From: Clostridiales bacterium
Lineage (GTDB): Bacteria > Bacillota > Clostridia > Saccharofermentanales > Saccharofermentanaceae
Assembly: GCA_017551625.1 (NCBI GenBank)
Contig: JAFZLF010000009.1
Span: 124,001-188,000 of the forward strand
Direction of reading: 5' to 3'
Length of the DNA stretch: 64,000 nucleotides
Positions 1 through 64,000 of this stretch are shown one piece after another. The notes under the pieces are model-generated. The model was not told the origin of the DNA, made no database searches, and saw nothing but the letters and a program-made list of their open reading frames with translations. Numbering within the stretch: position 1 is the stretch's first letter; each line of letters starts with the position of its first letter. Position numbers and translations under genes: made by a program.

Positions 1-1584
1 GAAGACCGTGAGGCGAGACTTACCAAGCAGGAAAAGAAGGGGAAGACCTATGATCCCTACTACCGCTTCGCGACACTTCAGGTGCCGACCGTTGTCCCGA
101 GACTCTTCGAACTGCACCTGTCACAGGGCGTATGCTTCGTCCCGATCGAGCAGATCATCCGCGCGAACCTTGCATCGCTGTTCGTGGGATCCAAAGTGCT
201 CGCCAGTGGTTTTTACCGCGTTATGAGAAATGCCGATCTCGATATCGATGAGGATGAGGCGGAAGATCTTCTGAAGGAAATCGAGGAACAGGTGAGAAAA
301 CGCCGTTTCGGTGAGATCATCCGCATGGAGGTCAACGAAGATATGGCGCCGGAGCTTCTGAAGTTCCTGACCTCTTCTCTAAAGATATCGAAGAAAGATG
401 TATTCGCGGTTAATGGTCCGATCGATCTGACTTTCCTCATGAAGGTGTACGGCAAGGTCAGCGATGAGTATCCTGAACTGTGCTACCACGCTTTTTCCCC
501 GGCAAAACCGAAGATGTTCCCGGAGGGCGTGAATATCTTCGACGCGATCCGCAGTAAAGACCGTCTCGTCCACCATCCGTATGAATCCTTCGACCCGGTC
601 GTGGAGTTCGTACGTCAGGCCGCCGAGGATCCGAAGGTCCTCGCGATCAAGCAGACACTCTATCGTGTCAGCAGTAGTTCCCCGATCATCAGGTCGCTCG
701 CGGAAGCCGCGCAGAACGGTAAGCAGGTCATGGTACTCGTCGAACTGAAGGCCCGTTTCGATGAGGAGAACAACATCAACTGGGCGAAGATGCTCGAGAA
801 AGCGGGCTGCCATGTTATCTACGGTCTGGTGGGACTGAAGACTCACAGTAAGATCACTCTCGTGGTCCGTGATGAGGAAGACGGGATCCGGAGATACCTG
901 CATCTGGCGACCGGAAACTATAACGACATCACGGCGAAGATCTACACGGATATCGGTCTTTTCACCGCATCGGAGACTTTCGGCGTCGATGCATCCGAGT
1001 TCTTTAATACTTTGTCGGGATTCTCCGAGCCACCGGAGTGGAAACGACTGATCCCGGCCCCGACAAGGATGAAGAACTACTTCCTCCAGAAGATCGCCCA
1101 GGAAGCCAAGAATGCCCGAAAAGGGAAGAAGACCCGCATCATCGCGAAGATGAATTCTCTTGTCGATGCCACGATCATCGACGCGCTCTACGACGCATCC
1201 TGCGCAGGCGTGCCGATCGACCTGATCGTGCGAGGCATCTGCTGTCTGCGCCCCGGCGTGCCGGGATTGTCGGAGAATATCACGGTGCGCTCGATCACGG
1301 GACGTTTCCTCGAGCACTCCCGTATATATTACTTCTATAATGAAGGACAGGAAGATATCTACCTGTCGTCGGCCGACTGGATGCCGCGGAACCTGATCAG
1401 AAGAGTCGAGCTTCTCTTCCCGGTAGAGGACCCGGACTGCAAGGCCCGCGTCATGGAAGTGCTCGATGTGGAACTCGAGGACACCGTGAGAAGTCATTTC
1501 CTCGATTCTACCGGCAGTTATCACAAACTCGACCTGCGTGGAAAGAAGAAAATCGATAGTCAGGAAGACCTCCAGATCAGGTGA
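1..1584 (+). CDS. ppk: Polyphosphate kinase 1, 5' end cut off by window
   Basis: Reversible transfer of the ATP gamma-phosphate onto inorganic polyphosphate, via a phosphohistidine intermediate. The reading frame is open from base 1, so the N-terminal domain lies outside the window; 527 residues remain of a family usually near 700. The two PPK1 phospholipase-D-like C-terminal domains are complete. The first contains GLKTHSKITLV, which holds the histidine autophosphorylated in the E. coli enzyme, together with KQTLYR and ELKARFDEENN. The second contains LEHSRIYYF, which holds the second active-site histidine. The gene ends just before the sugar ABC transporter operon. Its TGA stop is part of a perfect 12-bp palindrome. 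Identification is firm; only the start is unknown. Confidence 0.95.
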   Translation, partial: EDREARLTKQEKKGKTYDPYYRFATLQVPTVVPRLFELHLSQGVCFVPIEQIIRANLASLFVGSKVLASGFYRVMRNADLDIDEDEAEDLLKEIEEQVRKRRFGEIIRMEVNEDMAPELLKFLTSSLKISKKDVFAVNGPIDLTFLMKVYGKVSDEYPELCYHAFSPAKPKMFPEGVNIFDAIRSKDRLVHHPYESFDPVVEFVRQAAEDPKVLAIKQTLYRVSSSSPIIRSLAEAAQNGKQVMVLVELKARFDEENNINWAKMLEKAGCHVIYGLVGLKTHSKITLVVRDEEDGIRRYLHLATGNYNDITAKIYTDIGLFTASETFGVDASEFFNTLSGFSEPPEWKRLIPAPTRMKNYFLQKIAQEAKNARKGKKTRIIAKMNSLVDATIIDALYDASCAGVPIDLIVRGICCLRPGVPGLSENITVRSITGRFLEHSRIYYFYNEGQEDIYLSSADWMPRNLIRRVELLFPVEDPDCKARVMEVLDVELEDTVRSHFLDSTGSYHKLDLRGKKKIDSQEDLQIR

Positions 1585-1593
1585 AACGTTTCA
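1582..1593. promoter_or_regulatory. Possible LacI/GalR-type operator palindrome
   Basis: TGAAACGTTTCA is a perfect 12-bp palindrome with a central CG, the form typical of LacI-family operators (the PurR operator has the core AAACGTTT). It overlaps the ppk stop and lies about 70 bases upstream of the proposed sugar-transporter promoter. It is two bases shorter than a standard CcpA cre site. That a regulator binds here is inference. Confidence 0.35.
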
Positions 1594-1660
1594 TTTATCA
1601 ATATCCTTTGATTAAGTGTAGTGTGAAATACACAAAAAAAGACGAAAACAGTCAAATTCT

Positions 1661-1690
1661 TTGTGACAGACGAATGATATTGTGTTAATC
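1661..1690 (+). promoter_or_regulatory. Candidate promoter of the chvE-gguAB operon
   Basis: TTGTGA, an 18-base spacer, then TTAATC preceded by TGTG. This is only a moderate match to the sigma-A consensus. It lies about 45 bases upstream of the chvE start, in the only gap before the operon. Confidence 0.35.
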
Positions 1691-1734
1691 TGTATCTGTG
1701 AATAATCGCGAAAGCGAATTATGGAGGTAGAAAA

Positions 1735-2793
1735 ATGAAAAAGAAGTTTTTGAGTGTGCTTCTTGCTGGAGCTATGCTGTTCACATTAGCAGCTGGCTGT
1801 GCCAAGAAAGAGGACAGCAAGAAGATCGGTGTTGCAATGCCGACAAAGGATCTCCAGAGATGGAATCAGGACGGCGACAACATGAAGAAGAAGTTGGAAG
1901 AAGCCGGCTTCACGGTTGATCTGCAGTATGCGGCGAATGATATCCCGACACAGCAGAATCAGATCGAGAACATGATCAACGGCGGCTGCAAGGTCCTCGT
2001 TATCGCTTCTATCGACGGTGACTCTCTGGGTACTGTACTTGCCACAGCAAAAGAGAAGAACATCCCGGTTATTGCTTATGACCGTCTTATCATGAACACC
2101 GACGCTGTTGCTTACTATGCAACATTCGACAACTACAAGGTTGGTACGATCCAGGGCGAATATCTCCGCGATCAGCTGAATCTTGAAGGAACAGATGGCC
2201 CGTACAACATGGAAATCTTCACCGGTGACCCGGGTGACAACAATGCCCGCTTCTTCTACAACGGTGCTATGGATGTCCTCAGACCTTACATCGAAGCTGG
2301 TAAGATCAACGTTAAGTCCGGCCAGATCGAGTTTGATCAGGTTGCTACAGCTAACTGGGCAACAGAGAATGCGCAGTCCAGAATGGATGCGATCATCTCC
2401 GGTAACTATGCTGACGGCACAAAGCTCGACGCTGTTCTCTGCTCCAATGACTCCACCGCTCTCGGTGTTGCGAATGCTCTCGAAGCCGGTTACACAGGTG
2501 ACTATCCGTTCATCACCGGTCAGGACTGCGATATCGCAAACGTGAAGAACATGATCGCCGGCAAGCAGTCTATGTCCGTATTTAAGGATACACGTACTCT
2601 GGCGGATCAGGTCGTTGAGATGGTTAAGGCTATCATGGAAGGCAAAGAGGCTCCGACAAACGATAAGGAAACATACAACAATGGTGTTAAGGTCGTTCCG
2701 TCTTACCTCTGCACACCTGTATTTGCAGATGCCAACAACTACAAGACCATCCTGATCGAGTCCGGTTACTACACAGAGGATAAGCTGGCATAA
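1735..2793 (+). CDS. chvE: Multiple-monosaccharide ABC transporter, sugar-binding lipoprotein (ChvE-like)
   Basis: Extracytoplasmic sugar-binding component of an ABC importer, 352 residues. A lipoprotein signal peptide (MKKKFLSVLLAGAM) ends at the lipobox LAAGC, with Cys22 as the predicted lipidation site, so the protein should be anchored outside the membrane. The mature part follows the ChvE/periplasmic-binding type I pattern: GVAMPTKDLQRWNQDGDN, DLQYAANDIPTQQNQIENM, VLVIASIDGDSL and IAYDRLIMNTDAV are all ChvE hallmarks. ChvE relatives bind galactose, glucose, arabinose or xylose; the exact substrate cannot be read here. A GGAGGT site precedes the ATG. The ATPase and permease genes follow, giving the classic chvE-gguA-gguB order. 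Confidence 0.93.
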   Translation: MKKKFLSVLLAGAMLFTLAAGCAKKEDSKKIGVAMPTKDLQRWNQDGDNMKKKLEEAGFTVDLQYAANDIPTQQNQIENMINGGCKVLVIASIDGDSLGTVLATAKEKNIPVIAYDRLIMNTDAVAYYATFDNYKVGTIQGEYLRDQLNLEGTDGPYNMEIFTGDPGDNNARFFYNGAMDVLRPYIEAGKINVKSGQIEFDQVATANWATENAQSRMDAIISGNYADGTKLDAVLCSNDSTALGVANALEAGYTGDYPFITGQDCDIANVKNMIAGKQSMSVFKDTRTLADQVVEMVKAIMEGKEAPTNDKETYNNGVKVVPSYLCTPVFADANNYKTILIESGYYTEDKLA

Positions 2794-2836
2794 TCTCTAT
2801 TTTTCAATAAAATAGGTTTTGTGAATTGACATGTCG

Positions 2837-2873
2837 AGTCCCCTTATTTCTTGGCAAGAGATCTAAGGGGACT
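2837..2873 (+). promoter_or_regulatory. Intercistronic stem-loop between binding protein and ATPase
   Basis: AGTCCCCTTA pairs with TAAGGGGACT (10 bp), and an inner TCTT/AAGA pairing closes a GGC loop. No T-run follows, so this is probably not a full terminator. In ABC importer operons such hairpins often protect the upstream binding-protein mRNA and lower expression of the downstream genes; that role is inferred here. Confidence 0.6.
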
Positions 2874-2922
2874 TGTTCATGCAAGGCTTACACAAAAAAA
2901 AGGATTGCTAGGAGGGATAAAG

Positions 2923-4491
2923 TTGGCAAATATTTTGCTTGAAATGAAAAACATTACCAAAACCTTCCCGGGCGTCAAAGCGCTGGACAATGTTAACCTT
3001 CAAGTGGAAGAGGGAGAAATCCACGCATTGGTTGGTGAGAATGGCGCCGGAAAATCCACTTTGATGAATGTATTAAGCGGTATATACCCGTATGGCTCGT
3101 ATGAGGGGAGCATCTTATATAACGGTGAGGAATGCCACTTTACAAATACCAAAGACAGTGAACGGAAGGGCATCGTCATTATTCATCAGGAACTGGCATT
3201 GGTTCCTTATATGACGATCGGTGAGAACATGTTCCTCGGTAATGAGCAGGGTTCTCGCTACAAAATCAATTGGAACGATACGTACGGTAAGGGTAACGAG
3301 TATCTCCGCGTCGTCGGACTTTCGGAATCATCCCGTACACTTATTAAGGATATCGGTGTAGGTAAGCAGCAGCTGGTCGAGATCGCCAAGGCGCTGGCCA
3401 AGAATGCTAAACTGCTGATCCTAGATGAGCCGACATCTTCTCTGAATGAGTCGGAGTCCAGACATCTTCTGGATCTGCTTCTCAAGTTCAAGAGCGAAGG
3501 CATGACTTCGATCATCATCTCACACAAGTTGAACGAAGTTTCCTATGTTGCAGACAAGATCACAGTTATCCGTGACGGTATGACGATCGAAACATTGACC
3601 AAGGGGGTTGATGATTGTTCCGAGGCGCGTATCATCAAGGGTATGGTAGGTCGTGAGATCTCCGACCGTTTCCCGAAGCGCACATCGCATATCGGTGAGG
3701 TCTGCTTCGAGGTCAAGAACTGGAATGCTTACCATCCGCTCTATTCGGAAAGAAAAATCGTAGATAACGTCAGTTTCAACCTGAGAAAGGGCGAAGTGCT
3801 CGGTATCTCCGGCTTGATGGGGGCCGGCCGTACTGAGCTCGCGATGAGTATCTTCGGTAAATCTTACGGTGAGAATATCACCGGTACGATCATCAAGGAT
3901 GGTAAGGAACTGCACCTGCACTCGGTACAGGATGCGATCAAGAACAAGATCGCGTATGTTACTGAAGACCGCAAGGGCAACGGACTGATCCTGAGTAACG
4001 CCATTAAGACGAATACCACTCTTTCTAACCTCAAAGGTGTCAGCAACCGCGGCATCATTGACAGGGATAAGGAATATAAGGTGGCGGTGGACTACAAAGA
4101 GAAGCTTCGCACCAAGACTCCGACAGTCGAACAGTTTGTCGGAAACTTAAGCGGTGGTAACCAGCAGAAGGTACTGCTGGCGAAGTGGATGTTCGCCGAT
4201 CCGGATGTTCTGATCCTTGACGAGCCGACAAGAGGTATCGATGTTGGTGCGAAGTATGAGATCTACTGCATCATCAACCAGCTCGTCAGTGAAGGTAAAT
4301 CCGTCATCCTGATCTCGTCTGAGATGCCGGAGCTCTTGGGTATGTGTGATCGTATCTATGTCATGAGCGAAGGTAAATTCGTTGGCGAACTCTCCGGAGA
4401 AGAAGCGACACAGGAGAAGATCATGTCCATGATCATCAGTGTCGATAATTTCTCAGAAGAAAAGAATAAAAGTGAAGTAGGAAAGGAGTGA
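2923..4491 (+). CDS. gguA: Multiple-monosaccharide ABC transporter ATPase
   Basis: Cytoplasmic double-cassette ATPase of the carbohydrate-uptake transporter 2 (MmsA/GguA) type, 522 residues from the chosen start. Cassette 1 has Walker [10 protein letters not shown], signature [13 protein letters not shown] and Walker B LLILDEPT. Cassette 2 has a degenerate Walker A ([10 protein letters not shown]), an intact signature [14 protein letters not shown] and Walker B VLILDEPT; this asymmetry is normal for RbsA/MglA/GguA proteins. I chose the TTG at 2923 because GGAGGG sits six bases upstream and the family N terminus ([18 protein letters not shown]) begins there; the longer frame from 2851 runs through the intercistronic hairpin. 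The stop is one base before the permease ATG. Confidence 0.93.
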
Positions 4492-4492
4492 A

Positions 4493-5704
4493 ATGATGAA
4501 TAGTCGTAATAAAGTACTTGACTTTGTTAATAAGTACACCATGGTCATCGTGTTGATCCTGGTCATCATTTTCTTTAGTGCGCGTACAGGCGGCGCGATT
4601 CTCTATCCGAGTAACGTCAGTAACCTGATCTCGCAGAATGCATATGTATTTATTCTTGCAACCGGTATGCTTCTTTGTATCCTTACCGGTGGTAACATCG
4701 ATCTTTCGGTCGGTTCCGTAGTCTGCTTCGTCGGTGCGGTGGGCGCGACGCTCATGGTGTCGAAGGGCCTGAACCCGGTCCTGTCTGTGATCATCATGTT
4801 CGTTATCGGTACTCTGATCGGCGCATGGCAGGCTTTCTGGATCGCATATGTGCGTATCCCTCCATTTATCGTTACTCTCTCGGGCATGTTGATCTTCCGA
4901 GGACTCAGTAACGTTGTGCTGGATGGTATGACTGTTTCGCTTAATACAGAGGGCACACTCGGATTCGTCAAGGCATTCGGTGGTGGTGCGAACTGCTATA
5001 TCCCGGATTTCATCGGAGGCTCGGGAAGCAGCATCAACGTAACCTGTATCGTGGCGACTGCGATCGCGATCGTGATCTTCCTTCTGATCATGGTCAAGAA
5101 CCGTATGACCAGACTGAAGAAGAATTACGAAGTCGAGAACATGGGACCGTGGATGTCGAAGATGATCATCATCTCGGTGGTTATCGGAGCATTCGGTTTC
5201 CGTCTTTCCCAGTATAAGGGTATCCCGAACGTTCTTCTCATCGTTGTCGGTGTCATCATCATCTATTCCTACATCACATCGAATACCACGACAGGCCGTT
5301 ATTTCTATGCGGTAGGTGGTAACGAGAAGGCGACGAAGCTCTCCGGTATCAACACCAATAAGGTTTACTTCCTGGCGTATACCAATATGGGTCTTCTCGC
5401 TGCACTGGCCGGCATGGTCACCATCGCCCGTATGACATCGGCGCAGCCGACATATGGTCAGAACTATGAGATGGACGCGATCGCATCCTGCTTCATCGGT
5501 GGTGCTTCCGCATATGGTGGAATCGGTACAGTCCCGGGTGTTATCATCGGTGCTCTTCTGATGGGTGTCATCAACCTCGGTATGTTCTCCATGGGTGTTG
5601 ACCAGAACATGCAGAAGGTCGTTAAGGGTCTCGTTCTCCTCGCAGCCGTTATCTTCGACGTAGTAAGTAAGCGCGGCGGTAAGCTGATGGCTAAGAACGC
5701 ATAA
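4493..5704 (+). CDS. gguB: Multiple-monosaccharide ABC transporter permease
   Basis: Integral membrane permease of the BPD_transp_2 family, 403 residues with about ten hydrophobic segments. It forms the sugar channel driven by the upstream ATPase. Conserved family regions are visible: SNVSNLISQNAYVFILATGM, GNIDLSVGSVV, PPFIVTLSGMLIFRGLSN, and YAVGGNEKATKLSGIN followed by a C-terminal GGASAYGGIGTVPG. It starts one base after the gguA stop with an AAAGGAG site, so the three genes form one operon, closed by a strong terminator. The central loop, roughly residues 195-225, is charged and longer than in RbsC, as in GguB relatives. Confidence 0.92.
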   Translation: MMNSRNKVLDFVNKYTMVIVLILVIIFFSARTGGAILYPSNVSNLISQNAYVFILATGMLLCILTGGNIDLSVGSVVCFVGAVGATLMVSKGLNPVLSVIIMFVIGTLIGAWQAFWIAYVRIPPFIVTLSGMLIFRGLSNVVLDGMTVSLNTEGTLGFVKAFGGGANCYIPDFIGGSGSSINVTCIVATAIAIVIFLLIMVKNRMTRLKKNYEVENMGPWMSKMIIISVVIGAFGFRLSQYKGIPNVLLIVVGVIIIYSYITSNTTTGRYFYAVGGNEKATKLSGINTNKVYFLAYTNMGLLAALAGMVTIARMTSAQPTYGQNYEMDAIASCFIGGASAYGGIGTVPGVIIGALLMGVINLGMFSMGVDQNMQKVVKGLVLLAAVIFDVVSKRGGKLMAKNA

Positions 5705-5727
5705 GCAACTGCTTTTGATCTGATCAG

Positions 5728-5755
5728 GGCCGTCTCGAAAGAGGCGGCCTTTTTT
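5728..5755 (+). terminator. Terminator of the sugar-transporter operon
   Basis: GGCCGTCTC pairs with GAGGCGGCC (9 bp with one G-T wobble) around a GAAA tetraloop, followed by six T. Confidence 0.9.
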
Positions 5756-5797
5756 GCTGTGTCGTCTAAGGTGTTTTTGCGCGAAATGGGCAGGAAA

Positions 5798-5827
5798 TTG
5801 CAAGAAGCCCCCTAAAAATGGTAAAAT
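5798..5827 (+). promoter_or_regulatory. Promoter of the glycosyltransferase/glf cluster
   Basis: TTGCAA, 18-base spacer, TAAAAT; about 50 bases ahead of the first glycosyltransferase gene and just after the previous operon's terminator. Confidence 0.5.
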
Positions 5828-5875
5828 GATTCACAGTCGTGATGACTGATTCTGGAGAAACCCGAGGAACCGTAC

Positions 5876-6616
5876 ATGGATCTTTCCGTGGTCATGCCCG
5901 CATATAATGAGGGAGATCATATCTATACCAATCTGCTGAAAACAGACGAGATCCTGTCGGGTTTCTGTTCATCCTATGAGATCGTCTGCGTCAATGACGG
6001 AAGTAAAGACAATACCGAAAAAGAGATCCGCAGGGCGATGGAGAGCTGCGAGCGCATCCGGATCGTCACCTATATGCCGAACGGCGGAAAAGGACACGCA
6101 ATCAAGAAGGGCGTCGAGGCGGCCGTCGGAGACCGCATCGCGTTTCTCGATTCGGATCTCGATCTGTCTCCGGATCACTTCGAAGATTTCCTTAAGCATA
6201 TGGAGTCGGAAAAGGCCGATGTCGTCATCGGCAGTAAGATGCATAAGGAATCGAAACTTGATTATCCGCCGCTTAGAAGATTCATCAGTTTCGGATACTA
6301 CGTCATGCTCCGGGTGCTCTTTCATCTTCATGTGCACGATACCCAGACCGGTATCAAGCTCTATCGGGGAGACCTCTTAAAGAGCATCGTGCCCGATGTC
6401 ATGACAAAGGGCTTTGCCTACGATATCGAGCTTCTGGCCGTCGCAAACGAGATGGGAGCGAAGATCATCGAAAGGCCGATCCGTCTCGTATTTACCCGTT
6501 CGGGCGGTTTCTCCCGGATCAGACTGTCGGATATCTGGCAGGTATTTAAGGATACATTTAAGATCAGAAAAAAGATCGGCAGGATCAGAAAAGAGAAGAG
6601 AAAGGCAGGGAAGTAA
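5876..6616 (+). CDS. Family 2 glycosyltransferase, polyprenyl-phosphate sugar synthase-like
   Basis: Probable transfer of a sugar from a nucleotide sugar to a lipid or glycan acceptor at the inner face of the membrane; 246 residues. GT-A fold motifs are clear: VVMPAYNE (residues 5-12), CVNDGSKDN (38-46), the metal-binding DSD near residue 92, and QTGIKLYRGD. The overall shape, with no membrane anchor and a basic C-terminal tail (KIRKKIGRIRKEKRK), resembles dolichyl- or undecaprenyl-phosphate glucosyltransferases (ALG5/DPM1-like). The gene starts the cluster with glf and a second GT2 gene. The glf ATG follows its stop after a single base, so the two are surely cotranscribed. Donor and acceptor are not readable. 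Confidence 0.85.
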   Translation: MDLSVVMPAYNEGDHIYTNLLKTDEILSGFCSSYEIVCVNDGSKDNTEKEIRRAMESCERIRIVTYMPNGGKGHAIKKGVEAAVGDRIAFLDSDLDLSPDHFEDFLKHMESEKADVVIGSKMHKESKLDYPPLRRFISFGYYVMLRVLFHLHVHDTQTGIKLYRGDLLKSIVPDVMTKGFAYDIELLAVANEMGAKIIERPIRLVFTRSGGFSRIRLSDIWQVFKDTFKIRKKIGRIRKEKRKAGK

Positions 6617-6617
6617 A

Positions 6618-7742
6618 ATGGCAGAGAAGTACGATTATCTGGTAGTCGGTGCAGGTCTCTATGGCGCGGTGTTCGCGCATGAAGCGAAGAAGCGTGGAAA
6701 GACCGTGCTGGTGATCGAGAAGCGTCCTCATATCGCAGGAAACGTGTACTGTGAAGATGTCGAGGGCATCAAGGTCCATACTTATGGCGCGCATATCTTC
6801 CATACCAATAATACGGAAGTATGGGAGTACCTGAATCAGTTCACGACCTTCAACCGGTTCACGAACAGTCCGGTGGCCAACTATAAGGGCGAACTGTATT
6901 CGCTTCCCTTTAACATGTATACCTTCAACAAGATGTGGGGTGTCGTGACACCGCAAGAGGCCATGGCGAAGATCGACGAGCAGAAAGCGGAGATGGCGGG
7001 AAAAGAACCAAGAAATCTCGAAGAGCAGGCGATCTCCCTCGTCGGAAGAGATATCTTCGAAAAACTCGTCAAGGGCTATACCGAGAAGCAGTGGGGGAGA
7101 GACTGTAAGGATCTTCCGGCATTTATTATCAAGCGTCTCCCGGTCCGTCTGACCTTCGATAACAATTACTTCAATGCTCTTTATCAGGGCATCCCGACCG
7201 GCGGCTATACCAAGATGGTCGAGAACATGCTTTCGGGTATCGAGGTGAGATGTAATACGAACTACTTAGACGATAAGGAGAAGTGGAACGCGATGGCCGA
7301 CAAGGTCGTCTACACAGGCCCGATCGATGCATACTTCGGTTTCTCGCTCGGATATCTGCAGTACCGCTCCGTACGCTTCGAGACCGAGCTTCTGGATCAG
7401 CCGAATTTCCAGGGAAATGCAGCGGTCAACTATACCGACAGAGAGACGCCGTGGACACGTATCATCGAGCATAAGTGGTTCACGTTCGGTAAAGACGAGA
7501 ATGGCAAAGATCTTCCTAAGACGGTCATCAGCCGCGAGTTCAGTTCGGAGTGGAAGCCCGGAGATGAACCGTACTATCCCGTAAATGATGAGACAAACAG
7601 TGCGCTCTACGGAAAGTACAGAGAACTGGCCGATCAGGAAAGCAGCGTCATCTTCGGCGGAAGACTCGGTGAGTATAAGTACTACGACATGGATGCCGTT
7701 GTGGCCTCGGCGCTCGCTATGGCAAAAGAAGAATTGAAGTGA
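6618..7742 (+). CDS. glf: UDP-galactopyranose mutase
   Basis: FAD enzyme converting UDP-galactopyranose to UDP-galactofuranose, the donor for Galf in surface polysaccharides. It has 374 residues, normal for the family. The N-terminal dinucleotide-binding motif is VVGAGLYGAVFAHEA, followed by KTVLVIEKRPHIAGN. Typical Glf stretches include YGAHIFHTNN, SPVANYKGELYSLPFNMYTF, GYTEKQWG and RLPVRLTFDNNYF, and the C terminus has RLGEYKYYDMDAVVASAL. The ATG at 6618 was chosen over an in-frame upstream extension because AGGGAAG precedes it and the FAD motif follows at once. Its position between two GT2 genes suggests a galactofuranose-containing cell-surface glycan. Confidence 0.96.
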   Translation: MAEKYDYLVVGAGLYGAVFAHEAKKRGKTVLVIEKRPHIAGNVYCEDVEGIKVHTYGAHIFHTNNTEVWEYLNQFTTFNRFTNSPVANYKGELYSLPFNMYTFNKMWGVVTPQEAMAKIDEQKAEMAGKEPRNLEEQAISLVGRDIFEKLVKGYTEKQWGRDCKDLPAFIIKRLPVRLTFDNNYFNALYQGIPTGGYTKMVENMLSGIEVRCNTNYLDDKEKWNAMADKVVYTGPIDAYFGFSLGYLQYRSVRFETELLDQPNFQGNAAVNYTDRETPWTRIIEHKWFTFGKDENGKDLPKTVISREFSSEWKPGDEPYYPVNDETNSALYGKYRELADQESSVIFGGRLGEYKYYDMDAVVASALAMAKEELK

Positions 7743-7780
7743 TACATTTAAAGTAACGAAATCCGAAGGAGGACCTGAAC

Positions 7781-8494
7781 ATGGATGATCTGTATATTGT
7801 CATGCCGGCCTATAACGAAGAAGCAAATATCGAGTCGGTGGTGACTGCGTGGTACCCGATCCTCGAAGGAAAAGGAGAAGGCTCGAGACTTGTTGTCGCT
7901 GATAGCGGCAGTGTGGATAAGACCCATGAGATCCTTCTTGCCCTTAAGGAGAAATATCCGAAGGTCGAGGTGCTTCCGGACACGCTCAAACAGCATGGCC
8001 CGAAGCTCATCGCTCTATATAAATATGCGATTGCGCAGGGCGCGGACTATATCTTCCAGACCGACTCGGACGGACAGACCAATCCCGCAGAGTTCGCGGC
8101 ATTCTGGGAGCTCCGTAATACCCATGATGCGATCCTCGGTAACCGTGTCGTACGAGGCGACGGCAAGTCCAGAAAGTTCGTCGAGAACTTCCTTTGTTTC
8201 CTCCTGAGACTGCACTTCGGAGTGAAGGTCAAGGACAGTAATGCTCCGTTCCGGCTCATGAAGTCTTCTCTCGTCAATAAGTATGTGGGGAGATTTAAGG
8301 AGGACTATAACCTCCCGAACGTCATGCTGACCACGTTCTTTGCCTACTATAAGGAGAACTACACGCTCCGCGAGATCACTTTTAAACCGCGTCAGGGCGG
8401 CAAGAATTCCATCAACATCAAGAAGATCATCAAGATCGGCTGGGCGGCTCTTGCAGATTTCCGTGCTTTTAAGAAGGAGATGAAGAAGAAGTGA
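7781..8494 (+). CDS. Family 2 glycosyltransferase
   Basis: GT-A fold sugar transferase, 237 residues. Motifs are IVMPAYNEEANIESVV near the start, VVADSGSVDKTHEIL, the metal/nucleotide site QTDSDGQTNP, and NAPFRLMKSSLV. It is similar in layout to polyprenyl-phosphate mannose/glucose synthases but distinct from the GT2 two genes upstream. There is no transmembrane segment; the C terminus is lysine-rich. A very good AAGGAGG site precedes the ATG. The TGA stop overlaps the GTG start of the next gene (GTGA), so the two products are translationally coupled. With glf next door the best guess is assembly of a Galf-containing glycan; donor and acceptor are unknown. Confidence 0.85.
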   Translation: MDDLYIVMPAYNEEANIESVVTAWYPILEGKGEGSRLVVADSGSVDKTHEILLALKEKYPKVEVLPDTLKQHGPKLIALYKYAIAQGADYIFQTDSDGQTNPAEFAAFWELRNTHDAILGNRVVRGDGKSRKFVENFLCFLLRLHFGVKVKDSNAPFRLMKSSLVNKYVGRFKEDYNLPNVMLTTFFAYYKENYTLREITFKPRQGGKNSINIKKIIKIGWAALADFRAFKKEMKKK

Positions 8495-9525
8495 ATCCGG
8501 AAGAGACGCACAAGGAACAGATCCAAGCCGATCCTTCGATCGAGGCGATGACACGAGAGGAAGCCATGGAGTATTTCCAGCTTCCGGCCTGGGCGAAAAG
8601 AGAAGATCTGGATAAACAGTTCTGGAAACTCGGGAAGATATATAAAGCGCAGAAAGACGAGCAGAAACTGGCAGACATTTCCGCGGCATATGCGATCGCG
8701 ACCGGAGAGCGTGACCGGAAAAGAGAAGAGAAAAAAGAAGAAGAAACGGCGAAGCACTATTTCGGCAAAACGAAGAAACAGTGGGCCGAATTCTGGCATT
8801 ATGAGTGGTGGAAGTTCGCCATCGCCGCAGCTGCACTCATCATGATCACTTCCGTGATCAGTTATTTCTTTATGGAACCGAAGACGGATTTCCGTGTGGC
8901 TTCGATCGGACACTTCTCCCAGGATACAGAGATGCTTGCCGACTACATGAAGGAGAACTACGGTTTTAAGAATCCGGATGTAGACTTCGCCAATGTCGTA
9001 TCCGATAACGATGAGGGCGAAGAGGTGGAGCCCTATGCGGCCTCCAAGGCCACTTCACTGATCGCCGTACGGCCGGATATCCTGGTGATGGATGCCATGA
9101 CGGCTCCCGCATATGTCATGGGCGAAAATATGATGAATCTCGATGATGTCTATGCGCAGATGCTCGCTACATGGTCGGCGGAGTCGCTCTCCCATATCGA
9201 GCCGTATATGTACTCTAAGGCGAGATTCTACGAAGAATACGCAGACACGCTCCCGCAGGAGTATAGAGATGATCTCGATGCACTCACGCCTGAAGATGAG
9301 ATCGAGCATGTCTACGGTTTTATCATCCGAGACGAGATCGACCGTCTGAGCCTCGGTTATACAGTCAAGTGGAAAGAGTCCGATCCATGCATCATCATCA
9401 GTGTCAATCTCGCGAGCGGACAGGTGGATAAGGCAAAGGAGATCATGCAGAAACTCCTGCTGGATATTCCGACATTCCGCGCGGCCTACCTCGAGACGCA
9501 TCCTTACGCCGAGGCGACGGACTGA
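8491..9525 (+). CDS. Membrane protein with J-domain-like N terminus, function unknown
   Basis: 344 residues, GTG start overlapping the previous stop by four bases. Residues about 23-72 resemble a J-domain helix pattern (AMEYFQLP, FWKLGKIYKAQKDEQKL, ISAAYAIATG), but the HPD tripeptide needed to stimulate DnaK is absent. A highly charged helix (ERDRKREEKKEEE) follows, then an aromatic FWHYEWWKF segment and a single transmembrane helix at about residues 108-127. The remaining ~215 residues would lie outside the membrane and hold acidic segments such as DNDEGEEVEP. I do not recognise that domain. Coupling to the glycosyltransferase suggests a scaffold or accessory for surface-glycan assembly, but this is inference. 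Confidence 0.75.
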   Translation: MNPEETHKEQIQADPSIEAMTREEAMEYFQLPAWAKREDLDKQFWKLGKIYKAQKDEQKLADISAAYAIATGERDRKREEKKEEETAKHYFGKTKKQWAEFWHYEWWKFAIAAAALIMITSVISYFFMEPKTDFRVASIGHFSQDTEMLADYMKENYGFKNPDVDFANVVSDNDEGEEVEPYAASKATSLIAVRPDILVMDAMTAPAYVMGENMMNLDDVYAQMLATWSAESLSHIEPYMYSKARFYEEYADTLPQEYRDDLDALTPEDEIEHVYGFIIRDEIDRLSLGYTVKWKESDPCIIISVNLASGQVDKAKEIMQKLLLDIPTFRAAYLETHPYAEATD

Positions 9526-9560
9526 GTAATAGCGGCGGACGGAAATGTTCCCGCGGTTTC

Positions 9561-10289
9561 TTACATGTCGGTATTTTCTTTAAGTGAAGCGATTTCATCC
9601 GGGGTGAGAGGATACATCTCCCCCGGTTTTTGTCCGTCGCGGAGAGTGAGTGTACCTATGCTCTCGCGGTGAAGCGCGATGACCGGTCGTCCCACGAAGG
9701 CCATCATTCGCTTGACCTGGTGGGTCTTGCCTTCCGTGAGTGTCAAGCGGCACTGCTGATCCGAAAGGAGCGTAAGTTCGGCGGGCTTAAGTTTCTCGGG
9801 AGCGTGTCCCGCTTCCATAAGTGTCATTCCTTTAGCAAACAGAGCAACTTCCTTATCCGTTAAGCTCTCGCCGGTATAGGTCACGAGATAGACCTTCTTC
9901 TGGTGCCATTTCGGGCTGGTGAGACGGTGAGAGAGCTCTCCGTCATTGGTGAGAAGAAGCACGCCCGTTGTATGGTAATCGAGTCTTCCGACGGGGGAGA
10001 TCTTCTTAGATTGTAATGCCCGGGGAAGAAGATCGCCTACGCAGGGAAGCCGGTCATCGGACATGGCCGTCAGGTAATTATCCGGCTTATTAAGACAGAA
10101 ATACAGGTATCGCGAAGAGGTGACCGGTATCCCGTCAAGTGTGAGAAACCGGGCCTGCTCATCCGTGATGTGGAAGGCAGGATCAGAAAGGACATCTTCA
10201 TGAAGACGGACCCGTCCCGCGCGCAAAATGTCCTTGATCTCAGATCGGGTCCCGTAGCCCGAATTAGCCAGCAATTTATCCAATCTCAT
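9561..10289 (-). CDS. Small-subunit-type rRNA pseudouridine synthase (RsuA family)
   Basis: Isomerises a uridine in rRNA; 242 residues from the chosen start. An N-terminal S4 RNA-binding domain (RLDKLLANSGYGTRSEIKDI) is followed by the pseudouridine synthase domain with the catalytic GRLDYHTTGVLLLTNDGE. Later conserved parts are KVYLVTYTG and LTEGKTHQVKRMMAFVG. Domain order and length fit RsuA/YtzG-like enzymes of Firmicutes. A GTG 33 bases upstream (10322) is in frame, but it lacks a ribosome binding site, and an extended -10 box lies between the two starts. That box would begin the mRNA at the A of the ATG at 10289, so a leaderless start is likely. The exact modified uridine is not readable. 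Confidence 0.88.
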   Translation of the reverse strand: MRLDKLLANSGYGTRSEIKDILRAGRVRLHEDVLSDPAFHITDEQARFLTLDGIPVTSSRYLYFCLNKPDNYLTAMSDDRLPCVGDLLPRALQSKKISPVGRLDYHTTGVLLLTNDGELSHRLTSPKWHQKKVYLVTYTGESLTDKEVALFAKGMTLMEAGHAPEKLKPAELTLLSDQQCRLTLTEGKTHQVKRMMAFVGRPVIALHRESIGTLTLRDGQKPGEMYPLTPDEIASLKENTDM

Positions 10290-10295
10290 GCCAGT

Positions 10296-10304
10296 ATTAT
10301 AACA
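10296..10304 (-). promoter_or_regulatory. Extended -10 promoter of the pseudouridine synthase, probably leaderless
   Basis: Read on the minus strand, TGT-TATAAT is followed by exactly six bases and then ATG, which places the expected +1 on the start codon. The -35 region is weak, as is common with extended -10 promoters. Confidence 0.6.
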
Positions 10305-10314
10305 AAATCGATAG

Positions 10315-10332
10315 TTTTTCACGCATGAAAAA
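10315..10332. promoter_or_regulatory. Inverted repeat between divergent promoters
   Basis: TTTTTCA, a CGCA spacer, then TGAAAAA: a perfect 7+7 inverted repeat lying between the two divergent extended -10 boxes. It could be an operator for shared control or a small hairpin; function is inferred only from position. Confidence 0.35.
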
Positions 10333-10343
10333 TGAGAAACTTG

Positions 10344-10352
10344 TGATATAAT
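10344..10352 (+). promoter_or_regulatory. Extended -10 promoter of the Smr gene
   Basis: TGA-TATAAT, about 30 bases upstream of the Smr-protein ATG; the -35 region is poor. Confidence 0.5.
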
Positions 10353-10382
10353 GAATATGTAAGATTCAAAATGAGGGATACT

Positions 10383-10727
10383 ATGGCCGCACGCATTATT
10401 AACATCAAAGAGGGCATGCCCAAGGTAGATGTTGCCACCCGTAAATTACGGTTGGAACTGAATACCATGCGCCGTGTCGGAGTCAACCAGGTGAAGATCA
10501 TTCACGGGTATGGTTCGACCGGTAAGGGCGGCGTGATCAAGTCGGCCACACATGAGGTGCTGCGCACGATGCAAAGTGAAGGGAAGATCTCCCTATTCTG
10601 CCCGGGTGAGCAGTTCGGTCCTTTTGAGACTCTCGGTAAATCGATCGTGGAGAAGTGCCCTTCTTTCCGCAATGATCCGGACTGGGCAAAGGCCAATGAC
10701 GGGATCACCGTGGTACTGATCCGATGA
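10383..10727 (+). CDS. Small stand-alone Smr-domain protein
   Basis: A 114-residue protein consisting almost entirely of an Smr (small MutS-related) domain. Key features are the N-terminal VDVATRKLRLELNTMRRVGVNQ and the loop VKIIHGYGSTGKGGVIK, which carries the HGxGxG signature; the C terminus ends in ITVVLIR. Smr domains bind branched or structured nucleic acid and several act as nucleases; in Firmicutes the domain is better known at the end of MutS2, which this genome also has (51505). ATG 10383 was chosen over the ATG at 10371 because GAGGG sits five bases upstream of it. It overlaps the uracil-DNA glycosylase start by four bases (ATGA), suggesting a joint role in nucleic-acid maintenance. 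Confidence 0.85.
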   Translation: MAARIINIKEGMPKVDVATRKLRLELNTMRRVGVNQVKIIHGYGSTGKGGVIKSATHEVLRTMQSEGKISLFCPGEQFGPFETLGKSIVEKCPSFRNDPDWAKANDGITVVLIR

Positions 10728-11341
10728 AAATTTCCTGGAATGATTTTGTAGAAGAATGCAGGTCCTGTCATGCCTGTCCGCTGGCACAGACGAGAAATAA
10801 TGTCGTCATTTACCGAGGCAGTGTCGTGGCTCCGATTATGTTCGTCGGGGAAGGTCCTGGCGCGACAGAGGATGAGAAGGGTCTGCCGTTTGTCGGACAG
10901 GCGGGAAGACTCCTGCAGCTTCTGCTGGACGCACAGGGATTTAAGGAGAAGGACTTCCATATCGCCAACGTGGTGAAGTGCCGTCCTCCGGAGAACCGCG
11001 TGCCGACAGACAGCGAGGCCGCTGCATGTAAGAGACTCCTCGGAAAGCAGATCCTCATCGCTAAGCCGAAGATCATCGTGCTTCTTGGAAAGACGGCCTA
11101 TACACTCTTTACGGGAGATAAGACTGCCAAGATGACACAGATACGAGGCAGTTTCCTAGAGAAGAACGGATACCTGATCCTGCCGACATTTCACCCGGCC
11201 TATATCCTCCGCAACAATAACGAGCGGATCAAACTGTGGCAGGATATCGCGCTGGTCAGAAGAAAGGCGGAGGAACTCGGTCTGATGGAGGTCCTTCCTG
11301 CTTTGCCGGAAATGCCGTCTGAGCGTCCTTCAAAGGACTGA
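10724..11341 (+). CDS. Uracil-DNA glycosylase, family 4 (iron-sulfur type)
   Basis: Removes uracil from DNA in base-excision repair. It has 205 residues, usual for family 4/UDGa. The active-site motif is VGEGPGATEDEKGLPFVG and the second motif is FHPAYILRN. Four cysteines placed as in family 4 can bind a [4Fe-4S] cluster: C12-x2-C15-x2-C18 near the N terminus supplies two, and VVKCRPPENR and AACKRL supply the others. The ATG overlaps the preceding Smr gene stop by four bases. The C-terminal tail after residue 190 is poorly conserved and proline-rich. The downstream tRNA has its own promoter, so this is the last gene of its operon. Confidence 0.93.
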   Translation: MKISWNDFVEECRSCHACPLAQTRNNVVIYRGSVVAPIMFVGEGPGATEDEKGLPFVGQAGRLLQLLLDAQGFKEKDFHIANVVKCRPPENRVPTDSEAAACKRLLGKQILIAKPKIIVLLGKTAYTLFTGDKTAKMTQIRGSFLEKNGYLILPTFHPAYILRNNNERIKLWQDIALVRRKAEELGLMEVLPALPEMPSERPSKD

Positions 11342-11411
11342 GAAATCCGGGTATCGGACAGCTTTCTCTGTTTCTCTACATGAATTTGTTCGAAAATGCG
11401 GAAGAAAAGTC

Positions 11412-11440
11412 TTGCGCGATGGGATTGATTTTGGTATACT
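11412..11440 (+). promoter_or_regulatory. Promoter of the tRNA-Gln gene
   Basis: TTGCGC, 17-base spacer, TATACT; a good sigma-A match placing transcription start about 15 bases before the tRNA 5' end. Confidence 0.7.
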
Positions 11441-11462
11441 TTCTTCCGTTGATTAGCAACAT

Positions 11463-11536
11463 TGCCGAATTGTGTAAGGGTAGCACTCCGGTTTCTGGCA
11501 CCGTCTGTCTGGGTTCGAATCCTAGTTCGGCAGCCA
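11463..11536 (+). tRNA. tRNA-Gln (anticodon CTG), CCA encoded
   Basis: The 7-bp acceptor stem TGCCGAA/TTCGGCA, a D-arm with GG in the loop, the anticodon loop TTCTGGC (anticodon CTG, reading CAG) and a T-arm with loop TTCGAAT all fold in place. The discriminator is G, followed by a genomic CCA at 11534-11536. The anticodon stem has one C-U mismatch at its outer end. Length with CCA is 74. A promoter and terminator flank it, so it is a single-gene unit. Confidence 0.95.
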
Positions 11537-11540
11537 TAAG

Positions 11541-11579
11541 GCTGTTTCTTCAAAAGAAGAGACAGCTTTCTTTTTTTCT
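11541..11579 (+). terminator. Terminator after tRNA-Gln
   Basis: GCTGTTTCTT pairs with AAGAGACAGC (one wobble) around a six-base loop, followed by a T-rich tract. Confidence 0.9.
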
Positions 11580-11618
11580 CAAAATGAAAATGCATGAAAA
11601 GAAGTGAAAGAAATCGTA

Positions 11619-11647
11619 TTGACAATCCTTTTCTATCTCTTTAATAT
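11619..11647 (+). promoter_or_regulatory. Strong promoter of the deoR-type gene
   Basis: Perfect TTGACA, 17-base spacer, TAATAT: one of the best sigma-A promoters in the window. Confidence 0.8.
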
Positions 11648-11684
11648 ATGTTTCGTTTCTAGTTGAAAACGGGGAGTGAACAGC

Positions 11685-12464
11685 ATGATCAATGTCGATA
11701 GAAGAAAGATGATCCTGGAGATCCTGGAAAATGAGAGCCGTATCTCGACTACAGATCTGCAGACGCGTCTGGGTGTCACCGGGGCTACTGTCAGAAGTGA
11801 TCTTCGTGATCTGGAACGCGAGGGCGCCATCGTGCGTTTCCATGGCGGCGCCAGAATGTCTGATTCCGTGAAGCAGTCCTCCAATCCGGAGAACTACATG
11901 TGGAGGTCGGTGATGTCTGTTGCTGAGAAGACGGCGATCGGCAAGGAAGCCGGACGTTTCGTCCATGAAGGAGAGACGATCTTCATCGATGCGAGCTCGA
12001 CTACTTTTCATATGATCCCGTTTATCAGTAAACTCGACAATATCACGATCGTGACAAATGGTATCCACACCGCGATGGAGATCCAGAGGTATAGTAATTT
12101 CAGAACGGTTCTGGTCGGTGGTGTGCTGAGACCGCACTCCGGCGCGATCGAAGGCCTGCTGTGCGAGGAAATGCTCCGACACATCAGCGGTGACAGTTAT
12201 TTTGTATCGGGAAACGGTTTTTCCATTAACTCGGGATTGACCGGGCATAACTTCTATGAACTGGAACTGAAGAAGCGCTTCGCCGAGAAGTGCAAACGCT
12301 GTATCGCTCTGGTCGATTCATCGAAACTGAATTCTGATTCGGCTTCCTCTTTCATCCCGGCAGAGAAGATCAACGTGCTGATCACGGACTCGGGCATCTC
12401 GGATGCGCAGGCGCAGGAGATCCGCGACTTCGGGATCGAACTTGTCATCGCCCCGTTAGGCTGA
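11685..12464 (+). CDS. DeoR-family sugar-responsive repressor
   Basis: Transcription regulator of 259 residues. An N-terminal winged helix-turn-helix (RRKMILEILENESRIS, then DLQTRLGVTGATVRSDLRDL and the family mark GAIVRFHGGA) precedes the DeoR C-terminal sugar-phosphate sensor domain. Sensor motifs are IGKEAGRFVHEGETIFIDASST, ITIVTNGIHTAMEI and VLVGGVLRPHSGAIEG. DeoR proteins usually sense phosphosugars and repress nearby sugar genes, yet no sugar gene is adjacent here. ATG 11685 follows GGGGAG; the GTG at 11676 overlaps that site and is less likely. Its 3' end overlaps the convergent AraC gene by nine bases. The target is unknown. Confidence 0.9.
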   Translation: MINVDRRKMILEILENESRISTTDLQTRLGVTGATVRSDLRDLEREGAIVRFHGGARMSDSVKQSSNPENYMWRSVMSVAEKTAIGKEAGRFVHEGETIFIDASSTTFHMIPFISKLDNITIVTNGIHTAMEIQRYSNFRTVLVGGVLRPHSGAIEGLLCEEMLRHISGDSYFVSGNGFSINSGLTGHNFYELELKKRFAEKCKRCIALVDSSKLNSDSASSFIPAEKINVLITDSGISDAQAQEIRDFGIELVIAPLG

Positions 12465-13418
12465 TCCGTTCCTGTCGGCTGCGTCGGAAGCGATCTTCTG
12501 TTTGAGCTGTTTCGGCGTGATATTTTTGTGCTTCTTAAACTGCGTGATAAAGTAACTCGATGTCGAGAATCCCGTGTCGAGCGCGATGCTGCTGATGCTT
12601 CTGGATGTGGTAATCAGGAGTTTTTCTGCCTCGGTAAGCCGCACGAACAGAAGGTAATCCGAGAACGTCTGTCCCATGCAGTTCCGAAAGAATCGGGAGA
12701 AATAACTGTAACTCATGTTACACATCTTCGCCATCTGCTCGGCAAGGACCGGATGCATGTAGTTCTTATGAATATGATCGAGCACAGCGTTGAGCCTTAT
12801 GAGATCTTCCTCCTGAATGGAAGCCGTCTTGTAAAGTGAGATCCCGTTCTTCTCCATACGCCGCAGATACCACAGGAATATCCGGAGGATATCGGAGCGG
12901 ATCGCCAGTTCGAAGCCGGGGGCCTGCTCGGTGAATTCGCGGTGATAGTCACGGATGTACTCCGGAATGTGTGTACCCTCAAGTTCGTCCTTCGTGGCCA
13001 GAAGAGAAAAACTGCCGTCATCCGCGCTGCTTCCGGAGAAGGCCGTGCGGAAAGGAAGTATGTACTTGGCACCGGTACTGTAGATAGGGCTCGTGAAGAA
13101 CTGGGCGGGGTCGAACTGCAGACAGTAATACTCACACGGCTCGAAGTGGCGGAAGGCGTGCACCTCGTTTACGTTGATCAGGAGCATATCGCCCTCGTGA
13201 ACCAGTACGTCCCGATTGGCCATGGAGGCATAAAAACTCCCGCGGATCCCGTAGATGATCTCGATAAAATCATGATAGTGCGCAGGGATCTCGCGGCAGG
13301 GATCCTCGTTGCCCAGAAAATGGAGACACGATGCGATGGCGCCCTCCAGGTGGGAACGGTGAAGATCTTCGTATATAGCTTCCCCTTCGTGGGGGATGTG
13401 CTTCGTCTTCATAGGCAA
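12456..13418 (-). CDS. AraC-family regulator with N-terminal cupin
   Basis: 320 residues. The N-terminal cupin half carries the metal- or sugar-binding pattern PAHYHDFIEIIYGIRGSFYA and DMLLINVNEVHAFRHFEP, typical of AraC regulators sensing carbohydrates. The C-terminal double helix-turn-helix spans LAEQMAKMCNMSYSYFSRFFRN and SISSIALDTGFSTSSYFITQFKKHKNITPKQ. A TTG start at 13418 has GGAG eight bases upstream; the ATG at 13412 is an alternative six bases later with worse spacing. The gene converges on the deoR-type gene with overlapping ends. The regulated genes cannot be named from the neighbourhood. Confidence 0.87.
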   Translation of the reverse strand: MPMKTKHIPHEGEAIYEDLHRSHLEGAIASCLHFLGNEDPCREIPAHYHDFIEIIYGIRGSFYASMANRDVLVHEGDMLLINVNEVHAFRHFEPCEYYCLQFDPAQFFTSPIYSTGAKYILPFRTAFSGSSADDGSFSLLATKDELEGTHIPEYIRDYHREFTEQAPGFELAIRSDILRIFLWYLRRMEKNGISLYKTASIQEEDLIRLNAVLDHIHKNYMHPVLAEQMAKMCNMSYSYFSRFFRNCMGQTFSDYLLFVRLTEAEKLLITTSRSISSIALDTGFSTSSYFITQFKKHKNITPKQLKQKIASDAADRNGSA

Positions 13419-13511
13419 GGGTTATGCTCCGATCCTGTGTATCTGAAATCTTCATTCAGAATAACATTATCGGACAAATAATGAAAGGAAAACAGCAAAA
13501 TAGTGAAATTT

Positions 13512-13775
13512 TTACTCTCCGGCGCTTCCGATATCGGAAGTCACGCAGGCATCATGAATCACGACGGAGATGGCATCGGCGAATTCGGCCGGGGAGACGC
13601 CGAGCGCGGATATGATGTCATATAGTATCTTGACCGTAGGGTTGGCGGTGCCCCGTTCGATATTACAGTAGTAGGAATGATTGACGCCGCTACGGTTGCA
13701 GACACTGTTCTGGGAGAGCGCTTTCTGGCGACGGAGATTACGAATGGCGAAACCGACGATCTTATATAAGTCCAT
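13512..13775 (-). CDS. Small XRE-family helix-turn-helix regulator
   Basis: An 87-residue DNA-binding protein starting MDLYKIVGFAIRNLRRQKAL. A helix-turn-helix of the Cro/C1 type covers SQNSVCNRSGVNHSYYCNIERGTANPTVKILYDIISALGVSPAEF. The recognition-helix tail IERGTANPTV is highly characteristic of chromosomal XRE regulators. ATG 13775 is preceded by a near-perfect AAGGAGG; the 22-residue upstream extension in the same frame is not likely to be translated. It lies between a same-strand AraC gene and the divergent esterase-like gene at 14027, so it may control that operon; this is inference. Confidence 0.85.
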   Translation of the reverse strand: MDLYKIVGFAIRNLRRQKALSQNSVCNRSGVNHSYYCNIERGTANPTVKILYDIISALGVSPAEFADAISVVIHDACVTSDIGSAGE

Positions 13776-13981
13776 ATTTTTTGCCTCCTTAATGATGCTT
13801 TCTGGAAATCCGTAAAACAACCCGACTATTTGCAGTTTCATAATACAACCGCGCGGAGGGATTGATAAGGCCGGAAAGAAGAGTTTGTGTCACTTTTCTT
13901 CGAGTTTCCGAACGTAGAGGGCAAATTATTCTTTCTGTGTATAATGTTCAGGAGTTCATGCAAAACCGGGCAAAGTTGTCG

Positions 13982-13987
13982 TATAAT
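13982..13987 (+). promoter_or_regulatory. Candidate -10 box for the 14027-19839 operon
   Basis: TATAAT about 40 bases upstream of the ATG; the -35 region is not consensus. A second TATAAT at 13940-13945 lies further up, so two start sites are possible. Confidence 0.4.
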
Positions 13988-14026
13988 AAAGTGAAGTGAC
14001 AAAAAGCGGAAAGGTACCGATTCTAT

Positions 14027-16423
14027 ATGGCGCAAAGCAGTGATATTCGTTTGCCGTCCTGGATCTCCCCGGGAATGGTTTTCCAGCAGGGTGTTCCCGT
14101 GATCCTCCGTGGAGAGGTAGAGTCGGCGCAGACTCCGGTGACGCTGGAGGTAATGAAGGACCCGACAGATGGGCGTAAGGTATCCAAACTGGATACGGAC
14201 TATGGTGTTATCTTAAGCCTGGAGACGGTCTCGGATGAAAACGGCGGTTTCCGCTTCGAGCTCCCGGCCTACCGTTCTTCTACAGACGCCTATACACTTG
14301 TTTTTCACTCACTGACACAGACACTGACGATCGAGGACTGTCGATGCGGAGACGTATGGCTGATGTTCGGCGGACGCCCGATCTCTTCGGCTATCTCTGA
14401 GACATCGGCGCCGCGTACGCCTCTTAAGAAAGATGTCATGCCGCTCCTTAGGTTTTATTCGCCGAAGCGTAATGTTCTCGACCAAGTTGAGGATCTCTCC
14501 TATGAACCGATCCTGAATGTCGATGACAGTAAGTGGATCCGTATCCGCGATACCAAGGAACTGGCGAAGGTCTCGTCGGTCGCTTTCTCCTACGCGTACC
14601 ATCTGGCCGAGCAGCTCCACTATCCTGTGGGCATACTGGATCTGGCAGAAGAATATGCCCCGATCTACCGGTGGCTCTCGCATCAGGGCATCGACGCCAA
14701 CGAAGCGATCCGCAGTTACCTCGAAGAGAGAAATCTCTATTTCGACGAGGAAGGCTGGCGTGTCAATATCGCCCGTCTCACGGAGAAGAAGGATGCGATC
14801 CTTACGGGTTCGATCCTGAAGGAAGAACCGGCACCGGGTGAAGAACCGAAGAGTGAGGAGTCCTTCGTTTTCGAAGACGAGGAGAAGATCGATGTGCCGG
14901 TCGATCCCGAAGGAGCGCTGGCCTTTGAGGATCAGAAAGCCGGAAAAATAGAAAAGAAAGATGATGATACATCTTCAGGGGAGGAATCTGATCCCGAAGA
15001 TACAGAGGATCCGGCAACAGAGAAGAATGTCTCGGAAGAAGACGATGATGCGCCACCGCTGTCATTCCCGACCGAGGAACTGAAGCATTACGAGAAGCAG
15101 AAGAATAATCACGAACTTCTGAATTCCATGATCCCATCTGCAGAGACCATCATCGAGACCGAGACGCTTGTCTCGGAAGCGGCGCATCGCCCGCTCGTCG
15201 GACCGGCCGATATGATGTCTGTCTTCTATAACCATAAACTGGCTCCGCTTTGTGACATGAGTATCCGTGGTATCGTATTTGCGCCGGACTCGTCCGATGC
15301 CCAGATCGGGAAACCCTATACCGCGATGGTCCGTCAGCTCCTGATGGATCTGGCCGGTGTTTTCGGCCCGAGAGAGATCACGGACAAGCATCAGGTACCG
15401 TCGTTTATCATCATGCAGCTGCATCCGGATGTCATGGATCCGGAACATCCGTTCCGCCATGTCGAGTTTAACGAGAATCTCTGCGCGATCCGCAGAAGAT
15501 TTCCGATGCCGATCGGTATCCTCGGCCAGCACGATCTCCTTCTACCGAACAAGGCGGTCTCCTTCACACTGGGACGCCGCCTGTCGTGTATCGCACTCGG
15601 CCTTCACTTCACCCCGAAGATGCCGGCGTCCTGTCCGGAATGTGTCGGTGTCGAGGTGATCGGCAATAAGGTCATGCTTTCTTTCGATAATACGGTCGAC
15701 GGCCTGCGTCTGTCCGAAACAGAGTCGATCCTCAGAGGATTTGCGGTCTGTGACGAGAGCCGGGTCTATGTGCCGGCACAGGCGAGGATCCTCCATGGCG
15801 TGCGTGTCATGGTCTGGAATGACGACGTTCTTGATCCGGTGGGCGTGACGTACGGATACTGTCCGATCCCGCATCAGGCGACGTTCCGGAACCGTATCGA
15901 TCTTCCGGTACTGCCGTTCCGTTTTGACCGGATCCCGTCTGAGTACTGCCCGGATCTGACATTTACGGCCTGTGAAGATATCGATTTCATCGGCAAAAGA
16001 ACTTGGGACAGTGATTTTGAGAGACTGGAGACCTACCAGATCAGGAAAGGAAAGGCCACGATCAACCGCGAGGTCATGAATAAGACGCAGGGTGCTGCTT
16101 CCCTTCGTATCGAGTATGAGCCGGAGAACAGTCTCCTGTCATTCGGACCGGTGCTCTCGTATGCTTCGGTTCTGGCTCCGCTCCGCTTCTCGAAGGCCAG
16201 AAGGATCTGCCTCGATGTCTTTAATCCGGATCAGTGCGAGAAGACGATGCAGATCTCGGGATTCCGTGGTGAGGCGACGATCCAGATCGGACTGCGCTGG
16301 CAGACGATCTCCCTGAACTGGGCATCCTTTGACGACATGGAGATCTCGGAACTGCTGTTCACCATATTTGACAGGCAGCGCTCCGGTGCCATCTATATCG
16401 ATAATATCCGCTTTCTGCCATAG
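14027..16423 (+). CDS. Sialate O-acetylesterase-fold protein with catalytic motifs lost
   Basis: 798 residues, no signal peptide. The scaffold of sialate 9-O-acetylesterases (SIAE) is recognisable: N-terminal LPSWISPGMVFQQGVPVILRG, TLTIEDCRCGDVWLMFGGRP near residue 110, APIYRWLSHQ (~211-220), YNHKLAPLCDMSIRGIVF (~401-418), GRRLSCIALGLHF (~516-528) and DPVGVTYGYCPIP. Each catalytic landmark is changed. The nucleophile motif GQSNM is GGRPIS, the WYQGESN block is FAPDSSD, and the active-site DIHP block is LLLPNK. An acidic disordered insert fills about residues 264-345. A C-terminal jelly-roll-like region (about 640-798) resembles a carbohydrate-binding module. It is probably a pseudoenzyme that binds rather than hydrolyses. 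It is followed 34 bases later by an AraC gene. Confidence 0.72.
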   Translation: MAQSSDIRLPSWISPGMVFQQGVPVILRGEVESAQTPVTLEVMKDPTDGRKVSKLDTDYGVILSLETVSDENGGFRFELPAYRSSTDAYTLVFHSLTQTLTIEDCRCGDVWLMFGGRPISSAISETSAPRTPLKKDVMPLLRFYSPKRNVLDQVEDLSYEPILNVDDSKWIRIRDTKELAKVSSVAFSYAYHLAEQLHYPVGILDLAEEYAPIYRWLSHQGIDANEAIRSYLEERNLYFDEEGWRVNIARLTEKKDAILTGSILKEEPAPGEEPKSEESFVFEDEEKIDVPVDPEGALAFEDQKAGKIEKKDDDTSSGEESDPEDTEDPATEKNVSEEDDDAPPLSFPTEELKHYEKQKNNHELLNSMIPSAETIIETETLVSEAAHRPLVGPADMMSVFYNHKLAPLCDMSIRGIVFAPDSSDAQIGKPYTAMVRQLLMDLAGVFGPREITDKHQVPSFIIMQLHPDVMDPEHPFRHVEFNENLCAIRRRFPMPIGILGQHDLLLPNKAVSFTLGRRLSCIALGLHFTPKMPASCPECVGVEVIGNKVMLSFDNTVDGLRLSETESILRGFAVCDESRVYVPAQARILHGVRVMVWNDDVLDPVGVTYGYCPIPHQATFRNRIDLPVLPFRFDRIPSEYCPDLTFTACEDIDFIGKRTWDSDFERLETYQIRKGKATINREVMNKTQGAASLRIEYEPENSLLSFGPVLSYASVLAPLRFSKARRICLDVFNPDQCEKTMQISGFRGEATIQIGLRWQTISLNWASFDDMEISELLFTIFDRQRSGAIYIDNIRFLP

Positions 16424-16457
16424 GAAGAACAGGCAGGAACAAGAAAGGAGCCGCCCG

Positions 16458-17453
16458 ATGGTCGAAGATTTATTACCGGCATTTGAGAAGAGCATACTGG
16501 AGTCTTCCGGGTCGATACCGGTCGTGTTTGAAGGCGTAGAACATTGTTACGAGACCTCTACGCCGTTTCCGACATCGAGCCGGCATACTTCCCATGAGCT
16601 TCTGTATCTGCGCAGAGGGAAGTGTGAATTTACGATCAACGGCAAGATCGTACAGGTCACAAAAGGAAGCACCCTGATCATCCGTCCGCAGATGACGCAC
16701 TCCGTACGCGTCCTCGAGGGACCGGCGGATATGGTCGTTCTGTATTTCGGATTTTCGTCGGATATCCAGAAAGCGCAGCAGGCCCTCCTGTCGAAACCGA
16801 AGGAGACACAGCCGATGGCGAACGGGAGACTGCGTGGCGGTCCGACAGTGCCTTTCCTGCAGGAAAATGTATCCTCTCTGCCACTCGAGTATTTCCTGGA
16901 TTTTGCGCAGGGCGAGAGTGCAGTAGGGGACGGATCTTCCTATCTCATGATATCCGGTAAGAGCCGGCAGGCGATCGGTGTTCTGGCCGAGAGGATCATG
17001 CGCGAGAGCCGCCAGGATGCCTATGCCAAGGATATGATGATGCAGATCCTCACCATGGAGCTTCTGATCACGCTGTCTCGTGCGCTGCGCGAAGAATGGG
17101 AAGAGAGCCTCCGTGTGAAGAACGGCAAGGCCAGGGAACTTGTCCTGATCGCCCGTGATTATCTCGACGAGAACTATGACCGCGGCGTGACCGTGGCAGA
17201 GACTGCTGCCTATGTGTTCCTGAGCCAGGGATACTTTACCAGAGCTTTTCGTGATGAATTCGGCATCAGCCCGATGAATTACCTGATGCAGATCCGTATC
17301 GAGGCAGCATGCCGTCTCCTGACACAGAAGGAGATCAAGGTCAGCGGCATCGCGACGTCAGTTGGTTTTTCGAGCCCGCAGAGATTCAACGTGGCTTTCC
17401 GTAAACAGAAGGGCATGACGCCCATGGAATATAGACATAAGTATGCAGAGTAA
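16458..17453 (+). CDS. AraC-family regulator with N-terminal cupin
   Basis: 331 residues. The cupin-like sensor half holds [21 protein letters not shown] and [20 protein letters not shown]. The C-terminal DNA-binding half is [33 protein letters not shown] plus [35 protein letters not shown]. The ATG follows AAAGGAG. The reading frame stays open for 43 codons upstream, but that part lies inside the preceding gene in another frame. It sits 34 bases after the esterase-like gene and 11 bases before folE, so all three are probably on one transcript. Whether it regulates folate synthesis or a carbohydrate response is not known. Confidence 0.88.
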
Positions 17454-17464
17454 GGAGACAGAAA

Positions 17465-18085
17465 ATGAGTGTATATGATGACGATTTCCGTGTGCCGGAG
17501 GAGAGCCGGAAGGGGATGGATCTTCCGAGGATAGAGAGAGCCGTGAGAGAGATCCTGATCGCAGTCGGTGAAGATCCGGACCGCGAAGGACTTGTCGAGA
17601 CACCGAACCGCGTGGCCCGCATGTATGGTGAGGTGTTCTCGGGCCTTCACAGAGATATCAGCAAGGATATCAAGACGTTTTCATCGGACGACGATGAGAT
17701 GATCCTCATCGGCGATATCCCGTTCTACTCGATGTGTGAGCATCACCTCCTTCCGTTCCACGGCAAGGCGCATGTCGTCTATATCCCGCGAGATGGTAAG
17801 ATCCTGGGCCTTTCGAAGGTGGCCCGTATCGTGGATACACTGTCCCGTAAACCGCAGTTGCAGGAGCGTCTGACCTCGGAGATCGCCGACACGATCCAGA
17901 AGGCGGTCGACGCCCAGTCGGTCTGTGTCGTGATCGAAGCGGAACACCTCTGTATGACGATGCGCGGTATCCGTAAACCCGGTTCGAAGACCGTCACCTC
18001 CGCGATGCGGGGCGGTTGCCGTTCAGATGCGAGGACAAGATCCGAGGCTCTGGCCCTGATCAACCGGCCGAGAAACATCCTCTGA
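17465..18085 (+). CDS. folE: GTP cyclohydrolase I
   Basis: First enzyme of tetrahydrofolate synthesis: GTP to 7,8-dihydroneopterin triphosphate. 206 residues, normal size. Zinc-site and active-site motifs are [22 protein letters not shown] and [30 protein letters not shown] is the conserved N-terminal helix. It starts 11 bases after the AraC gene with TAAGGAG, and the other folate genes follow directly, so this is the head of a folE-folP-folB-folK group. Confidence 0.97.
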
Positions 18086-18101
18086 GTTAGGAGAAAGTGA
18101 A

Positions 18102-18947
18102 ATGGCCGAAACAGAGATCGTGAGTAAGAAGTGGGTCTGTAAAGACCGGTTCCTCGATTACGGCAGGATGCTGGTGATGGGGATCGTGAATGTGACACCG
18201 GATTCCTTCTCGGATGGAGGACTTTTCTACACGCCGGATCACGCCGTGATCCATGCGAGGGAACAGCAGGAAGAAGGAGCCGATCTTCTCGATATCGGCG
18301 CCGAGTCGACACGCCCCGGAAGTGAAGCGATCTCCGCAGACGAAGAACTGTCCCGGCTGATCCCGGCGCTTCAGTTGATCTCGCGCGAAGTGACAGTCCC
18401 TATCTCCATCGACACCTATAAGAGCAAGACTGCCGCCGAGGCTCTGAAGTTCGGCGCATCGATCATCAACGATGTGTGGGGACTCCAGTATGACGGGAAA
18501 ATGGCTGACGTTGTCGCCGAGTCCGGGGCCGGTGTGGTCATCATGGCCAACTATACTGATCCGAAGATCTTCGCCCGGTCCGGGGAGATCGTGGATGACT
18601 GTCTCCGCTTTTTCGAAAAGAGTGAGAAGATCGCCGATGCGGCGGGAATAAAAAGAGAGAAGATCCTCTTTGATCCGGGAATCGGATTCGGGACGGACAC
18701 GAAGGAATCGATCGCGCTTCTTCGGGCGATCCCGATGATACAGCAGAAGGGGTACCCGCTTCTGATCGGGCCTTCCCGGAAGCGCTTCATCGGCGAAGTG
18801 CTCGGTGGCGTTCCGGCTGACCGGCGTGATCCGGCAACGGCTTCGGTAGCCGTCTACTGCAAGGAAAAGTCCGCAGCCTGCATCCGCGTACATAACGTCT
18901 GGGAGACCGTGTCTGCGCTTAAGATGCAGGATGCACTTTCGGACTAA
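18102..18947 (+). CDS. folP: Dihydropteroate synthase
   Basis: Condenses dihydropterin pyrophosphate with p-aminobenzoate to give dihydropteroate; target of sulfonamides. 281 residues, TIM-barrel. Family signatures are MGIVNVTPDSFSDGG, LLDIGAESTRPG, PISIDTYKSKTAAEAL, INDVWGLQYD, ILFDPGIGFGTDTKE, LIGPSRKRFIG and, at the C terminus, IRVHNV. It starts 16 bases after folE with TTAGGAG. Confidence 0.97.
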   Translation: MAETEIVSKKWVCKDRFLDYGRMLVMGIVNVTPDSFSDGGLFYTPDHAVIHAREQQEEGADLLDIGAESTRPGSEAISADEELSRLIPALQLISREVTVPISIDTYKSKTAAEALKFGASIINDVWGLQYDGKMADVVAESGAGVVIMANYTDPKIFARSGEIVDDCLRFFEKSEKIADAAGIKREKILFDPGIGFGTDTKESIALLRAIPMIQQKGYPLLIGPSRKRFIGEVLGGVPADRRDPATASVAVYCKEKSAACIRVHNVWETVSALKMQDALSD

Positions 18948-18958
18948 GGAGGCAGGGC

Positions 18959-19339
18959 ATGGATAAGATAGTACTGTCGAATATGAGATTTAGGAGCCGC
19001 TCGGGCGTGCTTCCGAAAGAGAAGAAAGACGGTCAGGACTTTGTGGTGACGGTCACCATGGAGATACCGGATATACGGGGCTGCCGTACCGACGATATAG
19101 CGGATACGGTCGACTATGGCGAGGTGTTTGCTCTCGTCCGTGACTATATCGAGGGTGTGTCCTGTAACCTTATCGAGTATATGGCAGAGAACGTCATCAT
19201 TCGCATCATGAAGGCGTACCCGGTGGTCGAGAAAGTGACATGTGAGATACGAAAACCACTGGCGCCGATCGACGGGTGTTTTGACTCCATGAACGTGGTC
19301 ATCGCCCGTACACGTGAGCAGATCGGGTACGCACTATGA
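18959..19339 (+). CDS. folB: Dihydroneopterin aldolase
   Basis: Cleaves dihydroneopterin to 6-hydroxymethyl-dihydropterin and glycolaldehyde. 126 residues. Conserved features: IVLSNMRFRSRSGVLPKEKKDGQ at the start, TVDYGEVFALVRDYIE in the middle (with the substrate-site tyrosine) and CNLIEYMAENV. The C-terminal IRKPLAPIDGCFDSMNVVIAR is also typical. A GGAGG site lies in the 11-base gap after folP, and its stop overlaps the folK start by four bases. Confidence 0.95.
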   Translation: MDKIVLSNMRFRSRSGVLPKEKKDGQDFVVTVTMEIPDIRGCRTDDIADTVDYGEVFALVRDYIEGVSCNLIEYMAENVIIRIMKAYPVVEKVTCEIRKPLAPIDGCFDSMNVVIARTREQIGYAL

Positions 19340-19839
19340 CCGGGTGCTATCTTTCTTTAGGAAGTAATGTAGGAGACCGCATCGGTAACCTCAGCCGGGC
19401 CGTCTCTCTTCTTCACCGGCCGAAGGAGGGCGTCCGTGTCATCTCCGTCTCTCCGGTCTTCGAGACTTCTCCGGTAGGGTATAAAGACCAGCAGGATTTT
19501 CTGAATATCTGTGTGAGAATCGAGACTTCTTTGGAGCCGCAGGCGCTTCTTTCTCTGTGCCAGCGTGTCGAAGAGACGCTCCTGCGTGTTCGTACGATCC
19601 GGTGGGGACCGCGTACGATCGATGTGGATATCCTGACGTACGGCGATATTACGATGAATACCCAAAGACTCACGATCCCCCATCCGAGGATGCATGACAG
19701 GGGATTCGTCCAGGTGCCGCTGATGTTCCTAAATGGGGAAAGCGAGATCCCGGAGAAGTGGCGCGGGGATGTCCGTTATTTCGGGGAACTGCCGTGGGAG
19801 GCACACGGGGAGATCTCCGATCCTGCGACAGTTGAATGA
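19336..19839 (+). CDS. folK: 6-hydroxymethyl-7,8-dihydropterin pyrophosphokinase
   Basis: Transfers pyrophosphate from ATP to hydroxymethyl-dihydropterin, supplying FolP. 167 residues. The motif YLSLGSNVGDRIGNL opens the protein; SPVFETSPVGYKDQQDFLN and RWGPRTIDVDILTYGD are the HPPK signatures, followed by IPHPRMHDRGFVQVPL. Translationally coupled to folB through ATGA. Last gene of the folate run; a new promoter follows at once. Confidence 0.96.
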   Translation: MTGCYLSLGSNVGDRIGNLSRAVSLLHRPKEGVRVISVSPVFETSPVGYKDQQDFLNICVRIETSLEPQALLSLCQRVEETLLRVRTIRWGPRTIDVDILTYGDITMNTQRLTIPHPRMHDRGFVQVPLMFLNGESEIPEKWRGDVRYFGELPWEAHGEISDPATVE

Positions 19840-19859
19840 AACGGGAAAACCGCTATAAT
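19832..19859 (+). promoter_or_regulatory. Promoter of the Arg/Asn-rich protein gene
   Basis: TTGAAT, 16-base spacer, TATAAT; overlaps the end of folK and lies 40 bases before the next ATG. Confidence 0.65.
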
Positions 19860-19899
19860 ATAGATGTTTGAGTTTGCTTTAGTTACATGGAGGTAATCG

Positions 19900-20370
19900 A
19901 TGGCCGAACAGGAAAATAATAAGAACAATCGCCCGGCTCAGGCAGGCGCTCCGGCAAACGGAGAGAGACCGCCGAGAAATAATAACAACCGCAACCGGAA
20001 GAGAAAACCGGGCAACGGCGGCAATCACGGTGGTGGAAACAGCAACCGCGAGAGGAGTAACTATAACCGCAATAACAGAGGTAATGGCGAGGGCGGTGCT
20101 CCCAGAGAAGAGAGACGTCAGGATAACCGTGAACGCTCAGGTTCCGCAGGACAGGATAAAAGAGAATTCCGTTCCGAGCGTAAGAACTACGACAGAAATA
20201 ATCAGGAACACAGAGAAGGACGTGAAGGCCGTGAGGGTCGCGAGAGAAAGAACTGGAACCGTCGCCGTCCGGCAGACGAGACGCTCGAGGATATCCGTAA
20301 GGATAACGAGCGGATCGAGAAGGATATCTGGCTGGAGATCGCCAGCATCCACTCTGTGAAGCTGGATTGA
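19900..20370 (+). CDS. Low-complexity Arg/Asn/Gly/Glu-rich protein, probable nucleic-acid binder
   Basis: 156 residues. Residues 1 to about 120 are almost entirely N, R, G, E, P and K, with NNNNRNRKRKPGNGG, GGNSNRERSNYNRNNRG and tandem REGREGREG; this part should be disordered. About 32 C-terminal residues (ADETLEDIRKDNERIEKDIW, then LEIASIHSVKLD) look like a short ordered helix and are likely the conserved part. A good promoter and GGAGGT ribosome site argue that it is a real, well-expressed gene. RG/RN-rich tails of this kind usually bind RNA, as in some bacterial RNA helicases, but no family is recognised. Confidence 0.75.
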   Translation: MAEQENNKNNRPAQAGAPANGERPPRNNNNRNRKRKPGNGGNHGGGNSNRERSNYNRNNRGNGEGGAPREERRQDNRERSGSAGQDKREFRSERKNYDRNNQEHREGREGREGRERKNWNRRRPADETLEDIRKDNERIEKDIWLEIASIHSVKLD

Positions 20371-20415
20371 TTTTAGTATATAATAGACCGTAAGAAGAGA
20401 AGGAGGCATGGGGAG

Positions 20416-21042
20416 ATGGAACGTGGTTTGTTTGTTACCTTCGAGGGAATAGACGGTTGCGGCAAGACCACCCAGATCGAGATGCTTTCTTCGGATCTGG
20501 AGAAAGAGAATATCCCGTTTGTTCTGATCCGTGAACCGGGAGGCACCGATATCGGTGAAAAGATCCGCACGATCCTTCTGGATAAGGCGAACAGCAGGAT
20601 GCACGCGAGGACGGAGCTACTGCTGTACGAGGCGGCCAGAGCACAGATCGTGGAGGAACGGATCAAGCCGGAACTGTCTTACGGGAAAGTGGTCATATGT
20701 GACCGGTTCTTCGATTCGACGGTGGCCTATCAGGGCATCGCGAGAGATCTGGGACTTCAGGCAGTGGACTATCTGAACCACTGGAGCACGGCGGGACTTG
20801 CGCCGGATATTACGTTTCTTCTCGACCTGGACGAGGAGACCGCGTACAGGAGACGCCACGGACGATCGGATGAGGAAGACCGTCTCGAGGCGGAAGGACT
20901 GGCATTTATGAAGAAGGTCCGTGAAGGATATCTGCTCTCGAGCAGAGATCAGCCGCGGATCAGGGTGATATCCGCAACGGATACACCCGAAGTGATCTAT
21001 GAGAAGATCAAGAAAACGATCTGGGAGGAACTGGAAAAATGA
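20416..21042 (+). CDS. tmk: Thymidylate kinase
   Basis: Phosphorylates dTMP to dTDP. 208 residues. P-loop FVTFEGIDGCGKTTQIEML, followed by FVLIREPGGTDIGEKIR, the DR motif VVICDRFFDSTVAYQG and the lid region RRHGRSDEEDRLEAEG. It opens the conserved tmk-darA-holB-yaaT block known from Bacillus. Its stop overlaps darA by four bases. A TATAAT lies at 20379-20384, so it may have its own weak promoter. Confidence 0.97.
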   Translation: MERGLFVTFEGIDGCGKTTQIEMLSSDLEKENIPFVLIREPGGTDIGEKIRTILLDKANSRMHARTELLLYEAARAQIVEERIKPELSYGKVVICDRFFDSTVAYQGIARDLGLQAVDYLNHWSTAGLAPDITFLLDLDEETAYRRRHGRSDEEDRLEAEGLAFMKKVREGYLLSSRDQPRIRVISATDTPEVIYEKIKKTIWEELEK

Positions 21043-21368
21043 AACTGGTATTTGCGATCGTACATGATGAGGATACACCCCGCCTGATGGCTGAGCTGAA
21101 TAAGGCCGGTTTCCGTGTGACCAAGCTCAATTCTTCCGGAGGATTTCTCCGTTCCGGCAATACGACTCTGATGATCGTAGTGGAGACGGAGAAGAAAGAG
21201 GAAGTGCTCGATCTGATCCGCAAGTACTCCTCGAGCAGACAGTCTGCGATCAATACAAACCTGACCCCGTCTGCGATGGGCGGTTCCTATGTCCCGTATC
21301 CCGTCGATGTTACAGTAGGCGGCGCGACGGTCTTCGTGGTCAATGTCGAACAGTTCGAGAAGATGTGA
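21039..21368 (+). CDS. darA: Cyclic di-AMP receptor, PII-like (DarA/YaaQ)
   Basis: A 109-residue PII-like trimeric signal protein that binds c-di-AMP in Firmicutes. The chain matches the DarA/PstA/YaaQ family: MKLVFAIVHDEDTPRLM, FRVTKLNSSGGFLRSGNTTL and a C-terminal VDVTVGGATVFVVNVEQFEKM. It lies between tmk and holB exactly as in Bacillus subtilis, although yaaR, which follows there, is missing here. Coupled to tmk through ATGA. Confidence 0.93.
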   Translation: MKLVFAIVHDEDTPRLMAELNKAGFRVTKLNSSGGFLRSGNTTLMIVVETEKKEEVLDLIRKYSSSRQSAINTNLTPSAMGGSYVPYPVDVTVGGATVFVVNVEQFEKM

Positions 21369-21371
21369 TCT

Positions 21372-22376
21372 ATGGCTTTTTCTGAACTGATCGGACAAAA
21401 AAACGCGAAATCACGCCTCGGTGCGGCTCTTACGGCAGACCCGGGGCATGCTTTTGTTCTGGTGGGCCCGCCGGGGATCGGCAAGAAATCACTGGCACGT
21501 GAGTTTGCCAAAGGACTCCTGTGCAGTCACCCGACCCAGGACGGCGGATGCGGCACCTGTCCGAACTGTATCTATATGAGGGAACACACGCATCCTGACT
21601 ACCGTGAGCTGATGCTCCCTTCCGGTGAGAAGAACATCAAGGTGGCAGACGTCCGCACTAAAATCCTCGCCGATGTAAGCATCATGTCCCAGATCGCGGC
21701 AAGAAAGGTGTATCTGATCGATGCGGACTATCTGGGCGAAGAAGGGCAAAATGCGCTTCTTAAGACACTCGAGGAGCCACCGAAGAATGTGGTCTTCATC
21801 CTGACCGTATCAGACGAGTCTCGGCTTCTGCCTACGATCCTGTCCCGTACAGAGAGCATCCGTCTGTTTCCGAATACGGAAGAAGAGGTGGTTCAAGCGC
21901 TTACCAGATCCGATCCGGATATCCTTCCGGAAGAAGCGACTCTCTTTGCGCGTTTTTCCAACGGTATCATCGGCTATGCCAGAAAACTCTCGGAGTCGTC
22001 CTGGCTCACGGATGCTTGGGAAGAGGTCACAGATCTCCTGCTTCGTCTCCCGGACTTGTCGAGAACGGAGCTTCTGACCGAGCGGTATTCGTTCTTTGAC
22101 GAAGAGAAGGAGCATTTTTCGGATATTCTTTCCCTGATGGAACTCGTCCTCGGAGAGATGGCGCTCGAGGTGGTTGCGCCGGGAGCGGATGCCTTGCGGG
22201 GAGAAGGAAAAAAAGATAAGATTAGCAAGATGGTCAGAAAGTATGGTATCACCATGCGTAAGATCGGTCTTTGCAGTGAAGCGCTGACGGCTGCGGCCAA
22301 AGCGTATAAGAGTAATGGAAATTATGAGATGATCGTATGCCGGATGCTTCTGGCATTGAAAAAAGGAGTTATGTAA
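21372..22376 (+). CDS. holB: DNA polymerase III delta' subunit
   Basis: Clamp-loader subunit of the replisome, 334 residues. The AAA+ part holds the P-loop GPPGIGKKSLAREFA, a zinc ribbon GGCGTCPNC and EEGQNALLKTLEEPPKNVVFIL with the arginine-containing ILSRTESIRLFP. Standard position between darA and yaaT. The stop codon is directly followed by the yaaT ATG with no gap. Confidence 0.94.
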   Translation: MAFSELIGQKNAKSRLGAALTADPGHAFVLVGPPGIGKKSLAREFAKGLLCSHPTQDGGCGTCPNCIYMREHTHPDYRELMLPSGEKNIKVADVRTKILADVSIMSQIAARKVYLIDADYLGEEGQNALLKTLEEPPKNVVFILTVSDESRLLPTILSRTESIRLFPNTEEEVVQALTRSDPDILPEEATLFARFSNGIIGYARKLSESSWLTDAWEEVTDLLLRLPDLSRTELLTERYSFFDEEKEHFSDILSLMELVLGEMALEVVAPGADALRGEGKKDKISKMVRKYGITMRKIGLCSEALTAAAKAYKSNGNYEMIVCRMLLALKKGVM

Positions 22377-23297
22377 ATGGCAAAAGTTGTGAATCTTCGG
22401 TTCCACGATGCGGGCAAGCCCTATCGCTTTCTCGCCGGAGACCTGAAGCTCAAAGTCGGGGACGCGGTCATGGTCAATACCGCGCTCGGTCAGGATATCG
22501 CGTTTGTGGTAGATGAACCCTTCGATCTCCCGGACGATAAGGTCGATGAGACGATCCTGCCCGTACTTCGTATGGCGAATGACAAAGAGATGAGTCACTA
22601 CCGCGACAAGAAGGTCAGAGAGGAGGATGCTTTCCGTAAGTGTCTGGAGCTGATCGAGAACCGTGAGCTCCCGATGACGCTGGTGGAGGCGGTCTATTCT
22701 TTCGATGGGAGAAAACTGACGTTCTACTTCACGGCAGATAAACGTGTCGATTTCCGCGAACTGGTCAAGGATCTGACTTCGTGCTTCCGGACGAGGATCG
22801 AACTGCGTCAGATCGGTTCCCGCGAGCAGGCTAAGATGGTCGGAGGCCTCGGTATCTGCGGAAGAGAACTCTGCTGCTGTTCCTATCTCGACCAGTTCCT
22901 GCCGGTGACGATCCGTATGGCTAAGGATCAGGGGTTGTCGATGAATCCGACAAAACTTACCGGTACGTGCGGACGTCTGATGTGCTGTCTGTCCTACGAG
23001 CAGGCGGCCTATGAGGATGCGAACAAGCGTGTCCCGAAAGTCGGAAAGAAGGTAAAAACTCCTGACGGAATCGGTGTGGTCATCTATTCTGACCTCCTCA
23101 AGGAAAAGGTCACAGTGCGTTTCGAGAAAGACGAGGAGACAGAGATGCAGATCTACGATGCCGCGGATGTCTCACTGGTTAATCCGCCACAGCCACAGTG
23201 TAAGGCAGACTGCCCGAAAAAGAAGCATCAGAGCGAAAAAGCCCCTTCTGAAAGGCAGGGAAAGCAGAAACCGCCCCAAGAAAGTCAAGAGGATTGA
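22377..23297 (+). CDS. ricT: PSP1-domain protein YaaT/RicT
   Basis: 306 residues. RicT (YaaT) works with RicA and RicF in Bacillus in a complex that guides RNase Y processing and affects development; it carries iron-sulfur clusters there. The cysteine-rich signatures GLGICGRELCCCSYL and TGTCGRLMCCLSYE are intact. A lysine/glutamine-rich tail (KKKHQSEKAPSERQGKQK) is extra. It starts immediately after holB. Confidence 0.93.
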   Translation: MAKVVNLRFHDAGKPYRFLAGDLKLKVGDAVMVNTALGQDIAFVVDEPFDLPDDKVDETILPVLRMANDKEMSHYRDKKVREEDAFRKCLELIENRELPMTLVEAVYSFDGRKLTFYFTADKRVDFRELVKDLTSCFRTRIELRQIGSREQAKMVGGLGICGRELCCCSYLDQFLPVTIRMAKDQGLSMNPTKLTGTCGRLMCCLSYEQAAYEDANKRVPKVGKKVKTPDGIGVVIYSDLLKEKVTVRFEKDEETEMQIYDAADVSLVNPPQPQCKADCPKKKHQSEKAPSERQGKQKPPQESQED

Positions 23298-23300
23298 ATA

Positions 23301-23329
23301 TTTACAAAGACAAAAAAATAGTGTTTAAT
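23301..23329 (+). promoter_or_regulatory. Ferredoxin promoter
   Basis: TTTACA, 17-base spacer, TTTAAT in an A-rich gap, 33 bases before the ferredoxin ATG. Good sigma-A match. Confidence 0.7.
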
Positions 23330-23361
23330 GAAATCAAGAACTCAAAAAGGAGGATAATTCT

Positions 23362-23532
23362 ATGGCATATGTAATTGGTGATCAGTGTCTCTCTTGCGGT
23401 TCCTGCGAAGGCGAGTGCCCGGTAGGTGCAATCTCCCAGGGTGATGGCAAGTACGAGATCAATCCGGATCTTTGTCTGGAGTGCGGCTCCTGCGAAGCGG
23501 CCTGCCCGGCTGGCGCTATTTCTCAGGGCTGA
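23362..23532 (+). CDS. 2[4Fe-4S] ferredoxin, 56 residues
   Basis: Small low-potential electron carrier of the clostridial type. Two CxxCxxCxxxCP motifs are visible with cysteines at 9, 12, 15, 19 and 38, 41, 44, 48, in the near-duplicated halves CLSCGSCEGECPVGAISQG and CLECGSCEAACPAGAISQG. A perfect AAGGAGG precedes the ATG, it has its own promoter and is followed by a terminator, so it is an independently expressed unit inserted in the conserved yaaT-trmN6 block. It supports an anaerobic lifestyle. Confidence 0.96.
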   Translation: MAYVIGDQCLSCGSCEGECPVGAISQGDGKYEINPDLCLECGSCEAACPAGAISQG

Positions 23533-23556
23533 TAACATAATCGTTGAGAGAACACA

Positions 23557-23596
23557 AGAGATCTGCGACCCGGCTATGGGACACAGATCTCTTTTT
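23557..23596 (+). terminator. Terminator between ferredoxin and trmN6
   Basis: AGAGATCTG pairs with CAGATCTCT (9 bp); the 18-base loop carries a CCC/GGG pairing; five T follow. The trmN6 start is 15 bases later, so trmN6 depends on read-through. Confidence 0.85.
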
Positions 23597-23610
23597 ACGT
23601 AAGGTGAATT

Positions 23611-24381
23611 TTGGAAAGATTTGATCCGCGAAAAGAAACGATCGAAGAACTCGGCAGAGAGGGGTTCCGCCTGATCCAGAGCCGGGAGGGATTCCGTTTC
23701 GGTGAAGATACGGTCCTTCTGTCGTGGTTTGTGTCGGAGAATCTCCGTGTACGGCCGCATCGGCCGCTCCGGGTACTCGAGCTCGGGACAAACTGCGGCG
23801 CCGCTTCGGTACTTCTTGCAGCACGGAGAAAGGATCTCCGGATCGACGGCGTGGAACGTCAGGAAGAAGCCCGGTCGGTCTTCGAGAGAAATATCAAGCT
23901 CAACGGTCTTTCGGACCGAGTCAGATCCTTCCTGTCTGATGTGCGGGAGCTTCCGACGGAAGACCTTCCCGGGAATCATTACGATGCGGTCTTTATGAAT
24001 CCTCCTTTCCGAAGACCGGATCAGGGGCCGATCACGTCAGAAGAACTTCATAGCCGGGCGCTTCTGGAAGCGAGATTCTCGATGCACGGTGGCGTGGAGG
24101 AATTCCTCGACAGTGCAAGAAAGATGCTCGCCAGCCGCGGGGATCTCTTTCTCGTGGATCGGGCCGGGACTCTCACGGGCGTGATAGCATCGTGCATGAA
24201 GAATCATCTTATTCCGAAAAGGATCACCTTCGTACATCCATATGCGGACCGGGAAGCGACGCTGTTCCTCCTTTCGGCAAGAAAAGGCGGCAAGATCCCC
24301 GGAACCGTGATCACGCCGCCGCTGATCCTTCGGGATGCTATGGGCGGATATACAGAACAATGGAAGAAAATATATGAGTGA
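23611..24381 (+). CDS. trmN6: tRNA1(Val) (adenine37-N6)-methyltransferase family
   Basis: SAM-dependent methyltransferase of the YabB/TrmN6 family, 256 residues. The SAM-binding motif is VLELGTNCGAASVLLAARR, and the catalytic motif AVFMNPPFRRPDQG is the NPPF signature of N6-adenine enzymes. The N-terminal IQSREGFRFGEDTVLLSWF is also typical. The start is a TTG with AAGGTG four bases upstream. The position before rsmI matches Bacillus yabB-yabC. The exact substrate is inferred from the family. Confidence 0.88.
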   Translation: MERFDPRKETIEELGREGFRLIQSREGFRFGEDTVLLSWFVSENLRVRPHRPLRVLELGTNCGAASVLLAARRKDLRIDGVERQEEARSVFERNIKLNGLSDRVRSFLSDVRELPTEDLPGNHYDAVFMNPPFRRPDQGPITSEELHSRALLEARFSMHGGVEEFLDSARKMLASRGDLFLVDRAGTLTGVIASCMKNHLIPKRITFVHPYADREATLFLLSARKGGKIPGTVITPPLILRDAMGGYTEQWKKIYE

Positions 24382-24429
24382 AACGGCCTTCGGTCAGCCG
24401 TCAGGATAGAAAGTCAGGAATCGGAAACT

Positions 24430-25260
24430 ATGTTGTATCTGGTCGGAACACCAATCGGAAATATGGGAGATCTGTCGCCACGTGCGGTAGAGATCCTAAA
24501 ATCAGTGGATCTGGTAGCTTGTGAAGATACCAGAAGAACAGGACTTCTGCTCTCTCACTTCGATATTTCGGCGAAACTCATGAGTTATCACGAGCATAAC
24601 AAGGCGTCAGCCGGCACGAAGATCATCAGCAGGCTCACAGATGGCGCCGAAGTGGCTCTCGTCTCTGATGCAGGTATGCCGAGTATTTCCGATCCTGGCG
24701 AGGATCTGGTCCGGCGCTGCATCGAGGAGGGGATCCCGGTAACTGTCGTCCCCGGACCGGTCGCGGGAATCAGTGCGCTTGTTCTCTCGGGACTCGATAC
24801 GCGTCATTACTTTTTCGAGGGATTCCTCCCGGTGGAGACGAAAGAACGGAAGAACCGTCTTCGTGCCGTGGCGGCGATGCCCGCGACTACGATCCTCTAT
24901 GAAGCACCGCACCGGCTCCTTCGGACACTCTCGGATCTTGCGGGAGAAGGCCTCTCGGAAAGGCGTATCGCGGCCTGCCGGGAATTGACGAAAAAGTACG
25001 AGGAGGTCGTGAGGGGAACGGTCGGGGAACTGATCGCGCACTTCGAGGAAACGCCACCGAAGGGAGAATTCGTTCTCGTACTCGAAGGTGCGCCGCAGGA
25101 GACGGCGAAACCTGTTCTGACTCCCGAAGAAAGGGCAAATCGCATTAAAAATTTAGAAAGTACCGGTATGTCTACCAAAGAAATTGCAAAAACACTGGCT
25201 TTGGAGTGGGGAGAAAGCAAAAAGGCACTATACGCCGAAGTACTCGAGATGATAAAATAA
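24430..25260 (+). CDS. rsmI: 16S rRNA (cytidine1402-2'-O)-methyltransferase
   Basis: 276 residues. Tetrapyrrole-methylase-like fold: LYLVGTPIGNMGDLSPRA at the start, ACEDTRRTGLLLSHF, MSYHEHNKA, ALVSDAGMPSISDPG and VVPGPVAGISALVLSG are all RsmI hallmarks. The C terminus carries a helix-turn-helix-like tail (STKEIAKTLALEWGESKKALY). It follows trmN6 at a distance of 48 bases and ends the conserved block. Confidence 0.96.
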   Translation: MLYLVGTPIGNMGDLSPRAVEILKSVDLVACEDTRRTGLLLSHFDISAKLMSYHEHNKASAGTKIISRLTDGAEVALVSDAGMPSISDPGEDLVRRCIEEGIPVTVVPGPVAGISALVLSGLDTRHYFFEGFLPVETKERKNRLRAVAAMPATTILYEAPHRLLRTLSDLAGEGLSERRIAACRELTKKYEEVVRGTVGELIAHFEETPPKGEFVLVLEGAPQETAKPVLTPEERANRIKNLESTGMSTKEIAKTLALEWGESKKALYAEVLEMIK

Positions 25261-25286
25261 AGAGTAGTTCATTGTATGGGGGATAA

Positions 25287-27812
25287 ATGGATATGGTGGC
25301 CGACGATTCCGGTTTTGTATCGGCATTATATGACTCGTCGATCAGCTTGGATCCACAACTTCTGGCTCAGGTAGACAGCCTGCTGGAGAATGTGGCTCTG
25401 TGCACGTTCGTTGTATTCCCGAAAGAAAAACGTTTCTTCTTTTCCAAAGGTATGACAGAAGTTCTGGGTCCGGTCGCATCCGAGGATATGCTTCTCGATG
25501 ACTATCTGCGATTTGCCGATCCCGAGGAACAGAGGAGTCTGACCGTCCGCTACGAGGAAGCTTTCTATGATCTGATCGCGGCGAACCACAAGGTGGTCTC
25601 CTTCGAGCACAATATCTATTCCAATTCCGGGCATCTCTATCACCTCAAGGTCAATATGCAGGCGGTAAAGAAAGAGAACCACCATCTGATCTTCGGCATG
25701 CTGGAGGACTATACCAGCAGTTTCGGAGAGATCGTGTACGAGAAACTCCTGAGTGACTCCGTCGACGGGTATGTTTTCTGCTATGAAAGTGAAGAAGACT
25801 ACTGCCGGTTTAATACATCCCTGGCCGAGCTGATCGATCTTCCGACCCATGAACTCAAGCATGCGTCGAAGGAAGTCGGCAACCTCGTCAATCCGGAAGA
25901 TAACGCTGTTTTTCTTGCCGTCATGCAGGGCGAGAAAGAATTAAAAGGGAACAGTTCGCTGGACTTCCGTATCCTTTCTCCGGTGAAAGGAGAAGTGTGG
26001 GTCCATTCATGCGGCGTTTTTGATTTCGTGTCTCCGGACCAGAAACACTATAAGATCGGTATCTTCGTGGATGTCACGGATAAGACGAAGATGAGCTCGC
26101 TGCAGCGCCTGATCATCGACGGGTCAGAGGCGATCACATTTACTGCGGATATGAAGCGCGGCATCCTGGAATTCTCCCCCAATATTCTGGATGCCTTCCC
26201 GGATATGCAGCTGAAGTACTCCGGTGACATCATCAACCGTATGGCGGAAGAGGTGATCGAGGATGACCGTCGCCGCTTTAAGGAGACGTTCACCTATCTC
26301 GTCGACGAGGAGAAGGATTCTTTCTCGATCGAGTTCCGCGTATGGGGCAACGATGACCAGATCCGCTGGCTCGCCAGCCGTGGTAAGAAGATCTATGACA
26401 GCAGCACGCAGGCGCTCGTCATCATCGGAACGATCTTCGACCTGACTTCCATGAATGAAGTGCGCGAGAATGTCGAAAAGAACTCTTCGCGCAACGCCCT
26501 GACCGGCCTTATGGTCCGTGACCGTCTTGTCTCGGATCTCGACGCACTGATCCACAGTAGAGATGTGCTTTCGGCAGCTGTCGTGATCATCGACATCAAG
26601 GACTTCCACGTCTTTAATGACCGGTACGGAAGGGAAACCGGTAATAAACTTCTCATAGCCGTGACCAAGAAACTCCGGGAGAGCCGCCCGAAGGGCAGCG
26701 AGGTCTACCAGCTCAACCTCGATACATTCTGTATCCTGTGGCCGAGTGCGACACGTGTCCAGGTGGAGAACCACATGAAGGCCATCAAAGAGGAAATGAA
26801 CGAGCCGATGATGGTCGAGAGAAGTTCTTTCTATGTATCATTCTCCATGAGCGCATCGCTTTTCCCGTCGTGCGGGAACGTCGCCGAGGAACTTCTCGTA
26901 AATGCCGAGATCACACTTCATAAAGTCAAGCAGGATCCGCGGCTGACTTATGCGATCTATACACCACAGTATAAGGTAGAACTGAAGGAGAGACTGGATT
27001 TCGAATTCCAGATCTCCAAGTCCATACGTGAAGGAAACAAGAACTTCCTCCTTTATTTCCAGCCACTGGTCGATGCGCGATCTGAGCGGTTGGTCGGATG
27101 TGAAGCTCTCCTTCGCTGGAGATCGCCGCAGGGCGCGCTGGTCAATCCGGAGAAGGTCATCGCGGCGGTCTATGCTACCGGCCAGATGAATATCGTGGGT
27201 GACTGGATCCTGCGCACGGCCATGAAGCAGTGCAAGACATGGATCGATTCAGGCGTGTCGGAAGACTTCTATGTGCATATCAACGTCACGGCCGAGGATA
27301 TGGCGAGGATCGATTTCGCGGACTACGTTATCCAGCTTCTCGGAGAATACGGGATCCAGCCGAAGAACATCCTCCTCGAGATAACGGAGACGACCTTGAT
27401 GAAGAATCTCGCGATCTGCCGCCAGAACATGATCAAGTTAAGATCGAACGGCATCCGTATCGCGCTCGATGACTTCGGAACCGGATATTCTTCCTTTAAC
27501 TACCTGCGTGAATTCCCGGTAGATGAGATCAAGATCGATCGAGCTTTTGTCGATCAGGACGACCGTTTCAATATGTCATTCATCTCCGCTATCGTGCTCC
27601 TGACCAGAACGATCGGCATGACCGTGTGCGTCGAGGGTATCGAGACCGCGCAGAAAGCGTCGCGCATCCGTTCGCTGGGCGTGGATATCTTCCAGGGCTT
27701 CTACTTCGCCAAGCCCCTATCCCATGAGGACTTCGAACAGAAGTATTTCTCGGGCGCGAAGTTCCGGGCTTCCAAAGAGGAAAAGGAAGAGAGGACCAAG
27801 CGCGGCGAGTAA
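25287..27812 (+). CDS. PAS-GGDEF-EAL protein, probable c-di-GMP phosphodiesterase
   Basis: 841 residues, no membrane segment. Residues 1 to about 390 look like three PAS-type sensor modules. The GGDEF domain (about 400-560) is degenerate: the GGDEF motif reads NLDTF (477-481), so diguanylate cyclase activity is not expected, though IDIKDFHVFNDRYGRETG is still recognisable. The EAL domain (about 570-825) is intact: CEALLRW (605-611), LLEITETTL, the metal-binding DDFGTGYSS (728 on), DEIKIDR and VCVEGIET. It should hydrolyse c-di-GMP to pGpG, perhaps with GTP or another signal binding the dead GGDEF. It follows rsmI by 26 bases. Confidence 0.9.
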   Translation: MDMVADDSGFVSALYDSSISLDPQLLAQVDSLLENVALCTFVVFPKEKRFFFSKGMTEVLGPVASEDMLLDDYLRFADPEEQRSLTVRYEEAFYDLIAANHKVVSFEHNIYSNSGHLYHLKVNMQAVKKENHHLIFGMLEDYTSSFGEIVYEKLLSDSVDGYVFCYESEEDYCRFNTSLAELIDLPTHELKHASKEVGNLVNPEDNAVFLAVMQGEKELKGNSSLDFRILSPVKGEVWVHSCGVFDFVSPDQKHYKIGIFVDVTDKTKMSSLQRLIIDGSEAITFTADMKRGILEFSPNILDAFPDMQLKYSGDIINRMAEEVIEDDRRRFKETFTYLVDEEKDSFSIEFRVWGNDDQIRWLASRGKKIYDSSTQALVIIGTIFDLTSMNEVRENVEKNSSRNALTGLMVRDRLVSDLDALIHSRDVLSAAVVIIDIKDFHVFNDRYGRETGNKLLIAVTKKLRESRPKGSEVYQLNLDTFCILWPSATRVQVENHMKAIKEEMNEPMMVERSSFYVSFSMSASLFPSCGNVAEELLVNAEITLHKVKQDPRLTYAIYTPQYKVELKERLDFEFQISKSIREGNKNFLLYFQPLVDARSERLVGCEALLRWRSPQGALVNPEKVIAAVYATGQMNIVGDWILRTAMKQCKTWIDSGVSEDFYVHINVTAEDMARIDFADYVIQLLGEYGIQPKNILLEITETTLMKNLAICRQNMIKLRSNGIRIALDDFGTGYSSFNYLREFPVDEIKIDRAFVDQDDRFNMSFISAIVLLTRTIGMTVCVEGIETAQKASRIRSLGVDIFQGFYFAKPLSHEDFEQKYFSGAKFRASKEEKEERTKRGE

Positions 27813-27817
27813 GCCCG

Positions 27818-30292
27818 TTACTTAGCTACGATGTTCGCAAGTCTTCCCTTAACATAGATGAACTTGACGATCGATCTTCCGGCGAGAGCAGCCTCGAGGT
27901 GACTGTCTTCCTTGACGATCTTCTCCACATCTTCCTGTGTCGCGTCCGGCGCGATGTTGACCTTGAACTTGACCTGACCGTTGATCTGTACGGCGATCTC
28001 GATCGTATCCTTTACGAGCTTGCTCTCGTCGCAGATAGGCCAAGCCTGATTGAAGATACTGTACTCATTGCCCATCCTCTCCCAGAGTTCTTCCGTGAAG
28101 TGCGGAGCATACGGAGCGTAGAGAAGGAGGAAGGTCTCGACAGTCGATCTCAGAAGCGCGTCGTTCTTATTTGCCGCACCCTGGTACTTACCGATCGCAT
28201 TCAGGAGCTCCATGAGACGGGCGATGGAAGTATTGAACTGGAATCTCTCGGTGTCTGTCGTAACGGCCTTAATGGTGTAGTTCAGGCTGTAAAGGAGAGC
28301 CTTGTCTTCTTCACTGAGGTCTGTCGGAAGAGCCTGTCCCTTAGCGATGCCCTTTACATCTTCGACGAGATGGTCGATACGGCCGGTGAACTTCACGATT
28401 GCCTGAAGGCCGCTTTCACTCCACGGACCACCGTCCGTGTAAGCAAACCCGAATGCGAGGTAGGTTCTGAATACGTCAGAACCATACTTCTGGATGTACG
28501 GATCCGGCGCGACCGTATTTCCTCTGGACTTACTCATTCTGTTTCCGTCCGGTCCGAGGATGATACCCTGGTGAACGAGAGACGTGAACGGCTCGTCGAA
28601 ATCGAGGTAACCCATATCACGGAGGGCCTTGCAGAAGAAACGGGTGTACAGGAGGTGCATCGCGGCATGCTCCGGACCACCGACGTACTTATCGACCGGG
28701 CACATCTTGTCGATGAGCTCTCTGTTAAAAGGTTCCTTATCGTTCTTGTTATCCGGGTAACGGAGCTGGTACCAGGAAGAGTCAACAAATGTATCCATGG
28801 TATCCGGATCGCGTTTTGCCGGAGCGCCGCACTTCGGACATGTGGTGTTCATGAACTCTGCGCACTTCGCGAGCGGAGACTCTCCATCCGGACGGAATTC
28901 TACGTCGTAGGGGAGGAGAACCGGGAGCTGATCGTCCGGTACCGGAACGACGCCGCACTTCTCGCAGTGAACGACCGGGATCGGTGTGCCCCAGTAACGC
29001 TGACGGGAGATCAGCCAGTCGCGGAGTCTGTAGTTGATCTTTCTTTCTGCCATGCCCTGCGGCTGGAGTTTCTCGATGATCGCATCGATCGCGGTCTTGA
29101 AGTTCAGACCGTCGAATTCGCCGCTGTTCACGAGGATGCCTTTTTCAATGAACGGAAGTTCATCCTCTGCATCCGCGCTGGAAGCGATGACTCTCTGGAT
29201 CGGGAGGTCGAACTTCTTGGCGAATTCATAGTCTCTTTCATCGTGCGCCGGAACGGCCATGACCACACCGGTACCGTAGGTGGCGATTACATAATCGGAA
29301 GCCCAGATCGGGACCTTCTTTCCGGTGATCGGGTGGATCGCATAAGATCCTGTAAAGACACCGGTCTTCTCACGTGTGGTGGACATTCTGTCGATATCGG
29401 AAGCTTTCTTCGTGAAGGCCTGATACTCTTCGACCTTTTCTCTGCACTCATCTGTGGTCAGAAGTGTGCACAGCGGCGATTCCGGAGCAACTACTACGTA
29501 GGAAACACCCATCAGGGTATCGGCACGGGTAGTAAATACGGAAAGCTTCAGATCAGAACCATCTTCGTCAAGGAGACGCTCGCCGTTCTTTTCGCACAGG
29601 AAGGAGATCTGTGTACCTTCGGATCTGCCGATCCAATTGGTCTGGATCTTCTTGGTCTTTTCCGGCCAGTCGAGCTGCGGCAGGCAGTCGAGCAATTCCT
29701 GCGCATAGGCAGTGATCTTGAAGAACCACTGCGTCATGTTCTTGTGCTCTACCTCGGTATGGCAGCGCTCACATGCGCCGTCGATGACCTGCTCGTTCGC
29801 AAGAACCGTATTACACTGCGGGCACCAGTTGACCGGTGCATTCTTTCTGTAGGCCAGGCCCTTCTCGAGGAGTCTTAAGAAGATCCACTGGTTCCACTTG
29901 TAGTACTCCGGCTTACATGTCGCGATCTCATAATCCCAGTCATAGGTCGCGCCCATGTTCTTGAGCTGCTGCTCCATGATCTCGATATTGTGAAGGGTGC
30001 TGTCCTTCGGGTGGATACCTGTCTTGATCGCGTAGTTCTCCGCCGGGAGACCAAAGGAGTCAAATCCCATCGGGTGAAATACATTATAGCCCTGCATCCT
30101 CTTCATACGGGACCAGGAGTCGGTCAGAGAGTAGTTGTACCAGTGACCGAGGTGGAGATTCGCGGCGGACGGATAAGAGAACATCTCGAGGACATATAGC
30201 TTCTCACCCTTGCCGTTCGGATCGAACTTATATAATTGGGTCTCTTCCCATTTCTTTTGCCATTTACGATCGACATCAGTAGAATAGGCCAT
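27818..30292 (-). CDS. leuS: Leucyl-tRNA synthetase
   Basis: Charges tRNA-Leu; class I synthetase, 824 residues. HIGH motif is [13 protein letters not shown] motif is [12 protein letters not shown], and the CP1 editing domain lies between ([31 protein letters not shown]). The zinc module CPQCNTVL...CERC is present. I use the second in-frame ATG (30292): GAGAGG lies eight bases upstream of it but only two from the first ATG at 30298. The upstream leader is only about 40 bases, with no room for a T-box. Confidence 0.96.
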
Positions 30293-30329
30293 CGTCATTA
30301 CCTCTCTTTATTGAAACTTTCGAACCTAC

Positions 30330-30338
30330 ATTATAGCA
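30330..30338 (-). promoter_or_regulatory. leuS promoter, extended -10
   Basis: On the minus strand TGC-TATAAT lies about 38 bases ahead of the leuS start; the -35 region is weak. Confidence 0.55.
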
Positions 30339-30382
30339 GATTTATACCCGGCGGAGAATGTATATACTATATATTTCTTTTC

Positions 30383-30411
30383 TTGCCGACAAGAGGGAAA
30401 ACGGGTAGTAT
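30383..30411 (+). promoter_or_regulatory. Promoter of the zinc-ribbon/DUF4190 gene
   Basis: TTGCCG, 17-base spacer, TAGTAT, about 59 bases before the ATG. Confidence 0.5.
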
Positions 30412-30469
30412 ATGTAATTGGAAAAGAAATTTGATCCGGAGACGGAAAAAGAGATGAGGAGAATGATTT

Positions 30470-31546
30470 ATGAAGTGTCCTTTATGTGGTAATGAGAACC
30501 TTGACAGCACTCGGTTCTGCATTTGGTGTGCTGCCCCTCTGGATAATGCGGCTCCGGCTCAACCTGAACAGGCTCCTGTAGCTGCGGCACCCGCACAGCC
30601 TGCAACACCGGCACCCGTACAGCCTGCAACACAGGCACCCGTACAGCCTGCAGCACCGGCATCCGTTCAGCCGGCGGCGCCGCAATCTCCCTATATCCCG
30701 GTCCAGTCGGCGATCCCTCAGGGAGCTCCTTCCTATGCTTCGCCGGCCGGTGGGATGAACACCCCGATCCAGGCTGCGTATGTGGCACCCGGTACCGCCG
30801 CGCCAAGACAGGTGACCAATGTTCTTTGTATCCTCGGTTTTATTTTCTCGCTGGTATCGATCTTCTGCTGCGGTCTCACGGCCATCGTCAGCCTTATCTT
30901 GTCGATCCTCGGATTGGTATTCGCCAATAAGAATAACCAGAAAGGCAAGGGACTTGGAATTGCCGGTATAGCCATTTCGGCGGTGATGCTTGCGATCTTT
31001 ATCCTGTATCTGGCGACAGGACGTTTTCATGTAAATACCAATTTCAATTTCGGAAAGAAACTTGATACTCCGGAAAAGATCGAAGAATACATCAAGGAGA
31101 ACAACTGGATCGAGCTCGAGGAAGGCTCATATCTGCAGTTCAAATCCTCCAAGAATTTCAAGTATTACCGTCAGTATGACGAACTCGATGATTACTACTA
31201 CTCGGGGACCTACGAGCTCTATGTCGGCGACGAGGCGATGGACTATATCGAGGATGAACTCAGTGAGTATGGTGTGACCAGAGAAGAAGTCGAGGGGATC
31301 GCGGACAGAGAGGAACTCTATGAGATGGACAATCTCGTCGTTTTAGTCCTTCACAACGAGAAGCAGATCATTGATGGCGAAAACATATTGGACAAAGACG
31401 TGGATACTCCGTATTTCGGCTTTTTTGTGACGGATAAAAAGGGAAAGGAACACGCTCTCGACATTGTGAACGCGAATCAGTACACATACTGTCTGTTCGT
31501 TCCGGAAGACGAATACGAAGACGCGAAGAAAGCACAGAAAGACTAG
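30470..31546 (+). CDS. Zinc-ribbon, Pro/Ala/Gln repeat, DUF4190-type membrane protein
   Basis: 358 residues. The N-terminal zinc ribbon is CPLCGNENLDSTRFCIWC. Residues about 25-105 are a Pro/Ala/Gln-rich linker with tandem APVQPAT-like repeats. Two hydrophobic segments (about 121-148 and 161-183) with a short N/K/G linker (FANKNNQKGKGLGIAGI) match DUF4190. About 170 residues then face one side of the membrane: a charged domain with YYYSGTYELYVGDEAM and a C-terminal extension rich in Glu and Lys. Function is unknown; such proteins are common in Clostridia and may sense envelope state. It converges on the TraX-like gene with a four-base gap. Confidence 0.8.
   Translation: MKCPLCGNENLDSTRFCIWCAAPLDNAAPAQPEQAPVAAAPAQPATPAPVQPATQAPVQPAAPASVQPAAPQSPYIPVQSAIPQGAPSYASPAGGMNTPIQAAYVAPGTAAPRQVTNVLCILGFIFSLVSIFCCGLTAIVSLILSILGLVFANKNNQKGKGLGIAGIAISAVMLAIFILYLATGRFHVNTNFNFGKKLDTPEKIEEYIKENNWIELEEGSYLQFKSSKNFKYYRQYDELDDYYYSGTYELYVGDEAMDYIEDELSEYGVTREEVEGIADREELYEMDNLVVLVLHNEKQIIDGENILDKDVDTPYFGFFVTDKKGKEHALDIVNANQYTYCLFVPEDEYEDAKKAQKD
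30590..30672 (+). repeat. Tandem 24-base coding repeats (PAPVQPAT units)
   Basis: About three and a half copies of a 24-base unit built around GCACCCGTACAGCCTGCA, encoding A/P-P-V-Q-P-A-T/A. It makes the Pro/Ala linker of the surrounding gene and is likely to vary in copy number. Confidence 0.75.
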
Positions 31547-31550
31547 AGAT

Positions 31551-32393
31551 TCAGCTGACCAGATACGCGGTGATCGCGCATAGTCCGATCGTCACGGGAT
31601 ACAGAAGATATAACGACCGATAGAAGATCTTCGGTCGTTTTCTTTTTCTGCTCGGAAGAAGGAGACACAGCAGGAAACCGATGAGAGAGAAGGCCTGCCA
31701 GGTGACTGTCCCGGTCATGCGGAAGTACATGTAGGTGTAACAGGCGGCAAAAGCACTGTAGAACACAGTCGCGACGAGCACGCGGTTGTCGATCTTCCAC
31801 CGGTGGAGAAAGTAGAAAATCAGCGTACACATGACCGACATCAGGGACATCGTAAGCGGAAGGAATGTAAGAAGTGTCATGCAGACCGCGAACAGCACGA
31901 TGGCCAGCGCGTGAAGCGTGGTGCGCGGCCATGCGGGTACTTTCATGCCCTTCGGGAGATTGTTTGCCTCGGTGCTGGAGATCACGATGCCATAGCGGGT
32001 GCTATGGGAGGTCTGATTCGGCTCGAGGAGATTTAAAGAGGCGACACGGTCACGAGGCAGCGAGACCAGCAGCTCGACACCGTAGAGGATCAGAAAGGCG
32101 ATCAGCCAGGTAAAAACGATGTTGAGACGCGCCGGCTGAGGGGATTTGTTCCACAGCAGATACACGAGCAGTAACACGGCCTGGGACAGGTACGCCGTAA
32201 AGGCGATGCGCAGGAAATACTTGTACGTATTGGAAGCGAGGAAGAAGCCCTCGGCCAGGGCCTGAGCGAAGAAAGGCATCGAAATGTAGCCGATGATCTC
32301 GAGGACAAAGATCGCGCAGGATGGCAGGATCCCGTCGAAGAAAACCGCTGCGATTCCGCATATCATGAACAAATATGCCAATATCTTCTTCAC
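31551..32393 (-). CDS. TraX-family membrane protein
   Basis: 280 residues with about eight hydrophobic helices. The N-terminal half matches the TraX family, which is related to acyltransferase-3 proteins: IGYISMPFFAQALAEGFFLASNTYKYFLRIAFTAYLSQ is the typical fold segment, split here only for description (GFFLASNTYKYFLRI is the key part). TraX acetylates F-pilin in enterobacteria, but chromosomal relatives in Firmicutes have unknown substrates, probably extracellular polymers or lipids. The GTG start has GGGGTAG upstream; the nearby ATG is out of frame. No conjugation gene is near, so I do not infer transfer functions. Confidence 0.75.
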   Translation of the reverse strand: MKKILAYLFMICGIAAVFFDGILPSCAIFVLEIIGYISMPFFAQALAEGFFLASNTYKYFLRIAFTAYLSQAVLLLVYLLWNKSPQPARLNIVFTWLIAFLILYGVELLVSLPRDRVASLNLLEPNQTSHSTRYGIVISSTEANNLPKGMKVPAWPRTTLHALAIVLFAVCMTLLTFLPLTMSLMSVMCTLIFYFLHRWKIDNRVLVATVFYSAFAACYTYMYFRMTGTVTWQAFSLIGFLLCLLLPSRKRKRPKIFYRSLYLLYPVTIGLCAITAYLVS

Positions 32394-32434
32394 ATTTCTA
32401 CCCCAATTTGTAAAATGAATGCAATCCTGCGACG

Positions 32435-32463
32435 TTGAAAGATAAGCACATTTATTGTATCAT
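32435..32463 (+). promoter_or_regulatory. mreB promoter
   Basis: TTGAAA, 17-base spacer, TATCAT; 68 bases ahead of the mreB start. Confidence 0.65.
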
Positions 32464-32474
32464 TAACGTGCTTA

Positions 32475-32510
32475 ATTGTGCATTCACAATACGCAAAAGC
32501 GTATTTTTCT
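32475..32510 (+). promoter_or_regulatory. Two overlapping hairpins in the mreB leader, possible attenuator
   Basis: Hairpin A: ATTGTG-CATT-CACAAT (32475-32490). Hairpin B: AATACGC-AAAA-GCGTATT (32488-32505) followed by TTTCT, a terminator-like form. They share bases 32488-32490, so they compete. B ends 22 bases before the ATG. That it controls mreB is inference. Confidence 0.5.
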
Positions 32511-32531
32511 TATATATGTGAGGTTTTGATC

Positions 32532-33542
32532 ATGGGTTTAGGACTGGATATCGGTATTGATCTGGGCACAAGCAGTGTCCTTATATATGTTCGCGGCAAG
32601 GGCGTCGTTCTGAAGGAGCCGTCCGTCGTTGCGGTAAATACGAAGACGGGAACCGTTCTGGCGGTTGGTGAGAGCGCGAGCCTGATGCTCGGCAGAACAC
32701 CGGGTGTCGTCGAGGCGATCCGTCCTCTTCGCGATGGTGTTATTTCCGACTTTAAGGTTACCGAGGTCATGCTGAAGGCGTTCATCGGCCGTGTATGCCA
32801 GGGCATCCGTGCGACATACTTCCGCCCGACGATCGTTGTTTGCGTTCCGTCTGTGATCACTCCGGTTGAGCAGAAGGCCGTTGAGGATGCCTGCCGTCAT
32901 GCCGGCGCGAAGGATGTATTCCTGATCCGTGAGCCGATCGCAGCTGCGATCGGTGCCGGTATCGATATTACGAAGGCATGTGGTTCCATGATTGTAGATA
33001 TCGGAGGCGGTACCACGGATATCGCGGTTATCTCCCTCTGCGAGCCTGTAGTTGACTTCTCCCTGAAGGTCGCAGGCGACAAGTTTGACGAAGCAATCGT
33101 TAAGCACGTCCGTCGTAAGCACAACGTCCTCATCGGTGAGAAGACGGCGGAAGAACTGAAGATCAACATCGGATGCGCGTATCCGAGAGAAGAAGAAATG
33201 ACGATGGATGTCCGTGGACGTAACCTCATCACCGGTCTTCCGGCGACGGTTACTGTTTCTTCCACTGAGATGCTCGAAGCTCTTGAAGAACCGGTAGCGG
33301 CGATCTTCGATGCAGTACACTCCGTACTAGAGAGAACTCCGCCGGAACTGATGGCCGATATCTCCCAGCGTGGTATCGTTATGACCGGTGGCGGCGCGCT
33401 CCTTTATGGTCTCGACCGCATGCTTGCCACTAAGATCGGTATCGACGTATGCGTAGCTGAAGACACCGTTTCCTGTGTCGCGATCGGAACAGGAAAAGCA
33501 CTCGGCATGATGGACAAGTTCGCCGCGCTGGGCGATACCTGA
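32532..33542 (+). CDS. mreB: Rod-shape actin homologue MreB/Mbl
   Basis: 336 residues. Bacterial actin that guides lateral wall synthesis. Actin-fold phosphate loops are DIGIDLGTSSVLIYVRGKGVVL and VDIGGGTTDIAVISL; the adenosine-site motif is GIVMTGGGALLYGLDRML. ATG 32532 follows TGAGG; the frame continues 18 codons upstream through the leader hairpins and is not likely used. It stands alone without mreC and mreD, as for Bacillus mbl, so the paralogue identity (MreB, Mbl or MreBH) is open. The repeated hairpin motif follows its stop. Confidence 0.93.
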   Translation: MGLGLDIGIDLGTSSVLIYVRGKGVVLKEPSVVAVNTKTGTVLAVGESASLMLGRTPGVVEAIRPLRDGVISDFKVTEVMLKAFIGRVCQGIRATYFRPTIVVCVPSVITPVEQKAVEDACRHAGAKDVFLIREPIAAAIGAGIDITKACGSMIVDIGGGTTDIAVISLCEPVVDFSLKVAGDKFDEAIVKHVRRKHNVLIGEKTAEELKINIGCAYPREEEMTMDVRGRNLITGLPATVTVSSTEMLEALEEPVAAIFDAVHSVLERTPPELMADISQRGIVMTGGGALLYGLDRMLATKIGIDVCVAEDTVSCVAIGTGKALGMMDKFAALGDT

Positions 33543-33577
33543 TCGGTCTTACCTTCAGACAATTCAATCGCTGTAAT

Positions 33578-33634
33578 AAATCAACGTCGCTGGTCCTCGA
33601 TACTTCGTGTCTGCGGAATCGCGACTTTTGATTT
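33578..33634 (+). other. Repeated structured hairpin motif, copy 1
   Basis: Outer stem AAATCAA/TTGATTT, then GTCGC/GCGAC, then unpaired TGG, TCC paired to GGA, an internal loop TC opposite TGC, and an apical stem GATAC/GTGTC with loop TTC. The TGG-TCC-TC and TGC-GGA signatures are identical to copy 2 at 44327, while the apical and outer stems differ in sequence but not in form. It starts 36 bases after the mreB stop and is followed by TTA, so it may also end the mreB transcript. Confidence 0.65.
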
Positions 33635-33706
33635 TTACGGCGATTTGTATTTGTCTTGTTCCGATCAGGTATCGTCAAGTGCTGGTTTGTATGACGTTTT
33701 CGTTAG
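33635..33706. other. Intergenic stretch before the rho promoter
   Basis: AT-rich, no open frame with a ribosome site. The gap between mreB and rho is 385 bases in all; it holds hairpin copy 1, this spacer, the rho promoter and the rho leader. I see no further feature here. Confidence 0.5.
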
Positions 33707-33736
33707 TTGACAATTCGGGTTTTCAAATTATATAAT
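33707..33736 (+). promoter_or_regulatory. rho promoter
   Basis: TTGACA, 18-base spacer, TATAAT: consensus boxes about 190 bases before the rho start. Confidence 0.75.
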
Positions 33737-33742
33737 GACAAC

Positions 33743-33927
33743 GATTTAGCGATTGTGTTGCGGGTACGCTTCTTGCATGGGATGAGAAGCAGGCAATACA
33801 GATGAGGTGTAATTGATTTTTCGCATTTAAAACGATAACTGTGTGCGCTTCTAAGAGCATGAGTATATCTTCTTGCGCGTACAGAAAAAGCCCGATTCCA
33901 AAACTAAAAAAACTGAGAGGTACATAA
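33743..33927 (+). promoter_or_regulatory. Long rho 5' leader
   Basis: About 185 untranslated bases with a hairpin GCTTCT/AGAAGC at 33768-33790 and no open frame. rho is known to be autoregulated by early termination in its leader in other bacteria; the length here fits that but no specific site is proven. Confidence 0.4.
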
Positions 33928-36075
33928 GTGGGACAAGAAGATTTTTTTTCGAAGAGTAAAGAGACTCTTTCTGCCATTGCGACTGCTTTTCAACTTGTGA
34001 CTCCGGAACAGGCCGAGACGATGGATAAGCTCGAGCTGGCCCTTCTTCTGGATAACGAACAGAGGAAAGCGAATGAGGCGGAAGAACCGAAAGAAGCGCA
34101 AAAAGATGTTTCTGACGAGAATGATCCGTCCTTGAAAAAAGAAGTGAAAACATCGACGAAGGAAAAGAGCAGACGCACTTCTTCGAAGAAGAAAGCGGAG
34201 AGCGTGAAGGAAGAGAAGACGCCGCTTGAGCAGATAGCGGATGTTGCTTCCGAAGAGAAAATAGTCGTCGTTGATGAACAGCCGGCAGAAGAAAAAAAGA
34301 CCGTGTCCAAGCGCGGAAGAAAAGCCAAATCTGAAGACGAAGCGAAGGCTGTATCTGCATCGGAGGATACATCGAATACTTCTGTAGAAGAGGTGGAATC
34401 TTCGAAAGAAACACCTAAGAAGACTTCTGATGGAAAGAAAACCGGAAGAAAGAAGGGCGGCAAGTCCGATAAGAAATCAGAAGAGACAAAAGAAACGGAC
34501 GAAGAAGCCGTGAAGACCGGATCTTCAGAAGAGAAAAAAGAGACACAGGAAGAGCTTTCTGAAAATCCCGAAAAAACGGATAAGAAATCCCGTATCCGGA
34601 ATAAGAAACGCAAGAGCGCAGAAACGGTAGCGGAAACCGAAGAGAAGAAAGAAGAAACTTCTGAAGAAATCAAGAAGGAAGAGAAATCAGAAGCAGCAAA
34701 GCCCCAAGAGAAGCCGGAGAACGGATCAAATGCCAACACGAACCAGCAGGCTCCTTCCGGAAAGAAGAATAAGAAGGGGCGCCACAGAAGTGTGGAGATC
34801 CGTCCGGCCGGAGAAACCGAGCAGTCCGCCTCCGATGAAAACGGGGAGAACACGCAGGAAGGCGAAAATGCACCTGAAAACAGCAAACCGCAATTCGAAC
34901 CGATCGAATTCGTCGGTGTGCTCGAGATCGTTCAGGAAGGTGGTTACGGATTTGTCCGTCGTGAGAACTATCTTCCATCCCCACAGGATGTTTTTGTTCC
35001 GACCAATCTGATAAGAAGGTTCGGCCTCCGTATCGGTGATCAGATCCGTGGATTTGCGCTTCCGAAGCGCGGACAGGAGAAGAACCTCGCGCTTCACTAC
35101 ATCACCACCGTCAATGATGTCGAGGTCGATAAGCTCGGACGGCGTCCGCATTTTGAAAGATTGACACCGATCTATCCGGACGAGAGATTCCGTCTCGAGA
35201 CCGGCAAGCAGGAACTCAGCACACGTATCATCGATCTGGTATCTCCAATCGGTAAAGGTCAGCGTGGTATGATCGTTTCTCCGCCGAAGGCCGGTAAGAC
35301 GATCCTTCTCCAGAAGATCGCCAATGCGATTACGACCAATAGCCCGAAGACGAAGCTCATCGTGCTGCTCATCGATGAGCGTCCGGAGGAAGTAACCGAC
35401 ATGCAGCGCTCGATCAAGGGCGAAGTCGTCTATTCCACTTTTGATAAGAAACCGGAGAATCATACGCGTGTCACGGAACTCGTTCTCGAGCGCGCGATGA
35501 GACTCGTGGAAATGGGCGAGGATGTCGTTATTCTCCTCGACTCCATGACACGTCTGGCTCGTGCTTATAACCTGACGATCACACCGACCGGCCGTACGCT
35601 TTCCGGTGGTCTGGATCCGGGATCTCTCTATGGTCCGAAGCGTTTCTTCGGTGCAGCGAGAAATATCGAGAACGGCGGAAGCTTAACGATCGTGGCGACC
35701 TCTCTTATCGAGACCGGCTCCCGAATGGACGAAGTTATCTTCGAGGAGTTTAAGGGTACCGGTAATATGGAAGTCTACCTCGACAGGAAACTGTCTGAGA
35801 AGAGGATCTTCCCGGCTATCGATATCAACAAGTCGGGTACCCGTCGCGAGGATCTCCTGATGTCCCAGGAGGAACTCGATGCCGTCTGGACGATCCGAAA
35901 GGCATTCTCGCAGATGGATACGGCCCCTGTTACCGAGACGATCATCGGGCTTCTGCTTAAGACGAATTCGAACGATCAGTTCGTGCGGTCCGTAAAGGTG
36001 TCTTTCGCAGATAAAGAAGTCTTCGATGCGATGCGTGGCGCAGGGAGCAGCAATAACGGCAATGCGAATAACTGA
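33928..36075 (+). CDS. rho: Transcription termination factor Rho with large disordered insert
   Basis: Hexameric RNA helicase that ends transcription. 715 residues against about 420 in E. coli. GTG start with GAGAGG eight bases upstream. After a short N-terminal helical part ([17 protein letters not shown]) comes a Lys/Glu/Ser/Thr-rich insert of about 270 residues (roughly 45-320). The RNA-binding cold-shock fold follows ([18 protein letters not shown]). The ATPase core has P-loop [36 protein letters not shown] and [20 protein letters not shown]. Such inserts occur in Clostridia and Actinobacteria, and some form condensates. Confidence 0.96.
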
Positions 36076-36119
36076 TATCCCGCCTATTGCGGTGTAAGAG
36101 AAAAACGAAATAGAAAGGG

Positions 36120-36163
36120 AGCGTCTCCGTGATTTATATCATGTCCGAGACGCTTCTTTTTTT
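36120..36163 (+). terminator. rho terminator
   Basis: AGCGTCTC pairs with GAGACGCT; inner TGAT/ATCA continues the stem; a T-run follows. The loop covers the stop codon of the convergent SDR gene. Confidence 0.85.
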
Positions 36164-36856
36164 CTCGATCCTGTGAAACTGCGGACGCACGGTAAACTCC
36201 GTGATGACCAAGTGCGGATCGGATTCCAGAATATACCGGACGGCCTCCGCGATATCCTCGGGAAGGAGTCGCGCGTTTTCTTCTTTCGATGTTTCGAAAT
36301 CCGCGTTCCGATACAGGTTCGTATCCGTCATGTCGGGAAGGATCGTCGTGACCTTCACACCGTGTTTTCTCACTTCGTCGAAAAGACTTCGGGAGAAACT
36401 GAGAAGTCCTGCTTTTGTCGCGCCGTAGGCCGCGCCGTGCGGGTTGCTCTGATTGGCGGTGACCGATGCGATATTCAAGATCGTTCCCTGACGCTCTTTT
36501 AATTTCTTTAGAAGAAGAGAGGAGAGCCGGATCGGAATTTCCAGATTCGTTCTGACCATCTCGGAGATATGTCCTGAGGAGATCTCATCGGCGAGTCCGT
36601 AATAGGCGACACCGGCGCAGTTGACGAGAAGATCAAGCGTCTCTCCCTTAACTATTTCACGAACGGCGTTCTCGAGATTCGGCGTGTCCAGAAGGTCGAG
36701 CTCGACCTTGTGAAAAGCACTGTTATCAAGAAGACTTCCGGCATCAGAGAAATCTCTTCCGATCCCATAGATCTCATAGTCCATATCTAGTAGTTCTTCG
36801 CATATGGCTCTTCCGATTCCGGATGAAGCTCCGGTGACGATTGCAGTTTTATTCAT
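36134..36856 (-). CDS. Short-chain dehydrogenase/reductase
   Basis: 240 residues, NAD(P)-dependent oxidoreductase of the classical SDR family. The cofactor motif is IVTGASSGIGRAI (TGxxxGxG), the structural motif is VNCAGVAYYG (NAG), the catalytic serine is in NIASVTANQ and the YxxxK pair is in GAAYGATKAGLLSFSR. No substrate can be named. AAGGAG precedes the ATG. It is the last gene of the minus-strand run from the nucleosidase-like gene, 60 bases after the zinc-ribbon gene. Confidence 0.92.
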   Translation of the reverse strand: MNKTAIVTGASSGIGRAICEELLDMDYEIYGIGRDFSDAGSLLDNSAFHKVELDLLDTPNLENAVREIVKGETLDLLVNCAGVAYYGLADEISSGHISEMVRTNLEIPIRLSSLLLKKLKERQGTILNIASVTANQSNPHGAAYGATKAGLLSFSRSLFDEVRKHGVKVTTILPDMTDTNLYRNADFETSKEENARLLPEDIAEAVRYILESDPHLVITEFTVRPQFHRIEKKRSVSDMI

Positions 36857-36916
36857 GGTGCTCTCCTTGTCTTTTTTGCTTCGGCCCGGTCAGGACGAGG
36901 CTCAGATCGGTTTTTC

Positions 36917-37525
36917 TTACCAGTTGGTCTTCTTGTTCACGATGACCGCCCAGGTGTCGAGCAGTTTAACATCGACGGTACTGTTTACTTCGTATATCTT
37001 TGCTGTGGTGCCGAGTGGAAGAAGGATAAACTTCTTGCCCTCTGATGTATCGAGCAGGATCTTGATCTTCTGGCCGTTGACTCCGTTATAGGCGACCGTA
37101 TCGTCCATGTAACCATAGACGATGCCGCTGCGAAGCACGCCCTGGGATCGGACCTTCATGCAGAAGAGGAGACGGCGTATCGCGATCCCGAGTGAAATGA
37201 CACCGATCAGGAAAAACGGAACAAAGAAAAGATTCATGTACCAGGGTATCTCACCGAGGGCATTCCCGATGATGCAAAGGGGAAGGGAAACACCGAGAAA
37301 GATGCCACCGAACATAAGTGGAAACCCGACATTCCAGAAATCGATCTTCGCGCTTTTGCACTCGACAAGCGGATACTCCGGAGTGAGATCGGCGGTCGCG
37401 ACCTCTCCGATATATGTGCCGCAGAACTGGCATACTTCAGAGAGAACGGCGGCACCGCATTTCGGGCAGTTTCGTACATCTTCCGGTCTTTTCTTTCTGG
37501 GGTTATTGAGTCTGATCCCGTCCAT
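36917..37525 (-). CDS. Zinc-ribbon membrane protein, function unknown
   Basis: 202 residues. An N-terminal zinc ribbon NCPKCGAAVLSEVCQFCGTYI leads to two transmembrane helices (GFPLMFGGIFLGVSLPLCI and FFVPFFLIGVISLGIAI). A C-terminal beta-rich domain of about 75 residues contains DTVAYNGVNGQKIKILLDTS and ILLPLGTTAKIYEV, somewhat like a small OB- or SH3-like barrel. The same ribbon pattern (CP-CGAAV...VCQFCGT-I) occurs in the membrane protein at 54748. Start ATG has AAGGAG. It lies 13 bases after the spore photoproduct lyase stop. Confidence 0.75.
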   Translation of the reverse strand: MDGIRLNNPRKKRPEDVRNCPKCGAAVLSEVCQFCGTYIGEVATADLTPEYPLVECKSAKIDFWNVGFPLMFGGIFLGVSLPLCIIGNALGEIPWYMNLFFVPFFLIGVISLGIAIRRLLFCMKVRSQGVLRSGIVYGYMDDTVAYNGVNGQKIKILLDTSEGKKFILLPLGTTAKIYEVNSTVDVKLLDTWAVIVNKKTNW

Positions 37526-37538
37526 TTTTCGTATCTCC

Positions 37539-38567
37539 TTATGCTTTTTCTCTATAATCGGTCATGTAGATCTTATCCTCAGATATGAAGCTTTGTAACA
37601 GTGTGAATACGTGTTTTTCCATCTCGTTTTGCAGTTCCTGCGGATACTGCATGTAGCCGCCCCGGTTCTCGTAAGGGAACTGGCAGATCTCCGAAGCCGG
37701 GAAATCGCTGCGGAGCTTCTTGATGTATTCGGCCGAGATACGGAAAGAACCGATACTCACATCCTTTAATTGATGACCGTCTATATATTTTATGACCTCT
37801 AAAAACATAGATGAATATAAATCTTTCCAATTCTTCGTGTAGATGACCGGATCGAAGCAGAGCCTCACAGTGAATCCTTTCTCGATAGCACGAGATGCGG
37901 CGACGAGTCTTTCGGTAAGAGATGCCGTGCGTTTCTCAAACTTGTCGATGATCGCCTGCGGGGAGATCGTATAGGCGAATATCACCCGTTCGCAGGAAGG
38001 GGTCTTATCATAGATGTCTTTCCGAAAGGATTTGGTGCGGATCTCGATCGTGAGATTCTCATGTGTCCTTGTAAACTCGACCCAGCGGTCGACAAATCCG
38101 GTCAGAGACTCAAGCCCGATCAGATCCGTATCAAAGGAGATGCAGAGATAGACCGGATGCAGTTTGAGCAGTTCTTCAAGCTCGGAGAAAGTATCCTCGA
38201 GATTTACAAATACGACGACATTTCCGGAACCGTACATGCCGCGGAGATAACAGTACTCACAGTCGAAGATACAGTTCATCACACTCGAGGTATAGTAGAA
38301 ATGGTCAAAACCGAAGTCCTGACATACCGGAGCCCCTTTATAGATATGGCTTCCCTTGCTCTTCGCGAGGATCAGAGAGGGAGAATTCTTCTGGAGGCGG
38401 AAACTCTGATGAGGCCGGTTAAAGACATCTTTATAGTGACGGATCGGGATCTCGACTGATTTGCTGAAGCGCGAAAGGATGCTCTTCGTAAGTTCGTGGT
38501 CTCTGATCTCTTCTTCGACATAGATATGGGAAAACGGGAAGTTAAAGGAGCTGGTTTCGGATCTCAT
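37539..38567 (-). CDS. splB: Spore photoproduct lyase (radical SAM)
   Basis: Repairs the UV-induced spore photoproduct (a methylene-linked thymine dimer) using a 5'-deoxyadenosyl radical. 342 residues, typical of SplB. The radical-SAM motif is CIFDCEYCYL (CxxxCxxC), preceded by the SplB-specific YTSSVMNC. Other family parts are VFVNLEDTF, EIRTKSF, FAYTISPQAIIDKFEKRTASLTERL, CFDPVIY and ISAEY. It overlaps the upstream nucleosidase-like gene by 26 bases, so both are translated from one message. The presence of splB suggests endospore formation in this organism or its close kin, but homologues also occur in some non-spore-formers. Confidence 0.9.
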   Translation of the reverse strand: MRSETSSFNFPFSHIYVEEEIRDHELTKSILSRFSKSVEIPIRHYKDVFNRPHQSFRLQKNSPSLILAKSKGSHIYKGAPVCQDFGFDHFYYTSSVMNCIFDCEYCYLRGMYGSGNVVVFVNLEDTFSELEELLKLHPVYLCISFDTDLIGLESLTGFVDRWVEFTRTHENLTIEIRTKSFRKDIYDKTPSCERVIFAYTISPQAIIDKFEKRTASLTERLVAASRAIEKGFTVRLCFDPVIYTKNWKDLYSSMFLEVIKYIDGHQLKDVSIGSFRISAEYIKKLRSDFPASEICQFPYENRGGYMQYPQELQNEMEKHVFTLLQSFISEDKIYMTDYREKA

Positions 38568-39369
38568 CGAGCACCACCTTTCCTTCTCGCTTGGATCTTG
38601 CAGGGAGTTTTCCTTCTTCGTGGAGCGAAGACAGGAGCGCGGCCAGATCCTGCCCGCTCACTTCCGCGTAGGTAAAAAGAGCCCTGATCTGATGAGTCAT
38701 TGTTTTGCTTGCGCGGAGTTCTTCACAGGTTTTCCGGAACAGTTCCTCGTCGAAGCGTGTGACGGGCTCGACCATCAGGGAAAGCGCTCTGAATACTTCC
38801 AGAAGCGCCGGAGTATATGTAGAAGCACATGCGGTCAGAAATTCGGGGGTGATCTCCTTCGGATCGTCGACACCCTGATCACTCACGAACTTCAGAAAGA
38901 CCATGCGGTGAGGGGAGACGAATCGGGAAGCGGCGGAGAAGACAGCGGCCGCCTCCATCTCGTAGAGCTTGTCCGGATCTTCCAGACCGGAGACGACTTT
39001 GTAGCTTGTGACCAGTGCTCGCTCAGAAGTGATGGGAAGCCCATACGACGAAAGATCGTAGAGCAGGTCGGGATAATAGTCCCGTCCTGTGGCGCTATCC
39101 GTGATCTTGTTGATGAGATAAAGCCCCGGCTCTTTTCCCGCGCAGGACCCGAAGTTGATGAGCATATCCGTATGGTTATCGAAAAGGTTTTTCGTAAGAA
39201 GATACGTCACCGCAGAAGAAGCATTGATCACGCCCATTCCCGAGACGATAAGACAATAACGGTCGGAGGAATAGATCTCGAAGGCGTTCGAGGTACTGTC
39301 CCTTTTAAGACCGAGTGCCTCGATAACGGGTCTGGCTTCACAGTGCAGTGCACATACGATGAAAAGCAT
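38542..39369 (-). CDS. Nucleoside phosphorylase/nucleosidase-like protein fused to helical tail
   Basis: 275 residues. The first ~185 residues resemble the PNP/MTAN fold: IVCALHCEARPVIEALGLK at the start, SGMGVINASSAVTYLL, FGSCAG, then YEMEAAAVFSAASRF, which carries the substrate-ribose MExA glutamate, and FLKFVSDQG, where the catalytic aspartate is expected. The C-terminal ~90 residues are helical and not part of the usual fold. It lies directly upstream of splB with a 26-base overlap. A plausible role is removal of 5'-deoxyadenosine or methylthioadenosine made by radical SAM chemistry; this is inference. ATG 39369 has AAGGAG. Confidence 0.72.
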   Translation of the reverse strand: MLFIVCALHCEARPVIEALGLKRDSTSNAFEIYSSDRYCLIVSGMGVINASSAVTYLLTKNLFDNHTDMLINFGSCAGKEPGLYLINKITDSATGRDYYPDLLYDLSSYGLPITSERALVTSYKVVSGLEDPDKLYEMEAAAVFSAASRFVSPHRMVFLKFVSDQGVDDPKEITPEFLTACASTYTPALLEVFRALSLMVEPVTRFDEELFRKTCEELRASKTMTHQIRALFTYAEVSGQDLAALLSSLHEEGKLPARSKREGKVVLDEIRNQLL

Positions 39370-39430
39370 GGGTTCTCCTTATAAGATGGAACTGTGTCCG
39401 TGCGATGGATACGAGTTTATGATACCATCT

Positions 39431-39439
39431 ATTATAGCA
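39431..39439 (-). promoter_or_regulatory. Promoter of the nucleosidase-splB operon
   Basis: Minus strand TGC-TATAAT, an extended -10 box about 60 bases before the operon start. Confidence 0.5.
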
Positions 39440-39504
39440 AATGCTGAGCCCTGTACCGGGAAACGCGAAGAAAGAAAAGAGAAACGGGGAGAAGGAAAAG
39501 GAAG

Positions 39505-40329
39505 ATGAAGAAGGGACATCAGATTTTCAGGATCGTAGGAGTGATATTTATGCTTATATCTGTTTTTGGTTTTGCGGCAGCATGCCACCACGCGAAGGAT
39601 ACGGAGAAGACGGAAACGACGATCGATCCGAAAGCCGCGACATTGTCTTTCAGTATGGCGCGTGATGGCGGGAAAAAAATCGAAATGACTATCGAGGATG
39701 AATCTATCGTCGAGTATACCTCTAAATCAAAAGAAAAGGATGAGCAGAAAGGAAAGAAAGGCGGCAGTTACACCCGTACCTATATTTTTACGGGAAAGAA
39801 AGCCGGAACGACCTCGCTGACAGTGGAGGAATACTTACATGGTGATCTTAGGTCCACCACTTATTACATCATCACAGTAGACGATGATCTGAAGGTGACC
39901 ATCGAGAAAGATGAAGACCGCGTGGATCCGGAAAAAATGCCTGTTCTGATCATCGGTGACCGGGAGATCCTGATCAAAGTGGAAAAAAATAAATCCGCTG
40001 AATTAGCCTTCGCAGAGAGCAAGAAAATGTCGCTCGGATTTATGGATGATGTAGACGGGAATGAGAAGGCCGCCTGGACCGAGCTGCCTTTTTCCGACGA
40101 AGAACTGAAAACCATTGAGGTCATGCCGGGAGATGTGATCTGTTATCACAAGACAAGACCGCTCAAAAGCGATGCGACAAAAGAGTTTCCCCTTGACTTT
40201 GCGATCGTGTATGCGCCGCATACGACGGAGTGTGTCGTGATCGGGCATCTTGTGGACATAGATCAGGATGAGCTTACCGAGCTTCTGAATCAGGATGAGA
40301 AAAAAGTGTTGAGAATCCCGAGACAATAA
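39505..40329 (+). CDS. Lipoprotein with C-terminal cyclophilin-like domain
   Basis: 274 residues. A signal peptide ends at the lipobox FAAAC, making Cys27 the likely lipid anchor. Residues about 40-150 form a beta-rich, Lys-rich region (MTIEDESIVEYTSKSKEK, FTGKKAGTTSLTVEEYLHG) of Ig-like appearance. The C-terminal ~115 residues resemble the bacterial cyclophilin-like fold (PF18050 type): KSAELAFAESKKMSLGFMD, NEKAAWTELPF, MPGDVICYHK, FAIVYAP and VVIGHL. Function is unknown; the family includes surface proteins near flavodoxins. No nearby partner gene is evident. Confidence 0.7.
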   Translation: MKKGHQIFRIVGVIFMLISVFGFAAACHHAKDTEKTETTIDPKAATLSFSMARDGGKKIEMTIEDESIVEYTSKSKEKDEQKGKKGGSYTRTYIFTGKKAGTTSLTVEEYLHGDLRSTTYYIITVDDDLKVTIEKDEDRVDPEKMPVLIIGDREILIKVEKNKSAELAFAESKKMSLGFMDDVDGNEKAAWTELPFSDEELKTIEVMPGDVICYHKTRPLKSDATKEFPLDFAIVYAPHTTECVVIGHLVDIDQDELTELLNQDEKKVLRIPRQ

Positions 40330-40345
40330 TTTTATGCGTATATAA

Positions 40346-40419
40346 ACGAACAGCAGCGGATCAGAGGTCATCGACGGCTTTTTTGGCGGTCGGGCCGGAG
40401 ATCTGCCTATACTGTTCGT
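40346..40419 (+). other. Structured intergenic element upstream of the metG promoter
   Basis: Outer stem ACGAACAG/CTGTTCGT (perfect 8 bp) encloses GATC/GATC and an inner GACGGC/GCGGTC stem with a T-rich loop. It ends before the metG promoter, so it belongs to the lipoprotein transcript's 3' end or is a separate RNA. It does not look like a SAM riboswitch or S-box. Confidence 0.4.
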
Positions 40420-40436
40420 CTAATTTATTGTATTCG

Positions 40437-40466
40437 TTGATTTTTACTATATAAAGTTGCTATAAT
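40437..40466 (+). promoter_or_regulatory. metG promoter
   Basis: TTGATT, 18-base spacer ending in TGC, TATAAT; about 40 bases before the ATG, leaving no room for a long leader. Confidence 0.65.
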
Positions 40467-40506
40467 CAGTAGATGCATTCAGCAAAAGAAGGAGGCGCAT
40501 AGAACT

Positions 40507-42450
40507 ATGTGCAATAAAGAGAAGTTTTACATCACTACGCCCATCTATTACCCGTCGGGCAATCCCCATGTGGGACACTGCTATACCACACTTGCGTGCG
40601 ACGTGGTCTCCAGATTTAAGCGAATGCAGGGCTACGATGTCATGTTCCTGACCGGAACCGATGAGCACGGCCAGAAGATCGAGAAGAAGGCTCAGGAAGC
40701 AGGCGTCACTCCGCAGGCCTATGTCGACGAGATCGTCGCGAACTTTAAGAAGTTATGGGCTCGTCTGGATATCACCTATGACCGTTATATCCGGACGACG
40801 GATCCGTATCACATCGAGTCCGTCCAGAAGATCTTCAAGGATCTCTACGACAAGGGTTACATCTATAAGGGAAAATACACTGGTAAATACTGTACGCCGT
40901 GCGAGTCTTTCTGGACCGAGAGTCAGCTTAAGGACGGCAAGTGCCCGGACTGCGGACGTGAAGTCGTAGATGCGGAGGAAGAGGCATACTTCTTTAAGCT
41001 TTCCGAGTTCAGCGATAAGCTCGAAGCCCTGCTTCTTGATGAGGAGAGAAACTTCCTCGAGCCGAAGTCCCGTGTCAACGAGATGATCAACAACTTCATC
41101 AAGCCGGGTCTCGAGGATCTCTGTGTCTCCAGAACGAGCTTTACATGGGGCATCCCGGTCACTTTCGATGAGAAGCACGTCGTATACGTATGGATCGACG
41201 CTCTGTCGAACTATATCACGGCGCTTGGTTACGGTAACTCGACATATAACGATTTCGAGAAATACTGGCCGGCAGACATTCATGTCATGGCGAAGGAGAT
41301 CGTGCGATTCCACACGCTTATCTGGCCGGCCATGCTGATGGCGCTGGATCTGCCGCTTCCGAAACATGTCTACGGTCACGGCTGGATCACATTCGGCGGC
41401 GCGAAGATGGGTAAGTCCACCGGTAACGTCATCGATCCGTTTATCCTGGCTGACCGCTACGGCGTAGATGCCGTCCGTTACCATCTCCTCCGCGAGATGC
41501 CTTTCGGCGCGGACTGCCCGTTTTCTAACGAGCAGATGGTCCAGAGGATCAATACGGACCTTGCCAACGACCTCGGAAACCTCGTCTCGAGAACTGTCGC
41601 GATGGCGATCAAGTACTTCGACGGCACGCTTCCGACAGAGCGCGAGACCGATCCGCTCGACGACGAACTTCTCAATATGGTAAAAGCACTTCGTCCGTAT
41701 GTCGAGCAGAACTACGGCGATCTGCACATCTCAAACGCCCTGGCCGAGATCTTCAAGGTCATCGCCCGTGCGAACAAGTATATCGATGAGAACGCTCCAT
41801 GGGTGCTGGCAAAGGATGAGAGCAAGAAGACACGTCTGGCGACGGTACTTTATAACCTTCTCGATACGATCCGTATGTGTTCGATCCTCCTTTATCCGGT
41901 CATGCCGAATACTTGCCCGGAGATCTGGAAGCAGATCGGCGCTTCCGAGGACGTGTGTGCCTGGGATGCTTCCGATAAGGTCGGCGCGCTGGCTGCAGAT
42001 GTCACAGTACAAAAGGGAGAAGTGCTTTTCCCGCGACTGGATATGGAAAAAGAGATGGAAGAACTCAGTAAGATCTCCGAGGCGGCACTTGAGGCGGCCA
42101 AGGGCAAGGTCCTGGAGCACAAGGACGAGATCGTTTACGACGATTTTGCCAAGCTCGAGCTCCGCGCGGCGAAGGTCCTCGAATGCGAGAAGGTACCGAA
42201 GGCGGACAAGCTCCTGCGTATGCAGCTCGATGTAGGTGACAGAAAGATGCAGGTGCTCTCGGGTATCGCGCAGTACTATACTCCGGAAGAGATGGTCGGC
42301 AAGATGGTCGTATGGGTCGCGAACCTCGCGCCGAGAACACTCCGTGGCTTCGAATCCCACGGCATGATCCTCTGCGCCGAGAAGCCCGACGGATCCTACG
42401 CGCTTCTGTCTGTTCCGGAAGGGGTCGAGCCGGGAGCGGAGGTTTCCTGA
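40507..42450 (+). CDS. metG: Methionyl-tRNA synthetase
   Basis: 647 residues. The HIGH motif is NPHVGHCYTTLACD, the KMSKS motif is GAKMGKSTGNVIDP. A zinc knuckle YCTPCESFWTESQLKDGKC is present, and a C-terminal EMAP-like tRNA-binding domain begins near DDFAKLELRAAKVLECEKV, ending in VWVANLAPRTLRGFESHGMILCA. Such a fused domain is normal for Firmicutes. A GAAGGAGG site precedes the ATG. tatD follows three bases after the stop, the order seen in Bacillus (metS-yabD). Confidence 0.97.
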   Translation: MCNKEKFYITTPIYYPSGNPHVGHCYTTLACDVVSRFKRMQGYDVMFLTGTDEHGQKIEKKAQEAGVTPQAYVDEIVANFKKLWARLDITYDRYIRTTDPYHIESVQKIFKDLYDKGYIYKGKYTGKYCTPCESFWTESQLKDGKCPDCGREVVDAEEEAYFFKLSEFSDKLEALLLDEERNFLEPKSRVNEMINNFIKPGLEDLCVSRTSFTWGIPVTFDEKHVVYVWIDALSNYITALGYGNSTYNDFEKYWPADIHVMAKEIVRFHTLIWPAMLMALDLPLPKHVYGHGWITFGGAKMGKSTGNVIDPFILADRYGVDAVRYHLLREMPFGADCPFSNEQMVQRINTDLANDLGNLVSRTVAMAIKYFDGTLPTERETDPLDDELLNMVKALRPYVEQNYGDLHISNALAEIFKVIARANKYIDENAPWVLAKDESKKTRLATVLYNLLDTIRMCSILLYPVMPNTCPEIWKQIGASEDVCAWDASDKVGALAADVTVQKGEVLFPRLDMEKEMEELSKISEAALEAAKGKVLEHKDEIVYDDFAKLELRAAKVLECEKVPKADKLLRMQLDVGDRKMQVLSGIAQYYTPEEMVGKMVVWVANLAPRTLRGFESHGMILCAEKPDGSYALLSVPEGVEPGAEVS

Positions 42451-42453
42451 GAT

Positions 42454-43263
42454 ATGGAAATGTTCGACACGCATGCTCATCTGAACTGGCGTGAAGACTA
42501 TAGGGAAGATATCGATCAGGTCCTCGAGAACGCGAGAACGGCCGGCGTGACACACATCATGCTGGCGAGCTCCACGATCGGGGACAGCGGGATCTCCCTG
42601 GAGCTTCGGAAGGTCAAGCAGGACTGTGGCGTGAAGCTGTCGTGTATGGTCGGCGTTCATCCGGAAGATGCGACCTCTTTTGACGAAGAAGCGAAGCATC
42701 AGCTCGAGCACTGGCTCCGGCATAAGGATGAACTCGGGATCGTGGCGGTCGGCGAGATCGGCATGGATTACCATTACGACGACTGTTCGCCGGCCTACGA
42801 AGCGGTGGCGTTCATCTACCAGATGGGCCTGGCATTCCGATATGACCTTCCGGCCGTGATCCATGAACGCGATGCGTGTGAGGATACGCTCTTCATGCTC
42901 CGTTCCCTTCACGAACAGAAGCTCCTCCGGGAAGTCCCGGGCGTGATGCACTGCTTCTCGGGATCTGTCGAGACCGCGAAGATCCTCCTCGATATGGGTT
43001 TTTATCTCGGCTTTGACGGGCCGATCACGTTTAAAAATGCGCGCAAAGCACCGGATGTCATCCGGATGTGCCCGCTTGACCGGCTTCTGGTCGAGACGGA
43101 CTCGCCGTATATGGCGCCGGTCCCGATGCGCGGGAAGAGAAACGAGCCGGCCTATGTGAAGTATGTGGTTGAAGAAATGGCGCGCATCAAGGAGATCCCG
43201 GCCGAGGAGATGGCGAGGATCACGACAGAGAACGCGCAAAGACTTTTCGGGAGGGATACCTGA
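42454..43263 (+). CDS. tatD: TatD-family metal-dependent hydrolase/DNase
   Basis: 269 residues, TIM-barrel amidohydrolase fold. Metal-binding motif FDTHAHLNW, then VGVHPEDATSF, VGEIGMDYHYD, VIHERDACEDTL, MHCFSGSVETA and LLVETDSPYMAPVPMRGKRNEP, all TatD signatures. TatD proteins are 3'-5' DNases or nucleic-acid quality-control enzymes. It sits just after metG, the usual Firmicute arrangement; its stop shares one base with the next gene's ATG. Confidence 0.95.
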   Translation: MEMFDTHAHLNWREDYREDIDQVLENARTAGVTHIMLASSTIGDSGISLELRKVKQDCGVKLSCMVGVHPEDATSFDEEAKHQLEHWLRHKDELGIVAVGEIGMDYHYDDCSPAYEAVAFIYQMGLAFRYDLPAVIHERDACEDTLFMLRSLHEQKLLREVPGVMHCFSGSVETAKILLDMGFYLGFDGPITFKNARKAPDVIRMCPLDRLLVETDSPYMAPVPMRGKRNEPAYVKYVVEEMARIKEIPAEEMARITTENAQRLFGRDT

Positions 43264-43718
43264 TGAATAACAACAAGAGATCTATCATCCTCATATCGGT
43301 CCTGGTAGTGCTCGGGATCATCCTGATCATATTCAAGGTGCTCGACGGCAAGCGGAACGTCATCGAGAGGAAGACCGGATACGAAGTGCCGTCCTACTTT
43401 ACGATCGAGAAGTATGTCGCCTACGGATCGATGTTTCACCGCACCGGCTTTGAGGCTAAGATCAAGATCGATTCGGTCGAACACATGAATGAGACGATCG
43501 ACCAGATGCATCAGAAACTGGGCGATAACCATCACGAGATCGATCTTTCGGAGTATAACATCGAAAAGTACGCGCTCTTTTCCGGCGAGAAACTCATCCC
43601 GGAGCCGTCGACGACCTCATGGGTGATCGTCGGGCCGGCGGGGTCCGGGACGCTCGTCGTCTTCATGTGTATCGAGAATCAGCTTGATCCTTACATGTAC
43701 ATGTACTATAACGACTGA
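43263..43718 (+). CDS. Small membrane-anchored protein, unknown function
   Basis: 151 residues. One N-terminal transmembrane helix (SIILISVLVVLGIILIIF, residues about 7-24) anchors a ~125-residue soluble domain, probably outside the cell. I recognise no family; FTIEKYVAYGSMFHRTGFEAKI and WVIVGPAGSGTLVVFMCIENQ are its most distinctive stretches. The second is glycine-rich but is not a P-loop. The ATG shares one base with the tatD stop, so it is the last gene of the metG-tatD operon. Confidence 0.7.
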   Translation: MNNNKRSIILISVLVVLGIILIIFKVLDGKRNVIERKTGYEVPSYFTIEKYVAYGSMFHRTGFEAKIKIDSVEHMNETIDQMHQKLGDNHHEIDLSEYNIEKYALFSGEKLIPEPSTTSWVIVGPAGSGTLVVFMCIENQLDPYMYMYYND

Positions 43719-43737
43719 ACCGACCGGTGCGGATAAT

Positions 43738-43766
43738 TTGTTGAAAAATTATACTGCCGGTATACT
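43738..43766 (+). promoter_or_regulatory. Promoter of the 46-residue ORF
   Basis: TTGTTG, 17-base spacer, TATACT, about 80 bases ahead of the small ORF. Confidence 0.5.
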
Positions 43767-43846
43767 GACAAATGAAATCAGGAGTGGTAAAGTACAAATA
43801 TCAGTAGAGAAACTGAACGAAATTGAACGAAAGGAGTGTCTCATAA

Positions 43847-43987
43847 GTGAAAAAGATTTATACAGCCAAAACGATGCATCACACAGCGATTGCCAACTAC
43901 GTCGTGTCTGTCAAAGGCATGAAGGGCTTGGTCATTACATCCGGTCATATTTATGGAAAAGCGATTGTGGGACACGCTAAGATATAG
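43847..43987 (+). CDS. Small basic protein of 46 residues, unknown
   Basis: GTG start with AAAGGAG upstream. The protein runs MKKIYTAKTMHHTAIANYVV to HIYGKAIVGHAKI, is basic (several Lys and His) and moderately hydrophobic in the middle. It has its own promoter and a perfect terminator 29 bases after the stop, which argues that it is a genuine expressed unit. I recognise no family. The XRE regulator next downstream, beyond the terminator, may control it, but that is a guess from position. Confidence 0.6.
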   Translation: MKKIYTAKTMHHTAIANYVVSVKGMKGLVITSGHIYGKAIVGHAKI

Positions 43988-44016
43988 TGTTTCGCAAGAT
44001 TATGGGAATCACACGG

Positions 44017-44051
44017 CCGCTTTTCCGAACATGACGGAAAAGCGGTTTTTT
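44017..44051 (+). terminator. Strong terminator after the small ORF
   Basis: CCGCTTTTCCG pairs perfectly with CGGAAAAGCGG (11 bp), loop AACATGA, then six T. Confidence 0.92.
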
Positions 44052-44080
44052 ATTAGCAAAATATAAAGGGGGAATGCCTT

Positions 44081-44311
44081 ATGCTACCAATCATCAACAT
44101 GGAAGAAACAGGAAGTAACATCGTTCGGCTCCGTGAGGATGCCGGGCTCTCCGTCAGAGATCTTCAGGATATATTCGGATTTGCCACGCCGCAGGCGATC
44201 TACAAGTGGCAGAGAGGAGTGAGCATGCCGACCATCGACAATCTCCTGGTCCTCTCACTCACATTCCGTGTACCGATCGAAAGGATCCTGGTGGTCGATC
44301 AGGTTTCTTAA
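44081..44311 (+). CDS. Small XRE-family helix-turn-helix regulator
   Basis: 76 residues. A Cro/C1-type helix-turn-helix covers IVRLREDAGLSVRDLQDIFGF, then the recognition helix ATPQAIYKWQRGVSMPTIDNLLVLS and a helix LTFRVPIERILV. This short form is common in Clostridia, and some relatives respond to peptides or control small neighbours. A GGGGGAAT site precedes the ATG. It is followed after 15 bases by copy 2 of the hairpin motif. Its promoter is not clear; it could be reached by read-through of the preceding terminator. Confidence 0.85.
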   Translation: MLPIINMEETGSNIVRLREDAGLSVRDLQDIFGFATPQAIYKWQRGVSMPTIDNLLVLSLTFRVPIERILVVDQVS

Positions 44312-44326
44312 TAAAATGATAATTTA

Positions 44327-44399
44327 CGAAAGAGAGAAGCTTTCTCGTGCTGGTCCTCGTCTATTGGACTGCGGAGGCACGGAAAGCTTCTCTCTTTCG
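44327..44399 (+). other. Repeated structured hairpin motif, copy 2 (long)
   Basis: An 18-bp perfect outer stem (44327-44344 with 44382-44399), one bulged T, CGTGC/GCACG, then TGG unpaired, TCC/GGA, TC opposite TGC, and an apical hairpin GTC-TATTG-GAC. The core TGG-TCC-TC and TGC-GGA are identical to copy 1 at 33578. No T-run follows the outer stem, so it is not a standard terminator. It lies between the XRE stop and the uvrB promoter. Confidence 0.7.
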
Positions 44400-44478
44400 C
44401 AAGCATTCCGATTAAGAATGAGCTGATCTTAGGGGGGACGGAAAAGCATTTTTGTTTAGTGATTAACCGGATCTGATA

Positions 44479-44507
44479 TAGACAAAGCACCTGCCCGGTG
44501 CTATACT
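44479..44507 (+). promoter_or_regulatory. uvrB promoter
   Basis: TAGACA, 17-base spacer, TATACT. Expected start near 44514 gives a 36-base leader to the ATG at 44550. No LexA box is evident to me at this site. Confidence 0.6.
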
Positions 44508-44549
44508 GAATTAAACGAAAATATGTTCGAAACGATAGGCAGGCATCGT

Positions 44550-46571
44550 ATGTACGAGAATACAGTTCCGTTCAAAATCCATTCCGACTATATACCCACG
44601 GGCGACCAGCCGCAGGCGATCGAGGCGCTTGTCGACGGTCTGAATGCAGGCATGCGCGGACAGACGCTGCTGGGTGTGACCGGTTCCGGTAAGACTTTCA
44701 CGATGGCGAACATCATCGAGAAGACACAGCGCCCGACGCTGGTCATCGCTCCGAATAAGACCCTCGCCGCCCAGCTTGCCGCGGAGTTCAAGGCATTCTT
44801 TCCCGAAAATGCGGTCGAGTTCTTCGTTTCCTACTATGATTATTACCAGCCGGAGGCGTACATCGCATCTACAGATACATTCATCGAGAAGGACTGCGAT
44901 ATCAACGATGAGATCGACCGGATGCGTCACAGTGCGACCAGTTCTCTTCTCGAGAGAAGAGATGTCATCGTTGTCGCGTCTGTCTCATGCATCTATGGTC
45001 TCGGAGATCCGGCGGACTATAAGGACCTGATGGTCAACCTCCGTCAGGGAATGGTCGTGTCACGTGATGCCGTGATCCGTAAGCTCATCGATCTTCAGTA
45101 TGTGAGAAATGACTACGAGATCACCCGTGGCGCCTTCCGCGTGAAGGGGGATACGCTCGATATCTTCCCGCCGTCTTCGGAAGAACTTCTGACGCGTGTG
45201 ACTTTCTTCGGAGACGAGATCGAGAAGATCTCGGAAGTGCACTATCTGACCGGTAAGATCGTCTGGAACCGTAACTATTCAGTGATTTTCCCGGCGTCCC
45301 ACTATGCGACGACGAAGGCCAAGCTCGAGCGTGCGGTCGTGACGATCGAGGAAGAACTCGAAGATAGGCTGAAGGAGCTTCGGGAGGCGGGAAAGCTCAT
45401 CGAGGCGTACCGTCTCGAGCAGAGGACGAGATACGATCTGGAGATGCTCTCGGAGACGGGATTCGTGAAGGGGATCGAGAATTATTCCCGCCATCTCACG
45501 CAGAGAAAGCCAGGATCTCCGCCATATACGCTCATGGACTTTATGCCGGAGGATTATCTTCTGATGATCGATGAGTCGCACGTGACGGTCCCGCAGATCG
45601 GCGCGATGTATAACGGCGACCGCTCCCGTAAGACCACGCTTGTGGAGTACGGTTTCCGCCTGCCGTCTGCATTTGATAATCGTCCTCTGAAGTTTGAGGA
45701 ATTCGAGAAGAAGATGGGGCAGACGATCTTCGTTTCCGCGACACCGTCGAAGTATGAGGCTGAGCACAGTGAGAAGACGGTCGAGCAGATCATCCGCCCG
45801 ACGGGTCTTCTCGATCCGGAGATCTCGATCCGTCCGGTCGAGGGACAGATGGAGGATATACTGACCGAGATCCGCCAGACGGTAGAAAAGGGCGAGAGAG
45901 CTCTGATCCTGACGCTGACGAAGAAGATGTCGGAGGATCTGACCGGGTACCTCAAGCAGGAGGAGATCCGTGTCAAGTATCTCCATTCCGATATCGATAC
46001 GGTGGACCGCATGAAGATCCTGCGCGAACTCCGTCAGGGAGAATTTGATGTGCTCGTGGGCATCAACCTCCTGCGTGAGGGACTCGATATTCCTGAGGTT
46101 TCGCTCCTGATGATCCTCGATGCGGATAAGGAGGGTTTCCTCCGCTCGACGAGATCGCTCATCCAGATGATCGGTCGCGCCGCGCGTAACGTAAACGGAC
46201 GGGTCATCTTCTATGCGGATGACGTGACGGACTCCATGTTCGAGGCGGTTTCGGAGACAAACCGTCGCCGGGAGATCCAGATCCGTTATAATGAAGAGCA
46301 TAACATCACGCCGAAGAGCGTCTCGAAGGAAGTGCGCGATATGCTGCAGACCATCGAGGAAGTCAGCTCGGAGGAAGAGATCGACATGAAAGATCTGTCG
46401 GATCTCGTAAATGAGAAGAAGACGCATATGTCCCGAAAGGAGCTTGAAAAGCTGGCGGCTCGTCTCGATAAGGAGATGAAGGCGGCGGCGAAGGAACTGG
46501 CTTTCGAAGAGGCGGCGAGACTTCGTGACCTGCTTGTCGTCGTGAAGGGGAAGCTCGGAGACGGAAAGTAA
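44550..46571 (+). CDS. uvrB: Excinuclease ABC subunit B
   Basis: DNA damage-recognition helicase of nucleotide excision repair, 673 residues. P-loop [17 protein letters not shown], the beta-hairpin region [25 protein letters not shown], the helicase motifs LIDESH-like [13 protein letters not shown] and [12 protein letters not shown], and a C-terminal UVR motif [15 protein letters not shown] prefer the ATG at 44550 to the in-frame ATG at 44523: AGGCAGG is well placed before it and the promoter would leave too short a leader for the other. uvrA is not in the window. Confidence 0.96.
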
Positions 46572-46619
46572 CATCTGGGCATGGGGTTCACTTTCAAAGA
46601 GTGAAACGAGGTTAGTGAT

Positions 46620-49600
46620 ATGAGTGAAGAAAAACTACAGGGATTCGTACACCTGCATCTGCATACGGAATATAGTCTTCTCGATGGTGCGATCCGCATC
46701 AAGCGTCTCGCCGCCCGGCTCAAGGAACTGGGCATGACGGCCTGCGCGATCACGGATCACGGTTCCATGTACGGCACTGTCGAGTTCTATAAGGCGATGA
46801 CAGAGGAAGGGATCCATCCTATCATCGGCTGCGAGGTGTACGTAGCTCCGCGTAGCCGTTATATGAAGGAAGCAGAGGACCGCGTATATTACCATCTGAT
46901 CCTTCTGGCGAAGAATCAGGAAGGACTGATCAACCTCAACCGCCTGGTCTCGGCCGGTTTTACGGAGGGTTTCTACTACAAGCCCAGAGTGGATCATGAA
47001 CTGCTGGAGAAGTATTCGGAAGGATTGATCGCACTGTCGGCCTGCATCTCCGGAGAGGTGGCGTCGCGGATACTGAAGGATGATACGGAAGGGGCGAAGG
47101 AGTCCGCACTCTGGTATGACCGTGTATTCGGACGGGGGAATTACTATCTGGAGATCCAGAGTAATCAGATCCCGGAACAGCAGAAGGTGAACTCCCAGCT
47201 GATCCGGCTCTCGAACGAGACGGGGATCCCGCTGGTGGCGACGAATGACTGCCACTATATGTATAAGGAGGACGCCGGGTCTCACGAGGTGCTCCTGTGT
47301 ATGCAGACCGGCAAGAAGATGACCGACCCGGACCGGATGCGCATGCCTTCGCAGGACTTTTATATCAAGTCCGAAGAGGAGATGCGCAGGTATTTTGCCT
47401 CAGTGCCGTCTGCGATCGAGAATACGACGAAGATTGCCAGTATGTGCCATGCGGAGTATACCTTCGATCAGATCCACCTGCCGGCTTTTGATGTTCCGCT
47501 CGAGTATGCGGATGCCGAGGAATTCTTGCGGCACCTCTGCGAAGAGGGGCTCAAGGACCGGCTGTCGGATTGCCAGGATGAGGAGCGGATCGCGGAGTAC
47601 CGTAAACGTGCCGAATACGAGATGAGTGTCATTACTTCGATGGGATATACCGATTATTATCTAATCGTGTGGGATTATATCCGGTTCGCCAGAGATAACG
47701 GGATCATGGTCGGACCGGGCCGTGGTTCCGGCGCCGGTTCTCTCGTGGCCTACGCACTAAAGATCACGAATATCGATCCCATCAAGTATAACCTGATCTT
47801 CGAGCGTTTCCTGAATAGCGAACGTGTCAGCATGCCTGACTTTGATATCGACTTTTGTGTCGAGAGAAGACAGGAAGTGATCGACTATGTCACGAAGAAA
47901 TACGGCGCAGACCGTGTCGCGCAGGTCGTGACGTTCGGGACGCTGGCTGCCCGGGCCTGTATCAAGGATGTGGCGAGAGCGCTGGATCTGTCTTTCTCCG
48001 ACAGCGACCGGATCTGTAAGATGGTGCCGGATAATCTGGGCATCACGATCAAGGATGCCCTGAAGCTGTCTCCGGATCTGAAGAATGAATATGAGAACAA
48101 TGATGTGGTAAAGCAGGTCATCGATATCGCGCTGAAGTTTGAGGGGATGCCGCGCCATACGTCTACCCATGCGGCCGGCGTGATCATCTCGGCAAAACCG
48201 CTTACCGAGATCGCTCCGCTGGCGAAGAATGATGACTCGGTGGTCGTGCAGTTTGCGAAGGCAAATGCGGAAGAGATCGGTCTTCTGAAGTTTGACTTTC
48301 TGGGACTTCGCACGCTTACGGTGATGCGCGATACGGCGCAGATGGTCCTCGAGAATCAGGGGATCGAGATCGACTTTGACCGGATCCCGATGGATGAGCC
48401 GGCCGTGTACGAGATGATCAGCCGGGGTGAAACGGAGGGGGTATTCCAGCTTGAAAGTTCGGGAATGACTTCCTTTATGACTGACCTTAAGCCGTCTTCG
48501 CTTGAGGATATCATCGCGGGTATCTCGCTTTACCGCCCGGGTCCGATGGACCAGATCCCGAAGTATGTGGCGGCGCGTCATGATCCTTCTTCGATCAAGT
48601 ACGACCATCCGCTTCTGGAGCCGATCCTGAATATGACATACGGCTGCATGATCTACCAGGAACAGGTCATGCAGATCGTCAGAGATCTGGCCGGATTCTC
48701 CATGGGCCAGTCCGATAATATCCGCCGTGCCATGGCGAAGAAAAAGGCCTCCATGATGGAGAAGTACCGCCAGATATTCATCTACGGCGGGAAAGACGAG
48801 AAGGGAAGAGAAGTCGAGGGGGCGATCGCTCACGGTGTATCCGAGCCTATCGCCAGGAAGATCTTCGATGACGTGACACAGTTTGCCGGTTATGCTTTTA
48901 ATAAGTCCCATGCGGCGGCATATGCCGTAGTCGGCTACTATACGGCATACCTTAAGTATCACTACCCGACAGAGTTTATGGCCGCGATGCTTAACAGCTT
49001 CCTCGGCAACCAGTCCCAGTCAGCCTGGTACACCTCGGTAGCAAAGAAGATGGGCATCTCTATTCTTCCGCCATCAGTAAACAAGAGCACAGTGCATTTC
49101 GCAACGGAAGGAGACCGCGCGATCCGCATCGGTCTGACGGCTGTAAAGAATGTAGGAGAGAATGCGGTCAGAAAACTCGTGATCGATCGGGAAGTCAACG
49201 GTGTTTTTACTTCTTTCGGAGATTTCCTGCGCAGAAGCGAAGCACTGGAGATCAATAAGAAGATGATCGAGAGTCTCATCTATTCTTCTGCGATGGATGA
49301 GTTCGGTATTCCCAGATCACAGATGCTCGGAGCGGTCGAGCCGTATCTGGCGAGCCTGGCGTCGACGAGACGATCGGCGATGGAAGGACAGATCTCGATA
49401 TTTAGTCTTCTTGGGGATGAGGCCGCAGCTCAAGCAGAAGAACCGGTGCTTCCGAATGTGAGTGAATTCCCGATGGAAGAACGGCTCATGAAAGAAAAGG
49501 AGATGGTGGGCCTTTATATCTCGGGGCATCCTCTGAATAACTATAAGAAAGCGATCGAGCAGACCGATACGGACTACACGTCTTTTCTTCGTACGGTCGA

Positions 49601-50312
49601 TGATGAATTCGCATCCGGTCGTGTTCTCAAGGACAAGGAACAGGTGATCATGGCCGGACTGATCGCTAAGCGGGCGCAGAAGACGACCAAGAACGGGGAT
49701 TTCATGTGTATCCTCCGGATCGAGGACCTCTTCGGAGACTACGATGTACTCGTGTTTCCGAAAGCCTATAGTCAGTACAGTCAGGTAATCCAGTCCTCCA
49801 GGGTGCTCCTGATGCGGGGAAGAGTGCAGGTCGATGATGATGCGGTCAAGCTTGTTCTGGATGACTGTGTAACGCTCAGCCGCGATGACGAACCGCTTTG
49901 TCAGCTTCCGCCTCCGAAATCCGGTTTCGGTTATAAGCGCGGAAACGGGTATCAGAAGAGCGACAAGGGTCCGGATACGGCAGCTGCCCCCCGGAATGCG
50001 GGCGCAGAAAATGGAAGTGTGTCCGGTGCGGCCGGACAGGTGAACAGTGCCACTGCTCCGGAAAATGACACGAGAAAAGATGTGCCGACAAGACGCCTGG
50101 CACTACGGTATTTCGGTGCGTCGGATGATGAGGGATATAATAGGATCCTGGCGACATGCGCATACTTCCACGGTGATACGCCTGTCTATGTGGCCCTCCC
50201 CAAAGAAAAGAAGAGTATACGCCTTCCTTCCGAATATGACATCGAGTGGAGCCGGGAGGTGTGCTCGATCCTGATCAAGGAATTGGGCATGGAAAATGTT
50301 TCTCTGTTCTGA
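46620..50312 (+). CDS. dnaE: DNA polymerase III alpha subunit, DnaE type
   Basis: 1230 residues. The N-terminal PHP domain (FVHLHLHTEYSLLDGAIRI, ACAITDHGSMYG) keeps its metal ligands. The polymerase core has VGPGRGSGAGSLVAYAL, the catalytic aspartates in SMPDFDIDFCVERRQEVI, GVFQLESSGM and LYRPGPMDQIPKYV. Helix-hairpin-helix and OB-fold parts follow (AQKTTKNGDFMCILRIED). There is no exonuclease insert, so it is not PolC. It is longer than Bacillus DnaE (about 1115) because of a ~120-residue tail with an N/G/A-rich linker. Nearby uvrB, mutS2 and pfkA match common Clostridia context. Confidence 0.96.
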   Translation: MSEEKLQGFVHLHLHTEYSLLDGAIRIKRLAARLKELGMTACAITDHGSMYGTVEFYKAMTEEGIHPIIGCEVYVAPRSRYMKEAEDRVYYHLILLAKNQEGLINLNRLVSAGFTEGFYYKPRVDHELLEKYSEGLIALSACISGEVASRILKDDTEGAKESALWYDRVFGRGNYYLEIQSNQIPEQQKVNSQLIRLSNETGIPLVATNDCHYMYKEDAGSHEVLLCMQTGKKMTDPDRMRMPSQDFYIKSEEEMRRYFASVPSAIENTTKIASMCHAEYTFDQIHLPAFDVPLEYADAEEFLRHLCEEGLKDRLSDCQDEERIAEYRKRAEYEMSVITSMGYTDYYLIVWDYIRFARDNGIMVGPGRGSGAGSLVAYALKITNIDPIKYNLIFERFLNSERVSMPDFDIDFCVERRQEVIDYVTKKYGADRVAQVVTFGTLAARACIKDVARALDLSFSDSDRICKMVPDNLGITIKDALKLSPDLKNEYENNDVVKQVIDIALKFEGMPRHTSTHAAGVIISAKPLTEIAPLAKNDDSVVVQFAKANAEEIGLLKFDFLGLRTLTVMRDTAQMVLENQGIEIDFDRIPMDEPAVYEMISRGETEGVFQLESSGMTSFMTDLKPSSLEDIIAGISLYRPGPMDQIPKYVAARHDPSSIKYDHPLLEPILNMTYGCMIYQEQVMQIVRDLAGFSMGQSDNIRRAMAKKKASMMEKYRQIFIYGGKDEKGREVEGAIAHGVSEPIARKIFDDVTQFAGYAFNKSHAAAYAVVGYYTAYLKYHYPTEFMAAMLNSFLGNQSQSAWYTSVAKKMGISILPPSVNKSTVHFATEGDRAIRIGLTAVKNVGENAVRKLVIDREVNGVFTSFGDFLRRSEALEINKKMIESLIYSSAMDEFGIPRSQMLGAVEPYLASLASTRRSAMEGQISIFSLLGDEAAAQAEEPVLPNVSEFPMEERLMKEKEMVGLYISGHPLNNYKKAIEQTDTDYTSFLRTVDDEFASGRVLKDKEQVIMAGLIAKRAQKTTKNGDFMCILRIEDLFGDYDVLVFPKAYSQYSQVIQSSRVLLMRGRVQVDDDAVKLVLDDCVTLSRDDEPLCQLPPPKSGFGYKRGNGYQKSDKGPDTAAAPRNAGAENGSVSGAAGQVNSATAPENDTRKDVPTRRLALRYFGASDDEGYNRILATCAYFHGDTPVYVALPKEKKSIRLPSEYDIEWSREVCSILIKELGMENVSLF

Positions 50313-50323
50313 TTGGTTTTTGG

Positions 50324-50329
50324 TATAAT
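50324..50329 (+). promoter_or_regulatory. pfkA promoter -10 box
   Basis: TATAAT preceded by TGG (extended -10), 65 bases before the pfkA start; -35 weak. Confidence 0.5.
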
Positions 50330-50393
50330 ACTTTTAGTTATTCGTTTAGAAGAATGAAGAAGGGCGAAAGCTCCGGAAAAAGGGAGAAGACAT

Positions 50394-51443
50394 ATGTTTG
50401 AAGAATATACGAATGGAAATCTGCCGAACCTGAAGGAAATGGTCGCGAAGAACTACGCGCAGATCGACTTAAGCCAGGAGCCTGAAGTCAGAGGAGTCGG
50501 TATCCTTACGTCCGGCGGCGATGCTCCGGGCATGAATGCGACGATCCGCGCGGTCGTGCGTGCCGGAACCAAGGCCGGTTTTAAGATGATGGGCGTGACC
50601 CGTGGTTATCACGGCCTTTGGAAGGGTGAGGTCAAGGAACTCGGTCACAGAGATGTTTCCGAGACACTCCAGCGCGGCGGTACTTTCCTGATGACTGCCA
50701 GATCGAAGAGCTTCGAGACACCGGCCGGAGTCCTGCAGGGCGCGAAGATGTGTAAAGTGTTCAGCATCGACTGTCTGGTCGTGGTCGGTGGCGACGGTTC
50801 TTTTAAAGGCGCGAGAGATCTGGCTCGTATAGGTATCCCGGTCATCGGTATCCCGGGCACGATCGATAACGATGTTGCCTGCACCGAGTATACGATCGGC
50901 TATGACACGGCGATGAATACTGCGATGGAGGCAATCGACAAACTCCGTGATACGGCCTCTTCTCATGAGCGCTGCAGCGTCATCGAGGTCATGGGCCGTC
51001 ACGCAGGATACATCGCGCTGAACGTCGGTATCGCGACCGGTGCGGAGATCATTCTCCTGCCGGAGGTGCCGTGGGACATGAAGGAAGTCATCAAGACGAT
51101 CCTCGACTGCAGAAATAAGGGCAAGCGCCACTACATCGTCATCGTGGCAGAGGGCGCCGGTGATGCGACAGAGATCGCCAAGAAGATCGAAGATGCGACG
51201 GAGATCGAATCCCGTCCGACGATCCTCGGGCACCTCCAGAGAGGCGGAAGCCCGACGCTCCGTGACCGCACGATGGCGAGCCTCATGGGCGTGCGTGCGA
51301 TCGAGTGCATCAAGGATAAGAGATTGAATCGTCTCGTGGTCTACAGACATGGTGAGATCACAGACGTAGATATCGAAGAAGGTCTGGCCATGAAGAAGAG
51401 TATCTCTCTGGATGAAGTGGAAAGATCGAAGCTTCTTTCCTAA
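50394..51443 (+). CDS. pfkA: 6-phosphofructokinase, ATP type
   Basis: Phosphorylates fructose 6-phosphate in glycolysis. 349 residues. Motifs are GILTSGGDAPGMNATIRAVV, VVVGGDGSFKGARDL (GGDGS, the ATP-type residue, against GGDDS in pyrophosphate-dependent forms), IPGTIDNDV with the catalytic aspartates, MGRHAGYIAL and LGHLQRGGSP. About 33 N-terminal residues (MFEEYTNGNLPNLKEMVAKN and on) precede the usual start, an extension not found in Bacillus PfkA. GGGAGAAG precedes the ATG. mutS2 follows after 61 bases. Confidence 0.95.
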   Translation: MFEEYTNGNLPNLKEMVAKNYAQIDLSQEPEVRGVGILTSGGDAPGMNATIRAVVRAGTKAGFKMMGVTRGYHGLWKGEVKELGHRDVSETLQRGGTFLMTARSKSFETPAGVLQGAKMCKVFSIDCLVVVGGDGSFKGARDLARIGIPVIGIPGTIDNDVACTEYTIGYDTAMNTAMEAIDKLRDTASSHERCSVIEVMGRHAGYIALNVGIATGAEIILLPEVPWDMKEVIKTILDCRNKGKRHYIVIVAEGAGDATEIAKKIEDATEIESRPTILGHLQRGGSPTLRDRTMASLMGVRAIECIKDKRLNRLVVYRHGEITDVDIEEGLAMKKSISLDEVERSKLLS

Positions 51444-51504
51444 AGAATAAAGAATAGCTTTTCTAAGGATAAATAGGGCTTCTTCGAGGAAATAAGAGGA
51501 GTCT

Positions 51505-53955
51505 ATGTATACGACATTTGAAGAAGAAGCGAAGCGTAAACTCGTACGCGGCCGCTCTCTCACGATATTAGAATATGACAAGATTTTAGACCGTCTGGTC
51601 AATCACGCTCGTACGATTTACGGGCGTGAGCTATGCTACGGGCTTCTTCCGACATCGGATCTTCCGCTGGTGGAAGAGTGGCAGAAGGAGACCGAAGATG
51701 CTTTTGAATACTTGGTAAAGGAAGGCTCCCTCCCGCTCGGAGGCGTAAACGATATCCGCGAGGCAGTAAAGTTCTCGGATACGGGTGCGACGCTCTCCAT
51801 GAAGCATCTGCTGCATATCGCACAGTTTCTCCGCGCCGTCGACCGTCTGTCGAAGGTCTCGGTAGAGTGGCTCCGCGTGGATCCGCAGGACCATCTGCTG
51901 TTTCGGGAAATCCGGCATCTTCTCCCGCTGTCGCATCTGGAGAATGAGATCTCTATGGCGATCACGGGCGAGAACGAGATGAACGATAGAGCCAGTAATG
52001 AGCTCTACAACATAAGAAGGCAGATCCGTGAAGCCCAGAGCAGCATCCGCGAGATCCTCGAGAGATTGATCCGGAAGAACCCGCAGGCTCTGCAGGATCA
52101 GCTGGTCACGATGCGTGACGGACGCTACTGCGTACCGGTCAAGCCCGAGAAAAAGGGCGAAGTTCCGGGCGTCGTGCATGACACGTCCGCATCCGGACAG
52201 ACACTCTTTATCGAGCCGATGGCGGTCGTGGAACTGAATAACAAGATCCGTGAGTGGTCCGCGGCCGAGCAGGAAGAGATCAACCGCATCCTCGGGATCT
52301 TAAGCGGAAAGGTCGGCATCAGTAAAAACGAGATCCTGACGGATATCGCCCTGATTGGGCATATCGATTTCATGCAGGCAAAGGCCCAGTTCGCGATGGA
52401 GCTCGATGCTGCCCGTCCCGTCATGAACGATCAGGGCCGGATCGACCTCAAAAAAGCGCGTCATCCGCTCATTGACAAGGACCGTGTCGTACCGATCGAT
52501 TTCTCGGTCGGTACCGATTACCGTACCCTCGTGATCACGGGCCCGAATACCGGCGGCAAGACCGTATCCCTTAAGACCTGCGGTCTCATCACGCTCATGG
52601 CAATGGCCGGACTCTTTGTGCCGTGTAAAGATGGTTCCGAGGTCTCCACATTTTCGAAAGTACTGGCCGACATCGGGGACGAACAGAGCATCGAGCAGAG
52701 TCTGTCGACATTCTCGGCACATATGACGAATCTCGTGCAGATCCTGAAACTCACGAAGTCCACGACACTGGTGCTTCTCGATGAACTCGGTTCCGGAACG
52801 GATCCGACGGAGGGCGCGGCGCTGGCGATCGCGATTCTCGACGAGTGCAGGAAGAAGGGCGCCGTGACTGTGGCGACCACTCACTATAAGGAACTGAAGG
52901 CCTATGCGGTCGACCAGGAAGGTGTGGAGAACGCCTGCTGCGAATTTGATATCGAGACACTGTCACCGACGTACCGGCTGATCATCGGTCTTCCCGGCGT
53001 CAGTAATGCATTTGTTATTTCGAGAAAGCTCGGCCTTTCGCCGAGGATCATCGAGAACGCGCAGAGCATCCTTTCTGAGGAGAGCCTGAAGGTCGAGGAA
53101 CTTCTTTCCTCGGCTGAGCGGCATAACCGTGAGAGCGAGAAACTCCAGCAGGAGATCGCGGAACTCCGTGACGAAGTGAAAAAGCAGAAGGAAGATCTCG
53201 AAGAACAGAGAAAACGGATCGAGAAGGAAAGAAAGAGAGTCCTCCGTGAGGCGAGGGAAGAGAAGCAGGAGATGCTCGAGGAAGTGCTCGAGAAGGCGGA
53301 TGCGATCTTAGATGAGATCAAGGAGATCCAGAAGATGGAGAATTCCCACGATGCCGAAAGAAAGATCCGTCAGATCAGAAACAACCTTCGTGCCGGTCTC
53401 TCAGATATCGACGCCGAGAGAGATGAGGACGAGGCGGTCAAGGAGATCCCGGGCGAGAAACCCGATAAGATCCGCGAAGGAGGACTCTACTATTCGCCGG
53501 TCCTCGATGTCACGGGTATCGTCGTGAAGGGTCCGGACAGAGCAGGCAACTGCATCCTTTCTTCCGGCGCGCTGAAACTCACGGTTGCTGCAGATTCGCT
53601 CCGGTATCCGAAGAAAGAGGAAACGGGTAAGAGCGCCGTACGCGCAAGAAGAGAGCCGAAAAAGACGACGGTCTCTCATTCCGAGAAATTGCGTCTGCAG
53701 AAGAAGTCGTCCATGATGCCCGAGATCCAACTCCTCGGTATGACCGTCGACGAGGCCCTGAGTACACTCGACCGCTACCTCGATGACTGCGTGATCAGTA
53801 ATATCGAGAACATCCGGATTGTACACGGGAAGGGTACCGGCGCGCTTCGCTCGGCCGTCGACCAGTTCCTCAAGAAGGACAGGAGAGTCCGGACGTTCCG
53901 GCTCGGTACTTTCGGAGAAGGTGAAGACGGCGTGACGATCGCCGAACTGAAATAA
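51505..53955 (+). CDS. mutS2: MutS2 ATPase/endonuclease
   Basis: 816 residues. MutS2 acts on branched DNA and, in Bacillus, on collided ribosomes. The MutS core has DGRYCVPVKPEKKGEVPGVV, ATPase P-loop VITGPNTGGKTVSLKT, STFSAHMTNLVQIL, LVLLDELGSGTDPTEGAAL and ATTHYKELKAYA. A long coiled coil of Glu, Lys and Arg (about residues 525-620) follows. The C-terminal Smr domain holds IQLLGMTVDEALSTLDRYLDD and IVHGKGTGALRSAV. Length and domain order are typical. AGAGGAG precedes the ATG. Confidence 0.96.
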   Translation: MYTTFEEEAKRKLVRGRSLTILEYDKILDRLVNHARTIYGRELCYGLLPTSDLPLVEEWQKETEDAFEYLVKEGSLPLGGVNDIREAVKFSDTGATLSMKHLLHIAQFLRAVDRLSKVSVEWLRVDPQDHLLFREIRHLLPLSHLENEISMAITGENEMNDRASNELYNIRRQIREAQSSIREILERLIRKNPQALQDQLVTMRDGRYCVPVKPEKKGEVPGVVHDTSASGQTLFIEPMAVVELNNKIREWSAAEQEEINRILGILSGKVGISKNEILTDIALIGHIDFMQAKAQFAMELDAARPVMNDQGRIDLKKARHPLIDKDRVVPIDFSVGTDYRTLVITGPNTGGKTVSLKTCGLITLMAMAGLFVPCKDGSEVSTFSKVLADIGDEQSIEQSLSTFSAHMTNLVQILKLTKSTTLVLLDELGSGTDPTEGAALAIAILDECRKKGAVTVATTHYKELKAYAVDQEGVENACCEFDIETLSPTYRLIIGLPGVSNAFVISRKLGLSPRIIENAQSILSEESLKVEELLSSAERHNRESEKLQQEIAELRDEVKKQKEDLEEQRKRIEKERKRVLREAREEKQEMLEEVLEKADAILDEIKEIQKMENSHDAERKIRQIRNNLRAGLSDIDAERDEDEAVKEIPGEKPDKIREGGLYYSPVLDVTGIVVKGPDRAGNCILSSGALKLTVAADSLRYPKKEETGKSAVRARREPKKTTVSHSEKLRLQKKSSMMPEIQLLGMTVDEALSTLDRYLDDCVISNIENIRIVHGKGTGALRSAVDQFLKKDRRVRTFRLGTFGEGEDGVTIAELK

Positions 53956-54040
53956 CCGGACTAATAGAAGAAACACTCTGTGAAACAGGGAAGAGTCGGG
54001 AAAAGCGGAAGCGAGAACGGCTTTGAGAATGGAGGAAGAA

Positions 54041-54733
54041 ATGGCAGAAGAGAATAAGAAGGTGAGACTTTACGTCTTCGTGGGTGCATACGGATCCGGA
54101 AAGTCCGAAGTGTCAGTGCATTTCGCGCATATGCTCAAGCAGCGGGATCCGAGCGCGAAGGTGATGCTCGCGGACCTCGATATCGTGAATCCGTATTACC
54201 GCTCAGCGGACGCAAAGGATGCGCTCGAGGCCGAAGGTATCCACGTGATCGTGCCGGAGTATGCGAACACGAACGTCGATGTGCCGGCGCTCTCGGGAGA
54301 AGTGTACTCTGCTTTTGACATGCCGGACACGGTCGCGGTCTTTGATATCGGCGGTGAGGATCTCGGCGCGAGAGTGCTCGGCGCGATGCTCAGCCGTTTC
54401 AAGAACATCGAGTACCGCGTGTACATGGTGGTCAATGCATTCCGTCCGTTCACGTCGGACCCGGAGGGGATCCGCCAGATGGCAGGAGAGCTTACGGAAG
54501 CGGCAAGACTTCCGATCTCGGGATTCATCAACAACTCGAATCTCCTTGAAGAGACGACAGAAGAGGAGCTCGAAGAAGGAGAGAAGGTTCTCCTTGCTGC
54601 TTCGGAACTGACGGGGATCCCGGTCGTGTACCAGACGGGACTGGAGAATGTCCTCCCCGAGAACTGGAAAGAGAAGACACCTTCCGGTATTCCGGTGCTC
54701 TGCATGGATCGGAAGGTCCTGTATAAGTATTAA
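54041..54733 (+). CDS. P-loop ATP-binding protein, ParA/ArsA-like
   Basis: 230 residues. The Walker A motif is VFVGAYGSGKSEVSVHFA; LADLDIVNPYYRS and VAVFDIGGEDLGARVLGAML follow the pattern of SIMIBI-class P-loop ATPases, and VYMVVNAFRPFTSD resembles a base-recognition strand. No membrane segment. I chose the ATG at 54041 since GGAGGA sits five bases upstream; the ATG at 54023 lacks a site. It is 14 bases ahead of a TIM44-like zinc-ribbon membrane protein gene, so it may power or regulate that membrane system. Its own function is unknown. Confidence 0.78.
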   Translation: MAEENKKVRLYVFVGAYGSGKSEVSVHFAHMLKQRDPSAKVMLADLDIVNPYYRSADAKDALEAEGIHVIVPEYANTNVDVPALSGEVYSAFDMPDTVAVFDIGGEDLGARVLGAMLSRFKNIEYRVYMVVNAFRPFTSDPEGIRQMAGELTEAARLPISGFINNSNLLEETTEEELEEGEKVLLAASELTGIPVVYQTGLENVLPENWKEKTPSGIPVLCMDRKVLYKY

Positions 54734-54747
54734 GGAGGAGAAAGAAT

Positions 54748-55569
54748 ATGCCGGGTGGAAGTGCGGCGATCATCGCCATATGTGTGCTGGGAGGACTCCT
54801 GCTGGTCTGCGGACTGGTCGGGGCGATAAGAAGCGCTTGGAGGAATTCTCTCCTCGGGCAGATCATGAACGGCGTCAAGCAGGAGGTCCGCGAGGGAAAA
54901 GTCGGACCGGAGGACTTTAAGATGAATCAGATGTTTTCGTCGCCGAAGTCCGTCTCGGATCTGTCGGAGGTGCTGACGCCGAGGATCACGAAGGACTTCC
55001 CGGATCTCAATCTCTCCGAGATGCGGTCTGCGGCCCAGGCGGTGCTTATCAAGAGCAGGGATCTGCTGATGCAGATGACGATGGGCGGTAACGGCGATAC
55101 CATCGACCGGATCCGGACAGAACTTGCTTCCTGCGGCATCGGCGTGACCCGTTCTCTGTCCGAAGAACTCTGGCATAAGGTGGAAGCGGCCAGGGCCGAA
55201 GGGAAAACTCTGGTGTATCGCGACGTAATCGTGCACAAATGCGGAATTAACGAGTATCAAAAGACTTCTTCTACCGTAGAAATCACCTTCCAATACTCAA
55301 TACAATGTTTGCAATACCAGGAAAGAAATGGTAAATTTATATCAGGCAATCGAGCGACTCCTACGCAGAGCCGGTACAACGTGAAAGTGATCAATATACT
55401 GGACGCAGACCGGTTTGCATGGGAAGACATAAAAGGAGTCGGTTTCACCTGTCCACATTGCGGTGCCGCGGTCAGGCATCTGGGAACGGATGTCTGTCAG
55501 TTCTGCGGCACAGCGATCAAAACAGTTGATATGCGAGTCTGGCTTGTCGATAAGTTGATCGAGATCTGA
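54748..55569 (+). CDS. Membrane protein with TIM44-like and zinc-ribbon domains (YdjH/YdjG-like)
   Basis: 273 residues. One N-terminal transmembrane helix (AIIAICVLGGLLLVCGLVGA) is followed by a linker with KSVSDLSEVLTPRITKDF, a TIM44-like domain (SLSEELWHKVEAARAEGKT, VEITFQYSIQCLQYQ) and a C-terminal zinc ribbon TCPHCGAAVRHLGTDVCQFC. This resembles the YdjG/YdjH proteins of the Bacillus pspA-ydjGHI operon. Codons for about residues 160-215 use CAA, ATA, TCA and TTG unlike the neighbours. The ribbon matches the one at 36917-37525. A GGAGGAG site precedes the ATG; the YdjI-like gene follows 28 bases later. Confidence 0.75.
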   Translation: MPGGSAAIIAICVLGGLLLVCGLVGAIRSAWRNSLLGQIMNGVKQEVREGKVGPEDFKMNQMFSSPKSVSDLSEVLTPRITKDFPDLNLSEMRSAAQAVLIKSRDLLMQMTMGGNGDTIDRIRTELASCGIGVTRSLSEELWHKVEAARAEGKTLVYRDVIVHKCGINEYQKTSSTVEITFQYSIQCLQYQERNGKFISGNRATPTQSRYNVKVINILDADRFAWEDIKGVGFTCPHCGAAVRHLGTDVCQFCGTAIKTVDMRVWLVDKLIEI

Positions 55570-55597
55570 AATTTTTTCTTGTAGGGAGGAGATAACA

Positions 55598-56932
55598 ATG
55601 GGATTAATTAAAGCTGCAATTCAGGCTGTTGGCGGAAACTTAAGAGATCAGTATCTCGAGTTCTTCACCTGTGACTCTCTGGGTCAGGAAGTACTTCTTC
55701 GCCGCGGTGCGAAAGTGATGCGTAATGGCAGCAACAAAGGTGACGCGGAGATCATCTCCAACGGATCTAAGATCGCTGTTCCGGAAGGAACCGCTCTTAT
55801 TCTCGTGGATAATGGTCGTGTCGTAGACTTCACAACTGAGGCCGGTATGTATACATGGGATACATCTTCGGCTCCGTCCTGCTTCGGCGCAAGCGGATTC
55901 CTCGACGGCGTGAAGAAGTCCTGCGGCGATATCTGGAACCGTATTAAGGCAGGCGGTGAGGCCCTCACACAGCAGAGAGTCTACTTCGTCAATATGCTCG
56001 AGATGGTCGATAATAAGTTCGGTACAGCATCTCCGCTTCCGTATGATGACCCGACATATCGTGGTATCTACATCAGAATGAACGGTACGTTCTCCTTTAA
56101 GATCGTTGACCCGGTCACATTCTTCAAGAACATCGCCGGTAACGTTTCCGGTGATTATCGCCGTGATGAGCTGATGGGCAAGAACGGCCAGCCCGGTCAG
56201 GCAAAGGCTGAGTTCCTGATGTACCTCGGCGAAGCCCTGAACAAGATGGGTGCCGGCGGAGAAGATGTCCAGTACAACAGACTCCAGAGCCAGCAGGTCA
56301 AGCTCGCGAAGTACATGAATGAGGTTCTCGATGAGGATTGGCTCCAGGGCCGTGGTATGATCGTTGAGAAGGTTGCCGTTATGTCGGTTACACCGGACGA
56401 CGAGTCCAGAAAGAGAATCCAGGACATGGACGATGGTCTTATGTTTGGTAACAACCCGCAGATGGCTGCAGGTTACCAGATCAAGGGCTCCGTCGATGCC
56501 ATGAAGACAGCGGCAGGCAACCAGGCAGGTGCCGGCAATGCGATGATGGGCGTCGGTCTCGTTGGTGGTTTCAACGGAAGTGCGATGAACCCGGGCAACC
56601 AGGGTATGGCATTCCTCCAGCAGCAGCAGATGATGCAGCAGCAACAGCAGATGCAGCAGCAGGCCGCAGCTCCGGCAGCGGCAGCAGGCTGGACATGCTC
56701 CTGCGGTCAGGGCGGCAACCAGGGCAAGTTCTGTGCGAACTGTGGTTCTCCGAAGCCGGCTGATCCGGGTACGTGGGCTTGCTCTTGCGGTCAGTCCGGT
56801 AACACCGGTAAGTTCTGCGCGAACTGCGGTGCTCCGAAGCCGGCAGATGCAGCAGGCTGGACATGCAGCAAGTGCGGTAAGACAGGCAACACCGGCAAGT
56901 TCTGCGGTGAGTGCGGTCAGCCTCAGGGCTAA
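55598..56932 (+). CDS. SPFH-domain protein with triple zinc ribbon (YdjI-like)
   Basis: 444 residues. The SPFH/virion-core-like N-terminal domain spans about residues 1-280: LEFFTCDSLGQEVLLRRGAK, ISNGSKIAVPEGTALILVDNG and a catalytically unremarkable helical part to MSVTPDDESRKRIQDM. A Gly/Met/Gln-rich linker contains a polyglutamine-like run (QQQQMMQQQQQMQQQ). Three tandem zinc ribbons close the protein, spaced about 32 residues: WTCSCGQGGNQGKFCANCG, WACSCGQSGNTGKFCANCG and WTCSKCGKTGNTGKFCGECG. This matches YdjI of the Bacillus PspA system, which acts at the membrane with YdjG and YdjH. A strong terminator follows, so this is the last gene of the unit. Confidence 0.85.
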   Translation: MGLIKAAIQAVGGNLRDQYLEFFTCDSLGQEVLLRRGAKVMRNGSNKGDAEIISNGSKIAVPEGTALILVDNGRVVDFTTEAGMYTWDTSSAPSCFGASGFLDGVKKSCGDIWNRIKAGGEALTQQRVYFVNMLEMVDNKFGTASPLPYDDPTYRGIYIRMNGTFSFKIVDPVTFFKNIAGNVSGDYRRDELMGKNGQPGQAKAEFLMYLGEALNKMGAGGEDVQYNRLQSQQVKLAKYMNEVLDEDWLQGRGMIVEKVAVMSVTPDDESRKRIQDMDDGLMFGNNPQMAAGYQIKGSVDAMKTAAGNQAGAGNAMMGVGLVGGFNGSAMNPGNQGMAFLQQQQMMQQQQQMQQQAAAPAAAAGWTCSCGQGGNQGKFCANCGSPKPADPGTWACSCGQSGNTGKFCANCGAPKPADAAGWTCSKCGKTGNTGKFCGECGQPQG

Positions 56933-56976
56933 TGATCCGGATCCATATCGGATCAGACTTTACAAGCTGAATCGGG

Positions 56977-57011
56977 AAAGGTCGTCTCTTCGGAGACGGC
57001 CTTTCTTTTTT
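56977..57011 (+). terminator. Terminator of the SPFH operon
   Basis: AAAGGTCGTCTC pairs with GAGACGGCCTTT (12 bp, one wobble) around TTCG, then CTTTTTT. Confidence 0.93.
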
Positions 57012-57093
57012 GTGCAATTGCGCATCCGCAGGAACGTTACGATTTACAGTGGTGCAAGTGCTTTTCATATAAATAGATTAAACCGCCGGGTTA

Positions 57094-57122
57094 TTGACAG
57101 GCATTTTTATTCCTGTTACCAT
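57094..57122 (+). promoter_or_regulatory. thrS promoter
   Basis: Perfect TTGACA, 17-base spacer ending in TGT, TACCAT (extended -10). It starts the T-box leader. Confidence 0.75.
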
Positions 57123-57129
57123 CAAGCCA

Positions 57130-57390
57130 ATAACATAAGAAAAGCATTGACGGAAAAGAGTAGTCCGAAGAAAGTCATCCAGAGAGAGTGGCATATCGCT
57201 GGAAGTCACTTCTGAGGATCCCGGACGAAAACCATTCCCGAGCTGTAGTGCTGAAAGACTTAAGTAAGCGTTACCGTATGTCTGCGTTAAAGGCTAGGAT
57301 TTGTTGGAATCTGAAGTGAAAAGTTAAGGTGGAACCGTGCTATACAGCACCCTTAAAGATCGAGACCGGTCTTTTGGGTGCTTTTCTTAT
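57130..57390 (+). promoter_or_regulatory. T-box riboswitch of thrS
   Basis: tRNA-sensing leader. Stem I landmarks are AGAGAGTGG and CGCTGGAAG. A specifier candidate ACC (57231-57233, Thr) is followed by A, as usual. The T-box sequence TTAAGGTGGAACCGTG lies at 57325-57340; its TGGA bulge would pair with a tRNA ending in TCCA. An antiterminator (AAGG..GTGC/GCAC..CCTT) competes with the terminator AGCACCC..AAAGA/TCTTT..GGGTGCT plus TTTTCTT (57345-57386). Uncharged tRNA-Thr should allow thrS expression. The region fills most of the 507-base gap before thrS. Confidence 0.93.
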
Positions 57391-57439
57391 GTTGTTGCGA
57401 ACATACACCTATTGATTTAAGTTAAAGGAGGCAACAAAC

Positions 57440-59209
57440 ATGAAGATTTTAAGAAACGATCAACAGGTACTGGAGATGGACTTCGACAGTAAAGAAGGCA
57501 GGAAGGCATTCTGGCATACGAGCGCGCATGTGCTGGCACAGGCGGTCAAGCGCCTATATCCGGAGGCGAAGTGCGGGATAGGACCTGCGATCGAGAACGG
57601 ATTCTACTACGACTTCGACTTCGGTTTCCCGTTTTCGGAAGAGCACCTCGCGAAGGTCGAGGCGGCGATGAAGGACATCGTCAGGGAATCCCTCGTGCTT
57701 TCGGTCTATGACATGTCGAAAGAGGAGGCTTACGAGTACATGAAGAAGCGGGGAGAGTCCTATAAGATGGAACTTATCTCCGAGATTCCGGATGACGAGC
57801 GGATCACGTTTTATAAGCAGGGTGACTACGCCGAGTTCTGTGCGGGACCGCATATCGGAAACGTCAGCCACATTAAGGCTGTAAAGCTCTTATCGGTGGC
57901 CGGCGCATACTGGCGTGGCAGCGAGAAGAACCCGATGCTCACGAGGATCTACGGTATTTCTTTCCCGAAGGCGTCGATGCTCGAGGAGTATCTCAAGCAG
58001 CTCGAAGAGGCCAAGGCGAGAGATCACAGAAAACTCGGAAAAGAACTGGAGCTTTTCGCGCTGATGGAAGAAGGCCCGGGACTTCCGTTTTATTTCCCGA
58101 AAGGTCTTCTCATGAAGAACCTCCTCATCGACTACTGGCGGAAGATCCACAGAAGAGAAGGGTATGAGGAGATCAGCACGCCGATGATGCTGATGCGTAC
58201 GCTCTGGGAGAAATCCGGTCACTGGGACCACTACCGGGAGAACATGTACACGACGAGTGTCGACGATACGGACTACGCGATCAAGCCCATGAACTGTCCG
58301 GGCGGGATGCTGGTCTATAAGTCGAAACAGCACTCTTACAAGGAGTTCCCGATGCGTGTGGGCGAACTCGGCATCGTACACCGCGCCGAGAAGTCCGGTA
58401 CGCTCCATGGCCTGATGCGCGCGAGATGCTTCACGCAGGACGATGCGCATATCTTCATGAGAGAAGACCAGGTGATGTCCGAGATCCAGGGCGTCATGCG
58501 CCTGATCGATGAATTCTATGCGCGGTTCGGATTCCGGTATGAGATCGAACTGTCGACGAGACCCGAAAACTCCATCGGAAGCGATGAGGAGTGGGAGCTG
58601 GCGATCGCATCTTTAAAAGCGGCGGTCGAGGGCGTCGGAAAGCCGTACGAGATCAACGAAGGAGACGGTGCATTCTACGGACCGAAACTGGACTTCCACA
58701 TCCGGGACTCGATCGGAAGGATGTGGCAGTGTGGTACGATCCAGCTCGACTTCCAGCTGCCGCAGAGATTCGACCTCGACTATATCGGTCAGGACGGGGA
58801 GAAGCACAGACCGATCATGCTGCACCGTGTGGTCTTCGGAAGTATCGACCGCTTCCTCGGCATCCTGATCGAGCACTATGGCGGGAAGTTCCCGGTGTGG
58901 CTTTCGCCGGTGCAGGTGAAGATCCTGCCGGTATCGGACAAGTATCTCGGGTATGCTAAGGAACTGTCACAGATACTTCTCGGACAAGATGTGCGTGAGG
59001 AACTCGACGAATCGGATGAGAAACTCGGCTATAAGATCCGTGCGGCGAGAATGGAGAAGGTCCCGTACCTGATCGTGGTCGGAGAGAAAGAAGAGAAGAA
59101 CCGATCCGTCTCGGTACGAAGCCGCGACCTGCCGCAGGAGAAGCAGGACCTCGGCGAGATGAAAGTGGAGGCCTTCGTGAGTCTCATACGCGAGCAGGAG
59201 AATGCGTAA
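57440..59209 (+). CDS. thrS: Threonyl-tRNA synthetase, lacking the TGS domain
   Basis: Class II synthetase, 589 residues against about 640 in Bacillus or E. coli. The chain starts directly before the editing domain: residues 1-20 are a short strand, then HTSAHVLAQAVKRLYPEAK; the usual N-terminal TGS domain (about 60 residues) is absent. The editing HxxxH (HTSAH) and the CAGPH zinc pair are intact, so proofreading of serine should work. The catalytic core has MNCPGGM, ARCFTQDDAHIF and DGAFYGPKLDFHIRD, followed by an anticodon-binding domain. ATG has AAAGGAGG. Controlled by the T-box upstream. Confidence 0.95.
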   Translation: MKILRNDQQVLEMDFDSKEGRKAFWHTSAHVLAQAVKRLYPEAKCGIGPAIENGFYYDFDFGFPFSEEHLAKVEAAMKDIVRESLVLSVYDMSKEEAYEYMKKRGESYKMELISEIPDDERITFYKQGDYAEFCAGPHIGNVSHIKAVKLLSVAGAYWRGSEKNPMLTRIYGISFPKASMLEEYLKQLEEAKARDHRKLGKELELFALMEEGPGLPFYFPKGLLMKNLLIDYWRKIHRREGYEEISTPMMLMRTLWEKSGHWDHYRENMYTTSVDDTDYAIKPMNCPGGMLVYKSKQHSYKEFPMRVGELGIVHRAEKSGTLHGLMRARCFTQDDAHIFMREDQVMSEIQGVMRLIDEFYARFGFRYEIELSTRPENSIGSDEEWELAIASLKAAVEGVGKPYEINEGDGAFYGPKLDFHIRDSIGRMWQCGTIQLDFQLPQRFDLDYIGQDGEKHRPIMLHRVVFGSIDRFLGILIEHYGGKFPVWLSPVQVKILPVSDKYLGYAKELSQILLGQDVREELDESDEKLGYKIRAARMEKVPYLIVVGEKEEKNRSVSVRSRDLPQEKQDLGEMKVEAFVSLIREQENA

Positions 59210-59280
59210 GAGGAACGGATGTTGGAAATGCGCATGCGGTGAAGGCTCGCGCGAAAGATCCGGGAAAAGTGCATTTCGAG

Positions 59281-59314
59281 AAGAAAAGAAGGACCGCCTG
59301 AAAAGACGGTCCTT
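59281..59314 (-). terminator. Minus-strand terminator of the mini P-loop gene
   Basis: AAGGACCG/CGGTCCTT stem; on the minus strand it is followed by CTTTTCTT. It may also stop transcription from thrS. Confidence 0.6.
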
Positions 59315-59356
59315 CGTATGTCTGTTTAATTGTAGGATCTAAAGTTTTATATGTAC

Positions 59357-59761
59357 TCAGCAGTACTTGGTGACGCTCTCCGGGAGTTCGCTCGCCGAGC
59401 GGCTGCAGATAATTGTCGCTGTAATCTTGTCTCCGAGGAAATCATTGAACTTATCAAGGAAGCTTCCGAATCTCTCGTAATCTGTTTCCCCTGTGATCTT
59501 AAGAATGCTGTCCACGTAAATATGTGTGACGTCGTAATCTTTCGCGCAAATACCGGCTACGAAGCTGGTGAACTGCTCAAACCCTTCTACCGGATATTCG
59601 TCTAAATCTACAAGACGGACTCTGTATTTCAGAAGACGGTCGAGGCGGTGTCCGCGCTGGATGCATACGATATTGTTATCCGTTGTAGCCTGCTCATTGA
59701 TTTCCTCTACGAGCTGCGCTGTCTTTCCTGTTCCCTTTTCTCCTGCAATTACCTTTATCAT
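59357..59761 (-). CDS. Small P-loop ATPase, unknown function
   Basis: 134 residues from the chosen ATG. The Walker A motif IAGEKGTGKTAQLVEEI stands at the N terminus, and the rest holds VRLVDLDEYPVEGFEQF, VTHIYVDSILKI (a likely Walker B strand) and ATIICSRSASELPE. It looks like a minimal single-domain P-loop NTPase with no HTH or sensor region. I chose the ATG at 59761, about nine bases after AGGGAG; the frame continues 59 codons upstream as a hydrophobic stretch across the promoter region and is unlikely to be translated. It is alone, with its own promoter and terminator. Confidence 0.75.
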   Translation of the reverse strand: MIKVIAGEKGTGKTAQLVEEINEQATTDNNIVCIQRGHRLDRLLKYRVRLVDLDEYPVEGFEQFTSFVAGICAKDYDVTHIYVDSILKITGETDYERFGSFLDKFNDFLGDKITATIICSRSASELPESVTKYC

Positions 59762-59786
59762 TGGCATCATCTCCCTATTCATGTTG

Positions 59787-59840
59787 ATTATCCAAAGGTC
59801 TGTTTGGATTACTTCTATTCTACATGATAACTTGGATAAT
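59787..59840. promoter_or_regulatory. Cluster of TTGGAT(A/T)A repeats around a minus-strand promoter
   Basis: ATTATCCAAA (59787), TTTGGATTA (59803) and TTGGATAAT (59832): an inverted pair plus a third copy that lies in the spacer of the promoter at 59817-59845. The pattern suggests an operator for the mini P-loop gene. Confidence 0.45.
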
Positions 59841-59845
59841 TTGAA
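59817..59845 (-). promoter_or_regulatory. Promoter of the mini P-loop gene
   Basis: On the minus strand TTCAAA, 17-base spacer, TAGAAT; about 55 bases ahead of the ATG at 59761. Confidence 0.55.
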
Positions 59846-59937
59846 TAGTCCGAAAGTGAAAAAGATGATTAAAATTGTGTAAATAAAACAAAGGAAGGGT
59901 CCGGATAGTATAAAAGCGGGGAATTGCCCGAAAAGCA

Positions 59938-59966
59938 TTGCTTTTATATAGGTTTAATGGTATCAT
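59938..59966 (+). promoter_or_regulatory. Promoter of rimP-nusA-infB operon
   Basis: TTGCTT, 17-base spacer, TATCAT, about 77 bases ahead of rimP. Confidence 0.55.
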
Positions 59967-59993
59967 ATCTTCTGCTGGTAGATGTTGACATTG

Positions 59994-60022
59994 AGAGTGG
60001 GTCGTGGCCCGCTCTTTTGTTT
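59994..60022 (+). promoter_or_regulatory. rimP leader attenuator hairpin
   Basis: AGAGTGGG pairs with CCCGCTCT (8 bp, one wobble), then TTTGTTT: a terminator-like hairpin between promoter and rimP. A hairpin of this form before rimP-nusA is common in Firmicutes and probably serves as an attenuator acted on by NusA. Confidence 0.75.
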
Positions 60023-60043
60023 ATCAAAGGAAAAGGAGGCCGC

Positions 60044-60505
60044 ATGGCTGGAAGATCAAAGGTAGCACAGGAAGCGTTTGAACTGGCAGAGCCTATCGTA
60101 AAAGAATTGGGCTTTGATCTGGTGGACTGTGAATACAAGAAGGAAGGACAGTATTACTTCCTCCGGCTCTTCATCGACAAGCGGGGCGGCATCTCCATCG
60201 AGGACTGCGAGGCGGTCAGCCATGCGGTAGATGCCGTACTGGATGAAAGGCTCCACGCGGATCCGGATTACTTTGAGGTTTCATCTCCGGGCGCGACACG
60301 ACCGTTTTCTTCACTTGCTGACTATGTCCGGCATCAGGGAGAGGAGATCGAGGTCTCCCTCTTTGCTCCCATCGACGGAAGTAAGAAACTGGAGGGGATC
60401 ATCGATAGTGCCACGGAGGAGGAACTGGTTCTTGCCGTCGGCGACCGGAAGATCCGTCTGGAATGGTCGCAGATCGCCAAGGCCCAGCGTACGATCAGAT
60501 TCTAA
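60044..60505 (+). CDS. rimP: Ribosome maturation factor RimP
   Basis: 153 residues; assists 30S subunit assembly. Motifs GFDLVDCEYKKEGQYYFLRLFIDKRGGISIEDCEAVSHAVDAVLD are diagnostic (only the core LRLFIDKRGGISIEDC is needed), and VSSPGATRPFSSLADYVRH follows. The ATG at 60044 has AAAAGGAGG; the frame opens upstream at 59924 but crosses the attenuator and is not used. It heads the rimP-nusA-rnpM-ylxQ-infB operon. Confidence 0.95.
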   Translation: MAGRSKVAQEAFELAEPIVKELGFDLVDCEYKKEGQYYFLRLFIDKRGGISIEDCEAVSHAVDAVLDERLHADPDYFEVSSPGATRPFSSLADYVRHQGEEIEVSLFAPIDGSKKLEGIIDSATEEELVLAVGDRKIRLEWSQIAKAQRTIRF

Positions 60506-60534
60506 TTTTGTAGGAAGAATAAAGGAGAGAACTT

Positions 60535-61677
60535 ATGAACAAGGATGACATGTTACAGGCGATTCGCGATCTGGCAAAGGAAAGAGGCATCGACGAGGAA
60601 GTCCTTTTCGAGGCGGTCGAGGAAGCGATCGTTGCCGCTTTTAAGAGAGAGTTTGCGGATCAGAAGCAGAACGAGAATGTATTTGCCGAGATCGATCGTG
60701 AGACCGGTGAGATGTATGTATACGAGGTCGTGGAAGTTGTTTCCGAAGTGACGGATCCGAAGACGCAGATCGCGCTGTCCGAAGCCAAAGAGATCGATCC
60801 GGATCTCGAAGAGGGCGATACCATCGAGATGACGATCGATGTCGAGTCACTCGGACGTCTGGCGGCTCAGGCGGCAAAAGCGGCGATCAGCAAGAAACTC
60901 CGCGATACCGAGAACGCCAGAATCGAGTCGGAGTTCTCCGATAAGAAGGGCGAGCTCGCCTATGGTGTCATCCAGAGAAGCGATGACCGTTTCGTATTCG
61001 TAGATATCGGCCGTGCAGAGGCAACCCTCCCGAAAAAGGAACAGGTCAAGGGCGAGGATTATTCCTTCAACAAGAAGATGAAGTTCCTCATCCTGAAGGT
61101 CGAGACACAGAAGGAGCGTCCGGTGATCATCGTTTCGAGAAGCCACCCGGATCTCGTAAGAAAACTCCTTGAGCAGGAAGTACCGGAGATCCATGACGGT
61201 GTCGTCGAGATCGTGAATGTGGCCCGAGAGGCCGGTTCCCGTTCGAAGGTGGCCGTGATCTCCCGTGATCCGGACGTCGATCCGCTCGGCGCCTGCGTCG
61301 GTCAGCGCGGATCCCGTATCTCGGCGATCATGGATGAACTCGGACAGGAGAAGATCGACGTGATCCAGTATAACGAGGATCCGGCTATCTTCATCAGTAA
61401 TGCCCTTTCTCCGGCGAAGGTTGACCGTGTCTCCGCTGAACTGATCACGATGGAGGACGGCACGCAGGAGAAGACGGCACAGGTCGTCGTTCCGGATCAG
61501 CAGTATTCGCTGGCGATCGGCCGTGCAGGTCAGAATGTAAGGCTGGCGGCGCGTCTCACCGGATGGAAGATCGATATCAAGAAGACTTCGGAATTCCAGC
61601 AGATGGTAACGAATGACCTCGTGGCCAACTTTACGATCGCTGAGGACGAAGACGACAACTCGAACGAGAATGCGTAA
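60535..61677 (+). CDS. nusA: Transcription termination/antitermination factor NusA
   Basis: 380 residues, Firmicute length with no C-terminal acidic repeats. N-terminal RNAP-binding domain (MLQAIRDLAKERGIDEEVLFEAVEEAI), S1 domain (YGVIQRSDDRFVFVDIGRAEATLP) and two KH domains, the first with GACVGQRGSRISAIMDELG and the second with YSLAIGRAGQNVRLAARLTGWKIDI. A short acidic tail (EDEDDNSNENA) ends the protein. It follows rimP by 29 bases with AAAGGAG. Confidence 0.97.
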   Translation: MNKDDMLQAIRDLAKERGIDEEVLFEAVEEAIVAAFKREFADQKQNENVFAEIDRETGEMYVYEVVEVVSEVTDPKTQIALSEAKEIDPDLEEGDTIEMTIDVESLGRLAAQAAKAAISKKLRDTENARIESEFSDKKGELAYGVIQRSDDRFVFVDIGRAEATLPKKEQVKGEDYSFNKKMKFLILKVETQKERPVIIVSRSHPDLVRKLLEQEVPEIHDGVVEIVNVAREAGSRSKVAVISRDPDVDPLGACVGQRGSRISAIMDELGQEKIDVIQYNEDPAIFISNALSPAKVDRVSAELITMEDGTQEKTAQVVVPDQQYSLAIGRAGQNVRLAARLTGWKIDIKKTSEFQQMVTNDLVANFTIAEDEDDNSNENA

Positions 61678-61697
61678 GGAGAAGCGGTAAGGCTGAT

Positions 61698-62030
61698 ATG
61701 GCTAAGAAGATTCCGATGAGGATGTGTGTCAGCTGCAGAGAGCGCTTCGCCAAGAAGGAACTGATCCGTGTCGTGGCGACGCCTGACGGGCAGACAGTGA
61801 TCGATCCGACGGGCCGTCTTCCCGGACGAGGCGCGTATGTGTGCCATGATCCGGAGTGCATGAAGAAGGCCTTGGACCGGCAGCAGTTTGACAAAGGACT
61901 CAAAAAGTCAGTAGATGCCGAGTCGATACGGCCGGAACTCCTGAAACTTCAGGAGGAACCGGAGAAGAGAGGCTCCGGGCCGGATGGCGCAGATGCCGGT
62001 AAGCCCAAGAAAGCCGAGGAAGGAAAATGA
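61698..62030 (+). CDS. rnpM: YlxR/RnpM RNA-binding protein
   Basis: 110 residues. YlxR-type fold with MRMCVSCRERFAKKELIRVV, DPTGRLPGRGAYVCHDPECMKKA and the conserved KKSV end of the domain. In Bacillus it binds RNase P RNA and modulates it. An additional ~25-residue Glu/Lys/Pro/Gly tail is not conserved. It overlaps the next gene by four bases (ATGA). Confidence 0.95.
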   Translation: MAKKIPMRMCVSCRERFAKKELIRVVATPDGQTVIDPTGRLPGRGAYVCHDPECMKKALDRQQFDKGLKKSVDAESIRPELLKLQEEPEKRGSGPDGADAGKPKKAEEGK

Positions 62031-62392
62031 AGCCGGATGCAGGCCGTGCGGCCGGAAAAGAACGGATCCTTCAGACGATCGGACTTTCGTACCGGGCAAG
62101 CCTTCTGACATCCGGATTCGATGCGATCGAGATGGCCCTCCATGCAGGCGCTGTGGAACTTCTAATCGTTGCCGTTGACGGCTCGGAGAAGCAGAGAGCG
62201 AAACTGATGAGGATCGCGCAGGAGGAAGACACACGCTGCCGGACCTTCGGAACGGCAGAAGAGCTCGGAAGAGCAATCGGAAAAGATATGCGTATCGCGG
62301 TGGCGATACTGGATCAGGGGATGGCGGACAAGCTTATCTTACGGATCGATGAACTAAAGAAGAATGATGATTCCGACAAGATCTCGGAATAA
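62027..62392 (+). CDS. ylxQ: L7Ae-family RNA-binding protein YlxQ
   Basis: 121 residues. Family features include [37 protein letters not shown] (key part [12 protein letters not shown]) and [24 protein letters not shown]7Ae proteins bind kink-turn RNA. Its place between rnpM and infB is the standard Firmicute order. Confidence 0.9.
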
Positions 62393-62405
62393 ACAGGAGG
62401 AAACG

Positions 62406-64000
62406 ATGGCAGAAAAAGAGAAGAAAACACCAGCTTCGGAAGGAAAAGTAGAGAACAAGGTTGACTCTTCCGTTCCACAGAAGACCGTGAGCGGTATCTC
62501 GGGTACCAAGACTTTGCGCGTCGGCCGTGTGAATAAGAAGGCCAAGAAACCTCCGGTTGAGGAGGGCGCGGCAACACCGGCTCCGGAAGGAACACCTGCT
62601 GCGGCACCGGCCGAGAAGAAGGAAACGGCACCTGTAGCAGCGACGCCTGCGGCAGTCCCTGCCAAGAAAGCAGAGGAAGCTCCGAAGAAAGCGGCTACGG
62701 CCACAAAGGTTAAGAAACCCGAGGAAGCGGAGAAGCCTTCCGAGGCTAAGGTGACCAAGGCAAAAGAGCCGGAAACGAAGGCATCAGAGACCAAGGCTCC
62801 GGAAGCAAAGGCTCCGGAAACGAAGACGCCGGCCAAGCAGGATAAGGATGCAAAGCCTGTAGCTTCAGCTGCGCCTTCTGCAGAAGAAGCGAAGAAGGAA
62901 GATGCGAAGACCGAAGTAAAGCCGAAGCCGGCTGAGGCTCCGAAGGAAGGACCGAAGCTCTCTTCAGCGGTCGTCCGTGCACCGGAGGCCGGGTATAAGA
63001 GAGAGACATCGACGTTCGTGCGCCCCCGTGACGGCGGAAGACCGGGCGGATACCAGGGCGGCTATCAGGGCGGTTCGAGATCCGGCGGCTACGGCGACAG
63101 ATCTGACCGGCCGCAGGGCGGACGCCAGGGCGGGCCCGGATTCTCCGGGAACCGTGGTCAGAAGGGTTCTTACGGCGGTGGATTCGCGCCTAAGGACAAG
63201 GACGATGACGATATTTACAACAATAACAGGAACCAGCCCAAGCGCAGTACGAAGCCGAAGCAGGATCTGCCGCCGGAGGTAACGAAGGAGAAGGCCAACT
63301 TTGCAGCGCGGGATGCCTTTGAGAAGAGCCGTAAGGATCCGCAGAAGGATAATAAGAAGGATAACCAGAAGACAGCCGGAAACAACGACCGTCGTATGGG
63401 TAACAAGCATACCAGCCAGTTTACCGGTAATGCTTCCGATATTCTTTCCGACGATGCGGCACTTGATTCGATGTACATGGGCGGCAAGGGCAAGAAGAAG
63501 GTGAAGCGCCAGACATTCGTGGCCGCGCCGGTCGTCAAGCCACAGCTTACGCACGTCGAACTCCCGCCGTTTATCACGGTCAAAGAACTGGCCGAGGGTC
63601 TCGGCAAGAGATCGGCTGACGTCATCAAGACGCTCATGATGATGGGCATGCTCGTTACACTTAACCAGGAGCTCGATTACGATACGGCTTCTCTGGTTGC
63701 CGGTGAATACAATATCACGACCGAGCCGATCGTGGAGGTCACCGAGGAGGATATCCTCTTTGACGATAGCGAGGATAACGAGGAGAACATGAAACCGCGT
63801 CCGCCGATCGTGGTCGTTATGGGTCACGTTGACCATGGTAAGACATCGCTCCTCGATAAGATCCGTTCGACCTCTGTTGTAAAGGGCGAGGCCGGCGGTA
63901 TCACGCAGCATATCGGTGCGTACACCGTCCGCTGCAAGGGCCGTCAGATCACCTTCCTCGATACGCCGGGTCACGAAGCCTTTACCACGATGCGTGCCCG
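62406..64000 (+). CDS. infB: Translation initiation factor IF-2, 3' end cut off by window
   Basis: Initiator tRNA-binding GTPase; 531 residues visible, open to the last base. ATG 62406 has AGGAGG. The N-terminal ~370 residues are low complexity: Ala/Lys/Glu/Pro-rich ([11 protein letters not shown]) then a Gly/Arg/Tyr part ([15 protein letters not shown]). The IF2N domain ([31 protein letters not shown]) is near residues 382-412. The G domain begins [16 protein letters not shown] (GHVDHGKT at 473-480), followed by [10 protein letters not shown] and [10 protein letters not shown]. The rest of the G domain and domains III-IV lie outside. Confidence 0.97.

What the first reader, a model, noticed from the sequence alone, without database searches (positions are those of the whole stretch)
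44327..44399. Long hairpin carrying a signature internal loop, second copy of an unknown structured element
18 perfect base pairs, a single bulge and five more pairs lead to an internal loop whose sequence (TGG-TCC-TC opposite TGC-GGA) is identical to one at 33578, while the stems are quite different in sequence but equal in form. Stems that differ while loop bases stay fixed is the pattern of a conserved RNA (or single-stranded DNA) recognised by its loop. It does not match T-box, SAM, c-di-GMP, guanidine or terminator forms that I know. Both copies sit just after a gene and before the next promoter.
Basis: partly seen in the sequence, partly recalled or inferred. Interest (0 to 1): 0.72.

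Follow-up and report, generated by a model that had tools for sequence, protein, structure and literature searches.

The report
Dispersed hairpins with self-rewritten arms
The hairpin belongs to an undescribed family of scattered DNA palindromes that keep a fixed, non-palindromic core while their long arms differ at every site, stay complementary, and in some copies are a mirror copy of the end of the neighbouring gene.

Summary
The two hairpins (44327-44399 and around 33590) share an exact core, CTGGTCCTCG-(small hairpin)-CTGCGGA. A model of it finds 47 copies in this genome and 14-47 in each of 21 of the other 22 genomes held for the genus. It is absent from 165 other genomes of the order, but 13 of 67 Coriobacteriaceae genomes carry the core. 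No Rfam family matches. The stems are not an ordinary conserved RNA helix. Each copy's two arms match each other but not other copies' arms. Orthologous copies change both arms together. Single mismatches are as often A.C as G.U. Whole elements are inverted in place between sister species. Outer arms can reach 50-110 nt and mirror the adjacent coding end with its stop codon: at mbl this occurs in all three carriers and is not significant in 15 readable non-carriers. This is the signature of DNA template switching (quasipalindrome correction) around a conserved core. In this genus most copies sit just after stop codons with a U-tract at fixed distance, so they probably also end transcription. 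What recognises or spreads the core is unknown.

The parts
44350..44375 (+). conserved core of the given copy (type B: CTGG-TCC-TC-G..C-TGC-GGA-GG), with its small variable apical hairpin
   Evidence: exact match to the 24-copy pattern; R1 hit 44329-44397, 44.8 bits, E 1e-8
44327..44349 (+). inner left arm, perfectly paired apart from one bulge; A-rich
   Evidence: fold
44376..44399 (+). inner right arm, complementary to the left arm
   Evidence: fold
44297..44312 (+). end of the upstream XRE-like ORF (GATCAGGTTTCTTAAT, stop codon 44309-44311): the original of the outer mirror
   Evidence: sequence; protein end conserved in 22 genomes
44411..44428 (+). outer right arm: inverted copy of the XRE gene end (ATTAAGAATGAGCTGATC)
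   Evidence: seen in 4 of 5 genomes carrying the element here and in no non-carrier by inspection
33590..33617 (+). conserved core of the second copy (type A: ..GGA-ATCG)
   Evidence: R1 hit 33569-33639, 53.5 bits, E 1e-10
33557..33589 (+). inner left arm of the second copy
   Evidence: fold
33618..33657 (+). inner right arm of the second copy, containing the T-rich stretch (TTTTGATTTTTA)
   Evidence: fold; sequence
33525..33546 (+). end of the MreB-like (mbl) gene with its TGA stop (33540-33542): the original of the outer mirror
   Evidence: the last 138 codons are nearly invariant in 22 genomes
33661..33682 (+). outer right arm: inverted copy of the mbl gene end
   Evidence: pairs with 33525-33546; mirror score 14, 0/200 shuffles, in G000 and G015; no significant mirror in 15 readable non-carriers

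Best explanation
A dispersed extragenic palindrome with two layers. (1) A roughly 26-45 nt core, CTGG-TCC-T-C-G(small hairpin)C-T-G-C-GGA followed by ATCG (type A) or GG (type B, which also exists with CTG instead of CTGG), is kept in sequence although it is not self-complementary. (2) The arms around it are not inherited as a sequence family. During DNA synthesis the hairpin lets the polymerase switch template, so one arm is re-copied from the other outward from the core, usually for 20-30 nt and sometimes for 60-110 nt into the neighbouring coding end. This homogenises the arms, can overwrite gene C-termini and can flip the element. In this genus the hairpin sits just after stop codons with a U-tract at fixed distance, so it most likely works as an (often bidirectional) intrinsic terminator, which would help keep it. 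Shown: family, core conservation, concerted arm change, flips, mirrored gene ends, U-tract. Inferred: that template switching is the mechanism, terminator activity, and that the core is kept by selection or by a sequence-specific factor. Unknown: how the core reaches new sites.
For: Copies: 24 exact and 47 by model in the own genome; 22 of 23 genus genomes; reversed control 0. Arms: own-arm pairing score 14.8 against 1.1 for arms of different copies; excess over the 99th percentile of mismatched arms is 86% at 0-30 nt, 37% at 30-60, 18% at 45-90, 7% at 60-110, background beyond 90. Orthologues (96 pairs): 78 compensatory double changes in the inner arms against 17 both-changed expected by independence, single changes G.U 28 = A.C 28. 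In-place inversion between genomes with 97-98% identical flanks (L243/L267; a second case L398/L419). Block replacement of one arm: G014 A/B, G012 A/A, G017 B/B. Mirrored gene ends in carriers at mbl, uvrB and the cyclophilin/glycosyltransferase gap, where two unrelated genes end in the same ACGAAGTAATTCATC. Coriobacteriaceae trio L499/L504/L511: same core, largely replaced but self-complementary arms. Terminator signs in this genus: TTTT at +13..+32 in 77% against 19% in flanking control, core a median 37 nt after a co-directional stop. Precedent that template switching homogenises arms and inverts spacers: PMC8604942, PMC8794818.
Against: Point-mutation decay of an old inverted duplication explains part of the outer-arm pattern as well as repeated re-copying does. 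Most copies were collected by exact-pattern searches, which inflates core conservation; model hits and flank-fetched copies include variants and decayed cores. The control set of ordinary terminators was too small (9-12) to show that other hairpins of the genus do not behave the same way. Most genus genomes are metagenome assemblies. The orientation bias (26 co-directional, 11 antisense, p 0.02) could reflect an RNA-level role. No birth of a copy was caught in a close pair.
Confidence: 0.68

Rival explanations
1. A conserved RNA: the core internal loop is an RNA motif bound by a protein or small molecule in 3' UTRs, and the stems are kept by RNA base-pair selection.
For: Invariant asymmetric loop bases, covarying stems, position just after stop codons, co-directional bias 26:11.
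Against: G.U not preferred over A.C; elements inverted in place between sister species; mirrored coding ends that an RNA would not need; unrelated neighbouring genes; GC-rich copies without U-tracts, several between divergent genes, in Coriobacteriaceae.
Confidence: 0.15
2. A transposase-borne palindromic repeat of the REP/RAYT type, moved as single-stranded DNA by a Y1 transposase.
For: Dispersed extragenic hairpins, 14-47 per genome, close opposite-facing pairs and a tandem array.
Against: PF01797 found in only 4 of 23 genus genomes and not in the window's own; no GTAG tag; stems not conserved in sequence; no constant foot.
Confidence: 0.06
3. The core inserts into the loop of existing terminators or palindromes, so the arms are simply the host's own older stems and no copying takes place.
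For: Position after genes, A-tract and T-tract at fixed distance, ordinary terminators at the same sites in non-carriers.
Against: Mirrored gene ends 50-70 nt from the core occur in carriers only; arms are replaced in blocks at orthologous sites while staying complementary; many copies are not at terminators in Coriobacteriaceae.
Confidence: 0.09
4. Assembly artefact: fold-back chimeras in metagenome assemblies.
For: Most genus genomes are MAGs.
Against: The same core at orthologous sites in independently assembled genomes, 94-99% identical copies in sister genomes, and a consistent core in another phylum.
Confidence: 0.02

Closest known systems
Template-switch mutation at inverted repeats / quasipalindrome correction (PMC8604942, PMC8794818, PMC7202029)
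   Same: Arm homogenisation, multi-base compensatory change in one step, inversion of the central part, changes reaching coding sequence.
   Different: Described for unrelated, individual inverted repeats; here a family of sites shares one conserved core.
REP elements with GTAG or CGTC tags (PMC3733652)
   Same: Dispersed extragenic hairpins, tens of copies, opposite-facing pairs.
   Different: REP stems are 5-13 bp and conserved in sequence with a tag at the foot; here the arms are much longer and site-specific and the conserved part is the internal loop.
Intrinsic transcription terminators
   Same: Hairpin after the stop codon, GC-rich inner stem, U-tract at fixed distance (own genus).
   Different: The apical core is fixed in sequence; arms can run into the coding region; Coriobacteriaceae copies lack the U-tract.
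Coding palindromes of nematomorph mitochondria (PMC6649704)
   Same: Long near-perfect inverted repeats that reach coding sequence on both arms.
   Different: No shared core; organelle DNA; read in abstract only.

Membership tests
Any Rfam 15 family | score above the family's gathering threshold | tested here: not met
   gathering scan of the whole window and E-value scans of both copies and of nine other loci gave no match of the element above threshold; only sub-threshold microRNA hairpin models
REP/RAYT (GTAG or CGTC) | conserved short stem with a tag at the foot | tested here: not met
   arms unrelated between copies; type A copies have CGTCG before CTGG, but inside the hairpin and not at its foot
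REP/RAYT (GTAG or CGTC) | Y1 transposase in the genome | tested here: not met
   4 of 23 genus genomes, none in own genome
Intrinsic terminator | hairpin followed by a U-tract, downstream of a gene | tested here: met
   own genus 77% TTTT at +13..+32 (control 19%), stop a median 37 nt upstream; not met in Coriobacteriaceae (5%)
Intrinsic terminator | transcripts end at the U-tract | not testable with these tools
   needs Term-seq or 3' end mapping
Template-switch-maintained inverted repeat | arm homogenisation without G.U intermediates | tested here: met
   78 compensatory doubles vs 17 both-changed expected; G.U 28 = A.C 28
Template-switch-maintained inverted repeat | inversion of the central part between close relatives | tested here: met
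   L243/L267 and L398/L419
Template-switch-maintained inverted repeat | dependence on replication and repair enzymes | not testable with these tools
   needs a mutant assay

The most novel reading that the evidence does not exclude
A self-spreading DNA hairpin: the core itself, through a dedicated host or mobile factor, makes the replication machinery fold back, so that it plants a mirror copy of the adjacent gene end around itself and thereby moves between sites and between phyla without a transposase of its own.
Probability: 0.22. Interest if true: 0.9.

Novelty: new variant of a known kind. Interest (0 to 1): 0.72.

Why it matters
Covarying stems are usually taken as proof of a functional RNA. 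Here strong covariation comes with no G.U preference, with inversions and with mirrored coding ends, so it is better explained by a mutation process on DNA; the family is a natural test set for telling the two apart. It also shows unrelated neighbouring genes whose last codons and stop have become copies of each other through a hairpin, and a core shared by two phyla whose carrier and function are unknown.

Tried and rejected
Rfam searches (no family). Y1/RAYT transposase (absent from own genome). Viral and genome-wide pattern scans: most of the 196 matches (genus repeats included) lack arms and look like chance; 26 had arms, of which about 20 look real. Control set of ordinary terminators: only 9-12 found, too few. 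Literature search for the core string: only unrelated, primer-like occurrences. The idea that the element is strictly limited to the genus was dropped after Coriobacteriaceae copies were found. attC, T-box, SRP RNA and known self-cleaving ribozymes were considered from memory and not supported by any hit.

Full report
OBSERVATION. The hairpin at 44327-44399 folds as described (18 pairs, one bulge, further pairs, internal loop; z -6.5 as RNA, -8.7 as DNA). The second copy has its core at 33590-33617. Both share CTGGTCCTCG-(variable small hairpin)-CTGCGGA; their stems are unrelated.

A FAMILY. The pattern CTGGTCCTC-N(5-30)-TGCGGA occurs 24 times in the genome, with 0 for the reversed control. 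In the genus, 22 of 23 genomes have it. A covariance model built on 40 copies finds 47 copies in this genome and 14-47 in each of the other carriers, two of them strong hits in the window. Named members of the genus are rumen metagenome assemblies (for example Mageeibacillus sp. UBA1193 and UBA3781, Clostridiales bacterium RGIG8127). No other genome of the order has the extended pattern (0 of 165) and none of 390 sampled genomes of the class. Outside, the exact core with long arms occurs in Coriobacteriaceae (13 of 67 genomes, control 0) and singly in a few others. No Rfam family matches.

ANATOMY OF THE CORE. Between the arms: C-G, a 3x3 loop TGG/ATC (type A) or a T.G pair with bulged G(G) (type B, 3' side GG, 5' side CTGG or CTG), then TCC/GGA, a T/C mismatch, C-G, a bulged T, and a small hairpin whose stem and loop vary. 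The core survives in copies whose arms are entirely different. Copies fetched by their flanks instead of by the core were mostly exact, with some variants and some decayed cores, so conservation is strong but not absolute.

ARMS: NOT A SEQUENCE FAMILY. Each left arm pairs with its own right arm (median score 14.8) and not with those of other copies (1.1). Complementarity fades outward: 86% of copies exceed the 99th percentile of mismatched arms at 0-30 nt, 37% at 30-60, 18% at 45-90, 7% at 60-110, background beyond 90-150.

ARMS: CHANGED ON DNA. If an RNA helix were selected, single changes giving G.U should outnumber those giving A.C. They do not: 27 vs 31 within copies, 28 vs 28 in the inner arms of 96 orthologous pairs, where 78 double compensatory changes stand against 17 both-changed expected by independence, and 6 vs 14 in Coriobacteriaceae. 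Orthologous arms are replaced in blocks: at one site G014 has left A/right B, G012 A/A, G017 B/B. In Coriobacteriaceae three orthologues with 79-86% identical flanks have the same core and largely different, each self-complementary, arms. Between G006 and G011, with flanks 97-98% identical, an element of about 95 nt is inverted in place.

MIRRORED GENE ENDS. At mbl-rho the three carriers (G000, G005, G015) have, about 45-65 nt beyond the core, an inverted copy of the end of mbl with its stop codon. The mirror score is 14 (0/200 shuffles) in G000 and G015 and 10 (3/200) in G005; none of the 15 non-carriers whose gene end could be read reaches that (best 9, 11/200); four genomes could not be read. 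The whole hairpin of 33525-33682 folds at -76.2 kcal/mol, z -8.8. At the given site, 5 genomes carry the element after the XRE stop and 4 of them carry the mirrored XRE end; non-carriers have an ordinary terminator or nothing there. Between the convergent cyclophilin and glycosyltransferase genes, G004 has both unrelated genes ending in ACGAAGTAATTCATC, and in G017 the cyclophilin end is rewritten from VTVTK to VTVAR. Because the gene ends are conserved in non-carriers, at mbl and at the XRE gene the gene is the original and the arm is the copy.

WHERE IT SITS. In 93 copies with clear genes, 48 lie between convergent genes, 26 are co-directional, 11 antisense and 8 divergent; the core is a median 37 nt after a co-directional stop. 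Unrelated copies share an A-tract 11-18 nt before and a T-tract 15-22 nt after the core; TTTT at +13..+32 occurs in 77% against 19% in flanking control. That fits an intrinsic, often bidirectional terminator in this genus. Coriobacteriaceae copies lack T-tracts (5%) and some lie between divergent genes, so termination is not the common denominator.

MECHANISM. DNA polymerase template switching at inverted repeats is known to homogenise arms and invert spacers (PMC8604942) and to create and maintain RNA hairpins with one-step compensatory change (PMC8794818). It explains the arms, the lack of G.U bias, the flips and the mirrored gene ends. It does not by itself explain why the same core is at dozens of sites and in two phyla. 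Either the core is selected (a factor binds it as RNA or as hairpin DNA) or it is the moving part. A Y1 transposase is not the carrier: 4 of 23 genus genomes, none in this one.

LIMITS. Core conservation is inflated by pattern-based collection. The ordinary-terminator control was too small. Most genomes are MAGs, though sister assemblies agree. No insertion was caught at birth.

Noticed in passing
L259 (G007:C29:18347-18570): Three tandem copies of the element at exactly 100-nt spacing, with a rearranged half core between them.
   Followed up: partly
L473 and L477 (uvrB site of G012 and G007): Partial second copies of the right half of the core just downstream of the full element.
   Followed up: no
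L475 (uvrB site of G005): A hairpin of the same form but with another core (CCGTTTCCC .. GGAGGGAGG), perhaps a second core family.
   Followed up: no
L497 and L501 (Coriobacteriaceae): The element lies directly after the small SRP RNA gene, with arms of about 36 nearly perfect pairs.
   Followed up: partly
L108 and L145 (Thermotogae): Exact core with moderate arms in two Thermotogae assemblies that share about 150 bp of sequence around it.
   Followed up: no
window 57138-57357: T-box leader (112.8 bits), an ordinary known element.
   Followed up: no
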